Shown: piece by piece, positions 1 through 64,000 of the stretch | Numbering within the stretch: position 1 is the stretch's first letter | Layout of the letters: the number at the start of each line of letters is the position of its first letter | Assembly (NCBI RefSeq): GCF_024105735.1 | Contig: NZ_JAAAML010000001.1 | Coordinates: forward strand, 310,001 to 374,000 | Direction of reading: 5' to 3' | DNA length: 64,000 nt | Source of the DNA: Parahoeflea alexandrii | GTDB lineage: Bacteria > Pseudomonadota > Alphaproteobacteria > Rhizobiales > Rhizobiaceae | Notes under the pieces: generated by a model | Databases searched by the model: none | Told to the model about the DNA's origin: nothing | Seen by the model: the letters and a program-made list of their open reading frames with translations, nothing else | Program-made: the position numbers and the translations under genes

Positions 1-35
1 ATCCTCGGCTCTTGCCCGGACCGGCGAGACGGGTC

Positions 36-113
36 AAAAAAAACCGCGCTTGTTGGCGCGGTGAAATCTAGGGAGGAAACGCCCAAGGAGGGCATTTACA
101 GTCAGAGACTGTA
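36..113 (-). ncRNA. Candidate trans-acting small RNA with anti-Shine-Dalgarno motif
   Basis: Read on the minus strand this is a compact three-hairpin RNA of about 78 nt. A 7-bp hairpin (TACAGTC/GACTGTA) comes first. A second hairpin (GCCC-TCCTT-GGGC) carries a pyrimidine loop. Next is an unpaired stretch containing TTTCCTCCC. Last is a strong intrinsic terminator: a 7-bp GC stem (ACCGCGC/GCGCGGT, 43-62) followed by eight T (43-36). No reading frame fits. CCUCC stretches in loops or single strands are typical of alphaproteobacterial trans-encoded sRNAs that pair with ribosome binding sites (AbcR and CCUCCUCCC 'cuckoo' types). I cannot assign a named family. The 5' end is inferred from the promoter. 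Confidence 0.6.
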
Positions 114-119
114 TAGAAA

Positions 120-148
120 AGCCTAATGCTGCAACGCACAAATGTCAA
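120..148 (-). promoter_or_regulatory. Putative sigma-70 promoter of the 36-113 sRNA
   Basis: On the minus strand a perfect TTGACA (-35, 148-143) is followed after 17 bp by TAGGCT (-10, 125-120). This predicts initiation near 113, exactly at the first hairpin of the candidate sRNA. The -10 is weak but the spacing is ideal. Confidence 0.45.
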
Positions 149-293
149 TGGCTGGCGCCTTGTTCTTTGTGCGCGTGCGAAACAACTCATCCGAACTCCG
201 GCCTGAACTTGCATTTCCGGTCAAGCCCGGCCAGGAGTGCCTTCAAAGCGGGCCCCTGGGCCCAGACACCCTCTGCGTTTCATGGAATATCCA

Positions 294-1070
294 ATGCTTC
301 CCGACATCACTGTTTTTGACGCCATTGCCGAAGCGGCTGCTGCGGAAACGCTGCCCCGGTTTCGGATGCCGGTCGCGATCGACAACAAGCATGCGGCCGG
401 GTTCGACCCGGTCACCGAAGCCGACAGGGCCGCCGAAAAGGCGATCCGGCAGATCATCGCCGAGAGGTTTCCCGATCACGGCATTCTCGGCGAAGAGCAT
501 GGCGATGTCGGACTGGACCGGGACTATGTCTGGGTGATCGATCCGATCGACGGAACAAGGGCCTTCATTTCCGGACTGCCGGTCTGGGGCACACTCGTGG
601 GTCTTTATCACAAGGGCAAGGCGGTGATGGGGATGATGGACCAGCCCTTCACCGGGGAGCGCTTCATCGCCAGGCCGGGCGAGGCGATGGTCAGGCGAAA
701 CGGGACCACGTCCCGGCTGAGCACCCGGCAGGGTGTGGCCCTCGACCAGGCGATCATGATGACGACTTCGCCCAAGATCTTCTCCGAGGCGCATGAACCG
801 CGCTACAAGCGGGTCGAGGACAGCGTCCGATTGGCCCGGTACGGATGCGATTGCTACGCCTATGCGATGGTGGCGTCCGGCTACATAGATCTCGTCGTCG
901 AAGCCGATCTCAAGGCCTATGACGTTGGCGGGCTGATCCCGCTGGTCGAGGAGGCGGGCGGGGTGATGACGACCTGGAGCGGTGGTCGTCCGGAAATGGG
1001 TGGCACGATCGTGGCCAGCGGTTCCGCCGCCCTGCATGAAACGGTTCTGGACCTGCTCAACCGGAACTGA
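294..1070 (+). CDS. hisN: Histidinol-phosphatase, inositol-monophosphatase fold
   Basis: A 258-residue protein of the inositol monophosphatase superfamily. The metal site is clear: the E of LGEEHG, the IDPIDGTRAF loop and the late YDVGG motif before an EAGG sequence. The N-terminal wording (MLPD..., AAAAETLPRFR, DPVTEADRAAE) matches the rhizobial histidinol-phosphatase branch, so it probably dephosphorylates L-histidinol phosphate in histidine synthesis. A distinct SuhB paralogue lies at 47730. I prefer the ATG at 294; ATG 282 is in frame but has no better ribosome site. Its 3' end overlaps the convergent hydrolase gene by 14 bp. Confidence 0.8.
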   Translation: MLPDITVFDAIAEAAAAETLPRFRMPVAIDNKHAAGFDPVTEADRAAEKAIRQIIAERFPDHGILGEEHGDVGLDRDYVWVIDPIDGTRAFISGLPVWGTLVGLYHKGKAVMGMMDQPFTGERFIARPGEAMVRRNGTTSRLSTRQGVALDQAIMMTTSPKIFSEAHEPRYKRVEDSVRLARYGCDCYAYAMVASGYIDLVVEADLKAYDVGGLIPLVEEAGGVMTTWSGGRPEMGGTIVASGSAALHETVLDLLNRN

Positions 1071-2037
1071 CGGCGGCCGGTGCGTCCGATGCCTGGTCCG
1101 GCGGGATGAAGGCATCTATGGCAGCCAGGGTCGGGATGCGGTAGCGATCGGCTTCCTGCAGCAATTCGTGACGTGCTCCATCGATCACGATTGCCCGACC
1201 GGCACGGAAGCGGTTGCCAAGGTTTTCTATGGCCTGCGGTGCAACGATGCGGTCATTGCCGGCACCGATCAGCAAGGTCGGGACCTTGATCCGGTCAAGA
1301 TGTTCGAACCTGGTGACGCGATCGATCGCGTTGAGCATCTCGCTGATCCAGCCAAGACTGGGCGGACCGAGCCTGAGTTCGGGATGGCTGGTGTAGAGCG
1401 CCCGGTTGCGTGCAAACCGTTCGATATCGGTCGTGAGCGGATTGCCGTCGAATGGTCTTGGAAAGCTGTCTCTGCCCGAACCAACCCAGCCCAACCCGAT
1501 CATGCGCATCAGCCTGGTCATCATGCGCAGGCTCCAGGTCGGCAGAGGCTGATTTGACAGCTCAATAAAGGGAGCCGTCAGGACCATGCGCTCTATCCGG
1601 TTCGACAGTTGCGGCGCCATGGAAAGTGCGACCAGCGCGCCCATGGAATGGGCGACGAGGCAGAAAGGCAGCCGTGTTTCGGGCAGCACGATGGATTCCA
1701 GAAACCCCGACAGGTCTGCTTCAAAGTCTCGGAAACGGCGCACATGCCCGCGCAGCGGATTTTTCACGAGGCGGTCGGACCGTCCCTGGCCCCGCCAGTC
1801 AAAGGTTGCGACCCACAGACCGCGGCCGGTGAAATGCCGGATGGTTTCATAGTATTTTTCGATGCACTCATTGCGTCCCTGCAGCAGAACGACCGTGCCG
1901 CGCGCGACAGGCACGTCGGACTTGAAGATGGCATAGCGCAGCCTCTTGCCGCCGGATCCTTCGAACCAGCCGGCGACGTGATTGCCAGGCAACGGGTTGC
2001 CTTCGGTCTCAATCAGCAGGGGAGTATCGTCACTCAT
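1057..2037 (-). CDS. Alpha/beta hydrolase, lysophospholipase/monoacylglycerol-lipase-like
   Basis: A 326-residue cytoplasmic alpha/beta hydrolase of the PldB/monoacylglycerol lipase type. Visible are the FDWRGQGRS turn, the nucleophile elbow AHSMG (Ser near 131), a late acid in GAGNDRIV and the catalytic His in DGARHELL. The N-terminal order (RYA then VVLLQGRNECIEKY) is typical of the family. The likely activity is hydrolysis of lysophospholipids or monoacylglycerols; the substrate is not determinable here. The gene faces hisN tail to tail, overlapping 14 bp, and nothing nearby points to a pathway. Confidence 0.8.
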   Translation of the reverse strand: MSDDTPLLIETEGNPLPGNHVAGWFEGSGGKRLRYAIFKSDVPVARGTVVLLQGRNECIEKYYETIRHFTGRGLWVATFDWRGQGRSDRLVKNPLRGHVRRFRDFEADLSGFLESIVLPETRLPFCLVAHSMGALVALSMAPQLSNRIERMVLTAPFIELSNQPLPTWSLRMMTRLMRMIGLGWVGSGRDSFPRPFDGNPLTTDIERFARNRALYTSHPELRLGPPSLGWISEMLNAIDRVTRFEHLDRIKVPTLLIGAGNDRIVAPQAIENLGNRFRAGRAIVIDGARHELLQEADRYRIPTLAAIDAFIPPDQASDAPAAVSSG

Positions 2038-2095
2038 GGTGCTTTCGATTAGTGCTTCGCCCCTGTTTGGTCAAAAGGAAAAGGTCACGAGACGC

Positions 2096-2190
2096 AAAAA
2101 GGCCGGGGCGGCCCTGCGGACAACCCCGGCCAGATGCCCGGAACAGAAGGGACGGGATGTTCCCGGCGATTCAGACCTTGCGTGTCTGAT
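2096..2190 (-). ncRNA. Possible structured RNA ending in an intrinsic terminator
   Basis: On the minus strand, between hsp20 (which points away) and the hydrolase, lie hairpin TCAGAC/GTCTGA (2189-2171) and hairpin GGAACA/TGTTCC with a C-rich loop (2163-2140). An 8-bp GGCCGGGG/CCCCGGCC stem (2131-2101) followed by five T closes the series. A minus-strand terminator here has no upstream gene to serve. It is therefore either an independent small RNA or a premature terminator in the hydrolase leader. No convincing promoter was found. Confidence 0.33.
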
Positions 2191-2288
2191 GGGGCGAGGA
2201 TAGCGACCGGCGACTGAATGCGGGCCGAACGGGCTGTTCATTGTGCGTTCACGGCTTGGGTCGCGGCGGATTGGGCTTGGTGGAAGGT

Positions 2289-2318
2289 CTTGAACCGGTT
2301 CAACGGAGTTCCCACATT
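2289..2318 (+). promoter_or_regulatory. Putative heat-shock (RpoH) promoter of hsp20
   Basis: CTTGAA (2289-2294) lies 16 bp from CCCACATT (2311-2318), resembling the alphaproteobacterial sigma-32 pattern CTTGAA-N16/17-CCCCAT. Initiation near 2325 would give a leader of about 100 nt, the usual length of a ROSE element. The -35 is embedded in a 14-bp palindrome TTGAACCGGTTCAA. Confidence 0.45.
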
Positions 2319-2324
2319 GATCCT

Positions 2325-2424
2325 GCAGGCGCCGGATACCGGGTCTGCTGGCCGGAATGCCGCCCAATGCGGGGCAGACCAGTGGCCACAACGCAAACTC
2401 AAGTCGCTCTGAAGGAGGACACCC
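2325..2424 (+). promoter_or_regulatory. ROSE-like RNA thermometer in the hsp20 leader
   Basis: The last leader hairpin (2403-2420) places the Shine-Dalgarno AAGGAGG opposite TCGCTCT. It matches the conserved U(U/C)GCU ROSE signature with a G left unpaired opposite the ribosome site, flanked by a GTC/GAC base. An upstream 7-bp stem GGTCTGC/GCAGACC (2342-2380) supplies the accessory hairpin. ROSE elements melt on heating and free the ribosome site of small heat-shock genes in rhizobia. The fold was made by eye. Confidence 0.6.
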
Positions 2425-2892
2425 ATGCGTCACGTTGATTTTTCACCACTCTACCGTTCGACGGTCGGTTTCGACAAGCTGTTGACGATGCTCGACAGCC
2501 TTGCTCCCGCCGACCAGTCACAATCCTATCCGCCCTACAATATCGAGCGAACCGGCGAAACCACCTACCGCATCACCATGGCGGTTGCAGGTTTCGATGA
2601 AACCGAGATCTCGATCGAGGCACGCGAACACGTGCTGACGGTCAAGGGCGAGAAGGCCGAAGACACTTCGTCCGAAGGTACGGAGTTCCTGTATCGCGGG
2701 ATCGCCAAGCGCGCATTCGAGCGCCGCTTCCAGCTCGCCGATCATGTCGAGGTCACCGGCGCATCGCTGCGCAACGGTCTGCTGCATGTGGATCTGGTGC
2801 GGGAAATCCCCGAGGCAATGAAGCCGAGGCGGATTGCAATCAGCAAGGATGCTGGCGGAAACCCGAAGCAGATCGAAGCCAAACAGGCCTGA
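2425..2892 (+). CDS. Small heat-shock protein (Hsp20/IbpA class)
   Basis: A 155-residue ATP-independent holdase. After a short N-terminal arm (RHVDFSPLYRSTVGFD, the class-A rhizobial signature) comes an alpha-crystallin domain from about 35 to 130. It includes YNIERTGE, FDETEISIE, LTVKGEK, a FLYRGIAKRAFERRF core and the beta-strand L-x-N-G-L-L-H-V motif. A short tail ends in QIEAKQA and retains RRIAI in place of the usual I-x-I. It should bind unfolding proteins in the cytoplasm during heat stress. A strong AAGGAGG sits 6 nt before the ATG and is sequestered by the leader hairpin. A clear terminator follows. Confidence 0.93.
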   Translation: MRHVDFSPLYRSTVGFDKLLTMLDSLAPADQSQSYPPYNIERTGETTYRITMAVAGFDETEISIEAREHVLTVKGEKAEDTSSEGTEFLYRGIAKRAFERRFQLADHVEVTGASLRNGLLHVDLVREIPEAMKPRRIAISKDAGGNPKQIEAKQA

Positions 2893-2920
2893 TCCATTCC
2901 CCCAGATGGAACAGGTTTCG

Positions 2921-2950
2921 TGGCGCTCAGGAGACTGAGCGCCATTTTTT
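2921..2950 (+). terminator. Intrinsic terminator of hsp20
   Basis: A perfect 10-bp stem (TGGCGCTCAG / CTGAGCGCCA) with a GAGA loop is followed by TTTTTT. It lies 29 bp after the hsp20 stop and before the convergent bufD-like gene. Confidence 0.9.
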
Positions 2951-2986
2951 CGGTCTGCAGCCTGCAGCAATTCAGGCTGCTGGGGT

Positions 2987-3577
2987 TTACGCGGGAGCGT
3001 AATGTGGCTTGCCGCCGCGTGCGCGGCTGAGCCATGCGTCTACGGAGAGCAGTCCCGGGCCCTTGATGATGATGACGGCAAGCGGCACCAGCCACAAAAG
3101 CCGCTGATCGGCAATGATGGCATCGGGAAAACGGTCAAACAAGGTTCCGATACTTTCGGCGCCAATCTGATGCACGGTGATGTCGACGAATGTCTGCACC
3201 GCAATGAAGCCAACCATGCCAAGTGCGGCCAGGCGTGAAAACAGACCGATGACAACGAGAAGCGGCAGGATGAACTCCGCATAGGTGCCCATGACCACTA
3301 GCAGGCCCCAGGGAAAGAACGGAACGGCGCTGACATCGCCTCCGGCAGCTTCCACCGCCGGCAGGGCGATCTGGTAGTAGGCACCCGGCGAGATCGAGAA
3401 AAATCCCAGCAGTCCGTCTCCGACCTTGGTGTTTGCTGAGTGGAGGAAGTAGTTCCACAACACCGCGGCGAAGGCGAACCGTGCGATCAGGCCAAGCAGC
3501 CAGCTGTCGCCGAGACGCTCAATCCCGGCAAAAACACGGGCATGGAGACCGGTAAGGAAGTCGATTGTCGATGTCAT
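2987..3577 (-). CDS. bufD: DoxX-family membrane protein of the bufferin operon (BufD-like)
   Basis: A 196-residue inner-membrane protein with four hydrophobic helices and the DoxX pattern (RFAFAAVLWNYF near the start, GTYAEFILPLLVVIGLFSRLAALG in the middle). DoxX proteins are the usual last gene of DUF2282-DUF692-DUF2063 clusters; their exact role is not known. The ATG at 3577 overlaps the stop of the preceding gene in an ATGA junction and has GGAGGA upstream, so it is translationally coupled. An upstream in-frame start exists but lies inside bufC. Position in the operon is the best evidence for its job. Confidence 0.8.
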   Translation of the reverse strand: MTSTIDFLTGLHARVFAGIERLGDSWLLGLIARFAFAAVLWNYFLHSANTKVGDGLLGFFSISPGAYYQIALPAVEAAGGDVSAVPFFPWGLLVVMGTYAEFILPLLVVIGLFSRLAALGMVGFIAVQTFVDITVHQIGAESIGTLFDRFPDAIIADQRLLWLVPLAVIIIKGPGLLSVDAWLSRARGGKPHYAPA

Positions 3578-4377
3578 GAAGGGTCCTCCGAATTTGGCTC
3601 GCCGAACCAACAGGCGGAAAATACGCCGGCCTCGAGCATGGCTGAAATGGCTGATGGAAGGTCGAACTCCGGATATCGCGCGATAGTTGAATCAGCTGCC
3701 TCCCCGAGGGTGGCGCCCGAAATCAGCGCCAGGAAGAAATCGGCGGCACCTGCGGGCAGCTGGCGGACCTCGACGGAATAGGCCGGTCGCGTGATCAACC
3801 CGTCTTCGGCGTTGGCTGGCCGAATCCCATCAAGTGTTCGCTCCTCGCGACTTGCCGAGAAGATGGAGATCGCTGCAAACCGGCTCTGCACGATCCGGGT
3901 TGCCGGGTGGGGGGTGAAGGTCGTGTCAGCCAGGCGTTCGGGCGGAATGGCACCGAGGCTGCCGGGGTGCAGTGGATCGGCGTCGGCAGCATGAAAGGCA
4001 TCAAGCCATGCCCGTTCCAACCGGGCCACATCCGGCAGGTAGGGATACGCGGCGAGCGGCTCGAATTGGCTTAGAAAATCCGCAAAGCCGCCGCCATACT
4101 CGAAAATGACCGGAGACCGCGGCGGCTCCTGGACAAGGTACAGCCGGGCCATGTCACGAAAGAACGTCTCGCCGACCAGACGCTGGAGCGCGGGGAATAT
4201 GCCTGCAAGGGCGTCAATCAGGCTGACAGTGACATTGTTTCTGTAAATGGCAAAACGTCTGGCGGCCTTCTTGCCGTTCGGAGCGGTAATGCCTTCGGGC
4301 AACGGCAGGTCAGGGTCGAGAAGCGCCGCACCGAAATCGTGCTGGCCGGAGCCGACCATTGGTTCATTCCGCGGCAT
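3574..4377 (-). CDS. bufC: DUF2063-family partner protein of the MNIO enzyme (BufC-like)
   Basis: A 267-residue soluble protein. Residues about 10-100 form the DUF2063/HvfC N-terminal domain (ALLDPDLPLPEG, RRFAIYRNNVTVSLIDAL, FPALQRLVGETFFRDMAR, EYGGGFADFL, YLPDVARLERAW). The remainder is an HvfC-type C-terminal domain. In MNIO systems this protein presents the precursor peptide to the DUF692 enzyme. Start ATG 4377 overlaps bufB by 14 bp; ATG 4359, seven codons in, also fits the family N-terminus. The 3' end overlaps bufD by ATGA. All three enzyme genes are thus tightly coupled, suggesting fixed stoichiometry. Confidence 0.85.
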   Translation of the reverse strand: MPRNEPMVGSGQHDFGAALLDPDLPLPEGITAPNGKKAARRFAIYRNNVTVSLIDALAGIFPALQRLVGETFFRDMARLYLVQEPPRSPVIFEYGGGFADFLSQFEPLAAYPYLPDVARLERAWLDAFHAADADPLHPGSLGAIPPERLADTTFTPHPATRIVQSRFAAISIFSASREERTLDGIRPANAEDGLITRPAYSVEVRQLPAGAADFFLALISGATLGEAADSTIARYPEFDLPSAISAMLEAGVFSACWFGEPNSEDPS

Positions 4378-5284
4378 GACGGGATCCGAGCAGCGAGGCC
4401 GGTCCGAGCCGGTCGAGAATGGCATCGGCGAGACGGGCTTCGCGGCGCAGCACCGGCCATTCGGGAACATCATTGTCCCATTCAATCAGCGTCGGCAGGG
4501 CGCCGGCCTGACAGATGACAGTCTCGTAGAGTTTCCAGACGGCATCGGCAACGGGGCGGTCATGGGCGTCGATCAGGATGAGATCACCCTCGTCGTCGAC
4601 ATCCTCGGCATGACCAGCGAGGTGGATTTCTTCCACCAGTTCCAGCGGGAAGTCGCGCAGGTAGTTCATCGGCTTCCAGCCGTGGTTGGTGGCGGAGACA
4701 AAGACATTGTTGATGTCGAGCAGCAGCCCGCAGCCGGATTTCTGGGCGATCTCGCGGATGAAATCGGTCTCGCTCATCGTCGACTGCTCGAAGGCCACGT
4801 AGGTGGATGGGTTTTCGAGCAGGATCGGGCGCCTGAGCCGGTCCTGGATCTGGCTGATATGGGCGACGACACGATCAAGCGTCTGCCGATCGTAGGGAAC
4901 CGGCAGGAGATCATTGAAATAGCCTGCATCATGGCTCGACCAGGCCAAGTGTTCGGAGACCATGCTGGGCTGGTAGCGGTCCACGACGCGGGCAAGGCGT
5001 TCCAGATGTGCCGTGTCGATGCCCTCTTCGGACCCGATCGACAGGCCGACCCCGTGAACGGACAGCGGGAATTCGCTACGGATCGCGGCAAGCGCGCGAT
5101 GGGCGGGACCGCCTTCGCCCATGTAGTTCTCCGCGTGAACTTCAAGAAACCCTATCCTGTAGTCGTCAGCGAGAATGGCATCGACGTGGTCGGTCTTCAG
5201 ACCCGCTCCCGCACGAGGCGGGAGAGGGCCGGACGGAAAACGCGAGTTTTCGACAATCGGCGGTTTGGGGGCGGACTGTGTCAT
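4364..5284 (-). CDS. bufB: DUF692 multinuclear non-heme iron oxidase, peptide-modifying (BufB-like)
   Basis: A 306-residue TIM-barrel enzyme of the MNIO (DUF692, MbnB/TglH) family. Metal ligands and signature strands are present in order: EVHAENYM (48-55), SVHG (His77), SEHLAW (Glu111-His112), LLENPS (Glu157-Asn158), LLLDINN (Asp190, Asn193), HLAGH (His221, His225), IDAHDRPV and LIEWDND. Members oxidatively rearrange cysteines of a precursor peptide; bufferin enzymes make thiooxazoles. The neighbouring precursor and DUF2063 partner make this the likely activity. It starts 32 bp after the precursor gene and acts in the cytoplasm before export. Confidence 0.9.
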   Translation of the reverse strand: MTQSAPKPPIVENSRFPSGPLPPRAGAGLKTDHVDAILADDYRIGFLEVHAENYMGEGGPAHRALAAIRSEFPLSVHGVGLSIGSEEGIDTAHLERLARVVDRYQPSMVSEHLAWSSHDAGYFNDLLPVPYDRQTLDRVVAHISQIQDRLRRPILLENPSTYVAFEQSTMSETDFIREIAQKSGCGLLLDINNVFVSATNHGWKPMNYLRDFPLELVEEIHLAGHAEDVDDEGDLILIDAHDRPVADAVWKLYETVICQAGALPTLIEWDNDVPEWPVLRREARLADAILDRLGPASLLGSRHAAE

Positions 5285-5316
5285 TTCGTGTTTCCCGTTT
5301 TCCAGATGATTTCGGA

Positions 5317-5622
5317 TCAGGCCGGAAGATCGCGGTCGAGCGGCTCGAGCGAGCCCATGCGGCCGCCTTCAACGCTCATCGTGGTGCAGGTGCCTGCATC
5401 GACGGTTTTCCAGGCGTTGCCCTGGAAGTCGACCTTCGAGGTGCCTGCACAAGTGGTGCCGGGGCCGGCTGCGCAGTCATTCTTGCCGGCCATGGCAACG
5501 CCATAGCACTTCTCAGTTGCGGCTGCTGCGCCCTGGGTCGATGCGAGGAAAGTTGCGCCCGAAATGGCCATCGCTACTGCGCCGGCCAGAGTGGAAGCGC
5601 CGATAAGTGCTTTCTGCGACAT
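5317..5622 (-). CDS. bufA: DUF2282 RiPP precursor, bufferin-type (BufA1-like)
   Basis: A 101-residue precursor with an export signal (hydrophobic 6-28, likely cleavage after GAAAA near 36). A four-cysteine core follows: Cys39 in EKCYG, Cys50 in GKNDC, Cys58 in TTCAGTSK and Cys79 in [13 protein letters not shown]...GKNDCA and CAGTSKVD are the hallmarks of DUF2282 bufferin precursors. After Cys79 there is an unusual charged tail ([18 protein letters not shown]). AAGGAGAA stands 5 nt before the ATG. It heads the operon and should be the modified, exported, copper-binding product. Metal specificity is inferred from the family. Confidence 0.9.
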
Positions 5623-5695
5623 GGTGTTCTCCTTGGATGTTTCAAAACCATTCCCGGACTTTTCGTGTCCGGCAGGAGAACCATGACGAATTGTC

Positions 5696-5738
5696 GCATC
5701 ACTTGGAAATCAAGCGCACGTTATCCGGCATCACTTGG
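5696..5738 (-). promoter_or_regulatory. 11-bp direct repeat upstream of bufA, possible operator
   Basis: CCAAGTGATGC (minus strand) occurs twice, at 5738-5728 and 5706-5696, exactly 32 bp apart (about three helical turns), 75-115 bp upstream of bufA. Such spacing suits a same-face dimeric regulator or an ECF-sigma element. No sigma factor gene lies beside this operon, unlike sigF-linked buf operons. The factor is unknown. Confidence 0.4.
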
Positions 5739-5802
5739 CCGTGAGCCAGGCGTGATGCTGTCTATTCTTTCGACTTGCGGTTTTGCGTGGCTTTGACCGG
5801 GC

Positions 5803-6852
5803 TTAGCCCAAGAGGTCGACAAACTGGTCGACGTGATCCTGAGTGGTGGCGAAGCTGGTCACCAGGCGCAGCATGGTTTCTCCGGGCCCGACGAGGTGGG
5901 CGGCGGAGCGTGGCGCCGACCATTCATAGAACATCGCGCCTTTCTTGGCGAGGTCGGCGGCGAGCGCCTTGGAGACGATCGGAAAGGTTTCATTGGCCGG
6001 GCTTTGCCAGGCTAGTCGCGCATTGTCGGAGTTTCCAATCCCGGCCTGCAGACGCGCAGACATGGCATTGGCGTGGCGGGCGGTCTCGAGCCAGAGGCCA
6101 TTTTCGAAATAGGCATCGAACTGGGCGGCTATGAACCGGCTCTTGGAAAACAGGTGGGCTGCCCGCTTGCGAATGAAGGGAGCCTGTCTGGCCATATCAG
6201 TATTGAGGAAGACAAGCGCCTCGGCACACCAGCAGCCGTTCTTGGTGCCGCCAAAGGAAACGATATCCACGCCAAGTTCAGATGTCATCTGTGCAGGTGT
6301 GAGGTCGAGCGCCACCAGCGCGTTGGCAAAACGGGCGCCATCCATGTGCAGCGGCAGGCCGTGGGCCTTGGCAATCCTTGAAATCGCGCGGATCTCGTCC
6401 GGCGTATAGACGGTTCCGGCTTCTGTTGCCTGGGTCAGGGTGATGGCCATGGGCTGGCCGGCATGGACGAAACCGGCCGGGAAACGGGCGATTTCCGCTT
6501 CCAGCGCTGCCGGATCCATCTTGCCCTCCGGCCCATCCACGGGAACGAGCCTCGAGCCATGGCTGAAGAATTCCGGTGCGCCGCACTCATCGGCGATCAC
6601 ATGCGCTTCCCGGTGGCAGAACGACACGCCGCCGGGAAGGTTGATCGCCGACAGCGCCAGCGAATTGGCGGCGGTTCCGGTGCCCACGAAGAAAACCGCA
6701 ACTTCCTGCCCGAACACCTCGTTGAATGTCTTCTCGACCTTGCGGTCCAGATCGCTCGCACCGTAAGCGGGGGCAAAGCCGCTGGAATGGGCTGTCAGCG
6801 AGGCTGCAACGGCCGGGTGGGCGCCGGCCCAGTTGTCCGAGGTGAAGATCAT
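5803..6852 (-). CDS. ltaE: Low-specificity L-threonine aldolase
   Basis: A 349-residue PLP enzyme of fold type I, cleaving L-threonine or allo-threonine to glycine and acetaldehyde. Visible are the N-terminal SDNWAGAHPAV, the GTGTAANSLAL cofactor loop, CHREAHVIADECGAPEFF, the PLP-ring aspartate in HMDGARFANA, and the Schiff-base lysine in SFGGTKNG. Length and order are full. The start at 6852 gives the family N-terminus directly. It is divergently oriented from gltB across a 581-bp gap; no operon partner. Confidence 0.9.
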   Translation of the reverse strand: MIFTSDNWAGAHPAVAASLTAHSSGFAPAYGASDLDRKVEKTFNEVFGQEVAVFFVGTGTAANSLALSAINLPGGVSFCHREAHVIADECGAPEFFSHGSRLVPVDGPEGKMDPAALEAEIARFPAGFVHAGQPMAITLTQATEAGTVYTPDEIRAISRIAKAHGLPLHMDGARFANALVALDLTPAQMTSELGVDIVSFGGTKNGCWCAEALVFLNTDMARQAPFIRKRAAHLFSKSRFIAAQFDAYFENGLWLETARHANAMSARLQAGIGNSDNARLAWQSPANETFPIVSKALAADLAKKGAMFYEWSAPRSAAHLVGPGETMLRLVTSFATTQDHVDQFVDLLG

Positions 6853-7433
6853 GAGATGGGGACTCCGGTAGCTTTCATTGATGCGGCTATCGCATGATTT
6901 TTTCGGCTTTCAAAGGGCGTGTAAGCCGAAGTCGGTTGATCGGCGCCAGCCAGGCTTCCCGGCACCGGGAAGGTCGATCACCGCTGATTCCGTCCTGACA
7001 ACAGCAAAAAGGCGGCAAAAGGCCTTGCTGCGCAATATTGTTGCGCGCATTTTGTCGCAGAGGTCATTTACGGTCGTCTGGCAAAGGTTTTTTAAGGTCT
7101 CTATCTTGCGCTGAGGTCCGCATTCTGTCATAGAACATCCGAAATAGGACAGCCTTGCTGTCCTATTTGTGTCTGTCAGGGCCGATATTGACCAAGGCGG
7201 ATGCAAGGGGCTGGCGGTGGCAGTCGCTATTTGCGATCCATCGGTGGAACGTGACCGTACTGCCCCTTCATGATACAAAACCACGCCGCGCGCCCGCGCA
7301 CACCGGGTGAAGCCTTACAGGCGCGCAAGGCCAGACGATAAAAGTATCCGGAACGTGAAGCGTCGCCGCACCCGGCGGGGGCGAACGATGAGCCGGGATC
7401 AACCGCCACGGCGGCCATGAAGGAGGAATGAAG
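6853..7433. other. Long intergenic region between ltaE and gltB
   Basis: This 581-bp stretch separates divergent genes and should hold both promoters. The only ordered structure I find is the palindrome at 7142-7168. Short reading frames on both strands (for example 6878-7114 and 6910-7284) have no recognisable family, no good ribosome site and unfavourable composition, so I do not call genes. The last 20 bp hold the gltB ribosome site. Confidence 0.6.
7142..7168. promoter_or_regulatory. 27-bp perfect palindrome upstream of gltB
   Basis: AAATAGGACAGC and GCTGTCCTATTT flank a CTT centre, a 12-bp perfect inverted repeat. Neither side continues into a T-run, and both adjacent genes point away, so it is not a terminator. 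It looks like an operator for a dimeric repressor or activator acting on gltB or ltaE, some 270 bp before gltB. I cannot name the regulator. Confidence 0.5.
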
Positions 7434-10400
7434 ATGGCAGACCTTTTACCATCTGTGACGGACGTTACCGCTTGTGAGGCTCGTTCCGAGACCAAGCCGG
7501 CCACCGCGCATACCTTTGGATTGCCGCCCAAACAGGGTCTTTACGATCCACGCAACGAGCATGATGCCTGCGGCGTCGGATTTGTCGCGCATATGAAAGG
7601 TCAGAAGTCGCACCAGATCGTGCGTGATGGCCTGTTCATGCTCGAAAACCTGACGCATCGCGGCGCTGTCGGCGCCGATCCCCTGATGGGCGACGGCGCG
7701 GGGCTGCTGGTGCAGATTCCCGACCGGCTGTTTCGCGAGGAGCTCGCCGCGCAGGGCCTCACCCTGCCTGCGCCCGGCGACTACGCGGTCGGCTTCGTCT
7801 TCATGCCACAGGACGAAACCCAGCGCGATCACTTCAAAAAGATCATCGCTGATGTCGTTGCCGCCGAAGGCCAGGTCCTGGTCGGTTTCCGCGAGGTGCC
7901 GGTGGACAATTCATCCTTGTCGAAGGCACCGGAAATCGCCGCGACGGAACCCCGGCATGTCCAGGTCTTCATCGGCCGCGGCGAGGGCGTCGAGGATCAG
8001 CAGTCCTTCGAACGCCAGCTGTTCGTGCTCCGCAAGGTGATTTCCAACCGGGTTCACCACGAAGCCGAGAACGGTGACAAGGACTTCTACTTCGTTTCGC
8101 TTTCGACCCAGACGATCGTCTACAAGGGTATGTTCCTGGCCTACCAGGTTGGCGCCTACTACAAGGATCTGAGCGACCCGCGTTTTGAATCCGCGGTTGC
8201 GCTGGTGCACCAGCGGTTCTCAACCAACACATTCCCGTCCTGGAGACTTGCCCATCCCTACCGGATGGTCGCGCACAATGGCGAGATCAACACGCTGCGC
8301 GGCAACGTCAACTGGATGGCGGCACGGCAGGCGTCGGTGTCCTCGCCGCTGTTCGGCGACGATATCTCCAAACTCTGGCCGATCTCTTACGAGGGGCAGT
8401 CGGATACGGCCTGCTTCGACAACGCGCTCGAATTCCTGATCCGCGGCGGCTATTCGATGGCCCACGCGGTAATGATGCTGATCCCGGAAGCGTGGGCCGG
8501 CAACTCGCTGATGAGCGCCGAGCGAAAGGCATTCTACGAGTACCACGCGGCGCTGATGGAGCCGTGGGATGGTCCTGCCGCCGTCGCGTTCACCGATGGC
8601 CGCCAGATCGGCGCGACGCTGGACCGCAACGGGCTCAGGCCCGCGCGCTATATCGTCACCAGCGATGACCGGGTGATCATGGCGTCCGAGGCCGGGGTGC
8701 TGCCGGTTGATGAAAGTACGATTGTCGCGAAGTGGCGGTTGCAGCCCGGCAAGATGCTGCTGATCGACATGGAAGAAGGCCGGATCATTTCCGACGAGGA
8801 AGTCAAGTCGCGGCTGGCCGCCAAGGATCCCTACCGGGAATGGCTGGAACGCACCCAGCTCATCCTGGAAGACCTCAAGCCGGTCGAACCGCGGGCGCTG
8901 CGCAAGGATGTTTCGCTGCTCGACCGTCAGCAGGCCTTCGGTTATTCGCAGGAAGATACCAAGATCCTGATGGCGCCGATGGCGACCACCGGGCAGGAAG
9001 CCATCGGCTCGATGGGCACCGACACGCCGATTTCCGCCATGTCGCAGAAGTCGAAGCTGCTCTACACCTATTTCAAGCAGAACTTTGCCCAGGTGACCAA
9101 CCCGCCGATCGACCCGATCCGCGAAGAGCTGGTGATGAGCCTGGTCTCCTTCATCGGACCGCGGCCCAATATCCTTGACCACAAGGGTGCTGCAAAGAAG
9201 AAGCGACTTGAGGTGCGTCAGCCGATCCTGACCAATGGCGATCTGGAGAAGATCCGCTCGATCGGTCATACCGAGGACCGCTTTGACACCAAGACGCTCG
9301 ACTTTACCTATTCGAGCGACAAGGGCTCGGACGGCATGAAGGCGGCGCTGGAGCGGCTTTGCGACCGGGCCGAGGAAGCCGTCACCGGTGGCTACAACAT
9401 CATCATCCTGTCCGATCGGCAGATCGGCCCTGACCGGATTGCAATTCCGGCGCTGCTGGCGACCGCAGCCGTGCATCATCACCTGATCCGCAAGGGTCTG
9501 CGCACGTCCGTGGGCCTGGTGGTGGAATCCGGCGAGCCGCGCGAAGTGCACCATTTTGCGTGCCTTGCGGGCTATGGCGCCGAGGCGATCAACCCCTATC
9601 TGGCTTTCGACACGCTGCTCGACATGCACAAGCGCGGCGAGTTTCCGCCGGAAGTCGACCAGTACGAGGTTGTCTCGCGCTACATCAAGGCGATTGGCAA
9701 GGGTATCCTCAAGGTGATGTCGAAGATGGGGATTTCGACCTACCAGTCCTATTGCGGCGCGCAGATCTTTGACGCGATCGGTCTGTCGAGTGATTTCGTC
9801 AACACCTATTTCACCGGTACTGCGACCACGATCGAAGGCGTCGGGCTCGATGAAGTCGCAACCGAGACCGCCGAACGTCACCGCCTGGCATTTTCCAACG
9901 ACCCGGTGCTTGCCACTTCGCTGGAAGTGGGCGGGGAATACGCCTACCGGATACGTGGCGAGGAACATGCATGGACACCCGATGCGGTGGCTACGCTGCA
10001 GCATGCCGTGCGCGGCAATGCCCAGGACCGCTACCGGGAATTCGCCGAGATGGTCAACCGCTCAACGCTCAGGATGAACGCCATTCGCGGCCTGTTCGAT
10101 ATCCGCACGGCGGAGGCCGCAGGGCGCAAGCCGGTACCTCTTGATGAAGTCGAGCCCGCTGCGGAGATCGTCAAGCGTTTTTCAACCGGCGCCATGTCGT
10201 TCGGATCGATCAGCCGGGAAGCGCATACGACGCTGGCAATCGCGATGAACCAGATCGGCGGCAAGTCGAACACCGGCGAGGGCGGCGAGGAGCCCGATCG
10301 CTACCTGCCTCTTTACGGCGGCGGCCGCAATCCGGAGCGCTCGGCGATCAAGCAGGTGGCCTCGGGCCGGTTCGGCGTGACAACCGAATACCTGGTCAAT

Positions 10401-12155
10401 GCCGACATGATTCAGATCAAGGTCGCACAGGGCGCCAAGCCCGGCGAGGGCGGCCAGTTGCCCGGCCACAAGGTCGATGCGACGATTGCCAAGACCCGGC
10501 ATTCCACACCTGGCGTCGGCCTGATTTCGCCGCCGCCGCACCATGACATCTATTCGATCGAGGACCTGGCGCAGCTGATCTTCGATCTGAAGAACGTCAA
10601 CCCGGAGGCCGATATCTCGGTCAAGCTGGTATCGGAAGTCGGCGTCGGAACGGTTGCGGCCGGTGTGGCCAAGGCGCGCGCCGATCACATCACGATCTCC
10701 GGCTATGACGGCGGCACCGGCGCATCACCGCTGACCTCGCTCAAGCATGCCGGCAGCCCCTGGGAAATCGGCCTGGCCGAAACCCACCAGACGCTGGTGC
10801 TCAATGGCCTGCGGTCGCGCATCGCGCTGCAGGTCGATGGCGGGCTCAAGACCGGCCGCGACGTGATTGTCGGCGCGTTGCTCGGAGCCGATGAATTCGG
10901 CTTCTCCACCGCTCCGCTGATTGCCGCGGGCTGCATCATGATGCGCAAGTGCCATCTCAACACCTGTCCGGTGGGCGTGGCGACGCAGGATCCGGTTCTG
11001 CGCAAGCGCTTCAAGGGCACGCCCGAGCATGTGGTCAACTACTTCTTCTTCATCGCGGAAGAAGTGCGCGAGTGGCTGGCTGCGATGGGCTACCGCAATC
11101 TCGACGAGATCATCGGTCAGTCGGAACTCTTGGCCAAGGATGGCATGATCGAACACTGGAAGGCCAAGGGTCTCGATTTCAGCAGGATCTTCTACAAGCC
11201 CGATGCGCCGAAGGAAAAGACCTACTGGACCGAAAGGCAGAACCACCCGATCGCCGATATTCTCGACAGGAGACTGATCGAGAAGGCAATGCCTGCGCTC
11301 GAGAGCAAGGAGAAGGTCGAGTTCGACGTCGATATCAAGAATGTCGACCGTTCGGCCGGTGCGATGCTCTCGGGTGAAGTTGCCAAGCGGTACGGCCACA
11401 AGGGCCTTCCGGAAGACACCATCTCGGTCAAGCTCTCGGGGACCGCAGGACAATCGTTCGGTGCGTTCCTCGCCCATGGTGTCACCTTCGATCTGTCCGG
11501 CGACGCCAACGACTATGTCGGCAAGGGCCTGTCGGGCGGCTGCATCATTGTGCGCCCGCCGGAGAACTCATCGATCACCGCGGAAAACTCGATCATCGTC
11601 GGCAACACCGTGCTCTACGGTGCGATCGAGGGCGAGTGCTACTTCCGCGGCGTTGCCGGCGAGCGCTTTGCCGTGCGCAACTCGGGCGCCATCGCGGTGG
11701 TCGAAGGCGTGGGCGACCATGGCTGCGAATACATGACCGGTGGTCTCGTGGTTGTCATCGGTGAGACCGGCCGCAACTTTGCAGCCGGCATGTCCGGTGG
11801 TGTCGCCTATGTTCTTGACGAGGCCGGCGATTTTGCCAGCCGCTGCAACATGGCGATGGTCGAGCTCGAGCCTGTTCCCGAGGAGGACGATATCCTCGAG
11901 AAGCTGCATCACCATGGCGGCGATCTGGCTCACAAGGGCCGGGTCGACGTATCGGGCGACATGACCCGGCATGACGAGGAGCGGCTGTTCCAGCTGATCT
12001 CCAACCACATGCACTACACCGGGTCGACGCGGGCCAAGGAGATCCTCGACAATTGGGCGGACTATCGTCCCAAGTTCCGCAAGGTGATGCCGGTCGAATA
12101 CCGGCGCGCGCTTGAGGACATGGAGCGGATGCGCATGGGCGTGGCGGCGGAGTGA
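7434..12155 (+). CDS. gltB: Glutamate synthase (NADPH) large subunit
   Basis: A 1573-residue alpha subunit that hydrolyses glutamine and passes ammonia to 2-oxoglutarate. A propeptide of about 45 residues precedes the catalytic Cys of ACGVGF, which becomes N-terminal after cleavage. In order come the class-II amidotransferase, a central domain, the FMN barrel ([37 protein letters not shown]), the 3Fe-4S cysteines ([15 protein letters not shown]) and the C-terminal beta-helix (GYMTGG-type turns). ATG 7434 has AGGAGG at ideal distance; ATG 7428 is too close to it. It heads gltB-ybjQ-gltD and acts in nitrogen assimilation with glutamine synthetase. Confidence 0.97.
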
Positions 12156-12160
12156 GTTCG

Positions 12161-12487
12161 ATGATCACATCAACCACCAACACGATCGAAGGCCGGGAGA
12201 TCACCGAGTACAGAGGCATCGTCACAGGCGAGGCCATTCTTGGCACCAATATCTTCCGCGATATCTTCGCCGGCATTCGCGACATTGTCGGCGGACGCTC
12301 GGGCGCCTACGAGAAGGCACTGCGCGAAGCACGGGAAATCGCGCTTGACGAGATGCAGGACGAAGCGCGGAAACTGGGTGCGAATGCAGTCATTGGCATC
12401 GATCTCGACTACGAAAATATTTCAACCGGATCCAGTGGTTCGATGCTGATGGTATCAGCATCGGGGACTGCGGTCGTCATCCGGTGA
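12161..12487 (+). CDS. YbjQ/UPF0145-family protein between gltB and gltD
   Basis: A 108-residue YbjQ-like protein: [13 protein letters not shown] at the start, [34 protein letters not shown], then [24 protein letters not shown] and a closing ASGTAVVI. The family forms pentameric rings and is annotated as heavy-metal-binding-like, but its biochemical role is unknown. The ATG is 6 bp after the gltB stop; a GTG at 12152 would overlap gltB. gltD begins 12 bp later, so it is co-transcribed and translated with the synthase genes, which suggests a link to that enzyme or its iron-sulfur clusters. Confidence 0.88.
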
Positions 12488-12498
12488 GGGAGTAGATT

Positions 12499-13953
12499 AT
12501 GGGTAAGGTAACGGGTTTTCTCGAAATCGACCGGCAGACGGCGAAGTATCAGCCGGCGTCTGACCGGATTCGCCATTTCCGCGAGTTCACCATCCGGATG
12601 AGCGACCAGGAAGTGCAGAAACAGGCGGCGCGCTGCATGGATTGCGGCATCCCCTATTGCCATGGTCCCACCGGGTGTCCGGTGCACAACCAGATCCCCG
12701 ACTGGAACGATCTGGTCTACAACAACAACTGGGAAGAGGCGATCCGCAACCTGCATTCGACCAACAACTTCCCCGAATTCACCGGCCGCATTTGCCCGGC
12801 GCCTTGCGAGGAAGCCTGCACGCTCAACCTCGAGGACGCGCCGGTCACGATCAAGACGGTGGAACAGGCGATTGCCGACAAGGCCTACGAGATGGGCTTC
12901 ATCGTGCCGCAGCCGGTGACGGCCAAGACCGGCAAAAAGGTGGCAATCATCGGATCTGGACCTGCAGGTATGGCTGCCGCGCAGCAGCTCGGTCGCGTCG
13001 GGCACGAAGTGCATGTTTATGAGCGCGAAAGCCGCCCCGGCGGCCTGCTGCGCTACGGCATTCCTGACTTCAAGATGGAAAAGCACTTCATCGACCGCAG
13101 GATCGAGCAGATGGAAGGCGAGGGCGTCACCTTCTTCTGCAACGTCAATGTCGGCGTCGACAAGAGCATGGAAGAGCTGCTCGGAACCTACGACGCGGTG
13201 CTATACACCGGCGGTTCGGAGAAGCCGCGCGATGTGGGCATTCCGGGCGCCGACCTGGTCGGCGTGCACGATGCGATGCCTTACCTGGTGCAGCAGAACA
13301 AGCGGGTTGCGCGCGAAAGCATCGACAATGTCGGCTGGCCGTCCGATCCGGTTCTTGCCGGGGGCAAGCATGTGGTCGTCATCGGCGGCGGCGACACCGC
13401 CTCCGACTGTGTCGGCACTGCCTTCCGCCAGGGCGCGGTCAAGGTCACGCAGCTCGACATCCGGCCGCAGCCGCCGGAGAAGGAAGACAAGCTCGCTGTC
13501 TGGCCTTACTGGGCAACGAAGATGCGCACATCGTCCTCACAGGCAGAAGGCGCCGTTCGCGAATTCCAGGTCGGGACGCTGGAGCTGGTGGGTGAGAACG
13601 GCATCCTGGCCGGCGTCAAATGCTGCCAGGTGGATGAAAAGCGCAAGCCTGTGGCGGGCACCGAATTCGTCATCAAGGCGGACCTGGTGTTCGTGGCGAT
13701 TGGCTTCCGCGGAGTTCTTGACACGGGTGTGGTCAGCGATCTGGGCGACCGTCTGTCGATGGACACCGACAGGCGCGGCTCGACCAACGTTGCCGCCAAC
13801 GAGAAAGACTACCGGACTTCCGTCGACAAACTCTGGGCTGCGGGCGACGTGCGCCGGGGTCAGAGCCTGGTGGTCTGGGCTATCCGCGAGGGACGTCAGG
13901 CCGCGCGGGAAATCGATCTGAGCCTGATGGGCGCCACCGACCTGCCGCGCTGA
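12499..13953 (+). CDS. gltD: Glutamate synthase small subunit
   Basis: A 484-residue beta subunit carrying electrons from NADPH to GltB. The N-terminal cysteine groups (CMDCGIPYC, CPVHNQIPDWN, CPAPCEEAC) ligate 4Fe-4S clusters. The FAD site is GSGPAGMAAAQQLGRVGH near 150 and the NADPH site is VIGGGDTASDCVGTA near 295. A final AAGDVRRGQSLVVWAIREGRQAA completes the FAD fold. GGGAG stands before the ATG. It is the last gene of the operon, with a terminator 24 bp downstream. Confidence 0.97.
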   Translation: MGKVTGFLEIDRQTAKYQPASDRIRHFREFTIRMSDQEVQKQAARCMDCGIPYCHGPTGCPVHNQIPDWNDLVYNNNWEEAIRNLHSTNNFPEFTGRICPAPCEEACTLNLEDAPVTIKTVEQAIADKAYEMGFIVPQPVTAKTGKKVAIIGSGPAGMAAAQQLGRVGHEVHVYERESRPGGLLRYGIPDFKMEKHFIDRRIEQMEGEGVTFFCNVNVGVDKSMEELLGTYDAVLYTGGSEKPRDVGIPGADLVGVHDAMPYLVQQNKRVARESIDNVGWPSDPVLAGGKHVVVIGGGDTASDCVGTAFRQGAVKVTQLDIRPQPPEKEDKLAVWPYWATKMRTSSSQAEGAVREFQVGTLELVGENGILAGVKCCQVDEKRKPVAGTEFVIKADLVFVAIGFRGVLDTGVVSDLGDRLSMDTDRRGSTNVAANEKDYRTSVDKLWAAGDVRRGQSLVVWAIREGRQAAREIDLSLMGATDLPR

Positions 13954-13976
13954 TCCCGCAAACACTGAATACCACG

Positions 13977-14007
13977 AAGCGCCCGGCCGGAGACGGTCCG
14001 GGCGCTT
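13977..14007 (+). terminator. Terminator after gltD
   Basis: A 10-bp stem AAGCGCCCGG / CCGGGCGCTT with an 11-nt loop lies directly after gltD. The T-run is short (CTTTGC), so it may be partly Rho-assisted and can serve both the gltBD operon and, weakly, the convergent gene. Confidence 0.6.
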
Positions 14008-14092
14008 TGCGTGAGAGCGTCAGGCGCTGTTCTTTTGTGAATTAGGGCGTCATACGGGGTCCGCAGCTGGGCAGGCGATTGCGGAGAAACGC

Positions 14093-15247
14093 TCAGGGGT
14101 CGGTTCGCGGCCAGGCGAAGTTGTCGACACGGCCCTGTGGCGGTTCGGGCAGGGTGCCGTCGAGCACCAGTTGATCGCGGGGCGAACGTACAAGCCCCGT
14201 GGTCGAGGGCATTTCACCGAGCAGTGCCGAACCGCCGTCGAGTGCCGGATCGGTCATGGCTACCGGCATTGTCCGCATCACCGCCGCGGCGTTCTCCCCG
14301 GGTGCCGGAGGCATGAAGATCTCCGGAAAACCGGCTGAATCGATCGAGGAGACACCTTCAGCTGCGGCATCTCCCAACAGTCTTCTGATCGACTTCTCTG
14401 CATAGAACGCGATCTTGCGGCGCCCGGCTGCAGTCACGTTGATGCCATCTGATCCGCGAAGCCTGACCTGTTGTCCGTTGATGTCGGATCCAGTGAAGAT
14501 GAACTTGCCATCTTCATCGACAAATCCGTCCCAGATATCGATGAATTCGCCGCCTGCCTTTTCAATCTGGGCACGGAAGACGCTGTTGAGCGCAACCATG
14601 TCTGTGCTCATCGAAGGTGACTTGAAGGCCGGCAGACCAATCCACAAAAGCGGGGTGTTGCGGCCTCCCAATGCATCGATAAGTGAGCGGGTGCGCCGTT
14701 CGTACTCGGCGAGCCAGTTGGGAGAGCGGACTGCTTCCCGTTCGCCATTGACCAGCATCTGCTGGCGGTCGTTGGAGCCGAGCTGCACCACGATGATCGA
14801 GGGCTGGACCTCTTCCACGATACCGCGCGCCTCTCCTGGCCAATCATAATAGTCGTCGCGGACCAGGCCGGAGGAGCCGTTGGAGCGGTCGACCACGACC
14901 ACCCCCGGAGCCTGGGCAAAGGCCGCGCTCAGCCCGTCCGCCGTGCCGCCGGCGAGGAAGTCCCCGACGAGGAGGATCTTGCGGGCGTTCTCGAGCTTTT
15001 CAACGACCGGTTCTGGCGCAGGGGCCGCGCTGCGAGGTTCGGATCGCTTGACGCGGCTGGTCCGCTCGGGCTGCGGAGCCTCGGACTTGCTCGAGTTTCC
15101 GCCGCCAAACAGTAGCTGCAGGATGGATTTCCGTTCAACGCGTTCCTGCGCTGCCGCAGGTTCCACCAGATGCAGCGCAGCCATACCCGTTACCGCAGCA
15201 GCGAGTACAACAACTGTCTTGCGCAACAAGGTCAGGCGGTGGAACAC
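14093..15247 (-). CDS. Exported DUF459 SGNH-hydrolase-fold protein
   Basis: A 384-residue exported protein: signal peptide (VVVLAAAVTGMAALHLVEPAAA), a charged linker to about 85, then a DUF459 SGNH-like domain (ILLVGDFLAGG, VVVDRSNGSSGL, VVQLGSNDRQ, LLWIGLPAF, SDGINVTAAGRRKIAFYAEK). The block-I nucleophile position reads GDF rather than GDS, and the final Asp-x-x-His motif reads DGIN. Two triad residues therefore appear replaced. It may be a non-catalytic or differently acting envelope protein; DUF459 members have no firm function. It lies 56 bp downstream of the lytic transglycosylase on the same strand, consistent with a cell-wall or glycan role. Confidence 0.8.
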   Translation of the reverse strand: MFHRLTLLRKTVVVLAAAVTGMAALHLVEPAAAQERVERKSILQLLFGGGNSSKSEAPQPERTSRVKRSEPRSAAPAPEPVVEKLENARKILLVGDFLAGGTADGLSAAFAQAPGVVVVDRSNGSSGLVRDDYYDWPGEARGIVEEVQPSIIVVQLGSNDRQQMLVNGEREAVRSPNWLAEYERRTRSLIDALGGRNTPLLWIGLPAFKSPSMSTDMVALNSVFRAQIEKAGGEFIDIWDGFVDEDGKFIFTGSDINGQQVRLRGSDGINVTAAGRRKIAFYAEKSIRRLLGDAAAEGVSSIDSAGFPEIFMPPAPGENAAAVMRTMPVAMTDPALDGGSALLGEMPSTTGLVRSPRDQLVLDGTLPEPPQGRVDNFAWPRTDP

Positions 15248-15303
15248 GCGGAAATCATCTCCTGCTGGGCAGTTTGCCCCGTTGGTTCAAGCCGCGCCGG
15301 TCG

Positions 15304-16521
15304 TCAGTAGCGGCGGATCGCGTCGAGTATCTTCTGCGATGGAATCGCCTCGCCGGTCAACCCGGCCCGCGACTGGAACGCCGCTATGGCCGCGCGGGAT
15401 CCGGAACCGAAATTGCCGTCGATTTCGCCGTCATAGTATCCCAGTTGCTTGAGCCGGGTCTGCAACTCGAACTTTTCCTTCACATCGAGGGTGCCCGCGG
15501 GCCGGGGCCAGCGCTGGTCAACACCGCCAAATCCGGCAATCTCGTCAGCCAGAACACCCACGCCGAGAGCGTAAGAATCGGAATTGTTGTAGCGCTTGAT
15601 GACAAAGAAGTTCTTCGTCATCAGGAAGGCAGGGCCATTGGCACCGCCAGGCATCTTGAGTTCGGCGCGGCGGTCGCCTACCGGAAAACCCTTGCCGCCG
15701 GGCCGCGCGAAACCAAGGGCCGCCCATTGCGACAGGGTCTTGGTCTGGCCATCGTACTTGGCGCCGCCACGCGGAGCTATGGCCTCATAACCCCAGGTTT
15801 CGCCGGTGCGCCAGCCGTTCTTCTTGAGAAGGTTTGCCGCCGTGGCCAGCGCATCGGGGATCGAGTTCCAGATGTCGCGATGTCCATTGCCGTCTGCATC
15901 GATTGCGTAGGCAAGATAGCTGGTCGGAATGAACTGGGTGTGACCCATGGCGCCTGCCCAGGACCCGGTCATTTCCCTGGTGGTGACGTCCCCCGACTGG
16001 AGGATCTTCAGGGCCGCGACAAGCTGTTGGCGTGCGAACTTTGCCCGCTTCCGATCGGCATAGGCGAGGGTTGCAAGCGCCTGGGGCACGTAATGCAGAC
16101 GATCGGTCTTGGTAAGGATTTCCCCGTAATTGGATTCCATCGACCATATCGCCAGGAGAACCGATGCCTCCACCCCGAAATGGCGCTCAAGGGCAGACAG
16201 TGTCCTGGCGTGCTTGGCGCCCATCTCGCGTCCCTTGGCAATGGTATAGGGGTTTACACGGGAATCGAGATAGTCCCAGACCTTGGTGGTGAATTCGGGC
16301 TGATAACGGGCTTTTTCGAGCACCACTGGATCTGGAGCGGTCACGCCCCTAAATGCTGTCTCGTAGGTCGAGCGCGAAATGCCTTCCTTGGCGGCGGTGC
16401 TGTAGAAGCCCGAGACCCATTTCTGGAAGCCGGCATCGGCCTTTGCGGACATCGGGGCAAAAACACCGGCAAGGAGGAAAAGGCTGGCGGCGCGAACAAA
16501 TTTCCTGGGTGATCGGATCAT
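15304..16521 (-). CDS. Lytic murein transglycosylase, MltB family
   Basis: A 405-residue periplasmic enzyme that cleaves the MurNAc-GlcNAc bond to 1,6-anhydro ends. It has a signal peptide (FVRAASLFLLAGVFAPMSAKA), an SLT_2/MltB domain with the catalytic Glu in IWSMESNYGEI, AGAMGHTQFIPTSYL and DGNGHRDIWNSIPDALA. A C-terminal peptidoglycan-binding domain (ELQTRLKQLGYYDGEIDGNFGSGSRAAIAAFQ) follows from about 340. There is no lipobox, so it is probably soluble. The next gene downstream is the DUF459 protein. Confidence 0.92.
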   Translation of the reverse strand: MIRSPRKFVRAASLFLLAGVFAPMSAKADAGFQKWVSGFYSTAAKEGISRSTYETAFRGVTAPDPVVLEKARYQPEFTTKVWDYLDSRVNPYTIAKGREMGAKHARTLSALERHFGVEASVLLAIWSMESNYGEILTKTDRLHYVPQALATLAYADRKRAKFARQQLVAALKILQSGDVTTREMTGSWAGAMGHTQFIPTSYLAYAIDADGNGHRDIWNSIPDALATAANLLKKNGWRTGETWGYEAIAPRGGAKYDGQTKTLSQWAALGFARPGGKGFPVGDRRAELKMPGGANGPAFLMTKNFFVIKRYNNSDSYALGVGVLADEIAGFGGVDQRWPRPAGTLDVKEKFELQTRLKQLGYYDGEIDGNFGSGSRAAIAAFQSRAGLTGEAIPSQKILDAIRRY

Positions 16522-16715
16522 ATTCCAAGCATCCTGTGGTTTAGGGCAATTGCGGGTGACTGATTGACGATCCTATCACCCCAGCCGTCAACAAATCGTT
16601 TACCATGTTGCATGCCCCGGTCTCGGCGTTTGCCTCTTCCTAACAAATGGTGCGTATTGGCCAGCAAGCGCCGGGATGCACCGGGAAGATCATTTATGAA
16701 GAATGAGGAAAATAG

Positions 16716-17600
16716 ATGACGAAAATACGTAAAGTCAGAAAAGCCGTCTTGCCAGTTGCAGGCCTCGGGACCCGGTTTCTTCCCGCAACCAAGGCCGTGC
16801 CGAAGGAGATGCTGACCGTCGTCGACAAGCCAGTGGTTCAGTATGTTGTCGAAGAGGCCATGGCTGCCGGCATCGAACACTTCGTGTTCGTCACCGGCCG
16901 CAACAAATCCGTCATCGAAGACCATTTCGATATCCAGCCCGAGCTCGAAGAGACCTTGCGGGCGCGCGGCAAGACGGTGGAGTTGAAATCCTTGGAAGAC
17001 ATGCTGCCGACAGCGGGGGCCACCAGTTTTACCCGGCAGCAGGCCCCGCTGGGTCTGGGGCACGCGGTCTGGTGTGCCCGCGATATCGTCGGGGACGAAC
17101 CGTTTGCCCTGTTGCTCCCGGACATGGTGATGCGCGACAGCGTCGGCTGCCTGTCCGGCATGGTGGACCTTTACGAGAAGGTCGGAGGCAACATTGTCGC
17201 GGTCGCGGAATGCGATCCGGCGCTGGCGCACAAATACGGCATCGTCGGCAAGGGCGAGACGCTGGACGGCGGCTTCCGCATCACCGAGATGGTGGAAAAG
17301 CCGGCTGAAGGCACCGCGCCGTCAAACTTCTACATCAACGGGCGCTACATCCTGCAGCCGGAGATCTTCGATATCCTGTCGAAACAGGAACGTGGTGCCG
17401 GCAATGAAATCCAGGTGACGGATGCGATGCTGAAACTGGCGGATCAGCAGCCGTTCTCGGCCTATACATTCGGCGGTGAAACCTATGACTGCGGCTCCAA
17501 GGCCGGCTTCATTCTGGCCAATGTCGCCTTTGCGCTAGACCGGGAAGACATCAAGCCGGATGTGGCCGCAGAGTTGAAGGCCCTGATCTCAAGGGTCTGA
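16716..17600 (+). CDS. galU: UTP-glucose-1-phosphate uridylyltransferase
   Basis: A 294-residue cytoplasmic nucleotidyltransferase making UDP-glucose for exopolysaccharide, glucans and lipid A-linked sugars. The signature [21 protein letters not shown] spans the UTP site; further motifs are [33 protein letters not shown] and the NEIQVTDAM segment. GAGGAAAATAG precedes the ATG. It is transcribed alone and shares a terminator hairpin with the convergent outer-membrane gene. Confidence 0.96.
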
Positions 17601-17626
17601 ATGCAGCATGGAAGAGGTGTCGGGAG

Positions 17627-17652
17627 CAGGCGGGGTTCATTGATCCCGCCTG
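17627..17652. terminator. Shared terminator hairpin between galU and the outer-membrane gene
   Basis: An 8-bp stem CAGGCGGG / CCCGCCTG sits between two convergent stop codons. No T-run is present on either side, so efficiency is uncertain. Confidence 0.4.
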
Positions 17653-17655
17653 TCG

Positions 17656-19257
17656 CTACCGCCGAAGCTTGAGACCAAGCCCGATGCGGGTTGTTTCCTC
17701 ATCGGTCGCGCCGGGTTCCTCGGTCCGCTCGTAACTGGCGTCGGCTTCCAGATCGAGATAGCGGTTGACGCTCCAGGTCAGGCCGACCGATGCGCCGTAG
17801 CTGCGCTGGTTGGAGCGGCCGCTTCCGCTGTCGTAGTCGCGATAGCTCGCGGTTGCGCCGAGCCTTGCGACCACGTCGCTGCGGATCTGCTGGGTCAGGG
17901 TCGAATCAAGCTCATAGACGATGGCGCCCGATTGTCCGGCAATGGTGGCCGATTCAAGTGTGGTGGCCAGCCCGAAATTGACGTCGGTTCCGCGTGCCGG
18001 GGACCAGTTGAGCTCCCCGTTCGCACTCAAGCCGGAGATATCCGCCAGATTGTTGTCGTCCAGGGTGCGGAAGACATAGCCGGCGGCAAATTCGCCCGAA
18101 AGCTTCTCGCCAAGGTCGACTTCTGCCCCGGCGCGGACGGCATAGGTGTTGGAAGAGCGTTCGGCGCCGGTTGAATCGACGCGCTGGTCGTACTTCTCCC
18201 GGCCGATCGATGCCTCCAGAAATGGCACCAGTGCCGGCGACAGTTCATAGCCGATGCGGCCGGTCAGATTTGCCCCGAGCGTATCGCGGTCGTCGGCGGA
18301 AATGCTGGTGCCGTCCGGCAGCGTGGCGTTTCCGTACATCCTGCGGGTGACTTCGAGCCCCGTGGTTCCGCGCAGAAGCCCAAGGTTCTTCTGAAGGCCA
18401 ATGCTGGCCCGCAATTCATGAATGCCGGACTGGGTGGACGCGCCTGATATGGCGTTGGGGTCTGTGCGGCTTTCCTGAGAATAGCTGTATCCTGCGCCGA
18501 GGCGTGCCGTGATGTCGTTGACAAGATCGAGATCGAGCCGCGCGTTGATGTCGGCGCTCGGGGATTCGGTGCCGGTCCCGGAAATGTTTTCCTGCCAGGT
18601 TCCGGTTCCGTCGATGCTCAATTGATGACGCGACCAGTCGGATTGAAGGGTTCCGGACAGGCTGGTCTGGCTGTAGGTGCGGCTTGTTTTCGAGGTTCCG
18701 AAACGCACGGCTTCGCGGATGATGCGCTGGTCGAGCGTTGGGCGCAGGGTCAGAGTTCCGATGGCAAATCCCGGCAATTCGGCTGCATCCGACGAGGAAT
18801 CCAGTGGCAGGCCGTCGATGGTGCCCACACGTTCGTTCTGGCGGGCAAGGCTGGCAGCATAATCCTGATCGGCCTGGCTGAGACCCGTCGGAGAGCCGAT
18901 GGATCCGGTCAGATCTTCCGCCGATGCATTTGCGTCAAACCCGCCCGCGCCGGTCGGCCGTGCGCTGGTTGCGCCCAGGCTCCCCGCATCGCCGACCCCG
19001 GATGATGATATGGCGCCCGTCGGGCGGGCCGCAGGGAGGGCTCCGTAAAGCGTCGAGGCCGCACTGGCCGTACCTGTGACGCTGCTGCCGGTGGTGCCGC
19101 GTAACTGATAGGGTGATTCCGAGGCACTTTGATTTCCAAGTGTCTGCGATGCGGCCGGAGCGAGTGCCGACAGGACACAGATTGCCGACACGCTGATCCG
19201 AAAGCCGTTGCGACCAACCGCCAGTCGTGTTTGTGCCGTCTTGATGCGGTTGCGCAT
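17656..19257 (-). CDS. Outer-membrane beta-barrel protein
   Basis: A 533-residue exported protein: signal peptide (ISVSAICVLSALAPAASQ), a low-complexity Ser/Gly/Ala/Thr stretch to about 150, then a long series of alternating-polarity strands. The strands often end in S-Y or T-Y-x-x (YSQTSLSGTLQSDWSRHQLSIDG, ARLGAGYSYSQES, YAVRAGAEVDLGEKLSGEFAAGYVF), typical of the BBP2_2/DUF560-like outer membrane barrels of alphaproteobacteria. It ends in GLGLKLRR without the usual aromatic. Start at 19257 fits the signal peptide. Many rhizobial relatives sit beside polysaccharide genes, and galU and kdsD flank it here. Function unknown. Confidence 0.75.
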   Translation of the reverse strand: MRNRIKTAQTRLAVGRNGFRISVSAICVLSALAPAASQTLGNQSASESPYQLRGTTGSSVTGTASAASTLYGALPAARPTGAISSSGVGDAGSLGATSARPTGAGGFDANASAEDLTGSIGSPTGLSQADQDYAASLARQNERVGTIDGLPLDSSSDAAELPGFAIGTLTLRPTLDQRIIREAVRFGTSKTSRTYSQTSLSGTLQSDWSRHQLSIDGTGTWQENISGTGTESPSADINARLDLDLVNDITARLGAGYSYSQESRTDPNAISGASTQSGIHELRASIGLQKNLGLLRGTTGLEVTRRMYGNATLPDGTSISADDRDTLGANLTGRIGYELSPALVPFLEASIGREKYDQRVDSTGAERSSNTYAVRAGAEVDLGEKLSGEFAAGYVFRTLDDNNLADISGLSANGELNWSPARGTDVNFGLATTLESATIAGQSGAIVYELDSTLTQQIRSDVVARLGATASYRDYDSGSGRSNQRSYGASVGLTWSVNRYLDLEADASYERTEEPGATDEETTRIGLGLKLRR

Positions 19258-19394
19258 GCGTGTCGGGTTCCGGACTTGTCCAAATCTTGTCAAAGCGTAA
19301 ACACTTGTGGTTAACGCAAGGTTTCGATCGGCAGCTTTGCTGATCACTGATGTGGTTGATGGACACGCAAGCGGGTAAGGGGTATTCGGGCCAG

Positions 19395-20390
19395 ATGAAG
19401 AAGATCCTGCCAGACTTTACGAACACCGAGATCCTGGCCTCGGCCGTTCGCACCATCCAGACCGAGAAAGCCGGGCTCGAGGCGCTTGCTGTTTCGCTCG
19501 ACAACGGATTGGCTGAAGCTTTCGCCCGGGCGGTCGAAACCCTTGGAGTGATCTCCGGACGGGTCATCGTGACCGGCGTCGGCAAGAGCGGCCATATCGG
19601 TGCGAAGATCGCGGCGACAATGGCTTCCACCGGTACGCCGGCGCATTTCGTCCACCCCGCGGAAGCCAATCACGGCGACCTGGGCATGATTGCCAAGGAC
19701 GATGCAATCATTGTGTTGTCCTGGTCAGGTGAAAGTGCCGAGTTGAAGGGCATTCTGGCCTATTCGCGCCGCTTTGGAATTCCGCTCATCGCCTTTACGG
19801 CGGGCGCGGATTCCGCGCTCGGGCGGGAGGCGGACATCGTGCTGCTGCTGCCGCGCGAGCAGGAGGCCTGTCCGCACGGGCTTGCGCCCACAACCTCGAC
19901 ACTCATGCAACTGGCGCTTGGCGATGCGCTTGCGGTTGCCCTGCTCGAAGCCAAGGGATTTACCGCGGGCGATTTTCACACGTTCCATCCGGGCGGGAAA
20001 CTCGGTGCGACGCTGGCGCATGTGGCCGATGTGATGCACACCGGCGATTCGGTTCCGCTGGTTCCCTCGGGAACACCGGCTCCAGAGGCGATTATGACGC
20101 TGTCACAGCGCAAGTTCGGCTGTGTCGGGGTAACCGGGCCGGACGGACGCCTTATCGGCATCGTCACGGACGGCGATGTGGCCCGCAATCTGGGCCGCAA
20201 CCTGGTCGATCAGCCGATTGATGCGATCATGACGAGCCAGCCCAAGACGATCGCGCCGACCGCGCTGGCCAGCACCGCGATGGCGATTCTAAACAAGAAT
20301 TCGATTGGCGCGTTGATGGTGACCGACCAGAACCTGTCACCGATCGGCATCGTCCATTTCCACGATCTGTTGAGGATCGGCGTCGCCTGA
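19395..20390 (+). CDS. kdsD: D-arabinose 5-phosphate isomerase, KpsF/GutQ family
   Basis: A protein of about 331 residues converting ribulose 5-phosphate to arabinose 5-phosphate, the first step toward KDO of lipopolysaccharide. A SIS domain (GRVIVTGVGKSGHIGAKIAATMASTGTPA, EANHGDLGMI, LSWSGESAEL) is followed by LAPTTSTLMQLALGDALAVAL and the conserved FHPGGKLG. Two CBS domains follow (VMHTGDSVPL..., IMTSQPKTI...). ATG 19395 gives the usual family length; in-frame ATGs at 19359 and 19350 would add residues unlike relatives. It is divergent from the outer-membrane gene. Confidence 0.88.
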   Translation: MKKILPDFTNTEILASAVRTIQTEKAGLEALAVSLDNGLAEAFARAVETLGVISGRVIVTGVGKSGHIGAKIAATMASTGTPAHFVHPAEANHGDLGMIAKDDAIIVLSWSGESAELKGILAYSRRFGIPLIAFTAGADSALGREADIVLLLPREQEACPHGLAPTTSTLMQLALGDALAVALLEAKGFTAGDFHTFHPGGKLGATLAHVADVMHTGDSVPLVPSGTPAPEAIMTLSQRKFGCVGVTGPDGRLIGIVTDGDVARNLGRNLVDQPIDAIMTSQPKTIAPTALASTAMAILNKNSIGALMVTDQNLSPIGIVHFHDLLRIGVA

Positions 20391-20846
20391 TCAGGCCCGT
20401 TCGACAGTAAGCCCACCGGCCTGAGCCGTGGTGATGCGGACCCGCGTGCCGGCCGGCAAGTCGGGGCCCTGAACGATCCAGGTCGTGTCATCGAGCCGGA
20501 TCCGACCCTTGCCTTCGGAAATCGGGTCTTCCAGTGTTGCGGTGCGGCCTACCAGCCCTTCGACGCGGCGGTTGAGCATGGGCTGATCGCTTTCCGCGCT
20601 GGAAGCGGAGATGCGGCGGCCGATCATGGCGAAAGCGAGGGCGAGGGCGGCAAAGACGACCAGCTGGACCTGCCACCCCCAGAAAGCGGTGCCCCAGAGC
20701 GGGAACGACAGGACGCCGACCACCATGGCCGCCAGTCCGACCCAGAGCAGGAAGACACCGGGGATCAGGATCTCGAGGCCGAGAAAGACCAGTCCGATGA
20801 TCCACCAGCTCCACGGACCGAGCTCGGCGACGATGCTAGCGATCAT
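20391..20846 (-). CDS. NfeD-family membrane protein
   Basis: A 151-residue inner-membrane protein of the short NfeD type: helices at about 12-30, 33-52 and 58-77, then a C-terminal OB-fold domain ([46 protein letters not shown]). NfeD proteins partner SPFH proteins. Its ATG overlaps the stop of the upstream SPFH gene by 4 bp (ATGA), supporting a fixed complex for membrane quality control or microdomain organisation. The stop abuts the convergent kdsD stop. Confidence 0.9.
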
Positions 20847-21874
20847 GTTTCCTGGTCTCCCTGCGGAGCGGCAGGATATCCGGGTGTTGTCGTCGGGCGC
20901 GGCTGGCGTGGCGGCTGGCCGGGCGTGCGCCTTGCAACCGGCGTGGCGCCATCGCCGCCATCCTTGCCGAACACTTCCTGCGCGATCGCGCCGATCCCGC
21001 CCAGAGAGCCGATCAGCGAGGAAGCTTCCAGCGGCATCAGGATCACCTTCTGGTTGGGTGCCGATGCAATCTGGCCCAGCGCTTCGGTGTATTTCTGCGC
21101 GATGAAATAGTTGATTGCGGTGATATCGCCCTCGGCAATGGCGGTCGACAGCATCTGCGTCGCCTTGGCTTCGGCTTCCGCCAGGCGTTCGCGGGCCTCG
21201 GCATCCCGGAATGCTGCGTCGCGCCGGCCTTCCGCCTCGAGAATGGCGGATTGCTTGGCGCCTTCGGCACGCAGGATCTGCGCGTTTCGCGAGCCTTCGG
21301 CTTCAAGCACATCGGCGCGCTTCTCGCGCTCGGCCTTCATCTGCCGGCCCATGGCCTCGACCAGATCGAGCGGAGGCGCAATATCCTTGATCTCGACGCG
21401 TGTGATCTTGATGCCCCAGGGCGCGGCGGCCTGGTCGACGACGCGCAGCAAGCGGTCATTGATGGCGTCGCGGTTGGACAAAAGCTCATCAAGATCCATG
21501 GAGCCCATCACCGAGCGGATGTTGGTCATGGTCAGGTTGAGCAGCGCCTGTTCGAGATCCGAAACCTGGTAGGCTGCTTCCGCCGCGTTGAGCACCTGGT
21601 AGAAGGACACGGCATCGGCGGACACGGAGGCGTTGTCGCGGGTGATGACTTCCTGGGTGGGAATGTCGAGCACCTGCTCCATGATGTTGATCTTGCGGCC
21701 GATGCGGTCGACGAAGGGAACGATGATGTTCAGGCCCGGCGTCAGCGTCCTTGTGTAGCGCCCGAAACGTTCGACGGTGAAGGCAAAGCCCTGCGGTACG
21801 GTCTTGATTCCTGAAAACAGAACCAGGATCGCAATGACAACGACGACGATGACCGTGATGTCCAGTCCCAACAT
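20843..21874 (-). CDS. SPFH/Band 7 (stomatin/QmcA-like) membrane protein
   Basis: A 343-residue protein: one N-terminal membrane helix ([18 protein letters not shown]), an SPFH domain ([42 protein letters not shown]..., [18 protein letters not shown]) and a Glu/Ala-rich coiled coil (about 180-245). A PQ/Pro-rich tail ends the chain. The pattern matches QmcA/YbbK-type proteins, which oligomerise in the membrane and associate with NfeD and FtsH-type systems. It is co-translated with the NfeD gene; function in this organism is inferred from the family. Confidence 0.9.
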
Positions 21875-22029
21875 GCCCGTAGACCTCCTCTGCCCTGATC
21901 CGGCGTGGCGGTTGCTGCAGCCACGCCAAAACAGGTAGTGGGTCTTGTCAAAGCTTGCAATCTTCCAGGGCGATTATATTGCCTGCCGGTTTGCGCGTCG
22001 GAACCGTGGCAGCCGGCAGGCACCCGGCT

Positions 22030-23076
22030 TCAGACCCAGCCCTGAAGCTCCCGGCGGACGATGGTTTCGAGCACCTGCATGCCGCCATCGCTGTCGTTGA
22101 GACATGGGATGTGGGTGAACTGCTCGCCGCCGTTCTCGTGGAAGATCTCGCCTGCTTCGCCGGCGATTTCCTCAAGCGTTTCAAGACAATCGGAAACGAA
22201 GCCAGGGTTGATCACGGCAATGCGCTTGACGCCGTCCTTGGCGAGCTTCTCGACGGTCTTGTCGGTGTAGGGCTGCAGCCATTCTTCCGGTCCGAAGCGG
22301 GACTGGAAGGTGGGCATCAGCTTCTCCTTGGACCAGCCCAGCCGTTCACGCACCAGCCGCGCCGTCTTCAGGCACTGGCAGTGATAGGGGTCACCCTTGA
22401 GGAAGTAGGACTGCGGAATTCCGTGGAACGAGGCCAGCACGATTTCCGGTTCCCAGTCGAGCCCAGCGAGATGGGTCTCGATCGACTGGGCGATCGCCTC
22501 GATATAGGCGGGATCGTCGTGATAGGGCGGCACGGTCCTGAGCGCCGGCTGCCAGCGCATGTCCATCATGGCCTGGAACGCCTTGTCGTTGACCGTCGCC
22601 GTAGTTGCCGCTGCATATTGCGGATAGAGCGGGAACAAAACAATGCGGTCGCAGCCGGCATCCTTGAGCGCGTTGAGCTTGTCCGGGATGGAAGGCTGGC
22701 CGTAACGCATCGCCCAGTCGACCATGACCGAAGGATGGGAGGCAAGGACGGCGCCGAGCTTGTCGGACTGGTTGCGGGTGTAGGTTCTCAGATAGCTCTC
22801 ATCGAGATCCTTGTTCCAGATCTCCTCGTAGGCCTTGCCGACGCGGCCCGGGCGGGTGTTGAGAACAATGCCGAACAGGATCGGGTACCAGAGGAAGCGC
22901 GACCATTCGATCACCCGCCTGTCGGTGAGGAATTCCTTGAGATAACGGCGCATCGAGGTGAAGTCGGTGCCATCGGGCGTGCCGAGGTTGACGATGAGAA
23001 CGCCAATCTTCTGGATTTTTACCGGCGGGTGTTGCGCCGGCAGCTCGCCAATGGCCCGGCTGGTCTCGTCGGACAT
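22030..23076 (-). CDS. hemH: Ferrochelatase
   Basis: A 348-residue enzyme inserting ferrous iron into protoporphyrin IX in the last step of heme synthesis. Motifs: IGVLIVNLGTPD at the start, FPLYPQYAAATTATVND, the iron-site histidine in LASFHGIPQSYF, GDPYHCQCLKTA, FQSRFGPEEWLQPYTD and VINPGFVSDCLETLEEI. ATG 23076 matches family length; an earlier in-frame start would add 32 atypical residues. It is monocistronic, separated from the next minus-strand gene upstream by a terminator. Confidence 0.95.
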   Translation of the reverse strand: MSDETSRAIGELPAQHPPVKIQKIGVLIVNLGTPDGTDFTSMRRYLKEFLTDRRVIEWSRFLWYPILFGIVLNTRPGRVGKAYEEIWNKDLDESYLRTYTRNQSDKLGAVLASHPSVMVDWAMRYGQPSIPDKLNALKDAGCDRIVLFPLYPQYAAATTATVNDKAFQAMMDMRWQPALRTVPPYHDDPAYIEAIAQSIETHLAGLDWEPEIVLASFHGIPQSYFLKGDPYHCQCLKTARLVRERLGWSKEKLMPTFQSRFGPEEWLQPYTDKTVEKLAKDGVKRIAVINPGFVSDCLETLEEIAGEAGEIFHENGGEQFTHIPCLNDSDGGMQVLETIVRRELQGWV

Positions 23077-23204
23077 AATCGCATGAGTGTTCAAGGTCGC
23101 GTCCAATTCTCTGTTTTCTCGGCAGTGCACAATCGTTGGGACGGAACATAGCGATGGAAGCCGACAAATCAATCATCGGGCAGGCGTATATTGAACTTTG
23201 AGCA

Positions 23205-23234
23205 TATAAAAAGGGCCCGGAGATCCGGGCCCTT
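23205..23234 (-). terminator. Intrinsic terminator of the nucleotidase gene
   Basis: On the minus strand a perfect 10-bp stem AAGGGCCCGG / CCGGGCCCTT (23234-23211, loop ATCT) runs into TTTTTATATG, 23 bp after the stop of the 5'-nucleotidase gene. Confidence 0.88.
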
Positions 23235-23256
23235 GTTGTTCGGTCGGGAAAAAAGC

Positions 23257-25200
23257 CTACTCGGCCGGGATCGACAGGGTCTCGCCAACCACCAGATCCT
23301 TGGCCGTGGCCGAAGGATTGGCTTCGGCGATCTTGGTCCACATGGTGGCGTCGCCGTAATAGGTTCTCGCGAGATCCCACAATGTGTCGCCGGCGGCGAT
23401 GACATGCTGCTTGCCGGGCATTGCGGCGGTTTCAGCGGCCGTTTCCTCGCTCGGCGCGGCTTCTTCGGAAATCATCGGCGCCGAAGTGGTCAGATCCTTG
23501 AAACCGGGCAGGGGCTCGGGCATCGTAACTGCTTCAGCCGCAGGAGCAGCTTCCGCGGCTGCGGGCGCGGCTTCTTCCATCGGCTTTTCCGCAGCAGCCA
23601 TCACACGGCCTTCGGTGAATGGCGTGTAAGGATTGTTCTTGGCCAGATAATCGGCAACCACCTGCTCAAGGCCCGGGCCGTAGTCATAGGCGTTCATGCC
23701 GCCGGACTTGAACACTGCGTAACCGTCACCACCACCACGCATGTAGTTGTTGGTTGCCACCATGTAGACGGCTTCCGGGTCGATCGGCGCGAAACCATCG
23801 CCCTGCTTGACCTCGACCGAGGTGATGCGCGAACCGGGTTCGGCGGTCTTGTCGAAGCTGTAGCGAAGGCCTGCGACCTGGGGAAAGCGGCCGGCGCCTT
23901 CCTCGACCTGGCCGACGCCGTTTTCGAGTGCCGCGACCACGTCGGAGCCCTTGAGCTCGAAGGTCGCCAAGGTGTTCTGGAAGGGCAGCACGGTGAGCAC
24001 TTCACCCATGGTGATCTCGCCGGTGTCGATCGATGCACGCAGGCCGCCGCCGTTCTGGATGGCAATGGTCACGCCCTGATCGCCAACGCGGTCGAGCATG
24101 GCGTCGGTGACGAGGTTGCCCATTTCGCATTCGCCGGCGCGGCAGGTATCGCGGCTTCCGTCGATATCCGCGGTGGACGCGGAAACCACCTTGGTCTTGA
24201 GTTCTTCGATCGGGGCGCCGAGCTCGCTGACGCGTGCCGCGAAAGCCTCGTCGGGGGTGACGCTGGCATCGAGCAGGTGCGGATCGCCTTCGGCGGTGAC
24301 GACCTTGCCGGTGTCATCGAAGGTCACTTTCATTTCGCCGAGATACTTGGAATAGGCGTAGGCCTGGACGATCGGTACGGCGACGCCCGAGGGATTGTTG
24401 ACCATTGTCGGGTAGGGGCCGGCAGCGCCGTCGTCGGTGTTGGACAGAAGCGTGTGGCTGTGACCGCCGACGATGACATCGATCCCGTCGACCTGTGCCG
24501 CGATTTGCTGATCCTTGGGGAGGCCCACATGGGACACCAGCACGATCTTGTTGATGCCCTCTTCCTCGATCTGAGCAACGGCGCCCTTCAGGTAGTCGAT
24601 TTCATCGAGGATGAGAACCGAGGGGCCGGGAGAGGAAGTTTCAACGGTGTCCGCAGCAAGCACGGAGAGCAGCGCGATCTTCTCGCCGCCGATTTCCTTG
24701 ATGATGTAGGGCTTGATGCGGTCACCGAGCACCGAATTGGCGCCGCTGATGGTGTTGCCGGAGATGACCGGGAACTCGACCATGTCGATGAAATCGCGCA
24801 GGCCTTCGGGGCCATCGTCGAACTCATGGTTGCCGACGGCCATGGCGTCAAAGCCGATGCCGTTCATGAATTCTGCCGCGGCCTTGCCCTTGTAGGTCGA
24901 GTAGAACAGCGAGCCCTGGAACTGGTCACCGGCATCAAGCACCAGCACATTGGCGCCCTCGCCGGTCAATGCGTCGCGGCGTTCGTCGATCTTGGTCTTG
25001 ACGCGGGCGATGCCGCCAAAGCACTTGCCTTCCGTCTCGTCCTCGGAGGAGCAGGTCGAATCGAACCTGTTGATCGACTCGATGCGTGAGTGCAGATCGT
25101 TGATGTGCAGGATGTTGAGCGTGTAATCGGCAAATGCCACGCCTGAACACAACCCGAGGGCCGAGACCGACAACAACGCGTGCTTGATGAATCTGTTCAT
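23257..25200 (-). CDS. Periplasmic 5'-nucleotidase (UshA-like) with C-terminal LysM
   Basis: A 647-residue exported enzyme: signal peptide (FIKHALLSVSALGLCSGVAFA), metallophosphoesterase domain (ILHINDLHSRIE, LDAGDQFQGS, GNHEFDDG, VSHVGL, GGHSHT) and the 5'-nucleotidase C-terminal domain (NLVTDAML, IQNGGGLRAS, LPFQNTL, NNYMRGGGDGY). A Glu/Ala/Pro-rich linker of about 70 residues leads to one LysM repeat (HVIAAGDTLWDLARTYYGD...). It should hydrolyse extracellular nucleotides; LysM would tether it to peptidoglycan, which ordinary UshA lacks. ATG 25200 has AGGGAG upstream. Single gene with its own terminator. Confidence 0.92.
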   Translation of the reverse strand: MNRFIKHALLSVSALGLCSGVAFADYTLNILHINDLHSRIESINRFDSTCSSEDETEGKCFGGIARVKTKIDERRDALTGEGANVLVLDAGDQFQGSLFYSTYKGKAAAEFMNGIGFDAMAVGNHEFDDGPEGLRDFIDMVEFPVISGNTISGANSVLGDRIKPYIIKEIGGEKIALLSVLAADTVETSSPGPSVLILDEIDYLKGAVAQIEEEGINKIVLVSHVGLPKDQQIAAQVDGIDVIVGGHSHTLLSNTDDGAAGPYPTMVNNPSGVAVPIVQAYAYSKYLGEMKVTFDDTGKVVTAEGDPHLLDASVTPDEAFAARVSELGAPIEELKTKVVSASTADIDGSRDTCRAGECEMGNLVTDAMLDRVGDQGVTIAIQNGGGLRASIDTGEITMGEVLTVLPFQNTLATFELKGSDVVAALENGVGQVEEGAGRFPQVAGLRYSFDKTAEPGSRITSVEVKQGDGFAPIDPEAVYMVATNNYMRGGGDGYAVFKSGGMNAYDYGPGLEQVVADYLAKNNPYTPFTEGRVMAAAEKPMEEAAPAAAEAAPAAEAVTMPEPLPGFKDLTTSAPMISEEAAPSEETAAETAAMPGKQHVIAAGDTLWDLARTYYGDATMWTKIAEANPSATAKDLVVGETLSIPAE

Positions 25201-25340
25201 TGAGAACTCCCTGTTTCGCAGCTCAAGGCGTGCCAGAATACCGTCTTCGCGGCTACCCACGGCAGGCTTGAAGTGATGGTTTCACTATCGGCTTGGAACT
25301 TCAAGTACCCGATGCTGCCGTGCGGAAGATTTGGCTGGAT

Positions 25341-26594
25341 TCAGGCCGAGTAGTCGCGTTCGTCGGCAATCACCTTGCCGTCGTTTGGCAGACTTGACGG
25401 GGCCACGATTTCCACTGTGCCGCGCAGCTTGGCGATGGCTGTCAGGGTCTTCGCGATCTTGTCCGCAGCAGGAGCGGCGCCGGTTGCGGGCTCCACCAGC
25501 AGGGTCATCACGTCAGCATCGTCCGCGCGGCTGACCACGAGGCGGGCGCGGGAGATTTCGGGATGTGCCTTGAGGATTTCGGCCACCTGCTTGGGATCGA
25601 CGAACATGCCCCTGACCTTGGTGCGCTGGTCGGCGCGGCCCATCCAGCCCTGAATGCGCTGGCCGGTGCGGCCGCAGGGCGAGACCCCTGGCAAGATTGC
25701 CGAGAGGTCACCGGTGCCGAAGCGGACCAGCGGATAACCTGGGTTGAGGGTGGTGACAACGAGTTCGCCGACCTCGCCCTCGGGCACGGGATCACCGGTA
25801 CCAGGCCGGACGATTTCCACGATCATGTCCTCATTGACGATCATGCCGGGATGCGGCGCGCCATTGGCGTCCGCGCTCTCATAGGCGATCACGCCGAGGT
25901 CGGCGGTCGCATAGCTCTGCAGCACTGAAACGCCTCGGTCGCTGTAATACTGGCGCAGCGACGGAAACAATGCCCCGCCGGACACCAGTGCGCGCCGGAT
26001 GGACGACAGATCGCTGCCGAGTTCATCGGCTTTCTCGAGAATGGTCTTGAGATAATCCGGGGTTCCGGTGAAGCCCGACGGCTTGAGCCGGACAGCGGCG
26101 TCAACCTGGGCTTCGGTGTTTCCGATGCCTGCGGGAAACACGAGGCAACCCAATGCCCGCGCACCTTCGTCAAGAATGAAACCACCGGGCGTCATGTGAT
26201 AGGCGAGGCTGTTATGTACCAGGTCACCCGAACGAAACCCGGCTGCAAACAAGGCGCGGGCAGAGGCCCAAGGGTCGACACCAAGGCCCTGGGGTTCCCA
26301 GACCGGGCCGGGAGACATGAACACGCGGTTGCCCTTGAGCGCATCGGGATCGGCAAGACCGCCAAAGGGGGGATTGGCTTCCTGCATCTGCATCAGGTCG
26401 GGCTTGCGCAGGACCGGAAGCCTTGCCAGTGCGGCGCGATCGACCAGGCTTTCGGGATCGGGGTTGCCGAGCCATGAGGCAAGCGCCGGAAGCCGCTTGA
26501 GACTGCCGGTCAGCAGCTTCCTCAGCCCATCGAAGGTTTCCTGTTCACGGGCGTCCGGCGCGCGCGTTTCGCGATCATCGAAATGGCTGGTCAT
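25341..26594 (-). CDS. AMP-binding protein of the phenylacetate-CoA-ligase-like family, altered P-loop
   Basis: A 417-residue adenylate-forming enzyme related to PaaK. Visible are FTGTPDYLKTILEKA, RRALVSGGALFPSLRQYY, SYATADLGVIAYES, GEVGELVVTTLNPGYPLVRFGTGDLS, RIQGWMGRADQRTKVRGMFV and a final NDGKVIADERDY. Where PaaK has a Ser/Thr/Gly-rich P-loop, this protein reads MSPGPVWEPQG. No paa catabolic genes are near. It may activate an aromatic or other acid with a modified phosphate grip. It lies 19 bp after the Omp10-like gene on the same strand, possibly co-transcribed. Confidence 0.75.
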   Translation of the reverse strand: MTSHFDDRETRAPDAREQETFDGLRKLLTGSLKRLPALASWLGNPDPESLVDRAALARLPVLRKPDLMQMQEANPPFGGLADPDALKGNRVFMSPGPVWEPQGLGVDPWASARALFAAGFRSGDLVHNSLAYHMTPGGFILDEGARALGCLVFPAGIGNTEAQVDAAVRLKPSGFTGTPDYLKTILEKADELGSDLSSIRRALVSGGALFPSLRQYYSDRGVSVLQSYATADLGVIAYESADANGAPHPGMIVNEDMIVEIVRPGTGDPVPEGEVGELVVTTLNPGYPLVRFGTGDLSAILPGVSPCGRTGQRIQGWMGRADQRTKVRGMFVDPKQVAEILKAHPEISRARLVVSRADDADVMTLLVEPATGAAPAADKIAKTLTAIAKLRGTVEIVAPSSLPNDGKVIADERDYSA

Positions 26595-26613
26595 GAAAAA
26601 GGCCTGTGCTTGC

Positions 26614-26976
26614 TTAGACGCGTCGTACCAGTGTGAACTGGGCTCCTGTCGAAGAGGTGCAGTTGAGCTGCGACTGCGAGGCGAGGGCGCAATTGACCCG
26701 CGACGTTGTCTGACGCAGGAGCGAGGTCAATTCGATCTCCACGATCTGGTCCGACACGTAGCGGTAGGAACCTTCCGCGAGCAGCGAATTGGTGTCGGTC
26801 GTGCGGGTCTCGAAGCGGCCATTGTAGAAGCTCGAGATGATGCCGTTGGGATCGGTCCACTGGCCGTCGATACCCTGGGGCTGAACCGCCACGGGACGCG
26901 GCGAATAGGTGGCCGACTGGCAGGCGGCAAGCAGCCCGGCAAGGGCGCCCACGACGATGATGCGATGCAGGTTCAT
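26614..26976 (-). CDS. Omp10-like outer-membrane lipoprotein
   Basis: A 120-residue lipoprotein with a type-II signal (RIIVVGALAGLLAAC, Cys19 acylated). The mature domain closely follows Brucella Omp10 in wording: GIDGQWTDPNGIISSFYNGRFETRTTDTNSLLAEGSYRY, then VEIELTSLLRQTTSRVNCALASQSQLNCTSS. It is an outer-membrane lipoprotein of unclear biochemical role. ATG 26976 gives the lipobox at normal distance, preceded by GAGGGGAA. The adenylating enzyme gene follows 19 bp later. Confidence 0.88.
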   Translation of the reverse strand: MNLHRIIVVGALAGLLAACQSATYSPRPVAVQPQGIDGQWTDPNGIISSFYNGRFETRTTDTNSLLAEGSYRYVSDQIVEIELTSLLRQTTSRVNCALASQSQLNCTSSTGAQFTLVRRV

Positions 26977-27064
26977 GATCCGGTGTTCCCCTCGAGCCGT
27001 CATCAATATGATTCCATCTATGAAAGAATGCAGCGCCGGCGTGTTGAAAGCAAGGCAGCAACTT

Positions 27065-27086
27065 GCCGGCCGGACTTGCGGCCGGC
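27065..27086 (-). terminator. GC-rich hairpin after homospermidine synthase
   Basis: An 8-bp stem GCCGGCCG / CGGCCGGC with a 6-nt loop lies 26 bp beyond the hss stop on the minus strand. No T-run follows, so termination there would be weak or Rho-dependent. Confidence 0.4.
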
Positions 27087-27111
27087 CGGAACAGCTGGGA
27101 TTAGAGTGGTG

Positions 27112-28563
27112 TCAGTGAACCAGCACATTGCGGAACTGCCAGGGATCGTTCTTGTCGATGTCTTCCGGGAACAGGCCCGGGCGACCGTCAAGCGGCGTCC
27201 AGTCGGTGTAGTGACCTTCCACCGGTCCCAGGTAGGGAGACTGAACCTCAAGGCAGCGCTTGTAGTCGACCTCATCCGCCTCGACGATGCCGGCCTGCGG
27301 GTTTTCGAGTGCCCAGACCATGCCGGCCAGCACCGCTGACGTCACCTGAAGGCCTGTGGCGTTCTGATAGGGCGCGAGACGGCGGGTTTCTTCCAGCGAG
27401 AGGCGCGAGCCATACCAGTAGGCGTTCTTGCCGTGGCCGTAGAGCAGCACGCCCAGTTCATCCAGGCCCTCGACAAGCTCGTTCTCGTCGAGCACGTGCA
27501 GGACCGGCTGGGCGTTGCCGCCGTTGCCGAACATCTCGTGCAGCGACAGCACCGCATCATTGGCCGGATGGTAGGCATAATGGCAGGTCGGGCGGTAGGT
27601 GACATCGCCGTCCTTGTTCCTGACGGTGAAATAGTCGGCAATCGAGATCGACTCGTTGTGGGTGACGAGAAAACCATATTGCGGGCCGGGGGTCGGGCAC
27701 CAGGTCCTCACCCTCGTGTTGGCGCCGGGCTGCTCGAGATAGATCGCCGCCTTGCAGCCCTTCTTGTGCTTCCTGGCGTTCTTCGGCATCCAGTTCTCGT
27801 GGGTGCCCCAGCCGAGTTCGGCTGGCTGAAGTCCTTCCGAGATGAAGCCTTCCACCGACCAGGTGTTCCAGAACACGTTGAGCGGCTTGGGCAGCTTGGT
27901 CAGCTGGGTGTCACGCTCGGCAATGTGGACGCCCTTGACGCCGACCTTCTTCATCAGCCTGGCCCAGGCCTCGCGATCATGCTGGCCGGGCTCGTCGAAG
28001 TTGATGCCGAGATCATTGGCGAGGTTGACCAGCGCCTGCTTGACGAACCAGGAAACCATTCCGGGATTGGCGCCGCAGGTGGACACGGCGGTGGTGCCGC
28101 CGGGATTTTTCTTCTTCTCGTGGCGAACCGTCTCGCGCAGCGCGTAGTTGGTGCGCTCGGAGTTCTTCATGTCCTTGTCGAAGTAGAAGCCGAGCCAAGG
28201 CTCGACCACGGTGTCGATGTAGAGCACGTCGAGCTTGCGGCACAGTTTCATCAGGTCAAGCGAACCGGTGTCGACGGAAAGGTTGACACAAAAACCCTGT
28301 CCGCCGCCTTCGGTCAGGAGCGGCTTGAGCAGCTCCTTGTAATTGTCCTTTGTCACATGCGCCTTGATGTGACGGATGCCGTGCTGGGCCAGGATTTCCA
28401 TGTCGCCGGCGTCGTCGCGCGGATCGATCACCACCATGCGGCTCTTGTCGAACTTGAAGTGGCGCTCGATGAGCGGAAGCGTGCCGCGGCCGATGGACCC
28501 AAACCCTATCATCACGATTGGGCCGGTGATTTCCGCGTAAACCGGATAATCCTGCTGGGACAT
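27112..28563 (-). CDS. hss: Homospermidine synthase
   Basis: A 483-residue NAD-dependent enzyme of the saccharopine-dehydrogenase fold that makes homospermidine, the main rhizobial polyamine, from two putrescines. The Rossmann motif is IVMIGFGSIGRGTLPL, followed by VVIDPRDD. GQGFCVNLSVDTGSLDLMKLCR, VVEPWLGFY and a C-terminal PYLGPVEGHYTDWTPLDGR are family wording. Length is normal. Its stop is followed by a GC-rich hairpin; it is separated from pepF by 93 bp. Confidence 0.95.
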   Translation of the reverse strand: MSQQDYPVYAEITGPIVMIGFGSIGRGTLPLIERHFKFDKSRMVVIDPRDDAGDMEILAQHGIRHIKAHVTKDNYKELLKPLLTEGGGQGFCVNLSVDTGSLDLMKLCRKLDVLYIDTVVEPWLGFYFDKDMKNSERTNYALRETVRHEKKKNPGGTTAVSTCGANPGMVSWFVKQALVNLANDLGINFDEPGQHDREAWARLMKKVGVKGVHIAERDTQLTKLPKPLNVFWNTWSVEGFISEGLQPAELGWGTHENWMPKNARKHKKGCKAAIYLEQPGANTRVRTWCPTPGPQYGFLVTHNESISIADYFTVRNKDGDVTYRPTCHYAYHPANDAVLSLHEMFGNGGNAQPVLHVLDENELVEGLDELGVLLYGHGKNAYWYGSRLSLEETRRLAPYQNATGLQVTSAVLAGMVWALENPQAGIVEADEVDYKRCLEVQSPYLGPVEGHYTDWTPLDGRPGLFPEDIDKNDPWQFRNVLVH

Positions 28564-28656
28564 GTCATTCGCTCCAAAAATGGCGCTGCAGCCGTCTGCG
28601 GCGGTAGCGGCGGCTAAACCATACTTCGCTGTTACAATAAAGCGAAATCAGACAAG

Positions 28657-30504
28657 TCAGCCGTCCATGGCTTCGAGCTCGTCGATCATTCCCTCTATCA
28701 TCGAAAGACCCTGGTTCCAGAAACCTGGATCCGATGCATCAAGTCCGAACGGAGCGAGAAGTTCCGAGTGATGTTTGGTCCCGCCGGCCTTGAGCATCTC
28801 GAAATAGCGTTCGCGGAAACCGTCCGGGGTTTTCTCATAGACCGAGTACAGCGAGTTCACGAGGCAATCGCCGAAGGCATAGGCGTAGACGTAGAACGGC
28901 GAATGAATGAAATGCGGGATATAGGCCCAGAAGGTCTCGTACCCCTCCGACAGGTTGACCGCCGGGCCGAGGCTTTCCGACTGCACGTCGAGCCAGAGTC
29001 TGCCCAGTTGCTCCGAGGTCAGCTCGCCTTCCCGGCGAGCGGTGTGCACACGCCGTTCGAATTCATAGAAGGCAATCTGGCGCACCACGGTATTGATCAT
29101 GTCCTCGACCTTCTGGGCCAGCATCGCCTTGCGTTCGCGACGGTCGGTGGTGCGGGCCAGCAAGGCCCGGAAGGTCAGCATCTCACCGAACACGGACGCC
29201 GTTTCGGCCAGCGTCAGGGGCGTTGACGACATCAGCGCGCCCTGATCGCCGGCAAGCACCTGATGCACGCCGTGGCCAAGTTCGTGCGCCAGCGTCATCA
29301 CGTCGCGCGGTTTGCCGAGGTAGTTGACCAGCACATAGGGGTGCACCGACGGAACCGTGGGATGGGCGAAGGCACCGGATATCTTGCCCGGACGGCTCGG
29401 CGCGTCGATCCAGCTGCGGTCGAAGAACCGGCGGGCAATGTCGGCCATTTCGGGCGCAAAGCCGTGATAGGCCGAAAGCACCGTGTTCTTGGCCGCGTCC
29501 CAGGCAATTGTCTCGCGGGGTGTCTCGGGCAAAGGTGCGTTGCGATCCCAGAATTCGAGCTTGTCGAGCCCGAGCCAGCGGGCCTTCATGGCGTAGTAGC
29601 GGTGCGACAGCCGGGGGCTGGCCTCGCGCACCGCCTGTGCCAGCGCATCGACGACGGGACGCTCGACCCGGTTGGCCAGGTGACGGCTGTCGGCGATGTC
29701 CTCGAAGCCGCGCCAGCGGTCGGATATTTCCTTGTCCTTGGCCAGCGTGTTGGTGATCAGGGTGAAGGTGCGCAGATTTGCCTTGAACGTCTCGGCAAGA
29801 GCAAGGCCTGCCTTCTTGCGCCGGGCGCCATCGGCATCCTGCAGCAGAGACAGCGTCACTTCTAGCGGCAGCGCCTGGTCATCAATAGTAAATTCGAGGC
29901 TGCTCATGGTCTCATCGAAAAGCCGGTTCCAGGCGGCGTGCCCGGTCATCGATTTTTCGTGGAAGAGCTGCTCTATCCGGTCTTCGAGCTGGAAGGGCCT
30001 GTCCAGCCTGAGATCATGGATCCAGGGTGTGTAACGGGCGGCGCGCGGATCCTTGCCGAGGCTCTCCTCGATCAGCGTGTCATCGATGCGGTTAAGTTCG
30101 AGCGCGAAGAAAAGAAGATGGGCGCTGATATCCGTCATCGTGCTTTGCACATCGCCGTAGAATTTGGCGATCGCGGGATCGGAGGTGTTGGTGAAATAAG
30201 CCAGGCCGGCATAGGAAATGATCCGCCCCATCAGTTCCTCAAGCTTCTCATAGGCTTCGATCACCGCACCAAGGCCTTCATCCCCGGTGTTCGCCGCGGC
30301 TTCGGCAATCTTTCCCTTCCATCGGGCCTCGAAGGCCTGTGCGCCGGTCCGGGCTGCGGCCAGGTCGGTCTTGAATTCCGCGGATTCCGGACCGGGATAG
30401 AGGTCGCTCAGGTTCCAGCCCGGAAGGGTCCCAAGCTGAGAATCCGCGCCATGTGCCGTTGCGGGGGCGCGAACGGGTGCGTGGTCCAGAATTGATTTCG
30501 GCAT
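28657..30504 (-). CDS. pepF: M3-family oligoendopeptidase (PepF)
   Basis: A 615-residue cytoplasmic zinc metallopeptidase cutting short peptides. The zinc site is MTLAHELGHGVHQ with a downstream Glu in TASVFGEM. The N-terminal PepF domain (WNLSDLYPGPESAEFKTDL) and the late SPFYVYAYAFGDCLVNSLY segment complete the fold. ATG 30504 with GAGAG upstream gives a normal PepF N-terminus; in-frame starts at 30555 and 30579 add atypical residues. The gene is divergent from the sigma-54 activator. Confidence 0.92.
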   Translation of the reverse strand: MPKSILDHAPVRAPATAHGADSQLGTLPGWNLSDLYPGPESAEFKTDLAAARTGAQAFEARWKGKIAEAAANTGDEGLGAVIEAYEKLEELMGRIISYAGLAYFTNTSDPAIAKFYGDVQSTMTDISAHLLFFALELNRIDDTLIEESLGKDPRAARYTPWIHDLRLDRPFQLEDRIEQLFHEKSMTGHAAWNRLFDETMSSLEFTIDDQALPLEVTLSLLQDADGARRKKAGLALAETFKANLRTFTLITNTLAKDKEISDRWRGFEDIADSRHLANRVERPVVDALAQAVREASPRLSHRYYAMKARWLGLDKLEFWDRNAPLPETPRETIAWDAAKNTVLSAYHGFAPEMADIARRFFDRSWIDAPSRPGKISGAFAHPTVPSVHPYVLVNYLGKPRDVMTLAHELGHGVHQVLAGDQGALMSSTPLTLAETASVFGEMLTFRALLARTTDRRERKAMLAQKVEDMINTVVRQIAFYEFERRVHTARREGELTSEQLGRLWLDVQSESLGPAVNLSEGYETFWAYIPHFIHSPFYVYAYAFGDCLVNSLYSVYEKTPDGFRERYFEMLKAGGTKHHSELLAPFGLDASDPGFWNQGLSMIEGMIDELEAMDG

Positions 30505-30707
30505 CAGGGCACTCTCTTTCAAGATCGGTGTCGGACCCGTGAGGAAATAGGTCATCGAATGGCGCCCGCCAGGCGCCACCCGGTTTTACCGGCAGCGACG
30601 ATTAAAATGCAAACATTTCTCGAAATCCGTTTTTCAGCCTTTGCTGCCATTGTCCGGGAATGGTCAGACCCCTTGATGACTCCACCGGGAATGAGGAAAC
30701 GAGATCC

Positions 30708-32246
30708 GTGTCCAAACGAATTCTGATAGTTGATGACGACCCGGTTCAGCGCCGCCTGCTCAAGGCGGCCGCGGAAAAAGCAGGCTACGAGGTCGAACTG
30801 GCAAACGAGGGCCGGTCGGCTCTCGCCCGCCTGGTGGAGCCCGATCACGAACTCGCGGCAGTTGTGCTCGATCTGATGATGCCGGAAATGGGCGGGCTTG
30901 AAGTGCTGGAACGGCTCTCGGCGGTCGGCAGCACTATTCCCGTGGTGGTGCAGACCGGGCAGGGCGGTATCGAGACCGTGGTCAAGGCGATGCGCGCAGG
31001 TGCATTCGATTTTGTCGTCAAGCCGGTATCGCCGGAACGACTGACCCTGGCGCTTGGCAACGCGCTGAAGGCCGCGCGGATCACTTCCTCCCAAATTCCC
31101 TCGCCGCGTCACGTCGGCTTCAATGGCATCGTGGCGGCAAGCCCCGCCATGGAACGGGTGATCTCGCTTGGAAAGCGGGCTGCGGCGTCGACCATTCCGG
31201 TGGTTCTCGAAGGCGAGTCGGGTGTCGGCAAAGAAATGATCGCCCATGCGATTCAGTCCGAAAGCATCCGGCGCAACAAACCGTTCGTGACCGTTAATTG
31301 CGGGGCAATTCCCGAAAATCTTGTCGAAAGCATTCTTTTCGGACACGAAAAGGGAGCGTTCACCGGCGCAACCGAACGCCATGCGGGCAAATTCACCGAA
31401 GCTGATGGCGGTACCCTCTTCCTTGACGAGGTTGGTGAACTGCCACTCGAAATCCAGGTCAAGCTGTTGCGCGCCGTGCAGATGGGCGAGATCGAGACCG
31501 TCGGTTCGCGGATGCCCAGGAAGGTTGACATCCGGCTGATTTCGGCGACCAACAAGGATCTGATCGAAGAGGTCAAGGCTGGGCGTTTCAGGGAAGATCT
31601 CTACTACCGGCTCAATGTCTTCCCGATCCATGTTCCGGCCCTGCGCAAGCGCAAGGAAGACATTCCGCAGCTGGTGCGTCATTTCACCGAGCGATTTGCG
31701 GGTGCCATCGGCGGCAAGCGGATTCGGAGCATCGCTCCGGATGCGATGGCGCTGCTGACCGCACATGACTGGCCCGGCAATATCCGCGAACTTGAAAACG
31801 CCATTCACCGGGCCATCGTGCTGTGCGACGGCGAAACGCTGACCGCCGACCTGTTCCCGCAGATTGCCGCGCAGATTCCCGGCTACAAGCTTGATGGGCT
31901 GGAAGCCGGAGACGAAACCCAGGCTGTGTCTCTGCAGGCACCTCAGGGTCCGGGACTGGCGCAGCGGGAAGAAGCCGCTCACGCCGACCCCACTGCCGAT
32001 CCGGTTCTCGCCGAACCGAGCTTTCCGGTCGACACGGGCATGCCGGCGGTGAACGCCGTGACGCCGGAGGGCGAGGTGCGGAGGCTTGCGGAAGTCGAGG
32101 AGGAACTGATCCGGTTTGCCTTGTCGTTCTATCGCGGACAGATGAGCGAGGTTGCCCGCAGGCTCGGCATCGGCCGCTCGACGCTCTACCGGAAGCTCAA
32201 GGACTACGCGATCAACCCGGACGATCCGGATCAGGAGGCGGCGTGA
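30708..32246 (+). CDS. NtrC-family sigma-54-dependent response regulator, orphan
   Basis: A 512-residue regulator: receiver domain (ILIVDDDPVQ, phospho-acceptor in VVLDLMMPEMGG, Lys in DFVVKPVS), AAA+ domain (Walker A GESGVGKE, the sigma-54 contact EKGAFTGA, Walker B GTLFLDEVGELP, the R-finger region LRKRKEDIP) and a C-terminal Fis helix-turn-helix (VARRLGIGRSTLYRKLKDY). A Pro/Ala/Glu-rich linker of about 70 residues separates AAA+ from HTH. GTG 30708 follows GAGGAAAC; ATG 30660 is an alternative. No histidine kinase lies in the window, so its input is unknown. Confidence 0.9.
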   Translation: MSKRILIVDDDPVQRRLLKAAAEKAGYEVELANEGRSALARLVEPDHELAAVVLDLMMPEMGGLEVLERLSAVGSTIPVVVQTGQGGIETVVKAMRAGAFDFVVKPVSPERLTLALGNALKAARITSSQIPSPRHVGFNGIVAASPAMERVISLGKRAAASTIPVVLEGESGVGKEMIAHAIQSESIRRNKPFVTVNCGAIPENLVESILFGHEKGAFTGATERHAGKFTEADGGTLFLDEVGELPLEIQVKLLRAVQMGEIETVGSRMPRKVDIRLISATNKDLIEEVKAGRFREDLYYRLNVFPIHVPALRKRKEDIPQLVRHFTERFAGAIGGKRIRSIAPDAMALLTAHDWPGNIRELENAIHRAIVLCDGETLTADLFPQIAAQIPGYKLDGLEAGDETQAVSLQAPQGPGLAQREEAAHADPTADPVLAEPSFPVDTGMPAVNAVTPEGEVRRLAEVEEELIRFALSFYRGQMSEVARRLGIGRSTLYRKLKDYAINPDDPDQEAA

Positions 32247-32378
32247 GCGGGTGATTTCCACCTGGTAAGGAAAATAGTGTTGCCTGTTTGATCTGCTTCA
32301 TTCCCTGTTAAGTGATCATTCACTATAAGTGTCCCTGCAGCGATGCGTGGCAGCGGTTGCCATTGTGTCACCGCATTT

Positions 32379-32396
32379 GATCACCAAATGGTGATC
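32379..32396. promoter_or_regulatory. Perfect palindrome upstream of the DUF882 gene
   Basis: GATCACCA-AA-TGGTGATC lies 32-49 bp before the TTG start of the DUF882 gene. A second, smaller repeat (AGTGA-TCAT-TCACT, 32311-32324) lies 55 bp farther upstream. They may be an operator pair or leader hairpin; the regulator is unknown. Confidence 0.4.
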
Positions 32397-32427
32397 TGTA
32401 ACGGTTTTCCGGCGTCCGGGGACAGCA

Positions 32428-34266
32428 TTGGCGACATTGAAAACAGTATCAGTACTGCCTACGGCTGCTTGTCGCAGCAATGTGCGCTTTTGGCACATCG
32501 CGCGCATCGCTACGCTGCGTGCCCTCCTGATCGCGGTCATCGCGTCCTGTGCGGGATTTGCCGCCGCGCCTGAAGCCTTTGCCGAGACCCGTTCTCTCAA
32601 GCTCTACTACATCCACACCAAGGAAAAGGCCGAGATCGTTTTCAAACGCAATGGCCGTTACGACAAGGCCGGGCTGAACAAGCTCAACCGGTTCCTCAGG
32701 GATTGGCGGCGCAATGAGCCGACGAACATGGATCCGAGGCTGTTCGATCTGGTGTGGGAGGTCTACCAGCAGGTCGGCGCGCGTGATTACATCAATGTCG
32801 TGTCTGCCTACCGGTCTCCGGCGACCAACGACATGCTGCGGCGGACACGCGGCGGCCAAGCCAAGAAAAGCCAGCACACGCTCGGCAAGGCAATGGATTT
32901 CTACATCCCCGGCGTCAGCCTGAGCAAGCTTCGCGCCACGGCCATGAAGCTGCAGGGCGGCGGGGTTGGATATTATCCGAAATCCGGATCGCCCTTTGTC
33001 CATCTCGATGTTGCCGGTGTGCGTGCATGGCCGCGGATGAGCAGGCCGGAACTGGTCAAGCTGTTTCCGGATGGCAAGACCCTGCACCTGCCACCGGACG
33101 GAAAGCCTTTGCCCGGCTACCAGACCGCGCTTGCCGATTACAAGAGGCGCGGCGGAGCCATCGTCTCGACCAGCAGCGGCGATTCCGGCAACAGCAAACG
33201 TTCCGGTGGTCTGCTTGCCGCCCTGTTTGGCGGTGGTGACGAGGATGAAGAACCAGATGCCGTCGCATCTGCGCCGAAGCCGGTCCCGGCTCCGCCACAG
33301 ACGGAGGTTGCCGCTCTGCCAGGGGTTCTCGATGCACCTGCGCAGGTCGCGCCTGCCGTGGAGACTGCCCTGGTCTTGCCTTTGCAGCCGCCGGTTCCTG
33401 TGGCGCGGCCGGTCATCGAAGAGCCGCAGCCGGTGGTGGTGGCAGCACTTGCTCCGCCCAATCCCGTTTTGCCGGCGCAGAGCGAAATCAACGCGTTTGC
33501 CGCCGCCGCAAATGCCGAGGTTGCGGCCCCGGCGCTCGAGCCTGAAGCCCAGTCCGGGCTTGTCGACCTGGCCTCGATTCGCGCGCCAATACCGCAACTG
33601 CTCAGTGAACGGTCGAGCCAGCCTGCAAATGAAGCCCAACCCGCAGCGGTGGAATTGGCCGCCTTGCCGGTACCGAACCTGATCAAGGCCCGCATGGAGG
33701 TCGGTACCACGGAACAGGCCGCGGAAGATCTGCAGATTGCCGCCGCGTTGGTTGACCGGGCCGCAGACGCGCAGAACGGTGGGCCGGTTGCAGCAGCTGC
33801 AACTCTGCCCTCGGCGGAAGACTTTATTCCGCTTCCGATCCGCAGGCCGGGAGAGCGCGCCGGTGACAGGGCTCCGGTAACCGCGTCGCGGGAAATCGAG
33901 GTGGCCTCGCTTGAGCCTGTCTCGCGCGGCGGTCGGGTCGGCAGCCTTTCGACAAGCGCCTCCTCCGCCCGCAAGGGCGCCCGTCCGACAGCCTCGATTG
34001 CCGCGGAGCAGCCGCAACGCAGCTCGATCCGTACCGAACCCATGCTGACCGACAGGATCATCTCGAAATGGGCCCTTGCCCAGGACCGGATGAAGACCAT
34101 GGCTTCGGAACCCGGAAAGCCGCGCAGGTTTGTCGGCGCGCAGCTGAGGGAAGCGCCCAAAGTGGTCTATGCAAACGGATTTTCCCCTGATGGCGGAGAG
34201 CTTCCGCACAGCCAGTTCACCGGATCGGCGGTGAACTTCATCACGGTGGCCCGATTCGGCGACTGA
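32428..34266 (+). CDS. Exported DUF882 (M15-type) peptidase-like protein with long Ala/Pro tail
   Basis: A 612-residue exported protein. After a signal peptide (ATLRALLIAVIASCAGFAAAPEAFA) comes a DUF882/peptidase M15 domain to about 230. It carries the zinc-ligand pattern of SAYRSP, SQHTLGKAMDFYIPG and SPFVHLDVAGVRAWP. The remaining 380 residues are Ala/Pro/Glu-rich and probably unstructured, ending in a small conserved block (DRIISKWALAQDRMKTMA). It likely cleaves or binds cell-wall peptides; long-tailed forms are common in rhizobia. No ATG precedes the signal peptide: TTG 32428 or GTG 32482 must be the start. Confidence 0.8.
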   Translation: MATLKTVSVLPTAACRSNVRFWHIARIATLRALLIAVIASCAGFAAAPEAFAETRSLKLYYIHTKEKAEIVFKRNGRYDKAGLNKLNRFLRDWRRNEPTNMDPRLFDLVWEVYQQVGARDYINVVSAYRSPATNDMLRRTRGGQAKKSQHTLGKAMDFYIPGVSLSKLRATAMKLQGGGVGYYPKSGSPFVHLDVAGVRAWPRMSRPELVKLFPDGKTLHLPPDGKPLPGYQTALADYKRRGGAIVSTSSGDSGNSKRSGGLLAALFGGGDEDEEPDAVASAPKPVPAPPQTEVAALPGVLDAPAQVAPAVETALVLPLQPPVPVARPVIEEPQPVVVAALAPPNPVLPAQSEINAFAAAANAEVAAPALEPEAQSGLVDLASIRAPIPQLLSERSSQPANEAQPAAVELAALPVPNLIKARMEVGTTEQAAEDLQIAAALVDRAADAQNGGPVAAAATLPSAEDFIPLPIRRPGERAGDRAPVTASREIEVASLEPVSRGGRVGSLSTSASSARKGARPTASIAAEQPQRSSIRTEPMLTDRIISKWALAQDRMKTMASEPGKPRRFVGAQLREAPKVVYANGFSPDGGELPHSQFTGSAVNFITVARFGD

Positions 34267-34363
34267 GGCATGTACCGCCGCAGATTGCGCCGTACCGCAC
34301 CCTGATTTCCTGTCCGGCTTTTCCCGGTGTGCCTTGCCGGCTTACCCTTGGGAAAGAAACAAG

Positions 34364-34393
34364 AAAGCCGCGCATCGGACAATGCGCGGCTTT
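34364..34393. terminator. Bidirectional terminator between DUF882 gene and gapR
   Basis: A 12-bp stem AAAGCCGCGCAT / ATGCGCGGCTTT with a short loop lies between two convergent genes, with TTTT on the plus side and TTTCTTG on the minus side. Confidence 0.8.
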
Positions 34394-34450
34394 TGGATTT
34401 ACATGAAGGTCTCACGGCCTGTCACTCCCGCAGGAGTGAGGCGTGTCCGG

Positions 34451-34717
34451 TCAGATTGCGTCTTCCGGTTCGGGCGCCATACCCAAAGCATGCAGATAGG
34501 TATCGAGAATCGCTTCCTGCTCGAGACGGTCGTTCTGGTCCTGCTTGCGGATGGCGACGACCTTGCGCAGCACCTTGACGTCGTAGCCGTTGGCCTTTGC
34601 CTCGCCGTAGACATCCTTGATGTCGTCGGCAATGGTCTTCTTTTCTTCTTCCAACCGTTCAATGCGTTCGACGATCGAACGGAGCTGGTCGCGGGCGACT
34701 GCGCCGGCATCAGACAT
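34451..34717 (-). CDS. gapR: GapR-family (DUF2312) nucleoid-associated protein
   Basis: An 88-residue all-helical DNA-binding protein. [30 protein letters not shown] followed by [20 protein letters not shown] is diagnostic of DUF2312. GapR binds AT-rich, overtwisted DNA and supports replication and chromosome dynamics in Caulobacter and relatives. ACAGGAGAG precedes the ATG. The single gene ends at a shared terminator and starts 127 bp from the amidohydrolase stop. Confidence 0.93.
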
Positions 34718-34843
34718 GAGGTCTCTCCTGTAGGGACAACGAGGGGTGATGTTCGTGAGGCTTCAAGTGCCCAAAGCGAGGCTTCGGGTCAAGGGTGTTT
34801 GCGCCATACCCGGGGAATAATCCCGGTCTGAGGCGGGCGCGCG

Positions 34844-35626
34844 TCACACCACCCGCGAACCATGCAATTCGACCTCGTGGATGCCCGGCCGTGCGGTCAG
34901 ATCCGTGAGGATCGGCGCCAGCCGGTCGACCCAGGATTGGACACCTTCGGGATGACCGATCAGGTCCTGGCGAATCTCGAGTAGGGCATGGGGAAGGCCG
35001 GTCATCGAGCAATGCCGGTGCATGGTGTCGCCCCTGAGCGCCCCGTCATAGGGCTCGTTGTCACCGACGATCAGCGCCGGATCCATACTCAGCGCATCGA
35101 TCAGCGGACGCACCGCACGCGGATCCGTGTCCCACAAAACGCCTGCGTGCCATGGTCTGGGAACGCCCTTCCAGGCATGGGTGAACGAGTGGATCGAAAT
35201 CACCAGCGGCGCCTTGCCGGACTTGCGCCAGGTTTCGGAAATCACGGTCGCGACGGCATCGTGATAGGGCCGGTGAAACAGGTTGAGACGGTGCTCGCGT
35301 TCTCCGGCGGAGAGCGGATGGTTTGCGGGAATCACCATGCCGTCCGAAAGCTTCATGATCAGGGTCGGGTCGTCCTCACCGCGGTTGGGATCGATCAGCA
35401 GGCGGGAGAAGCAGCCCAGCACTGCGGGAACGCCCAGCCTGGCGGAGAGTTTGCGGGTCACGTCCTCAACGCCGATGTCGTAGGCGATGTGGCGTGCGAA
35501 TGCTTCGGCAGGCAATCCCAGATCGCCATACTCGGCCGGTAACCGGTTCATGGCGTGGTCGGCCAGGATTACCAATGCGTGGCTGGGATCGCCGGGAAGG
35601 ATTTCAAATGGCTGGAAGCCTGGCAT
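34844..35626 (-). CDS. N-formylglutamate amidohydrolase family protein
   Basis: A 260-residue member of the HutG-type N-formylglutamate amidohydrolase family: ILADHAMNRLPAEYGDLG, FARHIAYDIGVEDVTRKLS, CFSRLLIDPNRGEDDP, SIHSFTHAW and ALLEIRQDLI. Histidines and Asp/Glu at these places fit the zinc-dependent fold. No histidine-utilisation (hut) genes are near, so the true substrate may be another N-acyl amino acid. ATG 35626 is preferred; a GTG at 35680 would add 18 residues. Confidence 0.82.
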   Translation of the reverse strand: MPGFQPFEILPGDPSHALVILADHAMNRLPAEYGDLGLPAEAFARHIAYDIGVEDVTRKLSARLGVPAVLGCFSRLLIDPNRGEDDPTLIMKLSDGMVIPANHPLSAGEREHRLNLFHRPYHDAVATVISETWRKSGKAPLVISIHSFTHAWKGVPRPWHAGVLWDTDPRAVRPLIDALSMDPALIVGDNEPYDGALRGDTMHRHCSMTGLPHALLEIRQDLIGHPEGVQSWVDRLAPILTDLTARPGIHEVELHGSRVV

Positions 35627-35848
35627 GACGGATTTCGGAACCGGATCTGAAAAGTATGAGGGGTTGGGGATCAATTGCACAGGCTTGGTCTACGAGCAAC
35701 TGCCCGAATCATGCAGTCTGTGAGGAAGAATGGAATGCGGAGGCATGGCGGGCGGTGTTCTTGACTTTAGTCTATCGTCCTTCGTTGACTTTCATGGCCC
35801 CCCGGCGCAAAAAGCAAAGCACAAATCGAGAGTGGAGACTGACCGAAA

Positions 35849-36322
35849 TTGTTGTTTCGCAAGTTGCCAAAAGCCTATCTCCTCATCGTCAGATTCGCTG
35901 CGCTCATACCGTTGACTGCCGGAGCGATGATGCTCGCCTCGGCGCAGGACGCGAGAGCTGACTTCCGGGTCTGTAACGGAACTCAATCGCTGGTCGGCGG
36001 CGCGATCGGTTATCGCACGGCGGAAGGCTGGGTGACCGAGGGCTGGTGGCAGATTCCCGCCAATTCCTGCGCGACCCTGATCGAGGGCCAGCTCGGCTCG
36101 CGATATTACTATCTTTATGCCGAGGATGCCGGCGGCGGTGGCCGCTGGGCGGGGGACATCAACATGTGCGTCGCCGACAATGAATTCCGCATTGTCGGTG
36201 TAGAGGATTGTTTCGCCCGTGGTTTTCAGCGCGTGGGGTTCAAAGAGTACGATACCGGGAGACAAGGCAGCTGGATGGTCCAGTTATCGGATGCCCCGGA
36301 AGCGCCAGAAAGCCAGAATTGA
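35849..36322 (+). CDS. Exported DUF1036 protein
   Basis: A 157-residue small exported protein. After a signal sequence (RFAALIPLTAGAMMLASAQDARA) the DUF1036 domain begins FRVCNGTQSLVGGAIGYRTAEGWVTEGWWQIPANSC. It has paired cysteines (about 42, 73, 106, 120) and aromatic residues, probably disulfide-linked in the periplasm. Function unknown. The only start ahead of the signal is TTG 35849. Its stop overlaps the pyruvate kinase ATG (TGATG), so the two are translationally coupled. Confidence 0.8.
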   Translation: MLFRKLPKAYLLIVRFAALIPLTAGAMMLASAQDARADFRVCNGTQSLVGGAIGYRTAEGWVTEGWWQIPANSCATLIEGQLGSRYYYLYAEDAGGGGRWAGDINMCVADNEFRIVGVEDCFARGFQRVGFKEYDTGRQGSWMVQLSDAPEAPESQN

Positions 36323-37761
36323 TGAAGCGCCTACGCAATGTAAAAATCCTCGCCACGCTCGGACCGGCGTCGTCGGACGAGGCGATGATCCAGAAGCTCC
36401 ATGAGGCAGGTGCGGATCTGTTCCGCATCAACATGAGCCATTCGAGCCATGAGCTGATGCGCACCCTGGTCGGCCGTATCCGTGCGGTGGAGAAAAACTG
36501 TGGACGCCCGATTGGCATCCTCGCCGATCTTCAGGGACCGAAACTGCGGGTGGGCAAGTTTGCCGAAGGATCGGTGACGCTGAAACCTGGCCAGACCTTC
36601 ACGCTTGATGATCAGGACCTCCCGGGCGATGTGAACCGGGTCTATCTGCCGCATCCGGAAATTCTCGAGGCGGTTCAGCCCGGACACCGGCTTCTGATCG
36701 ACGATGGCCGGTTGCAGCTGCTGGCGGTCGAATCAAACAAGACCTCGATCGTCTGCAAGGTGGTGAGCGGCACCAAGATCTCCGACCGGAAAGGCGTCAG
36801 CCTGCCGGACACCACGCTCGGTGTGGGCGCGCTGACCGAGAAGGACCGCAGCGATCTGGACGCAGTGCTCGCGGTCAACGATGTCGACTGGGTGGCGCTT
36901 TCCTTCATCCAGCGGCCGGAAGATCTCGCCGAGGTGCGCAAGATCGCCCGCGGCCGGGTCGGGTTGATGTCGAAGATCGAGAAGCCGCAGGCGCTCGAGT
37001 GCATCGACGAGATCATCGAATTGTCCGATGCGCTGATGGTTGCCCGTGGCGATCTCGGCGTGGAAATGCCGATCGAATCGGTGCCCGGCATCCAGAAGCA
37101 GCTTACCCGCGCCTGCCGGAAGGCAGGCAAGCCGGTGGTCGTCGCCACCCAGATGCTCGAATCGATGATCTCTGCGCCGGTTCCGACCCGCGCCGAAGTT
37201 TCCGACGTTGCCACCGCGGTGTTCGAAGGCGCTGATGCGGTGATGCTGTCGGCGGAGTCGGCTGCCGGCGACTACCCGGTCGAGGCTGTCGAGACCATGG
37301 CCTCGATTGCCCGCAAGGTTGAGCGCGATCCGAACTATCCCGGCATCATCTATTCCCAGCGCCCGCAGCCGGACGCCACCGGTGCGGATGCGATCTCGCT
37401 GGCGGCACGGCAGATTGCCGAGACACTGAACCTGTCGGCAATCGTCTGTTACACATCTTCGGGCAATACCGGGCTGCGTGCAGCGCGTGAGCGGCCGCAG
37501 GTGCCGGTGATCGCGCTTTCACCGGTGATCCAGACGGCACGACGGCTGTCGGTGGTCTGGGGGCTGCATTGCGTCGTCACCCAGGATGCCACCGATCTCG
37601 ACGACATGGTGGATCGCGCCTGCCGGATTGCCTTCCGCGAGGAGTTCGGGAAGCCAGGGGACCGTATAATCATCTCCGCCGGCGTGCCGCTTGGCACGCC
37701 GGGCTCAACCAACATGCTGCGTATCGCCTATATCGGTTCCGACGGGATGACGGGCATCTGA
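36322..37761 (+). CDS. pyk: Pyruvate kinase
   Basis: A 479-residue glycolytic enzyme transferring phosphate from PEP to ADP. Motifs: VKILATLGPASSDEAMI and RINMSHSSHE at the start, ADLQGPKLRVG, the B-domain to about 165, KGVSLPDT, the catalytic MSKIEKPQAL lysine, MVARGDLGVEMP, ATQMLESMI and VMLSAESAAGDYP. The C-terminal allosteric domain is complete. It is coupled to the DUF1036 gene upstream. The other glycolytic genes in the window, aldolase and pgk, are over 20 kb away. Confidence 0.96.
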   Translation: MKRLRNVKILATLGPASSDEAMIQKLHEAGADLFRINMSHSSHELMRTLVGRIRAVEKNCGRPIGILADLQGPKLRVGKFAEGSVTLKPGQTFTLDDQDLPGDVNRVYLPHPEILEAVQPGHRLLIDDGRLQLLAVESNKTSIVCKVVSGTKISDRKGVSLPDTTLGVGALTEKDRSDLDAVLAVNDVDWVALSFIQRPEDLAEVRKIARGRVGLMSKIEKPQALECIDEIIELSDALMVARGDLGVEMPIESVPGIQKQLTRACRKAGKPVVVATQMLESMISAPVPTRAEVSDVATAVFEGADAVMLSAESAAGDYPVEAVETMASIARKVERDPNYPGIIYSQRPQPDATGADAISLAARQIAETLNLSAIVCYTSSGNTGLRAARERPQVPVIALSPVIQTARRLSVVWGLHCVVTQDATDLDDMVDRACRIAFREEFGKPGDRIIISAGVPLGTPGSTNMLRIAYIGSDGMTGI

Positions 37762-37800
37762 GAACCGGCAGGCCGTCTTCATCAGTCTGACGGCACAAGC

Positions 37801-38844
37801 CTAACCTTGGCAGACGGCGCTGTCCTCTGCCAGGGAGGCTTCCGCGCGCGCCGCTGCGGCCTTCAGGTCGACTTCAAGGCCTGCGACCTTCTCAATGGCA
37901 CGGACCGCAAGATCCGTTGTCACATGGTCGGGCTTGTGGCCGAGATTGCGGATCCAGACGAGTTCCGAGCCCTCGATGTCACGGGCAAGGCCTTCGGAGT
38001 GGATGTGGGCAAGAACAACCGAATCACTGTCGCCGGTGATGATCACGGTCGGGCTTGCAATCTCCGAATATCGCGACGCGACGCGGGTGACATAGGGTTT
38101 CAGATTGGCGACGTCGATGGCGTTGAAGCGGAACGCCTGGGGCCGAAGCACCAGGGCCGGTGCAGTCTTGCTGACATAGTCATCGGGTTTCGGATTGGGC
38201 GCAAAGACACAGGCCGAACCGCTTTCAAGCCGGGTCAACCCGGCCGGTAGCGCAATGGTGTTGGCAAACAGTGGCCCGATCACCGGTGTGCGGGTCAGCC
38301 CATAATACCAGGCAATGCCGCCGGGCCAGGCGTGGGTCGCAGGTGCAAGGAACACCAGACCCTCGGTCATCTCGGGATGGGCGAGCGCAAAGCTCGCCGC
38401 TATGGCGCCGCCGAAGGAATGGCCGATGATGATGGCGCTGGAGATGCCCTTGGCCTGCATCGCGCGGGCGATGGCTGCGGCCTGGCCGTCGGGCGTGTCG
38501 TTGGCAGCACCGCCGCGCTCGGACCAGCCATGGCCGGGCCGGTCAATGAACAGCATCTCGGCGCGGCCTTCCAACTCCGGCTGGAACGGCACCAGCTGAT
38601 CAAGCAGGTTGCCGCTGGCGCCGTGAATGAACACCAGCGCAGGAAGGTCGGCGCCGGAAGGGCGCGGAACATGCACGGCGTGCAGGCTGTAACCGCCGAC
38701 ATCGATCATTTCCCCCGTCGCGGGGTGCTGTGCCTCGATGTCGCGCGCCTTTGCCCTGGTCCAGATGGCGAGACCTGCCAGGAGCAGGACGAGAATGGAG
38801 AGCAGAATAATCATGGAAGTGCGGACCGGTCTTGATGCGAGCAT
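37801..38844 (-). CDS. Membrane-anchored alpha/beta hydrolase
   Basis: A 347-residue alpha/beta hydrolase with an N-terminal membrane helix (IILLSILVLLLAGLAIWT), so the catalytic domain probably faces the periplasm. LPALVFIHGASGNLLDQ is the oxyanion strand, FIDRPGHGWSERG the family turn, IIGHSFGGAIAASFAL the nucleophile elbow, TGDSDSVV the acid and NLGHKPDH the His. It resembles epoxide-hydrolase or haloalkane-like lipases; the substrate is unknown. Confidence 0.8.
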   Translation of the reverse strand: MLASRPVRTSMIILLSILVLLLAGLAIWTRAKARDIEAQHPATGEMIDVGGYSLHAVHVPRPSGADLPALVFIHGASGNLLDQLVPFQPELEGRAEMLFIDRPGHGWSERGGAANDTPDGQAAAIARAMQAKGISSAIIIGHSFGGAIAASFALAHPEMTEGLVFLAPATHAWPGGIAWYYGLTRTPVIGPLFANTIALPAGLTRLESGSACVFAPNPKPDDYVSKTAPALVLRPQAFRFNAIDVANLKPYVTRVASRYSEIASPTVIITGDSDSVVLAHIHSEGLARDIEGSELVWIRNLGHKPDHVTTDLAVRAIEKVAGLEVDLKAAAARAEASLAEDSAVCQG

Positions 38845-38920
38845 GGGAAGGTGCTGCCAATGAATGGGAAAATCGTTTGGGGCTTTCCTGGCTTCTTACG
38901 GATGCCGGAGGGGAAAAGTT

Positions 38921-39526
38921 TCAGATTCTGCTGCCCGAAAGCTTGTCTGCAAGCTCGCCGAGCCTTTCCTGCGCCTGCCGGTTTGCCGGATAGATCTCCA
39001 GCATCTGTTCCCAGGCCTTGAGTTCGAGTTCGTCGTTTCCCGCAGCCGCCATGATGGCGGCCATGCCCGAGATTGCGCCGAAATGGCGCGGTTCGAGCGC
39101 CAGGACGCGGCTGATGTCGGCCATCGACTTGTCGTGATTGCCCATCGCATAATTCAGCGTCGCCCGCCGGTTCCAGCCTTCCGCGTAGTCGGGCATCAGC
39201 ACGACGACCTGGTCGAGCAGGTCCAGCGCAAGGCTGTTCTTCTTGTCCGTCACCGCCTTGTCGGCCCATTGCATCAGCAGGTTTGCCGTCGCGCTGCCGG
39301 AATCGCGCCATTCAGCCCAGATACGCTCGCTGATCCGCTTGGCCTGCCTCTCGTCTCGTTCCCGCTTGAGTTCGGCAAACAGCGTGTCGAGGCTGTCTGC
39401 CGGCTGAACCGACGCCGTGTCGGCTTCGGCCCTGTTCTGGGCGAAAGCGGATATGTCAGCGGAACCGCCAACCAGGAGCATGGCGAGGAGAACGGGGATA
39501 AATCCGGAAAACGAAAAATGGCGCAT
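38921..39526 (-). CDS. Exported TPR-like protein
   Basis: A 201-residue exported protein with a signal peptide (FIPVLLAMLLVGGSADISAFA) and helical repeats from about 75 to 190 (SLALDLLDQVVVLMPDYAEGWNRRATLNYAMGNHDKSMADISRVLALEPRHFGAI), matching two to three tetratricopeptide repeats. Such proteins scaffold envelope complexes; no partner can be named. Like the membrane hydrolase it lies on the minus strand, 76 bp upstream of that gene, and could be co-transcribed. Confidence 0.8.
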   Translation of the reverse strand: MRHFSFSGFIPVLLAMLLVGGSADISAFAQNRAEADTASVQPADSLDTLFAELKRERDERQAKRISERIWAEWRDSGSATANLLMQWADKAVTDKKNSLALDLLDQVVVLMPDYAEGWNRRATLNYAMGNHDKSMADISRVLALEPRHFGAISGMAAIMAAAGNDELELKAWEQMLEIYPANRQAQERLGELADKLSGSRI

Positions 39527-39574
39527 GACGGAAAGCTAGTCCGTCTGCGCCAAATATCAAATGCAAAATTATGT

Positions 39575-39592
39575 GAAGGCCGGGAGGCCTTC
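39575..39592 (-). terminator. Terminator hairpin after rpmJ
   Basis: A 7-bp stem GAAGGCC / GGCCTTC with a 4-nt loop begins 5 bp beyond the rpmJ stop; ACATAATTTT follows on the minus strand. Confidence 0.6.
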
Positions 39593-39596
39593 GGCT

Positions 39597-39722
39597 TCAG
39601 CCCTGACGAGCCTTGAAGCGCGGGTTCTGCTTGTTGATGATGTAAACCCGGCCCTTGCGACGAACCAGACGGTTGTCACGATGACGAGCTTTGAGCGCCT
39701 TAAGCGAATTCTTGATCTTCAT
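39597..39722 (-). CDS. rpmJ: 50S ribosomal protein L36
   Basis: A 41-residue ribosomal protein, [17 protein letters not shown] then [23 protein letters not shown]. It is the alphaproteobacterial long form without the zinc-binding Cys/His set, so it does not need zinc. It binds 23S rRNA in the large subunit. It is transcribed alone and is followed by a small hairpin. Confidence 0.93.
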
Positions 39723-39872
39723 TGTTCTGATCCGCGAGTTGTCGGGGCGGAAACGCCGCCTATTCAATCAAAAGCGCGCCAGCCAGGGACGCGCTCATCG
39801 GTTGGCACGGCATGTAGCTGTTTGGGCATTTGCTGTCAACTCCGGCACGGCTTTTTCCCGTCCTGATCGGGC

Positions 39873-40970
39873 TCATGACCGCGTCGTGCGGGGACTGATC
39901 CGGGTGACATGGCCCATCTTGCGCCCGGGTCTGGCTTCAGCCTTGCCGTAGAGATGCAACACCGCATCAGGTTCTCCGGCCAGTTCGGCAGTCCTGCCAA
40001 TGTCGGCGCCGATCAGATTCTCCATCACGCAATCGGAATGACGCCGGGGATCTCCGAGCGGCAGGCCGGTGATTGCGCGGATATGCTGCTCGAACTGCGA
40101 TATGGCGCATGCAGCTTCGGTCCAGTGACCCGAATTATGAACGCGCGGGGCAATTTCGTTGACGAGGAGGCGGTGCCGGTCACCCTCGCGGACGGCGAAG
40201 AACTCAACCGCGAAGACGCCGACATAGTCCAGATGCCGGGCGATCGCCGCAGCGATCTCCAGCGCCTCCGATTGGACTTCCGGTCCGAGGCCGGAGGGAA
40301 CGGTCGAGGTGTGGAGGATGTGATTGCGGTGCACATTTTCAGCGACGTCATAGGCCCGGACTTCGCCCGACAGGCCGCGGGCGGCGACAACGGAAACCTC
40401 GCACTCGAAGTGAACGAAGGATTCGAGGATGGCCATCTGGCCGAGCATGGCCTCGAAGGCCGTGTCGGCGTCCTCGGGGCGCAGGAGTTTCGCCTGTCCC
40501 TTGCCGTCGTAGCCCAGACGGGTTGTCTTCAAGACCGCGGGAAGCCCCGTGATATCCATGGCCTCATCCAGATCGCCGCGCTCGGAAATTGCCGCGAACA
40601 GTGCTGTTTCCGCGCCGAGTTCCCGTGCCATGGCCTTTTCCAGCAGCCGGTCCTGGGCGACCTCGAGAGCCTTCGATCCTGGCCTGACGGAAACACGTGC
40701 CTCAAGCCATTGAACCGCCTTCACCGGGACGTTCTCGAACTCATAGGTGACGACATCGCACAGATCCGCCAGTTGCTGGAGGGCTTCCGGATCATCGTAA
40801 TCTGCGACAATCTGGGTGTTGGCGACCTGGGCGGCAGGGGCATTGCTGTCGGGCTCGAGAACGATGGTCTTGAACCCCAGCCGGGCCGCAGCCATGGCAA
40901 GCATGCGGCCGAGCTGGCCGCCGCCGATAATGCCGATGACTGCGCCGGGTGCGAGTGGTTCGGAGCTCAT
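39873..40970 (-). CDS. purK: N5-carboxyaminoimidazole ribonucleotide synthase
   Basis: A 365-residue ATP-grasp enzyme carboxylating AIR to N5-CAIR in purine synthesis. [29 protein letters not shown] is the N-terminal domain. [63 protein letters not shown] and [16 protein letters not shown] are the ATP-grasp signatures. The ATG overlaps the purE stop by 4 bp, so the two are co-translated. It is the last gene of ydcH-purE-purK. Confidence 0.96.
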
Positions 40971-41467
40971 GACCGATCCACTGGCTGTTCGGCCACGGCC
41001 TCGGTTCGGGCCTGTCGCCAGGCATCGAGGCGATGCGCCAGGTCTTCATCTGCGAGCGCCAGGACGCTGGCTGCCATCAGCCCTGCGTTGGTGGCGCCGG
41101 CCTTGCCGATCGCCAGCGTTCCCACGGGGATGCCGGCCGGCATCTGGACGATGGACAGCAGGCTGTCCTGGCCGGACAAGGCCTTGGATTCAACCGGAAC
41201 GCCGAAAACCGGCAGAGGAGTGAAGGCAGCGGTCATGCCGGGCAGGTGGGCAGCACCCCCGGCGCCGGCAATGATCACCTGGAAGCCTTCTGAGCGGGCA
41301 TTCTTGGCAAAGGAAACCAGACGGTCCGGTGTCCGGTGAGCCGAAACAATCAACGGCTTGTGGCTGATGCCGAGCTCGTCGAGTATCTCGCACGCGTGTT
41401 TCATGGTTGGCCAATCTGATTGACTGCCCATGATGACTGCGACCTTGGGTGATTCGGGCTTTGTCAT
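40967..41467 (-). CDS. purE: N5-carboxyaminoimidazole ribonucleotide mutase
   Basis: A 166-residue class-I PurE that moves the carboxylate of N5-CAIR to give CAIR, completing the step started by Pur[28 protein letters not shown] (catalytic His), [22 protein letters not shown] and [14 protein letters not shown] are in place. It begins 14 bp after the DUF465 gene, and its stop overlaps purK, forming one operon. Confidence 0.97.
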
Positions 41468-41481
41468 CGGCTACTCCCCGG

Positions 41482-41685
41482 TCAGGCTATGATGTCCGGT
41501 ATGATCTGGTCCTCGATCTCGGTGATCTTGTCCTTGATCGCCAGCTTCTTCTTCTTCATGCGTTGAATGCGAAGCTGGTCGCAGCCAGTCTGAATCATTG
41601 CATTGATGGCTACGTCGAAGTCTTCGTGCTCGTGACGCAGACGCGCCACCAGCATGCGAAGCTCCGCCTGTTCCTGATCGGACAT
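41482..41685 (-). CDS. DUF465 (YdcH-family) small coiled-coil protein
   Basis: A 67-residue helical protein: AELRMLVARLRHEHEDFDVAINAM and then RIQRMKKKKLAIKDKITEIEDQI, the YdcH/DUF465 pattern. Its function is unknown; the family is common in proteobacteria. The start at 41685 (after an in-frame upstream ATG) gives the normal length. It stands 14 bp before purE, making it the first gene of the purE-purK operon. A second DUF465 gene is divergently encoded 213 bp away. Confidence 0.85.
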   Translation of the reverse strand: MSDQEQAELRMLVARLRHEHEDFDVAINAMIQTGCDQLRIQRMKKKKLAIKDKITEIEDQIIPDIIA

Positions 41686-41897
41686 GCAGTTTCCCCGTTT
41701 TACGCACCCTGCCGGCGCATGGTCCGGTCCGGGTTTCATGGCGGCGCTCGTACCACAAAAACAGGTGTAACGGGAAGTTATCCCTGTTCAAGAAATCATC
41801 TTCGACAAATCGAAAAAGGCATGGCACACTCTTTAGTGTCCACTAACGATTTGCACCGGTGCTCCGGCGCCGGCGCATTCCAACAAAGGAGTCGCTT

Positions 41898-42074
41898 ATG
41901 TCGATTGATGCTCACCTTGCCACACTTGAGAAAAAGCATGGCGAACTGGAGGCAGAACTCCGCACGGTGCAAGCCCGACCATCCGTCCAGGACGAGATGA
42001 TCGTGGATATCAAACGGCGCAAGCTCCGGCTGAAGGATGAGATCAAGCGCCTGAAGGCCGACACCCAACACTGA
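41898..42074 (+). CDS. Second DUF465 (YdcH-family) small protein
   Basis: A 58-residue coiled-coil protein: IDAHLATLEKKHGELEAELRTV then IVDIKRRKLRLKDEIKRLKAD. The last segment aligns with the KKKKLAIKDKI block of the neighbouring DUF465 protein, so the two are distant paralogues on divergent strands. AAAGGAGTCGCTT precedes the ATG. A good terminator follows 31 bp later, so it is monocistronic. Function unknown. Confidence 0.88.
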   Translation: MSIDAHLATLEKKHGELEAELRTVQARPSVQDEMIVDIKRRKLRLKDEIKRLKADTQH

Positions 42075-42105
42075 CCAGATTTGCATGACACGAGGATGAC
42101 GAAGG

Positions 42106-42136
42106 CGCGGGAATTTTCCCGCGTCTTTTGTTTTTG
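42106..42136 (+). terminator. Terminator of the second DUF465 gene
   Basis: An 8-bp stem CGCGGGAA / TTCCCGCG (42106-42123) is followed by TCTTTTGTTTTT. Confidence 0.8.
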
Positions 42137-42235
42137 AAATGTGTTTTTGGCCATGGTGAACTCCACGGCTGGGCTCATCCCCTCAATCGCACCGACCTGT
42201 CGTGCCGGAGGCGCCGAGACGGGTCACTGATCAGC

Positions 42236-42493
42236 TCAGGACCAGAACTGGTCGACCCAAAGGTTGAGATGCATGAAGCCCTCGGTTCTCACGGTGTAGA
42301 TCCGGCGCGTGCCCTGATTGGTGACCGTTACCAGCTTACTGTCGAGAAGCGCCTTGAGATGCTGCGAGACCGCCGGCCTGCTGATCGGCAGGCCTTCCGC
42401 CAATTCATTGACTGTTCTTGGCTGGCGCCGCAACTCCTCAAGGAGATAACGCCTGTTCGGATCAGCAATGGCTTGGAAAGCATCCATGGTCAT
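42236..42493 (-). CDS. ArsR-family transcriptional regulator
   Basis: An 85-residue winged helix-turn-helix protein: FQAIADPNRRYLLEELRRQPRTVNELAEGLPISRPAVSQHLKALLDSKLV, followed by a wing (TVTNQGTRRIYTVRTE) and a short WVDQFW end. It belongs to the metal-independent SdpR-like branch (no metal Cys motif), whose members normally sit beside an AHSA1/SRPBCC gene and often run to about 110 residues. No such partner is present, and this one is short. It probably represses its own promoter. Confidence 0.85.
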   Translation of the reverse strand: MTMDAFQAIADPNRRYLLEELRRQPRTVNELAEGLPISRPAVSQHLKALLDSKLVTVTNQGTRRIYTVRTEGFMHLNLWVDQFWS

Positions 42494-42653
42494 GGATGCA
42501 AGCTAGATAAAAGACTCCGGCCCGGCAAGTCTTTTGTGTGCACTGCAAACGGCCTTGTTCTATTGGGCTGCAAGCTGATTAAATCCGGTGAACCTTGGAT
42601 GGATCAATCAATTCCTGGTGCTCACGATGATATTGACTTGCCGAGGAGTAAGT

Positions 42654-44324
42654 TCATGCAGAGCCCAGCGTCTTCGCCTCGTCGCGCAGCAGGTATTTCT
42701 GGATCTTGCCGGTCGAGGTCTTGGGGACTTCATGGAAGATCACCGTGCGCGGGCACTTGAACCGGGCCAGCAGGCTGCGGCAATGCTCGATCACGTCCTC
42801 TTCACTCAGATCATAGCCGGGCCGAAGCTCGACAAAGGCGCAAGGCGTCTCTCCCCATTTGTCATCGGGGCGGGCGACGACCGCTGCCGCCATGATCCCG
42901 GGATGCTTGTAGAGCGCATCCTCGACCTCGATCGACGAGATGTTCTCGCCTCCCGATATGATGATGTCCTTCGAGCGATCCTTGAGCTGCAGATAGCCGT
43001 CTGGATGCATGACGCCGAGGTCGCCGGAATGAAACCAGCCGCCGCGGAACGCCTCGGCGCTGGCCGCAGGGTTTTTCAGATATCCCTTCATGACGATGTT
43101 GCCGCGAAACATGACCTCGCCGATGGTTTCGCCATCGGCCGGCACTTTCTCCATGGTTTCGGGGTCCATTACCGCCAGGTCTTCCAGCGCCGGATAGCGG
43201 ACGCCCTGCCTGGCCTTCTTGGTGGTGCGGGCACCACGGTCAAGCTCGGACCATTCCGCCTTCCATTCGTTGACGACGGCGGGACCGTAGGTCTCCGTCA
43301 GGCCATAGAGGTGGACAACCTCGAAACCGGCATCGGCCATGCCGGCCAGAACGGCCTCCGGGGGCGGTGCCGCGGCGGTGTTGAAGCTGACGGTCTGGTC
43401 AAATTCGCGCTTCTCGTCATCGGGCGCGTTGAGAAGCGTCGACATGACGATCGGCGCGCCGCAAAGATGGGTGACGCCATGATCGGCGATGGCATCATAC
43501 ATGGCCTTGGCGCGAACCCAGCGAAGACAGACATGGGTGCCTGCAACGACACCGAGCGTCCAGGGGAAGCACCAGCCATTGCAGTGAAACATCGGCAGGG
43601 TCCACAGATACACGGGATGACGCCCCATTCCCGAAGCGATGACGTTTGAATACCCCATCATGGCGGCCCCGCGGTGATGGTAGACAACGCCCTTGGGATT
43701 GCCGGTGGTGCCGGACGTGTAGTTCAGCGAAACGGCCTCCCATTCATCGGCGGGCAGGGTCCGGGTGAACTCGGGGGACGCGGCGAGGACGAACTCCTCA
43801 TAGTCATGCGAGCCGATGCGGGCGCCTTTCGGGAAGGGTGCATCCTCGGGGTACTCGGTGTCGTCATAATCGATGACCACCGGGTTGACCTGGGCCAGGG
43901 CGAGCGCTTCGGCCATGACGGCCGAAAACTCGCGATCGACGATCAGAACCCTGCACTCGGCGTGATCAAGCTGAAACGCAATGGCCTGGGCATCAAGCCG
44001 GGTGTTGATGGAGTGCAGCACGGCTCCGATCATCGGCACGCCGTGATGGGCCTCAAGCATGGCCGGTGTGTTCGACAGCATCACCGAGACGGTGTCGCCC
44101 TTTGAAATTCCGAGATCGGTCAGTGCATTGGCCAGTTGTCGCGAGCGCTCGAGGAAGCGTCGGTAGGTGACGCGCATCGAGCCATGAATGATGGCCAGGT
44201 GATCGGGATGGATCAGCGCAGCGCGTTCAAGATGTGCCAGCGGCGTCAGTGGCTGATAGTTGGCCGGGTTGCGGTCAAGATCGGTTTCGTAGGGATTGGC
44301 GCTCAAGGTCAGGTTCCAATGCAT
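42654..44324 (-). CDS. Acyl-CoA synthetase (AMP-forming)
   Basis: A 556-residue adenylate-forming ligase activating a medium- or short-chain acid to its CoA thioester. The P-loop is YTSGTTGNPKG. Also present are FHCNGWCFPW, HLYGLTETYGPAV, WFHSGDLGVMHPDGYLQLKDRSKDIIISGGENISSIEVED and the catalytic lysine in PKTSTGKIQK. The sequence is of the branch including methylmercaptopropionate and medium-chain acyl ligases; the acid is not predictable. No beta-oxidation genes flank it. It starts 48 bp after the TauE stop. Confidence 0.9.
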   Translation of the reverse strand: MHWNLTLSANPYETDLDRNPANYQPLTPLAHLERAALIHPDHLAIIHGSMRVTYRRFLERSRQLANALTDLGISKGDTVSVMLSNTPAMLEAHHGVPMIGAVLHSINTRLDAQAIAFQLDHAECRVLIVDREFSAVMAEALALAQVNPVVIDYDDTEYPEDAPFPKGARIGSHDYEEFVLAASPEFTRTLPADEWEAVSLNYTSGTTGNPKGVVYHHRGAAMMGYSNVIASGMGRHPVYLWTLPMFHCNGWCFPWTLGVVAGTHVCLRWVRAKAMYDAIADHGVTHLCGAPIVMSTLLNAPDDEKREFDQTVSFNTAAAPPPEAVLAGMADAGFEVVHLYGLTETYGPAVVNEWKAEWSELDRGARTTKKARQGVRYPALEDLAVMDPETMEKVPADGETIGEVMFRGNIVMKGYLKNPAASAEAFRGGWFHSGDLGVMHPDGYLQLKDRSKDIIISGGENISSIEVEDALYKHPGIMAAAVVARPDDKWGETPCAFVELRPGYDLSEEDVIEHCRSLLARFKCPRTVIFHEVPKTSTGKIQKYLLRDEAKTLGSA

Positions 44325-44372
44325 CGTGTCCGGGACAGGGCGGCATCAAATCATCAGAATGCGGGCTTGTCA

Positions 44373-45149
44373 TCAGGCCAATAGATGAGCGGTTCCGTCC
44401 CAGATCAGTTTGAGCGCGGTAAAGAACACCATCACGTACATGAACGGGTAGAAAATGTCGGGTTTCATGCGCCTGACGATGAAGGCACCTGCCAGCGTTG
44501 CCACCGGTGCCAGCGGCGCCAGCACCAGCGAGGTCGACAGGTTTGTGGCGTCGAACTGACCGAGCGCGAAGTAAGGCACCAGCTTGATGGCGTTGATGAT
44601 GGCGAAGAAGCGGACACTCGTTCCCGTGTAGATCTTTGGGTCCTGGCGCAGCGGCAATGTGTAGATCTGGTAGGGTGGACCGCCAGCGTGGGAAACGAAA
44701 CTCGTAAACCCGGCAAGCGTTCCCCAAAGCGTGCCCTCGACTGGCCGGTGCCCCTGCGGGAGCGGGGTGCCGCCATTGCGGGCGGCCGCAAATTTCTGCG
44801 CCACGTAACGCATGACGAACCACAGTGCCACGGTGCCGACGATCAGCCGGACCATCGGTGCGGTGACCCAGGCGGCGGTCGCCCATCCGATGGCGATGCC
44901 GAGCAAGGCGCCTGGCAACATGATGACAAGGGTCTTGTTGTCGCTGTTGCCGCGCCAGGTCCATAAAGAGACGATGTCCATGACAATCAGGATCGGGAGC
45001 AGAATGGCGGCTGCCTGGACCGGCGAAATCGCCAGTGCCATCAGCGGGACTCCAAGCAATGCCATGGCGCCGCCGAAGCCACCCTTGGACAGGCCTACCA
45101 TGATCACCGCCGGAATGGCGGCGGCGTAGAAGTACGGGTCTGTCATCAT
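44373..45149 (-). CDS. TauE/SafE-family sulfite/organosulfonate exporter
   Basis: A 258-residue inner-membrane protein with about eight helices. GLSKGGFGGAMALLGVPLMAL near the start and FTSFVSHAGGPPYQIYTLP with a following GTSVRFFAIINAIKLVPY are the TauE/SafE repeats. The substrate is uncertain (sulfite, sulfoacetate or another small anion). The acyl-CoA synthetase gene is next downstream (48 bp) on the same strand. Confidence 0.9.
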   Translation of the reverse strand: MMTDPYFYAAAIPAVIMVGLSKGGFGGAMALLGVPLMALAISPVQAAAILLPILIVMDIVSLWTWRGNSDNKTLVIMLPGALLGIAIGWATAAWVTAPMVRLIVGTVALWFVMRYVAQKFAAARNGGTPLPQGHRPVEGTLWGTLAGFTSFVSHAGGPPYQIYTLPLRQDPKIYTGTSVRFFAIINAIKLVPYFALGQFDATNLSTSLVLAPLAPVATLAGAFIVRRMKPDIFYPFMYVMVFFTALKLIWDGTAHLLA

Positions 45150-45241
45150 CGGGGCAGTTGATCCTTGTGTCGCGCCGGTCTATCCCGTTTGGAGCAAATT
45201 GGCCATATCGGCTTCAAGCGCCGGCCCAAACAGGAATTCCC

Positions 45242-45895
45242 ATGACCGACAAGATCGACCGCTGCCGTCTCGTCCTTGTGACACCCGACATTGCCGATGC
45301 CGCCGAACTGGCGAGGCTGACGGGGGATGCACTGCGTGGCGGTGATGTGGCTTCCGTCATCATTCCGCAGCACGATCTGGACGAAAAGAGCTTCCAGAAG
45401 CGGTGCGAGGCCCTTGTTCCGGTGATCCAGGCTGCAGGTGCGGCAGCCCTTGTCGCTGGAGATTCCCGGGTTGCCGGGCGGGTGCGGACCGACGGGTTGC
45501 ATATCGAGGTTGGGCCCACGGCGATGGCCGAAGCGGTTCAGAAATACGCGCCGGGGCTGATTGTCGGCGGCGGCAATGCGCGCGAGCGCCATTCCGCGCT
45601 TTCGATCGGCGAGGCGCAGCCCGATTATGTGATCTTCGGATCAATCGATGGCGACATCAAACCGGAACCGCATTCCAAGAACATCGCGCTGGCGGAATGG
45701 TGGGCCGACATGATCGAGATCCCCTGCCTGTTGATGGGAGGGACCAGCATCGCGTTCGTGGAAGAGATGGCGCAAACCAGAGCCGAGTTCATCGCCTTTT
45801 CCAAAGCCGTTTTCCATGATCCGGCCGATGCCGCGCGGATCGTCGCCGAAATCAATGCCGTCCTTGACGAAAAAGCGCCACGGTTCGGCCCATAA
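45242..45895 (+). CDS. ThiE/TenI-like thiamine-phosphate-synthase-fold protein
   Basis: A 217-residue TIM-barrel protein that follows the thiamine phosphate synthase layout (CRLVLVTPD, VPVIQAAGAAALVAGDSRVAGRVRTDGLHIE, QPDYVIFGSIDGD). The normal VHLGQ, STHxxxE and PTxTK phosphate-binding motifs are replaced by LHIEVG, NARERHSAL and IDGDIKPEPHSK. It is therefore probably a paralogue, perhaps with another substrate, rather than the thiamine enzyme. Start 45242 follows AGGAATTCCC. Its stop overlaps the next gene (TAATG), coupling it to a Sel1-repeat protein. Confidence 0.75.
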   Translation: MTDKIDRCRLVLVTPDIADAAELARLTGDALRGGDVASVIIPQHDLDEKSFQKRCEALVPVIQAAGAAALVAGDSRVAGRVRTDGLHIEVGPTAMAEAVQKYAPGLIVGGGNARERHSALSIGEAQPDYVIFGSIDGDIKPEPHSKNIALAEWWADMIEIPCLLMGGTSIAFVEEMAQTRAEFIAFSKAVFHDPADAARIVAEINAVLDEKAPRFGP

Positions 45896-46953
45896 TGGCG
45901 AGGATGTCCGACCCCGGCAATAGTGCCTTACGCAAGCTGAATGCCATGATCCCGCAATTGTTTCGTCTGCTGTCCCTGGTCCTGATGCTGGCACTCGCCG
46001 GCGGGCCTTCGGCTGCCCAGACTGCGGGCAATGAGGCTCCTTCAGAAACCGAGGCAGAGGCCGCGGTGGAGGCCGAGACCGCGGAGGAAGGGAATGGCCA
46101 GGAGACCAAGCCTGCGACCGACGCCACTTCCCGCGCGTTCGGCGCCTTTCAGCGCGGGTATTATCTGACAGCAATGGAACTGGCGCTGCCGCGGGCCCAA
46201 CTCGGGGACCCGGCTGCGCAGACCCTGCTTGCGGAACTGTTCGCCGCCGGGCTGGGCGTGGCGCGGAGCATGGATGATGCGGCCTTCTGGTACAAGCAGG
46301 CCGCCGAAGCTGGCGATGCTTCCGCGCAGTTCAAGTATGGGGTGATGCTGCTCGAGGGCAAGTATGTGGAGGCGGACCGGGCCAAGGCCGAAGAGTTGAT
46401 GAAGAAGGCCGCGGATGCCGGGAATGCTTTCGCCCAGTTCAATCATGCACAGATACTGGTTTCGGAAAAGCCCGGCGATGCAGGTGTGCTTGAGGCACTG
46501 CCCTACTTCGAGCAGGCTGCCGAGCAGGGCATTGCCGATGCGCAGTACGCTCTGGCCCAGATCTACAGCAACACCGAAGGCGTTCCGGACGAAAAACGCG
46601 CGCGTGCGCGGGCGTTCATGGAAAAGGCGGCACGAGCCGGCTATGAGACCGCACAGCTGGACTACGCGATCTGGCTGATTGACGGCGTTGGCGGTCCGAA
46701 GGACTACGAGGCCGGCTTCCGCTGGATGCAGGTGGCTGCCATGCGCGGCAATGTGGTTGCGCAGAACCGGATGGCGGTGCTGCACATCAACGCGATCGGG
46801 ACCAGGGGCGACCCTATCGAAGCGGCAAAATGGTACATCATCTCGCGTCGTGCCGGCTTCAATGACCGCGGACTTGATGACTTCTATCAGGGGCTGACCG
46901 AAGAAGAGCAGAAACAGGCGATCGAGGCGGCGAACAAGTTCAGCAAGCGCTGA
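45895..46953 (+). CDS. Exported Sel1-repeat protein
   Basis: A 352-residue exported protein: signal helix (LFRLLSLVLMLALAGGPSAAQ), a Glu/Ala-rich linker, then at least five Sel1-type 36-residue helical repeats from about 100. These repeat the A-x-x-L-G-x-x-Y-x-x-G pattern (LAELFAAGLGVARSMDDAAFWYKQAAEAGDASAQFKYG...). Such proteins bind partners in the envelope, and related ones regulate exopolysaccharide. It is translationally coupled to the ThiE-like gene; a later in-frame ATG at 45946 could be the signal-peptide start. Confidence 0.85.
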   Translation: MARMSDPGNSALRKLNAMIPQLFRLLSLVLMLALAGGPSAAQTAGNEAPSETEAEAAVEAETAEEGNGQETKPATDATSRAFGAFQRGYYLTAMELALPRAQLGDPAAQTLLAELFAAGLGVARSMDDAAFWYKQAAEAGDASAQFKYGVMLLEGKYVEADRAKAEELMKKAADAGNAFAQFNHAQILVSEKPGDAGVLEALPYFEQAAEQGIADAQYALAQIYSNTEGVPDEKRARARAFMEKAARAGYETAQLDYAIWLIDGVGGPKDYEAGFRWMQVAAMRGNVVAQNRMAVLHINAIGTRGDPIEAAKWYIISRRAGFNDRGLDDFYQGLTEEEQKQAIEAANKFSKR

Positions 46954-47074
46954 TTTCGCCCAATCAGTCCGCCTGCCAAGGGGCAGACTTGAAAAGCTGC
47001 GCTTTTTGTGGTCTTGAAGCCGCCAAGCGGGGCCGAAAACCGGGCCCGGACAAAGCTCGACGCGGAACGCTCTC

Positions 47075-47638
47075 ATGAAAATCAACGGAAATGAAATTCG
47101 CCCCGGCAACGTGCTTGAGCACAATGGCGGCCTGTGGGCGGTTGTGAAGACCAATGCCGTCAAGCCCGGCAAGGGTGGCGCCTTCAACCAGGTCGAGATG
47201 AAGAACCTCATCGACGGCACCAAGCTCAACGAGCGGTTCAGGGCTTCCGAGACCGTCGAGCGCATCCGGCTGGAACAGAAGGACTTCCAGTTCCTTTTCG
47301 AGCAGGGTGAAGCACTGGTGTTCATGGATCTGGAAAGCTATGAGCAGCTTGAACTGCAGAAGGACTTTGTCGGCGACCGCCGCGCCTTCCTGCAGGACGG
47401 CATGATGGTGACTGTCGAACTGCATGAAGAGCGCCCGATCGGCATCGCCCTGCCGGATCACGTGACGCTGCAGATTGCCGAGGCCGATCCCGTCGTCAAG
47501 GGACAGACCGCGGCATCATCCTACAAGCCGGCAACGCTCGAGAATGGTGTGCGCATTCTGGTGCCGCCGTTCATTTCCGCCGGGGAACGGGTGGTCGTCG
47601 ACACCAACGAACTGACCTATCTGCGCCGCGCCGACTGA
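47075..47638 (+). CDS. efp: Elongation factor P
   Basis: A 187-residue three-domain tRNA mimic that rescues ribosomes at polyproline stretches. The modification loop is VKPGKGGAF, with Lys about 34 available for beta-lysylation. [10 protein letters not shown]-type wording and the C-terminal [36 protein letters not shown] are diagnostic. It is transcribed separately from the Sel1 gene, 121 bp after its stop, and lies before suhB on the same strand. Confidence 0.97.
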
Positions 47639-47729
47639 GCCGGCCACAGGTCACTGCTCCCTTGAGCCCTGAGACAACGGTCCATGGCGCGTTCAATCCG
47701 CGCTTTGCCGACACCAAGGAATAAGACAG

Positions 47730-48530
47730 ATGGCGCGTTCAGCCCTTCTCAATGTGATGGTCCAGTCGGCGCTCAAGGCCGGTCGCTCGCTCGCGCGCGA
47801 TTTCGGCGAGGTGCAGAACCTGCAGGTCTCGCTCAAGGGGCCTGGCGATTATGTCAGCCAGGCCGACCGCAAGGCCGAAAACATCATCAAGACCGAACTG
47901 ATGCGCGCGCGTCCTACCTATGGCTTCATGGGCGAGGAAAGCGTTGAGGAAAAAGGCACCGACGGGGCTCACCGCTGGATTGTCGACCCGCTGGACGGCA
48001 CCACCAACTTTCTGCACGGCATGCCGCATTTCGCGGTCTCGATCGCGCTCGAGCGCAACGGCGAGATCGTTGCGGGCGTCGTCTACAACCCCTCCACGGA
48101 CGAGCTCTACACGGCCGAGCGCGGGGGCGGGGCATTTCTAAACGACCGCCGCCTCAGGGTTGCCGGACGCAAGGCGATGTCGGATGCGGTGATTGGCACC
48201 GGGGTTCCGCATCTTGGCCGCGGCCATCACGGCAAGTTCCTGGTCGAGCTGCGCCATGTCATGGGCGAATGCGCGGGCATCCGCCGGATGGGTGCCGCGG
48301 CGCTGGATCTGGCCTATGTCGCCGCCGGCCGGCTGGACGGCTTTTGGGAATCCCCGCTTGAGCCATGGGACATGGCGGCGGGCATCATCCTGATCCGGGA
48401 AGCGGGCGGATTTGTCGCCGATACCGCGGGCGGAACAGACATGTTCGGCTCAAGATCCGTGGCTGCGGGCAACGAGTACATCCTCAAGGGCGTTCTGGAC
48501 TTGGTTCAAAGACCCGTTCCGAAGGCCTGA
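47730..48530 (+). CDS. suhB: Inositol-1-monophosphatase (SuhB)
   Basis: A 266-residue Mg-dependent phosphatase. The metal site reads FMGEESVE, RWIVDPLDGTTNFLHGMP, and LEPWDMAAGIILIREAGG. It hydrolyses inositol monophosphate; SuhB in other bacteria also acts in rRNA transcription. AAGGAATAAGAC precedes the ATG. A second, HisN-type member lies at 294. It is 91 bp after efp. Confidence 0.93.
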   Translation: MARSALLNVMVQSALKAGRSLARDFGEVQNLQVSLKGPGDYVSQADRKAENIIKTELMRARPTYGFMGEESVEEKGTDGAHRWIVDPLDGTTNFLHGMPHFAVSIALERNGEIVAGVVYNPSTDELYTAERGGGAFLNDRRLRVAGRKAMSDAVIGTGVPHLGRGHHGKFLVELRHVMGECAGIRRMGAAALDLAYVAAGRLDGFWESPLEPWDMAAGIILIREAGGFVADTAGGTDMFGSRSVAAGNEYILKGVLDLVQRPVPKA

Positions 48531-48638
48531 CGGCTTCGTCACAGCGTTGTTTTGAAAGCGTGCTTTCATTTCCGCCATAATATCGGTTAGTCTCCGCCTG
48601 ATCTTCTGATTTGGTGCAAGGGCCGGGACGGACAGCGC

Positions 48639-49661
48639 ATGGCGAAACTGACATTGTCTGGATGGGGTATCTCCGAAGACGGCAGCGGAGCGGATCCGCA
48701 CAAGCTTTCCAGCCCGCTGGTTTTCTTCTGGAGCATGATGATCTTTCTGATCCTCTCCGGATTTGTTGCCGCCATTCTCTACCGGCAGATCCAGACGGCT
48801 TTTCTCGCCAATCCGGGCCTCAACGGGCTGATTGTTGGGGTTCTCGCCGTCGGTGTGCTTCTGGTGTTCACCCACGTGCTCAGGCTGCGTCCGGAAGTGC
48901 GCTGGGTCAATTCGTTGCGGGCCACCGGTGACGCGGAAAAGGTCGGGCGCGACCCGGTGCTGCTGGCGCCGATGCGGGCGCTGATTGGTCGTCGCCAGGA
49001 AATGGCGCTGTCGACGTCTTCGCTGCGCTCGATCCTCGATTCGATCGGCACGAGGCTTGACGAATCCCGCGACACCTCGCGGTATCTGATCGGTCTTCTG
49101 GTGTTCCTCGGGCTGCTCGGCACGTTCTGGGGCCTGCTTGGCACGATCGGTTCGATCAACCAGGTGATCCAGTCGCTGGATCCGGGGAGCGGCGGCACCG
49201 AGGACGTTCTGTCGACGCTCAAGAGTGGCCTGTCGGCGCCGCTCGACGGCATGGGAACAGCGTTTTCGTCCTCGCTGTTCGGTCTGGCCGGGTCGCTGAT
49301 CCTGGGCTTTCTGGACCTGCAGGCGGGCCGGGCGCAGAACCGCTTCTACACCGAGCTTGAAAACTGGCTGTCGACGATGACGGATCTCGATTCGGGCATG
49401 GTGATGCCGGCTGAAAGCGCCGGAACCACCGAAGAGATCCGGATGCTGTCGGAGCGGATGCAGAAGATGTCGCAGGAATCCGGCATGACCCCACGCACCA
49501 CTGCGGCGATGGCGAGCCTTGCGGAAGGCATCCAGGGACTGGTCAAGAACATGCGCAACGAGCAGCAGATGCTCCGCGACTGGATCGAGGCGCAACAGGT
49601 GGAATCGCGGCGGATGCGCGAGACCCTTGACAAGCTGTCCGACAAGATCGGGGAAAAATAG
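48639..49661 (+). CDS. MotA/TolQ/ExbB-type proton-channel subunit
   Basis: A 340-residue membrane protein with four helices: two at the start (FFWSMMIFLILSGFVAAIL, IVGVLAVGVLLVFTHVL), a cytoplasmic region, then LIGLLVFLGLLGTFWGLLGTI and FSSSLFGLAGSLILGFLDLQ. These are the MotA/TolQ/ExbB channel helices. A C-terminal helical tail of about 100 residues follows. It precedes its peptidoglycan-binding partner by 3 bp. Together they should form a proton-driven stator-like complex of unknown use. No flagellar or Tol genes are near. Confidence 0.88.
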   Translation: MAKLTLSGWGISEDGSGADPHKLSSPLVFFWSMMIFLILSGFVAAILYRQIQTAFLANPGLNGLIVGVLAVGVLLVFTHVLRLRPEVRWVNSLRATGDAEKVGRDPVLLAPMRALIGRRQEMALSTSSLRSILDSIGTRLDESRDTSRYLIGLLVFLGLLGTFWGLLGTIGSINQVIQSLDPGSGGTEDVLSTLKSGLSAPLDGMGTAFSSSLFGLAGSLILGFLDLQAGRAQNRFYTELENWLSTMTDLDSGMVMPAESAGTTEEIRMLSERMQKMSQESGMTPRTTAAMASLAEGIQGLVKNMRNEQQMLRDWIEAQQVESRRMRETLDKLSDKIGEK

Positions 49662-49664
49662 GCT

Positions 49665-50696
49665 ATGGCGCTGGCACGAAACCGGCGGCGCGAGCGCACG
49701 GTCGATTACTGGCCTGGCTTTGTCGACGCGTTGTCGACGCTGCTGCTTGCCATCATGTTTCTGCTCACCGTGTTCGTTCTGGCGCAGTTTTTCCTGTCGC
49801 GCGAGATATCCGGCCGGGACCAGGTGCTCAACCGGCTCAACAGCCAGATCAATGAACTGACCCAGCTCCTGGCGCTGGAGCGATCGGGCAAGCAGGATCT
49901 GGAGGATACGCTGGCCAACCTTCAGGCTTCGCTTTCGGAATCGGAGTCCGACCGCTCTCGGCTGCAGGAACTGCTGGCGAGCGGATCGGGGGCAAGTGAA
50001 GCGGCAGAAGCCCGGATCGGGACGCTGACGGAAACGCTGGACGCGGAGAAGCAGGTTTCGCAGCGGGCGCTCAACCAGGTCGATCTGCTCAACCAGCAGA
50101 TTGCAGCCCTCAGGACCCAGCTCGGGGCGCTTGAAGACGCGCTGGAAGTGTCCGAAACCAAGGACCGCGAAACCCAGGCAAAGATCGCCGACCTCGGACG
50201 TCGCCTGAATGTCGCGCTGGCGCAGCGGGTGCAGGAGCTCAACCGCTACCGGTCCGATTTCTTCGGACGCTTGCGCGAGATCCTTGCGAGCCGCGAAGAT
50301 GTGCGGGTGGTTGGCGACCGGTTCGTTTTCCAGTCGGAGGTGCTGTTTCCGTCGGGTGGCAGTGAGCTCAACCCGGCCGGCACGGAGCAGATGGCCAAGC
50401 TGGCGGAGGCGATCATCGAGCTTGCCCGCGAGATTCCCGATGAAATCAACTGGGTATTGCGGGTCGACGGCCATACCGACAATGTGCCGTTGTCGGGCAA
50501 TGGCCGCTATGCCGACAACTGGGAGCTTTCCAGCGCGCGCGCAACGTCGGTGGTGAAATTCCTGATCACCCAGGGCGTACCGGCCAACCGTCTGGTGGCT
50601 GCCGGATTTGGTGAGTTCCAGCCGATTGCCGAAGGCGATACCGACCAGGATCGCGCCACCAACCGCCGCATCGAGCTCAAGCTGACCGAACGTTGA
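49665..50696 (+). CDS. MotB/OmpA-type peptidoglycan-binding stator partner
   Basis: A 343-residue protein: one membrane helix (VDYWPGFVDALSTLLLAIMFLLTVFVLAQFFLS) with an aspartate at the MotB-type proton site, a long periplasmic coiled coil from about 50 to 190, and a C-terminal OmpA domain. The OmpA domain carries VDGHTDNVPLSG, NWELSSARATSVVKFLI and DRATNRRIELKL. It should anchor the ExbB/MotA-like channel to the cell wall. It is 3 bp after that gene. The load of the motor is unknown. Confidence 0.9.
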   Translation: MALARNRRRERTVDYWPGFVDALSTLLLAIMFLLTVFVLAQFFLSREISGRDQVLNRLNSQINELTQLLALERSGKQDLEDTLANLQASLSESESDRSRLQELLASGSGASEAAEARIGTLTETLDAEKQVSQRALNQVDLLNQQIAALRTQLGALEDALEVSETKDRETQAKIADLGRRLNVALAQRVQELNRYRSDFFGRLREILASREDVRVVGDRFVFQSEVLFPSGGSELNPAGTEQMAKLAEAIIELAREIPDEINWVLRVDGHTDNVPLSGNGRYADNWELSSARATSVVKFLITQGVPANRLVAAGFGEFQPIAEGDTDQDRATNRRIELKLTER

Positions 50697-50744
50697 TCGT
50701 GTTGCTCGGGGCCTGTCCCAGCGACGTTCAATCTACAGCGAGTT

Positions 50745-51506
50745 TCATGCAAGGTTCGGAAATGCCTGGCGCGCCGGCACGGGTGCTGAAAGCGGCGCAT
50801 AGTCCGCCGGCCTGAAACGCGTTAGTCCGGTGATGAACAGCGCATCACGAACCTCAGTGTCCGCCGCCGCGATGGCCGCCTCCACTGCATCGGCAATCGC
50901 GCCGGCTTTCTCTGAATTCCTCGAGCCGGTGATCAACGGCAAGGCCGGTGTTTGTGGCGTTGTTGCAAAGACAACCAGATCGCTTGCGGCAGGTTCATGG
51001 CGTTTGGCCAGTTCCCAGGTGACGGCATCGATTGCCGCCCAGTCGGCCCGGGCCTCAGCCACGGCACAAATGGAGGCGCGGTGGGCGCCGGTTTCAAGTG
51101 GTTGCGGCAAGGATGCGTGACCAGTTGCGGCAAGCAGCCTGGCAGGTGCAGCGAAACCGGATTGGGACTGAGCCATGTTGAAGGCGAAGCGCCTTTCTGC
51201 GAGTTTGCCGGTATCGCGCGGCGCTTCACCCTTCCGGGCGACGAGTACGCTGAAATACCTTCCGGGGGCTGCGCCGGTGACGGCATGCGCCGGGGTGCCA
51301 ATGAGAGCCACCTTGCCGGCCAGCATTGTGGCGTAGGGGTAGCCGCAGGTCTGGGACAGCAGCAGGCTTGGGTCGGTCCACAGCGCTTCCGGATCGGCGC
51401 AGCGCAATAGAGACTCGGGCGCGTCGATGCCGCGTTCCGTCAATTCCCGTTGGATGGTCACCCAGAGGCGGTCAGTCGCCTCACGGACCTCCGGCCAGTC
51501 ATACAT
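50745..51506 (-). CDS. PhnD-like periplasmic-binding-fold protein without signal peptide
   Basis: A 253-residue protein matching the PhnD/phosphonate-binding fold (PEVREATDRLWVTI, CGYPYATMLAGKVALIGTP, ARADWAAIDAVTWEL, TPALPLITGSRN). MYDWPEVREATD starts immediately, leaving no export signal, and there are no ABC transporter permease or ATPase genes nearby. It may therefore act in the cytoplasm as a ligand-binding or regulatory protein. ATG 51506 is the only sensible start; extension upstream runs into the desaturase reading frame. Confidence 0.78.
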   Translation of the reverse strand: MYDWPEVREATDRLWVTIQRELTERGIDAPESLLRCADPEALWTDPSLLLSQTCGYPYATMLAGKVALIGTPAHAVTGAAPGRYFSVLVARKGEAPRDTGKLAERRFAFNMAQSQSGFAAPARLLAATGHASLPQPLETGAHRASICAVAEARADWAAIDAVTWELAKRHEPAASDLVVFATTPQTPALPLITGSRNSEKAGAIADAVEAAIAAADTEVRDALFITGLTRFRPADYAPLSAPVPARQAFPNLA

Positions 51507-51559
51507 GGGCAGGGAGACAGCACCTGTCAAAGAGCTGCCTCCTGCTGTTGGTGAGCCAT

Positions 51560-52468
51560 TCAAGTGCCGCGGTCCCGCCGCTTGCGGGGCTCTATCGGCC
51601 AGGCCACAGGTTCCTTGGGCCGAAAGCCGAAGCGGCGGAAGACCTCCCAGTAGCTCTGGTAGCGATAGCCGCCGTTCATGCGCAGGAACCGCGCCCGGTT
51701 CTCCCGGAAGAACGCGGGAATCCGGTACCAGGCAAGCGACGGATAGGCGTGATGCACGGAATGGAAGTTGTTGTTGAGAAACAACAGGCTCAGCGGCCCC
51801 CGGGTCTCGATGATGACCGAGCGCTGGTTGGCTTTCTCGACGGCCTGATGCTCGATGAAGGAGCGCACCATCAACAGGCCCATGCCGAAATAGGCGGCGA
51901 TGAAATAGCCCGCCGGGTGAAGGCTGCCATAGGTGCCGATCAGCCAGAACAGCAAGGCTACTGCCAGAAGATGACGCAGCCATACCTTAGGGATGAGGGT
52001 GTCCCCGGCCCGGGTGCGAACGAATTCGCTGCGCAGAAAGCCGACCGTGGCAAGCGCCGGTCCGATGGTAATCCTGCCGACAAGGGTATTGTTGGCAATG
52101 AGCAGGCCCCGGACCCATTTGGGTATCGTCGCCCAGATGTCCCGGTCGAGATAGTAGCTCTCCGGGTCATCATAGGGATCGGTGATGTTTTCATTGATGT
52201 GATGGGTGAGATGGCAGGACTTGAAGCGCAGGTAGGGTACCAGCACTCCAATTGGCGGTGATATCAAGAGATCGTTTAACTTCTGGTTCCTGAATGGATG
52301 ACCGTGCAAAAATTCATGTTGCAGCGAGGAATGCAGCGTGATCACGGGGATCAGCAGCAGGATACGAAGAATGTCCGGCAGGTCAGCCCATCCGAACGCC
52401 AGCAACAACCACACAGCATAGCAAACTCCTGCCAACAGCAGGGTCCGCCACTCCGCGTCATTCCGCAT
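51560..52468 (-). CDS. Membrane fatty acid desaturase
   Basis: A 302-residue membrane di-iron desaturase. Three histidine boxes are present: HEFLHGH, LTHHINEN and HSVHHAYP. Four helices surround them. It should introduce a double bond into a fatty acyl chain or modify a related lipid or carotenoid; the substrate is not determinable. The PhnD-like gene is 53 bp downstream. The reductase partner is not in the window. Confidence 0.88.
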   Translation of the reverse strand: MRNDAEWRTLLLAGVCYAVWLLLAFGWADLPDILRILLLIPVITLHSSLQHEFLHGHPFRNQKLNDLLISPPIGVLVPYLRFKSCHLTHHINENITDPYDDPESYYLDRDIWATIPKWVRGLLIANNTLVGRITIGPALATVGFLRSEFVRTRAGDTLIPKVWLRHLLAVALLFWLIGTYGSLHPAGYFIAAYFGMGLLMVRSFIEHQAVEKANQRSVIIETRGPLSLLFLNNNFHSVHHAYPSLAWYRIPAFFRENRARFLRMNGGYRYQSYWEVFRRFGFRPKEPVAWPIEPRKRRDRGT

Positions 52469-52596
52469 TGTGGATACACCTTCTGAATGTTCCCGTTATA
52501 GCCCGCGGACAGAGGTCCCTTCCTCCGCGTGGCTTCCAGACGAACGCCAGAGAATTATCCTGATTTGACGGGTTTCACAAGAATGCCGCCGGCTAT

Positions 52597-54426
52597 TTAT
52601 TTGCCGGCTGTCGATTCGAGCGTCAGAGCAGCGTCGCTTGTCAGGGCTTCGGCGCCATGCTCGAACTGCAGCCTGGCCAGACGGGCGTAGAGCCCGCCGC
52701 GGGCAACAAGCTCGGCGTGGGTGCCTTCCTCGACAATCCGGCCCTTGTCCATGACCAGAATGCGGTCGGCCCGCAGCACTGTCGCCAGACGGTGGGCAAT
52801 GACAATCGTGGTGCGGTCAAGCATGAGCCCTTCAAGGGCCTTCTGCACCAGTTTCTCGTTTTCCGCATCGAGCGCCGAGGTCGCCTCGTCGAGCAGCAGG
52901 ATCGGGGCATCGCGCAGGATCGCGCGGGCAATTGCCACCCGCTGGCGCTGGCCGCCCGACAGTGTGATGCCGCGTTCGCCGACCGGCGTGTCGTATCCCT
53001 GGTCGAGCGCCATGATGAACTCGTGCGCCTGGGCTGCCTCGGCCGCGGCCTCGATGTCGGCCTGGCTCGCGTCCGACCTGCCGAAGGCGATGTTCTCACC
53101 AACGCTGCCTGCAAAGATCGTCACGTCCTGGGGGACCAGGGCGATGCGGGAGCGCACGTCGGCCGGGTCGGCTTCGCGGACATCGACATTGTCGACAAGC
53201 ACGGTTCCGGCGCTGGTGTCGTAGAAGCGCAGGATCAGCGAGAACAAGGTCGACTTGCCGGCGCCGGATGCGCCGACCACCGCGACCGTTTCTCCGGGTC
53301 GGACGTGGAAGCTCGCTCCGGTGAGTGCTGACGTGTCAGGCCGGGACGGATAGGCGAAATGCACGTCATCGAAGCGGATGTCGCCGATGGCCGGCGAGGG
53401 AAGGGGTTTGGGTGCCTGCGGCGCACGGATTTCAGGCACCTCATCAAGCAATTCGCTCAGGCGTTCGGCGGCTCCTGCAGCCTGGGACAATTCTCCCCAG
53501 ACTTCCGACAGGGCGCCAAGGCTTCCCGCGGCAAAGACCGAGTAGAGCAGGAACTGGCCCAACGTACCGGGTGAGAGTTCACCCGAGAGCACCGACTGTG
53601 CGCCGTACCATAGCACGGCCACGACGGAGCCGAACGCCATCGCAATGGCGAAGCCGGTGAGAATCGAGCGGGCGAGAATGGACTGGCGCGCTGCCGAGAA
53701 AGCGGCTTCGACGGCCTGGCTGAAACGGGTGCGGGCCCGGGCTTCGGTGTTGAATGCCTGCACGGTACGGGTTGCACCGATGGCTTCGCCGGCAAAGGTC
53801 ATGGCCTCGGCGAGGCTGTCCTGGGCGAGACGGGAGCGTTTGCGAACCTTGCGTCCGAAGCCGACCATCGGGAAGACGATAACGGGTATGGCTACCAGAA
53901 CCAGCGCGGACAGTTTTGGCGAGGTGATGAACATCATCACGCCGGCACCGATGCACAGGATCGTGTTGCGCAGGGCCAGCGATGCGGTGGCTCCGACCGT
54001 GGACTTGATCTGGGTGGTGTCCGCGGTCAGCCGCGAGACGATCTCGCCCGAGCGGTTGGCGTCATAGAAGGCCGCGGACAGCTGGGTGACGTGATCGAAG
54101 ACATCGCGGCGGATGTCGGACACGACGCGCTCGCCCAGGGTGATGACGAAATAGTAGCGGCAGGCCGAGGCCAGCGCCAGCATGATGGCAATGGCTGCGA
54201 GCATCGAGAAGTAAGTGTTGATGAAGCCGGCATCCTGGGCGGAAAAGCCATGGTCGATCATCCGGCGTACGGCCATCGGCAGGGTCAGGGTGGTGACCGC
54301 GGCCAGCAGCAGGAAGACGAGCGCGCCGACAACCAGATGCGGATACCGGGTGATGTAGGGAAAGAGCCGGGCGAGTGGCCGCACCGACAGGCGAGCCGTC
54401 TTGGGTGTATCGGTTTGTTCAGCCAC
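52597..54426 (-). CDS. ABC exporter, fused permease and ATPase (MsbA-like half-transporter)
   Basis: A 609-residue half-transporter: six membrane helices to about 320, then the nucleotide-binding domain with Walker [10 protein letters not shown], signature [15 protein letters not shown], Walker [13 protein letters not shown] and the H-loop [10 protein letters not shown]. It should dimerise to export a lipid or drug-like molecule. The permease is of the multidrug/lipid flippase type; cargo is unknown. It lies on the opposite strand to rpmE. Confidence 0.9.
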
Positions 54427-54629
54427 GTCTGCTCCTGGTATGCGTACTCACCTTATTGGCTGACCTGCAAAAACGGACACGGCCCTTGTTATCGCCAATG
54501 CCTTCATGTATAGGCTCGCCATCGAATTGGGAAGTCGTTGTTCCTAGGGACACCGGCTTCATTTATGTGTTTGGCCAAAATGCCGCAAGCATCGCTGCGC
54601 AGGGGCCTCCCAACGGCAGGACAAAGAAG

Positions 54630-54851
54630 ATGAAGGCGAACATCCATCCCGATTATCACATGATCAAGGTGGTCATGACCGACGGCACCGAATACATGAC
54701 CCAGTCCACCTGGGGTGCCGAAGGCGACACCATGAACCTCGAAATCGACCCCAAGTCGCATCCGGCATGGACCGGCGGCAACCAGCAGATGCTGGACCGT
54801 GGCGGCCGTCTTTCGAAGTTCAAGAAGCGTTTCGAAGGCCTCAGCCTCTAA
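54630..54851 (+). CDS. rpmE: 50S ribosomal protein L31
   Basis: A 73-residue ribosomal protein, [20 protein letters not shown] with [22 protein letters not shown] at the end. It has no cysteines, so it is the zinc-independent form of L31, as is L36 at 39597. ACAAAGAAG precedes the ATG. A strong terminator follows 26 bp downstream. Confidence 0.95.
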
Positions 54852-54876
54852 GACGTACGGCAATTGCCGACAACAG

Positions 54877-54902
54877 AACCCGCCGGTCCCGGCGGGTTTT
54901 TT
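54877..54902 (+). terminator. Terminator of rpmE
   Basis: A 9-bp stem AACCCGCCG / CGGCGGGTT with a GTCC loop runs into TTTTTT. Confidence 0.9.
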
Positions 54903-54945
54903 GTTGTCCGGATTTCAATCCGGCCGATCACTGCCATGCGCATGC

Positions 54946-54975
54946 AAAAAGCCCGCGGACCGTGCCGCGGGCTTT
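54946..54975 (-). terminator. Terminator of rcdA
   Basis: On the minus strand an 11-bp stem AAAGCCCGCGG / CCGCGGGCTTT (54975-54948) is followed by a T-run (54950-54946), 30 bp after the rcdA stop. Confidence 0.88.
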
Positions 54976-55004
54976 GCAGGTAAAATCGGTGCTGACGACT
55001 GGCT

Positions 55005-55523
55005 TCAGCGCTTGCTGAAGACCGTCTGAAGCAAGTGTTGCTGGGCCTGGACGGAGTTTTCGTTGTCCGGCTTCAGCGCCGCGGCTTCCGCCGGGCGGTA
55101 GATTTCGCGGTCGAGCAGCGCCACCCGGTTCTGAATGCGCAGCGAGCGCTCGACGAGATCCTTGAATGCGTCCGGCAGGTCGCTCCAGCCCTGGGCAGTG
55201 CGGTCGCAATTGAAGCTGTCCAGGCGCACCTTGTTCTTCTCGGCGAGAACCTGGTCGCGGTTCATCTCGCCATTGTTGACGGCCCGCTGCAGCAGCAGCC
55301 ATGACGCCATCTGCATCAGGCGGGTGGTCAGCCGCATGGATTCCGCCGCATACAGAACGCCGGCCAGGCGTGGCAGGCCCTTCGAGGCCGCGCGGCCGGG
55401 GCCGTCAAGATAGTTCGCGGTTTCCTCAACCAGTCCCATTCCTTCGGCATAGAGCGCCTTGAACTGGGCCGAATTGGCCATGTGATCGGCGAGATTGACG
55501 GTGTTGAGGCTGGTTTCAGACAT
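55005..55523 (-). CDS. rcdA: DUF1465 protein, RcdA-type regulator of CtrA degradation
   Basis: A 172-residue all-helical protein of DUF1465, the RcdA family: LADHMANSAQFKALYAEGMGLVEETANYLDGPG, AESMRLTTRLMQMASWLLLQRAV and DLVERSLRIQNRVALLDREIY. RcdA in Caulobacter helps deliver CtrA and other proteins to ClpXP during the cell cycle. The ATG at 55523 has no strong ribosome site. A perfect CtrA-type box lies about 115 bp upstream, and a strong terminator follows. The operon is single-gene. Confidence 0.82.
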   Translation of the reverse strand: MSETSLNTVNLADHMANSAQFKALYAEGMGLVEETANYLDGPGRAASKGLPRLAGVLYAAESMRLTTRLMQMASWLLLQRAVNNGEMNRDQVLAEKNKVRLDSFNCDRTAQGWSDLPDAFKDLVERSLRIQNRVALLDREIYRPAEAAALKPDNENSVQAQQHLLQTVFSKR

Positions 55524-55589
55524 GGGCCGGAAATTCCTGATTACAAAATACTGGGTAGGCGGCTTGTACAGGGGCAGAGAACTCTCTGT

Positions 55590-55630
55590 CTTGCCGGAAT
55601 AGAATGGACCGCAGGCCCGCTTCCGGCAAG
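55590..55630. repeat. 10-bp inverted repeat between the CtrA box and rcdA
   Basis: CTTGCCGGAA (55590-55599) and TTCCGGCAAG (55621-55630) flank a 21-nt spacer, forming a hairpin or dimeric operator just upstream of rcdA. No T-run follows. Confidence 0.4.
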
Positions 55631-55637
55631 TCTATTC

Positions 55638-55652
55638 TTAAGAAAAGGTTAA
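55638..55652 (+). promoter_or_regulatory. CtrA box upstream of rcdA
   Basis: TTAA-GAAAAGG-TTAA, a perfect TTAA-N7-TTAA followed by C, matches the CtrA consensus. It lies 115 bp upstream of the rcdA start. In Caulobacter rcdA is CtrA-regulated, so a feedback loop is plausible. Confidence 0.65.
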
Positions 55653-55809
55653 CGCCAAAATGGCGGTAAAAACACCTGTGTTCCGGACCGGGATACGCCA
55701 CTTTTCAGCGCGATCCGCAGTCTTCGCCGCGGGCCGGGAAGGCCGCCCGCGCAAACCATAGGCGTGATGCGGCTTCACCATAGGAGCGATTGCCGGCCAG
55801 GATCAAGGC

Positions 55810-55905
55810 AAAAAAAGAGCCGCATCAGCGGCTCTCAAGAGTTTAACAGGGAGGCGTCAAACAGTGTGACCTCAAGTCAGACTGTCAAATCCAGGAAGCC
55901 TGGAT
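55810..55905 (-). ncRNA. Second candidate small RNA with anti-Shine-Dalgarno motif
   Basis: On the minus strand: hairpin ATCCAGG/CCTGGAT, then hairpin ACAGTCTGAC/GTCACACTGT, then unpaired TTTGACGCCTCCCTGTT, then an 8-bp terminator stem AGAGCCGC/GCGGCTCT (55835-55816) and seven T. The order (hairpins, CCTCCC single strand, terminator) repeats that of the 36-113 RNA, though primary sequence differs outside the core. The 5' end (55901-55905) is inferred from CTATAC, so the first hairpin may be shortened. No gene fits. It lies between rcdA and DUF1192. Confidence 0.6.
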
Positions 55906-55907
55906 GT

Positions 55908-55944
55908 GTATAGTAAAGACTTGTAAAGCTTAACCGAAGCTTAA
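55908..55944 (-). promoter_or_regulatory. CtrA-box promoter of the second sRNA
   Basis: On the minus strand TTAA-GCTTCGG-TTAA (55944-55930), a perfect TTAA-N7-TTAA, is followed 16 bp later by CTATAC (55913-55908). The second TTAA occupies the -35 position, the usual arrangement of CtrA-activated promoters. Confidence 0.6.
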
Positions 55945-55983
55945 CAGCCAGTACTAATTTTCTAAGGCCTTGCTTCATATGGC

Positions 55984-56175
55984 CTATTTTGACTTGAAAA
56001 AGCTCTCGGCAGCGCTCCGGCTTGATGTTTTCGACGCTTTTTCTGCTTTCAGCCTCTCGATTTCATCCTCAAGGAGGCCGATTCGCTCCTCCAGTTCGCC
56101 AGCCGACAGGAAACTGAGGTCACAGCCGATTTCATGCCGCTGCTTCGGTTTGGGACTCTCGTCATCTGCAAACAT
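55984..56175 (-). CDS. DUF1192 small protein
   Basis: A 63-residue protein: FADDESPKPKQRHEIGCDLSFLSAGELEERIGLLEDEIERLKAEKASK, with L-S-x-x-E-L-x-x-R-I-x-x-L-x-x-E-I-x-R as the DUF1192 signature and a short coiled coil. Function unknown; the family is found mostly in Rhizobiales and relatives. ATG 56175 gives the usual length. It lies upstream of the sRNA and rcdA on the same strand and is divergent from the quinone oxidoreductase gene. Confidence 0.85.
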   Translation of the reverse strand: MFADDESPKPKQRHEIGCDLSFLSAGELEERIGLLEDEIERLKAEKASKTSSRSAAESFFKSK

Positions 56176-56327
56176 GGTTCTGTTCTCCCGTTCTGGTGCT
56201 CGCGTGGACCGTATACGCACAATCCGGGATTTCCCGTGTATTGTTCCGATCCACATCATCCAATGGCATTGCCGTCATCCTAGCCCGTGCCTAAGTTGTG
56301 GAAAAGTGTGAGCAGGAGAATGACGTG

Positions 56328-57308
56328 ATGCGTGCAATCGAAATCCGGGAACCGGGTGGCCCCGAGGTTCTTACACTGACAACGCGCGACAAGCCCGCGC
56401 ACGGTGAGACCGAACTGTTGATCAAGATTGCCGCCGCCGGGGTGAACCGCCCTGACTGCCTCCAGCGGCAAGGGGCTTATCCGCCGCCGCCGGGTGCTTC
56501 CGATATTCCGGGGCTGGAGATTGCTGGCGAGATTGAGGCGGTCGGTGCTTCCGTTGACGGCTTCAAGCCTGGTGATCAGGTCTGTGCGCTGGTGGCGGGT
56601 GGAGGCTACGCCGAGTATTGCACGGTTGATCAGGCGAATGCGCTCCTGGCCCCTGCGGCGCTGACCATGACCGAGGCGGCGGCAATCCCCGAAACCTTCT
56701 TCACCGTCTGGCACAACGTGTTTCAGCGCGGCGGGCTCAAATCGGGGGAAACCTTCCTGGTGCACGGTGGAACCTCCGGCATCGGCACGACCGCCATCCA
56801 GCTCGCGAAATCGTTTGGCGCAACGGTGCTGGCAACGGCTGGTTCCGAGGCCAAGTGCACGGCGATGCGGGAGCTGGGGGCCGATGTTGCGATCAATTAT
56901 CGCGAAACGGATTTTGTCGAGGCGGTCAAGGAGGCCACGGGCGGCAAGGGCGTCGATCTCATTCTGGATATGGTCGGCGGTGACTATATCACCCGGAATT
57001 ACCAGGCTGCGGCAGTCGAGGGGCGTATCGTTCAGATTGCCTTCCTGCGTGGCCGCAAGGCGGAAGCAGATTTTGCCCTGCTGATGACGAAGCGCCTGAC
57101 CCATACCGGGTCGACGCTCCGGGCCCGCGACGTAGCCTTCAAGGCAGAGATCGCCAGGGAACTGCGCAAGCATGTCTGGCCGCTGCTGAGCGAGCGGAAA
57201 GTGCTGCCGGTGATGGATTCGATCTTTCCGCTGGATCAGGCGTCTGCCGCCCACCGGCGGATGGAGGATGGCGACCATATCGGCAAGATCGTGCTCGACA
57301 TGAGCTGA
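56328..57308 (+). CDS. NAD(P)H quinone oxidoreductase, zeta-crystallin type
   Basis: A 326-residue medium-chain reductase. MRAIEIREPGGPEVLTL opens the chain; GVNRPDCLQRQG, GLEIAGEIEAVG, the NADPH site HGGTSGIGTTAIQLAKSFGA and GGKGVDLILDMVGGDY follow. No zinc ligands are present, so it is a quinone oxidoreductase or enoyl reductase of the Qor/TP53I3-like branch. AGGAGAATGAC precedes the ATG. It is monocistronic; its neighbour MFS gene faces it tail to tail. Confidence 0.9.
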   Translation: MRAIEIREPGGPEVLTLTTRDKPAHGETELLIKIAAAGVNRPDCLQRQGAYPPPPGASDIPGLEIAGEIEAVGASVDGFKPGDQVCALVAGGGYAEYCTVDQANALLAPAALTMTEAAAIPETFFTVWHNVFQRGGLKSGETFLVHGGTSGIGTTAIQLAKSFGATVLATAGSEAKCTAMRELGADVAINYRETDFVEAVKEATGGKGVDLILDMVGGDYITRNYQAAAVEGRIVQIAFLRGRKAEADFALLMTKRLTHTGSTLRARDVAFKAEIARELRKHVWPLLSERKVLPVMDSIFPLDQASAAHRRMEDGDHIGKIVLDMS

Positions 57309-57358
57309 AGCTGGTCCCGAACAGGCCAGGCAATCGACAGACCCCAGCGCCTGCCAGC

Positions 57359-58597
57359 TTAGGCGTCCGGCGTGGCGCGCGGATCGAGATTGATCGATTC
57401 AGGCGTGGCGGCGCGGGCGGAAGGTGTCGAGGTGAAGTTCTCGCGCTCTTCGACTGGAATGGCCGCGCGCACCCGGGTCCGGAACAGGGCGTAGCCGGCA
57501 ACGCCGAGATGCGCGACAGCGGTGACGACGAAGAGAAGATGTGGCTCCGTGGCCATCGCAAGGCCGGCGAGAAGCGGCCCGATGATGGTGCCGACACCGT
57601 AGAGCAGTAGCAATCCGCCGGATACGGTCACGAACTTGTCGCTGGGGGCAAAGTCGTTGGCGTGCGCCACGGTGATGGAATAGAGGGTGTAGGACATCGC
57701 CCCGTAAAGCGAAATCAGCCCAAACAGGATGGTGAGACCATCAGGCTTGATGAGGGTGATGGCGAGGCCTGAAAAACCGGCAATGGCTGCGAGGCCCGCC
57801 AGGACATAGCGCCGGTCCATCCGGTCGGAGACGCGGCCGGCGGGAACCTGCATGACGGCTCCGGAAAATATCGTGATCGACATCATCGTGGCGATGGTGA
57901 AGGTGCTCAGCCCGACATCGGCACCGAAGACCGGCGCGAGCGTGCCGAAAGCGCCGTTGGCGACGCCGATCAGCAGGATCGCGATGAACGAGACCGGTGA
58001 GTTCCGGTAAATCATGCCCAGATCGAGCTTGACCTCCTTCAGCGGTGCCGGGCTCGATGCCGTCGATACGGCCGTCGGCAGAAGCGCCAGGCAGTAAAGT
58101 ATGCCTGCAATGATGAAGAACGTCGTCTGCGTGACATCGCCGAAAGCGACGCTCATCTGGCCGGCGACGATGGCGACATAGGTCACCGTCATGTAGAGCG
58201 AGAAGATGAGACCGCGGGTCTCGTTGGTGGCGCGTTCATTGAGCCAGCTCTCGATGATCATGAAGGCCGCGGCCAGGGAGAAGCCGGTGACGACACGCAG
58301 CAGGATCCAGCTTACCGGATCGACCAGCAGGCCTGTGAGGAGCGCAATGATGGCAATAGTCGCCGAAAAGGCCGAGAATGCGCGCACATGGCCGATACGC
58401 CTGACCAGCCGCTGCGAGAAGATGCAGCCCAGAACAAAGCCGGTTGCCCAGGCGGTACCCAGAAGACCGAGCGATGTCGGCGAGAAGCCCTCCGCCGATC
58501 CGCGCATTGGCAGCAGCAGGCCGTGAAGACCATTGCCTGCCAGTAGAAAGGCCGTGCCCAGAAGCAACGAGAGAACGGGAAGGAGATTGCTGCGCAT
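57359..58597 (-). CDS. MFS transporter
   Basis: A 412-residue twelve-helix carrier. The RLVRRIGHVRAFS loop between helices 2 and 3 and VSDRMDRRYVLAG in the second half are the MFS repeats; the YcaD-like pattern (GFSLAAAFMIIESWLNERA) is visible. Cargo unknown. It is adjacent to, and divergent from, the 53-residue membrane protein gene. Confidence 0.88.
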   Translation of the reverse strand: MRSNLLPVLSLLLGTAFLLAGNGLHGLLLPMRGSAEGFSPTSLGLLGTAWATGFVLGCIFSQRLVRRIGHVRAFSAFSATIAIIALLTGLLVDPVSWILLRVVTGFSLAAAFMIIESWLNERATNETRGLIFSLYMTVTYVAIVAGQMSVAFGDVTQTTFFIIAGILYCLALLPTAVSTASSPAPLKEVKLDLGMIYRNSPVSFIAILLIGVANGAFGTLAPVFGADVGLSTFTIATMMSITIFSGAVMQVPAGRVSDRMDRRYVLAGLAAIAGFSGLAITLIKPDGLTILFGLISLYGAMSYTLYSITVAHANDFAPSDKFVTVSGGLLLLYGVGTIIGPLLAGLAMATEPHLLFVVTAVAHLGVAGYALFRTRVRAAIPVEERENFTSTPSARAATPESINLDPRATPDA

Positions 58598-58726
58598 GGT
58601 AATCCGGTTTGCAAAAAGTGTTTCGGGATTGCGATGAACCGGGAATCATTGCCCCGCATTCGTCAAGCCTAGCTGATTGACCAGGATCATGACAGGTGTA
58701 TGGCTTAAGTGAAAAAGGCGGAATGA

Positions 58727-58888
58727 ATGTCGACAAAAATCCTGCTGGTCCTGGTTCTCGTGGCCATGTCCCTGCATTTGATCAAGCCGTTCGGTCTTCC
58801 CGGCCTCAAACGGCGCAGCGATGTGTGGAAAATCGCGCTTATTCTGATTTTTGCGATGATGATGGCGCTGGTGTTTCGGCCAGAATGA
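58727..58888 (+). CDS. Small two-helix membrane protein
   Basis: A 53-residue protein with two membrane helices: STKILLVLVLVAMSLHLI and WKIALILIFAMMMALVF, joined by a short basic loop (KPFGLPGLKRRSD). AAGGCGGA precedes the ATG. The loop is positively charged, so both ends should face the periplasm. Its last 50 bp overlap the convergent SGNH hydrolase gene. I do not recognise a named family, but the clear ribosome site and balanced charges support a real gene. Confidence 0.72.
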   Translation: MSTKILLVLVLVAMSLHLIKPFGLPGLKRRSDVWKIALILIFAMMMALVFRPE

Positions 58889-59609
58889 TCCGGGCAATGT
58901 GCTCGGCCCAGTGCCTGTAGCCCAGTGCGTTGGCATGGAAGCCGTCTATCGCGAAGCCTTCGGCCCCTTCGATAGGAAGAGGATCCAGTGGGGTGGCTGT
59001 TCGCTCGCGACAAAGCTGCGTGCCGATGGCGTTTATAATCTGTGCGCGCAGACCGAGGATATATGCGAGAGACGGCGGCAACGCAGGCACATCCGCCATC
59101 GCAACAACCGGTGACCAGTAGACGCTGGCTTCCGGCCAGCGGGCATGGAGTGCATAAAGCAAGCCGCCGAACCCTTTCTTGAAGGCGGACCTGGTGACAA
59201 AGTTCTTGGCGTCATTGGTGCCGACAGCCAGGATCACATGGGTAAAATCACGCTCTTCGATATGCGGGACCATATGATCGCGCACCTGGGCGGCAATCGC
59301 GGAATTGGCCCCGGCATTGCGCCAGGCAACGGTCTTGCCGGTTGATTTGCCGAGGATCGCGGCGAGCTGCGGACCGAGCGTATCCTCGATCCGGTCGGCG
59401 CCCACACCGGCGGCGGAAGAATCGCCAACCACCAGAATCCTGATCTCCGCGCTGCCCTGGCCGACCTGTCCCATCGGACGGCCGCGGGGTGGTGGCAGCC
59501 GCGGCACGATTCTGCGTACGCCAAGACCCTTGGCCACGGCGACCGGCACCAGCACCCAACTGACGAGACCTGCAAGGAAAGTGTTCATGGTTCTGGTCGT
59601 GTCTCCCAT
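58839..59609 (-). CDS. Secreted or membrane-anchored SGNH/GDSL hydrolase
   Basis: A 256-residue SGNH hydrolase. After an N-terminal hydrophobic segment (FLAGLVSWVLVPVAVAKGL) comes ILVVGDSSAAGVG (block I, intact nucleophile Ser), NAGANSAIAAQV, VILAVGTNDAKNF and IDGFHANALGYRHWA with the catalytic Asp-x-x-His. Unlike the DUF459 protein at 14093, its triad is complete. It should be an esterase or lipase of unknown substrate. The ATG at 59588 is an alternative start. Its end overlaps the small membrane gene by 50 bp. Confidence 0.85.
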   Translation of the reverse strand: MGDTTRTMNTFLAGLVSWVLVPVAVAKGLGVRRIVPRLPPPRGRPMGQVGQGSAEIRILVVGDSSAAGVGADRIEDTLGPQLAAILGKSTGKTVAWRNAGANSAIAAQVRDHMVPHIEERDFTHVILAVGTNDAKNFVTRSAFKKGFGGLLYALHARWPEASVYWSPVVAMADVPALPPSLAYILGLRAQIINAIGTQLCRERTATPLDPLPIEGAEGFAIDGFHANALGYRHWAEHIARIILAETPAPSSSQKSE

Positions 59610-59653
59610 GGCTTCAGCATACAGCCTTAGACAATGGGATCACTGCAAAATGC

Positions 59654-59679
59654 AACCCGCCGCGTTGCCGCGGCGGGTT
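59654..59679 (-). terminator. Terminator hairpin of the aldolase gene
   Basis: A 10-bp stem AACCCGCCGC / GCGGCGGGTT lies 41 bp beyond the aldolase stop; GCATTTTGC follows on the minus strand. Confidence 0.7.
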
Positions 59680-59719
59680 GAAACCCAGCCATTTGACGAG
59701 GGTTTTCTCAGTCTGGTGT

Positions 59720-60613
59720 TCAGGCCTTGCGCGAGGCCTCGAAGATGCTGTCGATGGTTGCGGCGAGCGTGGCGTCGAAGTCGGCATCCGTCTGGCCATG
59801 CGACAGGCCTTCGGTCAGCGCGCGCGAGAAGGATGCGATCACACCGTCATTGGTGCTCAGAAGACGGTTGGCGTCATCGCGGGAGTAGCCGCCCGACAAT
59901 GCCACGACACGCATCACACGCGGGTCGTCGACCAGCGGCTTGTAGAGGTTGGCAACTGTCGGCAGGGACAGTTTCAGCATGATCTGCTGTCCGGCGGGCG
60001 CCTGGTCGAGATGACGGAGGATCGAGGCCAGCAGCAATTCTTCGGCCTCGGCCTTGTCGGCGATCTTGATGTTGACCTCGGGTTCGATGATCGGCATCAG
60101 CCCGTGGCCGAGGATCTGCGCTCCGATCTCGAACTGCTGGGCGACAATCGCCTCGATGCCGTCCTTGTCGGCGGCATTGATCACCGAACGCATCTTGGTG
60201 CCGAAAATGTTCTTGGCCGCGGCGCGGTCGAGCAGCGCGTCGAGGCCGTCCATCGGCTTCATCAGCTGGACACCGTTCTGATCGTCGAGCAGGCCCTTGT
60301 CGACCTTGAGGAACGGAACAATGCCGCGCTTATTCCAGAGATAATCGGCGGTTGGTACGCCGTCGATCTCGCCGTCCATGGTGCGCTCGAACAGGATCGC
60401 GCCGATGACCTTCTCGCCGGTGAAGGCAGGCGACTTGATGATGCGGGCCCGCATGGCATGGATAGCCGCGAACATTTCCTCGTCATTGGCGTAGGCGTCT
60501 TCCGCAACCCCGTAGAGTTTCAGCGCCTTTGGCGTGGAGCCGCCCGACTGGTCGAGCGCGGCAATGAAGCCGTCCTTCTCCGCCATCTGTTTCGCCATGG
60601 TCGAGTTCATCAT
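59720..60613 (-). CDS. Class I fructose-bisphosphate aldolase
   Basis: A 297-residue TIM-barrel enzyme cleaving fructose 1,6-bisphosphate by a Schiff base. GFIAALDQSGGSTPKALKLYG is the class-I N-terminus. VPFLKVDKGL, MPIIEPEVNI and the LKLSLPTVANLYKPL segment with the catalytic lysine follow. VVALSGGYSRDDANRLL is a further signature. Two adjacent ATGs (60613, 60610) compete. The pgk gene lies 163 bp upstream on the same strand, so the two may share regulation. Confidence 0.94.
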   Translation of the reverse strand: MMNSTMAKQMAEKDGFIAALDQSGGSTPKALKLYGVAEDAYANDEEMFAAIHAMRARIIKSPAFTGEKVIGAILFERTMDGEIDGVPTADYLWNKRGIVPFLKVDKGLLDDQNGVQLMKPMDGLDALLDRAAAKNIFGTKMRSVINAADKDGIEAIVAQQFEIGAQILGHGLMPIIEPEVNIKIADKAEAEELLLASILRHLDQAPAGQQIMLKLSLPTVANLYKPLVDDPRVMRVVALSGGYSRDDANRLLSTNDGVIASFSRALTEGLSHGQTDADFDATLAATIDSIFEASRKA

Positions 60614-60697
60614 GCCTTACCCCTGTTTGTCTCTGTCTTGCGGCTCCTTTATCAGATGCCGCGACAGAGAGAAAATAGCCTGGATGCAGCTTGAATC

Positions 60698-60716
60698 GAT
60701 TGAAAAAAATTCAATC
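60698..60716 (-). promoter_or_regulatory. Inverted repeat upstream of the aldolase gene
   Basis: GATTGAA and TTCAATC flank five A, forming a perfect 19-bp palindrome about 85 bp upstream of the aldolase start. It could be an operator; on the minus strand the T-run lies inside the loop, so it is not a terminator of pgk. Confidence 0.35.
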
Positions 60717-60776
60717 GTTTAAATGGGTTGGAGAAAGCCAACCAGAGTTAACGCGGGCGAGGCCGGTTGACCCTCT

Positions 60777-61973
60777 TCAGGCTTTCAGCACATCAACACC
60801 GGGAAGCGGTTTGCCTTCCATCCATTCGAGAAATGCCCCGCCGGCAGTCGAGACATAGGTGAAGTCTGCAGCCACACCGGCGTGATTGAGTGCGGACACC
60901 GTGTCGCCGCCGCCCGCAACGGAGACCAGCAGGCCTTCCCGGGTGCGGCGGGCCGCGTGCTGCGCCGCAGATACGGTCGCGGCGTCGAAGGGCGGGATCT
61001 CGAAGGCACCGAGCGGACCGTTCCAGACAAGCGTGTCAGCCTTTGTGATCCAGGCGTTGATGGCCTCGACGGACTTGGGGCCGACGTCGAGCATCATGGC
61101 ATCAGCGGGGATTGCGGAGACGTCGACCGTCTCGTTGTCGGCGCCGGCTTTGAACTCACGCGCGACAACGCCGTCTATCGGCAGGACGATTGCACATCCG
61201 GCCTTGGATGCTTCGGCTTCGATGGTTTTGGCGGTTTCTGCGAGATCGTGTTCGCACAGCGACTTGCCGACGTCGATGCCGCGAGCGGCAAGGAAGGTGT
61301 TGGCCATGCCACCCCCTATCACCAGCGCATCGACCTTCTTGACCAGGTTCTGCAAGAGGTCGATTTTGGTGGAAACCTTGGCGCCACCAACAATGGCGAC
61401 AACCGGCCGTGCCGGTTTGCCGAGACCCTTCTCAAGCGCGACCAGTTCCGCTTCCATGGTCCGGCCGGCAAAAGCTGGCAGCAGGTGGGCCAGGCCCTCG
61501 GTCGAGGCGTGGGCGCGATGGGCCGCTGAAAAGGCGTCGTTGACGAAGATGTCGCCATTTTCAGCCAGCGCCTTGGCGAACTCGGGGTTGTTCTTTTCTT
61601 CGCCGGCATGAAAGCGCGTGTTCTCAAGCAGAAGCACATCGCCATCGACCATTGCTTCCACTGCCTTTTGGGCGGCTTCGCCGATGCAGTCGGCGGCAAA
61701 ATGGACCCGGTGATCGAGAACGTTCTCGACGATGCCGGCAATCGGGCCGAGCGACATCGACGGCACGGCCTCGCCCTTTGGACGGCCGAAATGCGCAAGC
61801 AGGATCACGCGGGCGCCCTTGCGGGACAGTTCCATGATCGTGGGAGCGACCCGTTCGATGCGGGTCGTGTCGGTGACCTTGCCGTCCTTGACCGGGACAT
61901 TGAGATCGACGCGCAGGAGAATGCGCTTGCCGGAAAGATCGGCCAGATCATCGAGTGTCTTGAAAGTGGTCAT
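60777..61973 (-). CDS. pgk: Phosphoglycerate kinase
   Basis: A 398-residue two-domain kinase moving phosphate from 1,3-bisphosphoglycerate to [43 protein letters not shown] and [14 protein letters not shown] form the N-terminal domain. [27 protein letters not shown] and [11 protein letters not shown] form the nucleotide domain. Length is typical. Aldolase lies 163 bp downstream on the same strand, a common rhizobial arrangement. Confidence 0.97.
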
Positions 61974-62083
61974 TGCATATTCCGATCGTCAAGTTGGGGT
62001 CTGGCGGGATTTCGGCGCGGAGATTACACCGGATGTGTCACGACGCAAGCCGGGGACGTAAATACCCGTCGCGGCTTCCTGCC

Positions 62084-63883
62084 TCAACCCTTTCGCCTGC
62101 CGGCAAAATCCCGGGCCATTTGCAGGATTTCACGAAAGTTGAGGAACAGCGGCAGCCGTGTTGCGGGTGCCACCGGTTCGAGCGAGATGCCAACGGTCTT
62201 GATCAGGCCGTTCTCGTGGGTGTCGCGCACGATGAGAACGATGCGCCCGATCTTGACCCGGTCGGCGTAGTCCGGCTTGCCGCCAAGCCGCTGTTCCATC
62301 AGTTCGGCAATGGTCAGCGATTTCTCGGCCTCGCCAAGAAGCCCGGGCCCGTAGGCGGCATCGAGTTCCTCACACTTTCCTGACGGATCGATTGTGAAGG
62401 TGCCGAAGAACTCGTTGTCATTTTCGCTGACGGCGAGTTTGGAGGCGAACAGCCGGTCGAGCAGACGGGAAAAGCCAGGGGCGATGAACAGGTAGACCTG
62501 GTCGTTTTCGCGCAGCCGCCCGGCATACTGATAGCGCATCGACTTGCCGTCGCGGATGACCAGTGACGGGCGGGCCCAGCGGGGGATTCTTTCGCCGCGC
62601 AGGACCGGGCTGTCCGCCACCACCCTGTAGGCAAGCAGCTCGTGACTGGCGGTGCCGGGGAGATCAAGCTCGAGCTTGTCGATGGCGCCGATTTGTGGAG
62701 GGACAATCAGGCCGAGCCTGTGGGCCATCGGCTTGATCGTCCAGCCCTGTATGGCGAGCGATACCATCACCACGATGAAGGTGGTGTTGAAATAGAGCTG
62801 GCCGTTCTCGAGATTGCCGAGGATGGGCAGGATGGCGAGGAGGATCGAAACCGCGCCGCGCAGACCCACCCAGGCGACAAACCCGGTCTCTCGCTGGGTG
62901 AAGTCAAAGGGCAGCAGACATGCCCAGACGGCAAGCGGGCGGGCAATGAAGACCAAAAAAACAGCAAGCCCGATGGCGGGAAGGATGATCTGCGGGAACT
63001 GGGACGGTGTCGCAAGCAGCCCGAGAACCAGGAACATGACGATCTGGGCCAGCCAGGTCATGCCCTCCTGAAAGCGCATGATCGATGCCTTGGGCTGGAT
63101 CTTCTTGTTGCCTGCGTAGATCCCGGCGACGTAGACCGCCAGGAAACCACTGCCTCCGATTGCCGACGTGGCGGCAAAGACCAGCAGCGCCAGCGCCAGT
63201 ACGAATATCGGAGCCAGTCCGCGCTCGACCGGAACCCGACGGATGATCTGGACGATGAGAACGCCGCCGGCGAGGCCGACGACAAGACCCAGACCGATCT
63301 GCTCGATGAACAGAACCAGTAACTCAAGCCCGGCTCCACCGAGGTCCTCGCCGCTGGCCATGATGCCGACCAGCGCGCTGGTGAGAAAGATCGCCATCGG
63401 ATCATTGGTACCGGATTCCACTTCCAGCGTGGAACGGACCCGGTCACGGATGTTGATGCCGCCGGTGCGCAGCAGGAAGAATACGGCCGCCGCATCCGTG
63501 GAGGCAACGATGGAGCCGATCAGCAGGCCCTCAAGCCAGGTGAACCCGAGCAGAAATCGAGCGGCGATGCCGAACAGAACCGCAGTCAACAATACGCCGA
63601 TGGTCGCCATCGTCAGCGCCGGGGCGGAGGCCTGCCTGAAGGAATGCAGCGATGTGCCGTAGCCGGAGTCAAACAGGATGATTGCCAGGGCGATCGACCC
63701 GAGCATGTAGGCGGCGGAGTTGTTGGAGAAGTCGATGCCCAGCCCGTCGACACCGGCAAGCAGGCCGATGAGAAGGAAGAGCAACAGCAACGGTGCTCCG
63801 AAGCGTTCCGCCAGCAGGCTGGAAAAGGCAGCAATGAGAATGAGCGCCATCGAGGCAAGCGTCACCAGATAGAAAGCGTCCAA
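62084..63883 (-). CDS. K+/H+ antiporter, NhaP2/CvrA type
   Basis: A 599-residue cation/proton antiporter with about twelve helices. ILFDSGYGTSL, IVASTDAAAVFFLLR, LEVESGTNDPMAIFLT (conserved Asp pair) and GFVAWVGLRGAVSILLAI belong to the CPA1 branch. The C-terminal soluble part from about 410 resembles the TrkA-C/CorC-type domains that regulate K+ exporters (HELLAYRVVADSPV...). It probably exports potassium in exchange for protons. The gene is single; no terminator is obvious. Confidence 0.9.
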   Translation of the reverse strand: MDAFYLVTLASMALILIAAFSSLLAERFGAPLLLLFLLIGLLAGVDGLGIDFSNNSAAYMLGSIALAIILFDSGYGTSLHSFRQASAPALTMATIGVLLTAVLFGIAARFLLGFTWLEGLLIGSIVASTDAAAVFFLLRTGGINIRDRVRSTLEVESGTNDPMAIFLTSALVGIMASGEDLGGAGLELLVLFIEQIGLGLVVGLAGGVLIVQIIRRVPVERGLAPIFVLALALLVFAATSAIGGSGFLAVYVAGIYAGNKKIQPKASIMRFQEGMTWLAQIVMFLVLGLLATPSQFPQIILPAIGLAVFLVFIARPLAVWACLLPFDFTQRETGFVAWVGLRGAVSILLAILPILGNLENGQLYFNTTFIVVMVSLAIQGWTIKPMAHRLGLIVPPQIGAIDKLELDLPGTASHELLAYRVVADSPVLRGERIPRWARPSLVIRDGKSMRYQYAGRLRENDQVYLFIAPGFSRLLDRLFASKLAVSENDNEFFGTFTIDPSGKCEELDAAYGPGLLGEAEKSLTIAELMEQRLGGKPDYADRVKIGRIVLIVRDTHENGLIKTVGISLEPVAPATRLPLFLNFREILQMARDFAGRRKG

Positions 63884-63941
63884 CCGTCACCCCTTGTCCG
63901 TGATTGATTGCTGCGGTCAGGTCTTTGTTCTGCCAACAAGT

Positions 63942-64000
63942 ATGGAGGCACGGACCGGGCCGATCAATGATCCTTCACGCATGGCTGCCGTGACATCCGG
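63942..64000 (+). CDS. Possible start of a truncated gene
   Basis: A frame opening at ATG 63942 stays open to the window edge (19 codons, with INDPSRMAAV near its middle). The wording slightly recalls the N-terminus of GAF-domain sensor proteins, but the fragment is too short to judge. It is divergent from the antiporter gene. Confidence 0.25.
   Translation, partial: MEARTGPINDPSRMAAVTS

Follow-up and report, generated by a model that had tools for sequence, protein, structure and literature searches.

A conserved promoter element with a CenR-like site upstream of a SigF-free bufferin operon in Parahoeflea alexandrii

Bufferins are among the largest peptide families made by MNIO enzymes, and to our knowledge it has never been stated what induces the bufferin operons that lack an adjoining sigma factor. 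One such operon lies in a 64,000-nucleotide stretch of the Parahoeflea alexandrii genome (the window, to which all coordinates refer), and the question it raises is what controls its transcription. A preliminary description had read a complete bufferin-type operon here (precursor, MNIO enzyme, partner and DoxX). In ORF coordinates, four buf genes lie head to tail between positions 2987 and 5622, all on the minus strand and in the order bufA–bufB–bufC–doxX:

5317..5622, minus strand: bufA, Buf1 (DUF2282) precursor of 101 aa with Cys 39, 50, 58 and 79 and an N-terminal signal-like segment
4364..5284, minus strand: bufB, MNIO (PF05114) maturase of 306 aa
3574..4377, minus strand: bufC, DUF2063 partner protein (PME type 1) of 267 aa
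2987..3577, minus strand: doxX, DoxX-family membrane protein of 196 aa, counted from the ATG at 3577
5629..5634, minus strand: Shine–Dalgarno sequence AAGGAG of bufA, assigned by eye and conserved in the alignment of Hoeflea-group promoters

A gap of 32 bp separates bufA from bufB; the overlaps of bufB with bufC (14 bp) and of bufC with doxX (ATGA) are the same in ORF coordinates as first described. The mechanical ORF of doxX begins at a TTG at 3610, versus the ATG used here.

Profile searches, which the preliminary description had proposed as a check, bear out its family assignments. All four proteins scored above the Pfam cut-offs: BufA with 81.9 bits against DUF2282 (cut-off 22.4), BufB with 347.8 against PF05114 (25), BufC with 94.6 against DUF2063 (27.2) and DoxX, barely, with 25.9 against DoxX (23.6). 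Among NCBIfam models, BufB exceeded the cut-off of the MNIO_BufB equivalog NF050167 (379.8 bits versus 310), BufC and DoxX matched the HvfC and HvfX models, respectively, below cut-off, and BufA had no match. The 101-residue precursor with four cysteines is also as described; these cysteines are unchanged across all ten aligned BufA sequences, and the N terminus, judged by eye, holds a hydrophobic stretch ending in AAA. In the PDB, BufB matched 3bww (E = 5.4e-39), TglH and MbnB, and BufA had no relative at E ≤ 1. The structure of BufC, predicted with a mean pLDDT of 93.6 from an alignment of 40 of 71 BufC sequences (that of the window and 39 of 70 relatives), matched TglI (8hci, 8hi7) and NGO1945 (3dee) as the sole PDB chains at E ≤ 0.001. 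Both are given as partner proteins for PME type 1 in PMC12452194; by its DUF2063 score and these model matches, BufC is a DUF2063 plus RRE-type partner of this type. Because of these families and the PDB matches of BufB and BufC, the operon is a Buf1 bufferin operon with the ordinary four-gene core, as PMC12452194 describes it. We infer that BufB/BufC chemistry modifies the cysteines, and that the BufA product binds copper and has a role in copper handling, perhaps conferring tolerance.

The operon is flanked by a lyase-like gene and an Hsp20 gene, with no sigma or anti-sigma gene among its neighbours, in agreement with the preliminary description. It is present once in the genome (4.9 Mb, 13 contigs), which holds one DUF2282 match and one PF05114 match. 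A BufA match was obtained from each of the 18 genomes of the genus (Hoeflea alexandrii, with 94 percent BufA identity, being the closest relative with a name), and the order IMPase–hydrolase–Hsp20–doxX–bufC–bufB–bufA–lyase is kept in all 17 genus relatives fetched; because of both observations, the arrangement is not a matter of chance. This neighbourhood also includes gltB in 16 of these 17, and the contig of the last one ends before reaching it. Across the family, 104 of 199 genomes drawn contain DUF2282. We fetched 107 family loci outside the genus and split them into 56 syntenic loci, from 31 genera other than our own, and 51 others; the syntenic label denotes any match to Hsp20, lyase or GltB, and NrsF was not used for it. 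One syntenic locus with tandem bufA genes (L163) was treated separately and is excluded from counts over 55 loci, and another locus (L197), whose upstream stretch was wrong or too short, is excluded from counts over 50. The L105-type small contig G105:C633 is represented only as far as L062.

The preliminary description had also expected that control would probably be unlike the sigF-linked arrangement, and this was supported. NrsF had no match in the whole genome. Within 4 kb of bufA it was found at none of the 56 syntenic loci versus 39 of the 51 other family loci (12 of these 51 lack it within that distance), and a SigF-type GTAAC-N15-18-CGAW motif occurred within 300 bp of bufA at none of 55 syntenic loci versus 36 of 50 others. 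For want of both in our genome and promoter we dropped SigF control of this operon; transcription here is probably not driven by SigF–NrsF. The two locus types also separate in a BufB tree, with 3 changes between the labels versus 35.8 in shuffles. One SigF-linked group of ten falls among the syntenic loci, a placement that is tentative because some nodes of the tree are weakly supported. Six non-syntenic loci without NrsF within 4 kb (L099, L106, L116, L126, L128 and L137) make up a BufB group of their own, in which the BufA core is a variant one.

In place of the SigF-type promoter, a different element is conserved at syntenic loci. An alignment of 18 Hoeflea-group promoters shows a block of approximately 60 bp kept amid variable surroundings, in which the dyad TCAC-N6-GTGA is followed by TTGATTTCCAAGTGA in the direction of bufA. 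The features upstream of bufA are:

5731..5744, minus strand: dyad TCAC-N6-GTGA (TCACGGCCAAGTGA), with arms matching the Sinorhizobium meliloti CenR site AGTCAC-N6-GTGACT
5699..5723, minus strand: element TNRCG-N5-TTGATTTCCAAGTGA, with its TTGATTTCC core conserved in syntenic family loci
5680..5684, minus strand: conserved A (5684; 54 of 55) and T (5680; 40 of 55 family loci), from alignment columns
5654..5672, minus strand: leader hairpin CCGGAC-N7-GTCCGG, with pairing kept in many relatives and a differing stem sequence

Neither the minus strand nor the promoter element appears in the preliminary description. The core TTGATTTCC-N2-KTKA lies 79–139 bp upstream of bufA at 55 of 56 syntenic family loci and, at the 56th (L163), upstream of the first of its two bufA copies. 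Core scores were at least 26.4 at the 55 syntenic loci, at most 24.8 at the 50 other loci and at most 24.0 in shuffles, a separation that is partly by construction because the consensus was built from those same syntenic loci. Columns that were not scored are also fixed, namely A at +29 (54 of 55), T at −10 (50 of 55) and C at −7 (47 of 55), and TCAC at −31 and GTGA at −21 occur in the majority of the 55 loci. Among named loci, a core score of at least 26 was reached by 19 of 22 with Hsp20 synteny and 2 of 58 without it; three syntenic named loci carry a degenerate element (L218, L220 and L248, from Rhizobium rosettiformans, Peteryoungia aggregata and Rhizobium rhizophilum). The element is the new part of this analysis and was not found in the main texts of the open-licence bufferin papers searched; literature matches listed for the letters of TTGATTTCC were unrelated.

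Across the genome, the 25-base pattern occurs once without mismatch and three times with two mismatches, and a reversed control gives one. We rejected a regulon defined by the whole element, there being a single perfect genomic copy and two-mismatch matches that do not stand out from the reversed control. We also set aside CueR/MerR-, FNR- and RpoH-type readings of TTGATTTCC, which failed on spacing or on the second half-site in a comparison by eye with known motifs.

The dyad resembles the site of a known response regulator of envelope stress, CenR. In S. meliloti, CenR binds AGTCAC-N6-GTGACT, as established by gel shift and promoter mutation (PMC9561847), and Rhodobacter sphaeroides CenR recognizes TGA-N8-TGA (PMC9275681, whose Table 1 lists 31 such sites). 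The bufA dyad of the window is an exact match to TCAC-N6-GTGA and fits both patterns. With up to one mismatch in the 200 bp upstream of bufA, the dyad was present at 45 of 55 syntenic loci (absent from 10), 33 of 50 other family loci (absent from 17) and 18 of 18 Hoeflea-group loci, versus 104 of 2,836 background windows; exact copies were present at 19, 9 and 17 of these loci, respectively, versus none of the background windows. Named loci behaved alike: 68 of 80 carried the dyad with up to one mismatch (17 of 22 Hsp20-syntenic loci and 51 of 58 others) versus 29 of 993 and 86 of 2,571 windows, and 19 of 80 carried it exactly versus 0 of 993 and 4 of 2,571. The 7 of 58 non-syntenic named loci without it include a gammaproteobacterial one (Thioalkalivibrio, L267). 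Hsp20 promoters at the same loci lacked the dyad altogether (0 of 52 and 0 of 17), and it was rare at further control promoters (abhydrolase, 4 of 45; bufB, 2 of 23; doxX, 1 of 34). A matrix built from the 31 R. sphaeroides sites, with the 95th percentile of dinucleotide shuffles as threshold, gave hits in the bufA upstream regions of 44 of 55 syntenic, 32 of 50 other family and 14 of 18 Hoeflea-group loci, as well as 25 of 41 further named loci lacking both the SigF-type motif and synteny. Scores above 9.8 bits on this matrix were reached by 2.7 percent of random 200-bp windows from the same loci versus 80 and 62 percent of bufA regions.

Published CenR targets did not include bufferin genes where we could compare them. 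They are absent from the 31 entries of the R. sphaeroides table in PMC9275681 (a species that may itself lack bufferin genes), none of the four S. meliloti dyad genes in PMC9561847 is a bufferin gene, and section 13 of the main text of the Brucella CenR/EssR paper names none. A pairing of CenR or EssR with bufferins was likewise not found among the matches listed for the main texts of open-licence papers.

The dyad also keeps a regular position relative to the promoter. It starts 31 bp before TTGATT at 26 of 55 syntenic loci and lies 25 or 26 bp before GTAAC at 24 loci carrying the SigF-type motif. In the S. meliloti operon on pSymB, the dyad precedes by 25 bp the GTAAC of the RpoE7 promoter, the sequence of which is printed in PMC6180224, and begins 60 bp upstream of the start site, the last base of the printed promoter being assumed to be that start. 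Syntenic-type loci likewise show 60 bp between the dyad start and the fixed A at +29. Possibly, A+29 and T+33 occupy positions two and six of a −10 hexamer, or the A marks the start site itself; a clear −35/−10 pair was not recognized in syntenic-type promoters. The half-sites TCAC, GTGA, TNRC, TTGA and KTGA follow in series at 10–11 bp, which appears to resemble arrays bound by OmpR-family regulators.

We therefore looked for such regulators in the genome, which encodes 11 proteins with a PF00486 domain. One of them, L289, is a CenR candidate of 227 aa that carries Asp55, Leu95 and Glu159; its S. meliloti counterpart CenR is encoded by 228 codons and has been studied through a phosphomimetic D55E variant and mutations at Leu95 and Glu159 (PMC9561847). 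None of the eight other PF00486 proteins compared has all three residues, and L289 alone among ten OmpR-type regulator genes checked has the dyad upstream (one mismatch). NCBIfam offered no CenR model naming L289, which we take to be CenR from these shared features rather than from a full CenR sequence. Two further regulators come closest to the heavy-metal subfamily TIGR01387 without reaching its cut-off. Their presence is one reason to consider a different dedicated regulator, such as a copper-responsive or heavy-metal response regulator, for which the likeness to a CenR site would be coincidental. The single full element in the genome, atypical of regulators that control dozens of genes, and the nearly invariant TTTCC outside the CenR consensus also speak for it. 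However, the dyad part of the block matches a site tested experimentally in the same family, the dyad recurs at SigF-linked loci and in other orders, the syntenic loci inspected keep no regulator gene adjoining the operon, and the dyad is missing from the promoters of both TIGR01387-like regulators themselves. On balance we regard a dedicated regulator as unlikely, if still worth bearing in mind. Because the TTTCC core is kept beyond what a CenR half-site needs, another factor or a special sigma factor may read the element.

A CenR-type regulator may also act with a partner. In Brucella, CenR and EssR interact and share 33 ChIP-seq peaks (PMC10746171), and with at least two half-site pairs in the buf block, a CenR/EssR heteromer is possible. 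It seems improbable to us that EssR is the main regulator and CenR acts through it, given that the essR gene was not identified in our genome. We infer that CenR, EssR or both bind the bufA dyad.

The leader hairpin sits between the conserved element and the Shine–Dalgarno sequence. Best stem scores of at least 15 were obtained for 59 of 73 promoters versus 11 of single shuffles, and stems within the genus (such as CCGGAC/GTCCGG, CCGGG/CCCGG and CCGGAA/TTCCGG) differ in bases and keep their pairing. The hairpin may stabilize the precursor transcript. Its pairing despite sequence change, together with the nearness of the block to the gene, could suggest that the block is itself a riboswitch-like RNA leader element rather than an operator. 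Yet the hairpin is downstream of the block, the block is conserved by sequence and not by covariation, and the dyad lies outside the S. meliloti transcript because it is upstream of the mapped SigF promoter; we consider an RNA leader very improbable.

We think it probable, with some reserve, that this Buf1 operon is controlled by a CenR-type OmpR-family regulator through the dyad and adjoining element as part of an envelope-stress response. In the cytoplasm, BufB and BufC would oxidize core cysteines of BufA, the precursor destined for export; the products of such oxidation in this family are thiooxazoles, expected on the central Cys in Buf1 bufferins. The BufA product would then reach the periplasm by Sec and bind excess copper there, with DoxX as a putative accessory membrane protein. 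In this lineage, where SigF–NrsF would not drive transcription, an OmpR-family response regulator of CenR-type specificity would bind TCAC-N6-GTGA and TNRCG...TTGATTTCCAAGTGA and activate the operon, so that bufferin would be made within the envelope-stress response. In SigF-linked relatives, which retain this dyad immediately before the SigF −35 box, both inputs would be combined. From these sequence comparisons, we propose that bufferin transcription in Alphaproteobacteria receives input from CenR or from its partner EssR. Slightly less firmly, we favour the broader reading that CenK–CenR (and EssR) stress wiring extends across Alphaproteobacteria, SigF being an extra input gained in some lineages, in whose place Hoeflea-type loci have a tandem array private to them that ends in TTGATTTCC-N2-KTKA. 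Since RpoE7 overexpression alone suffices to induce the S. meliloti operon (PMC6180224), CenR may not be required in that species. If the proposal is true, a conserved regulator site of a kind recognizable from experiment, present at most sampled alphaproteobacterial bufA promoters, would tie copper buffering to general envelope stress and explain the control of bufferin operons without SigF. As an operon this one is typical of its kind; what merits further attention is the promoter site, which SigF-linked and SigF-free bufferin operons share.

Among known systems, Caulobacter CC3254–CC3257 has the same order of DUF2282 precursor, DUF692 (MNIO), DUF2063 and DoxX genes. There, however, sigF–nrsF adjoins and the promoter is a SigF-dependent GTAACC-N16-CGAA (PMC3511200), whereas our genome lacks NrsF and our promoter a SigF-type motif. 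The S. meliloti operon SMb20530–20527, part of the RpoE7 regulon, comes from the same family, is of the same four-gene kind and carries a dyad, TCAC-N6-GTGT, 25 bp upstream of the RpoE7 promoter GTAAC; it differs in being megaplasmid-borne, in its adjoining ECF16 sigma factor and anti-sigma genes, and in a BufB that branches in the SigF-linked group. Gig operons (Cupriavidus, Legionella) and the captophorins fontiphorin and oxazolin share an MNIO with a DUF2063 partner and copper-related peptides (PMC13097082, PMC5413113), but fontiphorin and oxazolin precursors have EGKCG repeats, unlike the four-cysteine DUF2282 precursor described here. Finally, the CenR regulons of R. sphaeroides, S. meliloti (srlA) and Brucella share the site TSAC-N6-GTGA placed near the promoter; by contrast with their available tables, which contain no bufferin gene, the site here belongs to a bufferin operon, and the buf element adds to it a TTTCC core.

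Two further features were noted at the bufferin operon, which lies on the minus strand:

2425-2892, plus strand: Hsp20 gene, convergent with doxX
5654-5672: leader hairpin upstream of the bufA Shine-Dalgarno sequence

The Hsp20 gene adjoins the operon throughout the family's syntenic loci, and its promoter lacks the TCAC-N6-GTGA dyad present upstream of bufA. The leader hairpin keeps a constant position ahead of the bufA Shine-Dalgarno sequence across the genus and in many loci of the family, and its stem bases vary.

Comparing bufA loci of other genomes, we observed tandem pairs of bufA, two copies 5′ of bufB, in L092, L095 and L163. At L160 (genome G159), a syntenic locus, BufA has a divergent core (GAHSCQGQS) and a shortened C terminus, and the promoter element is intact despite this divergence. 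A separate group (L099, L106, L116, L126, L128 and L137) carries BufA with the core TATHSC in place of GPGTTC; these loci scored low with the CenR matrix, and no gene for NrsF was found within 4 kb of bufA.

Upstream of bufA in Rhodobacterales loci, including L209, L210, L227, L273 and L277, the TTGATTTCC core is absent, and several CenR-like TGAC-N6-GTGA sites follow one another.
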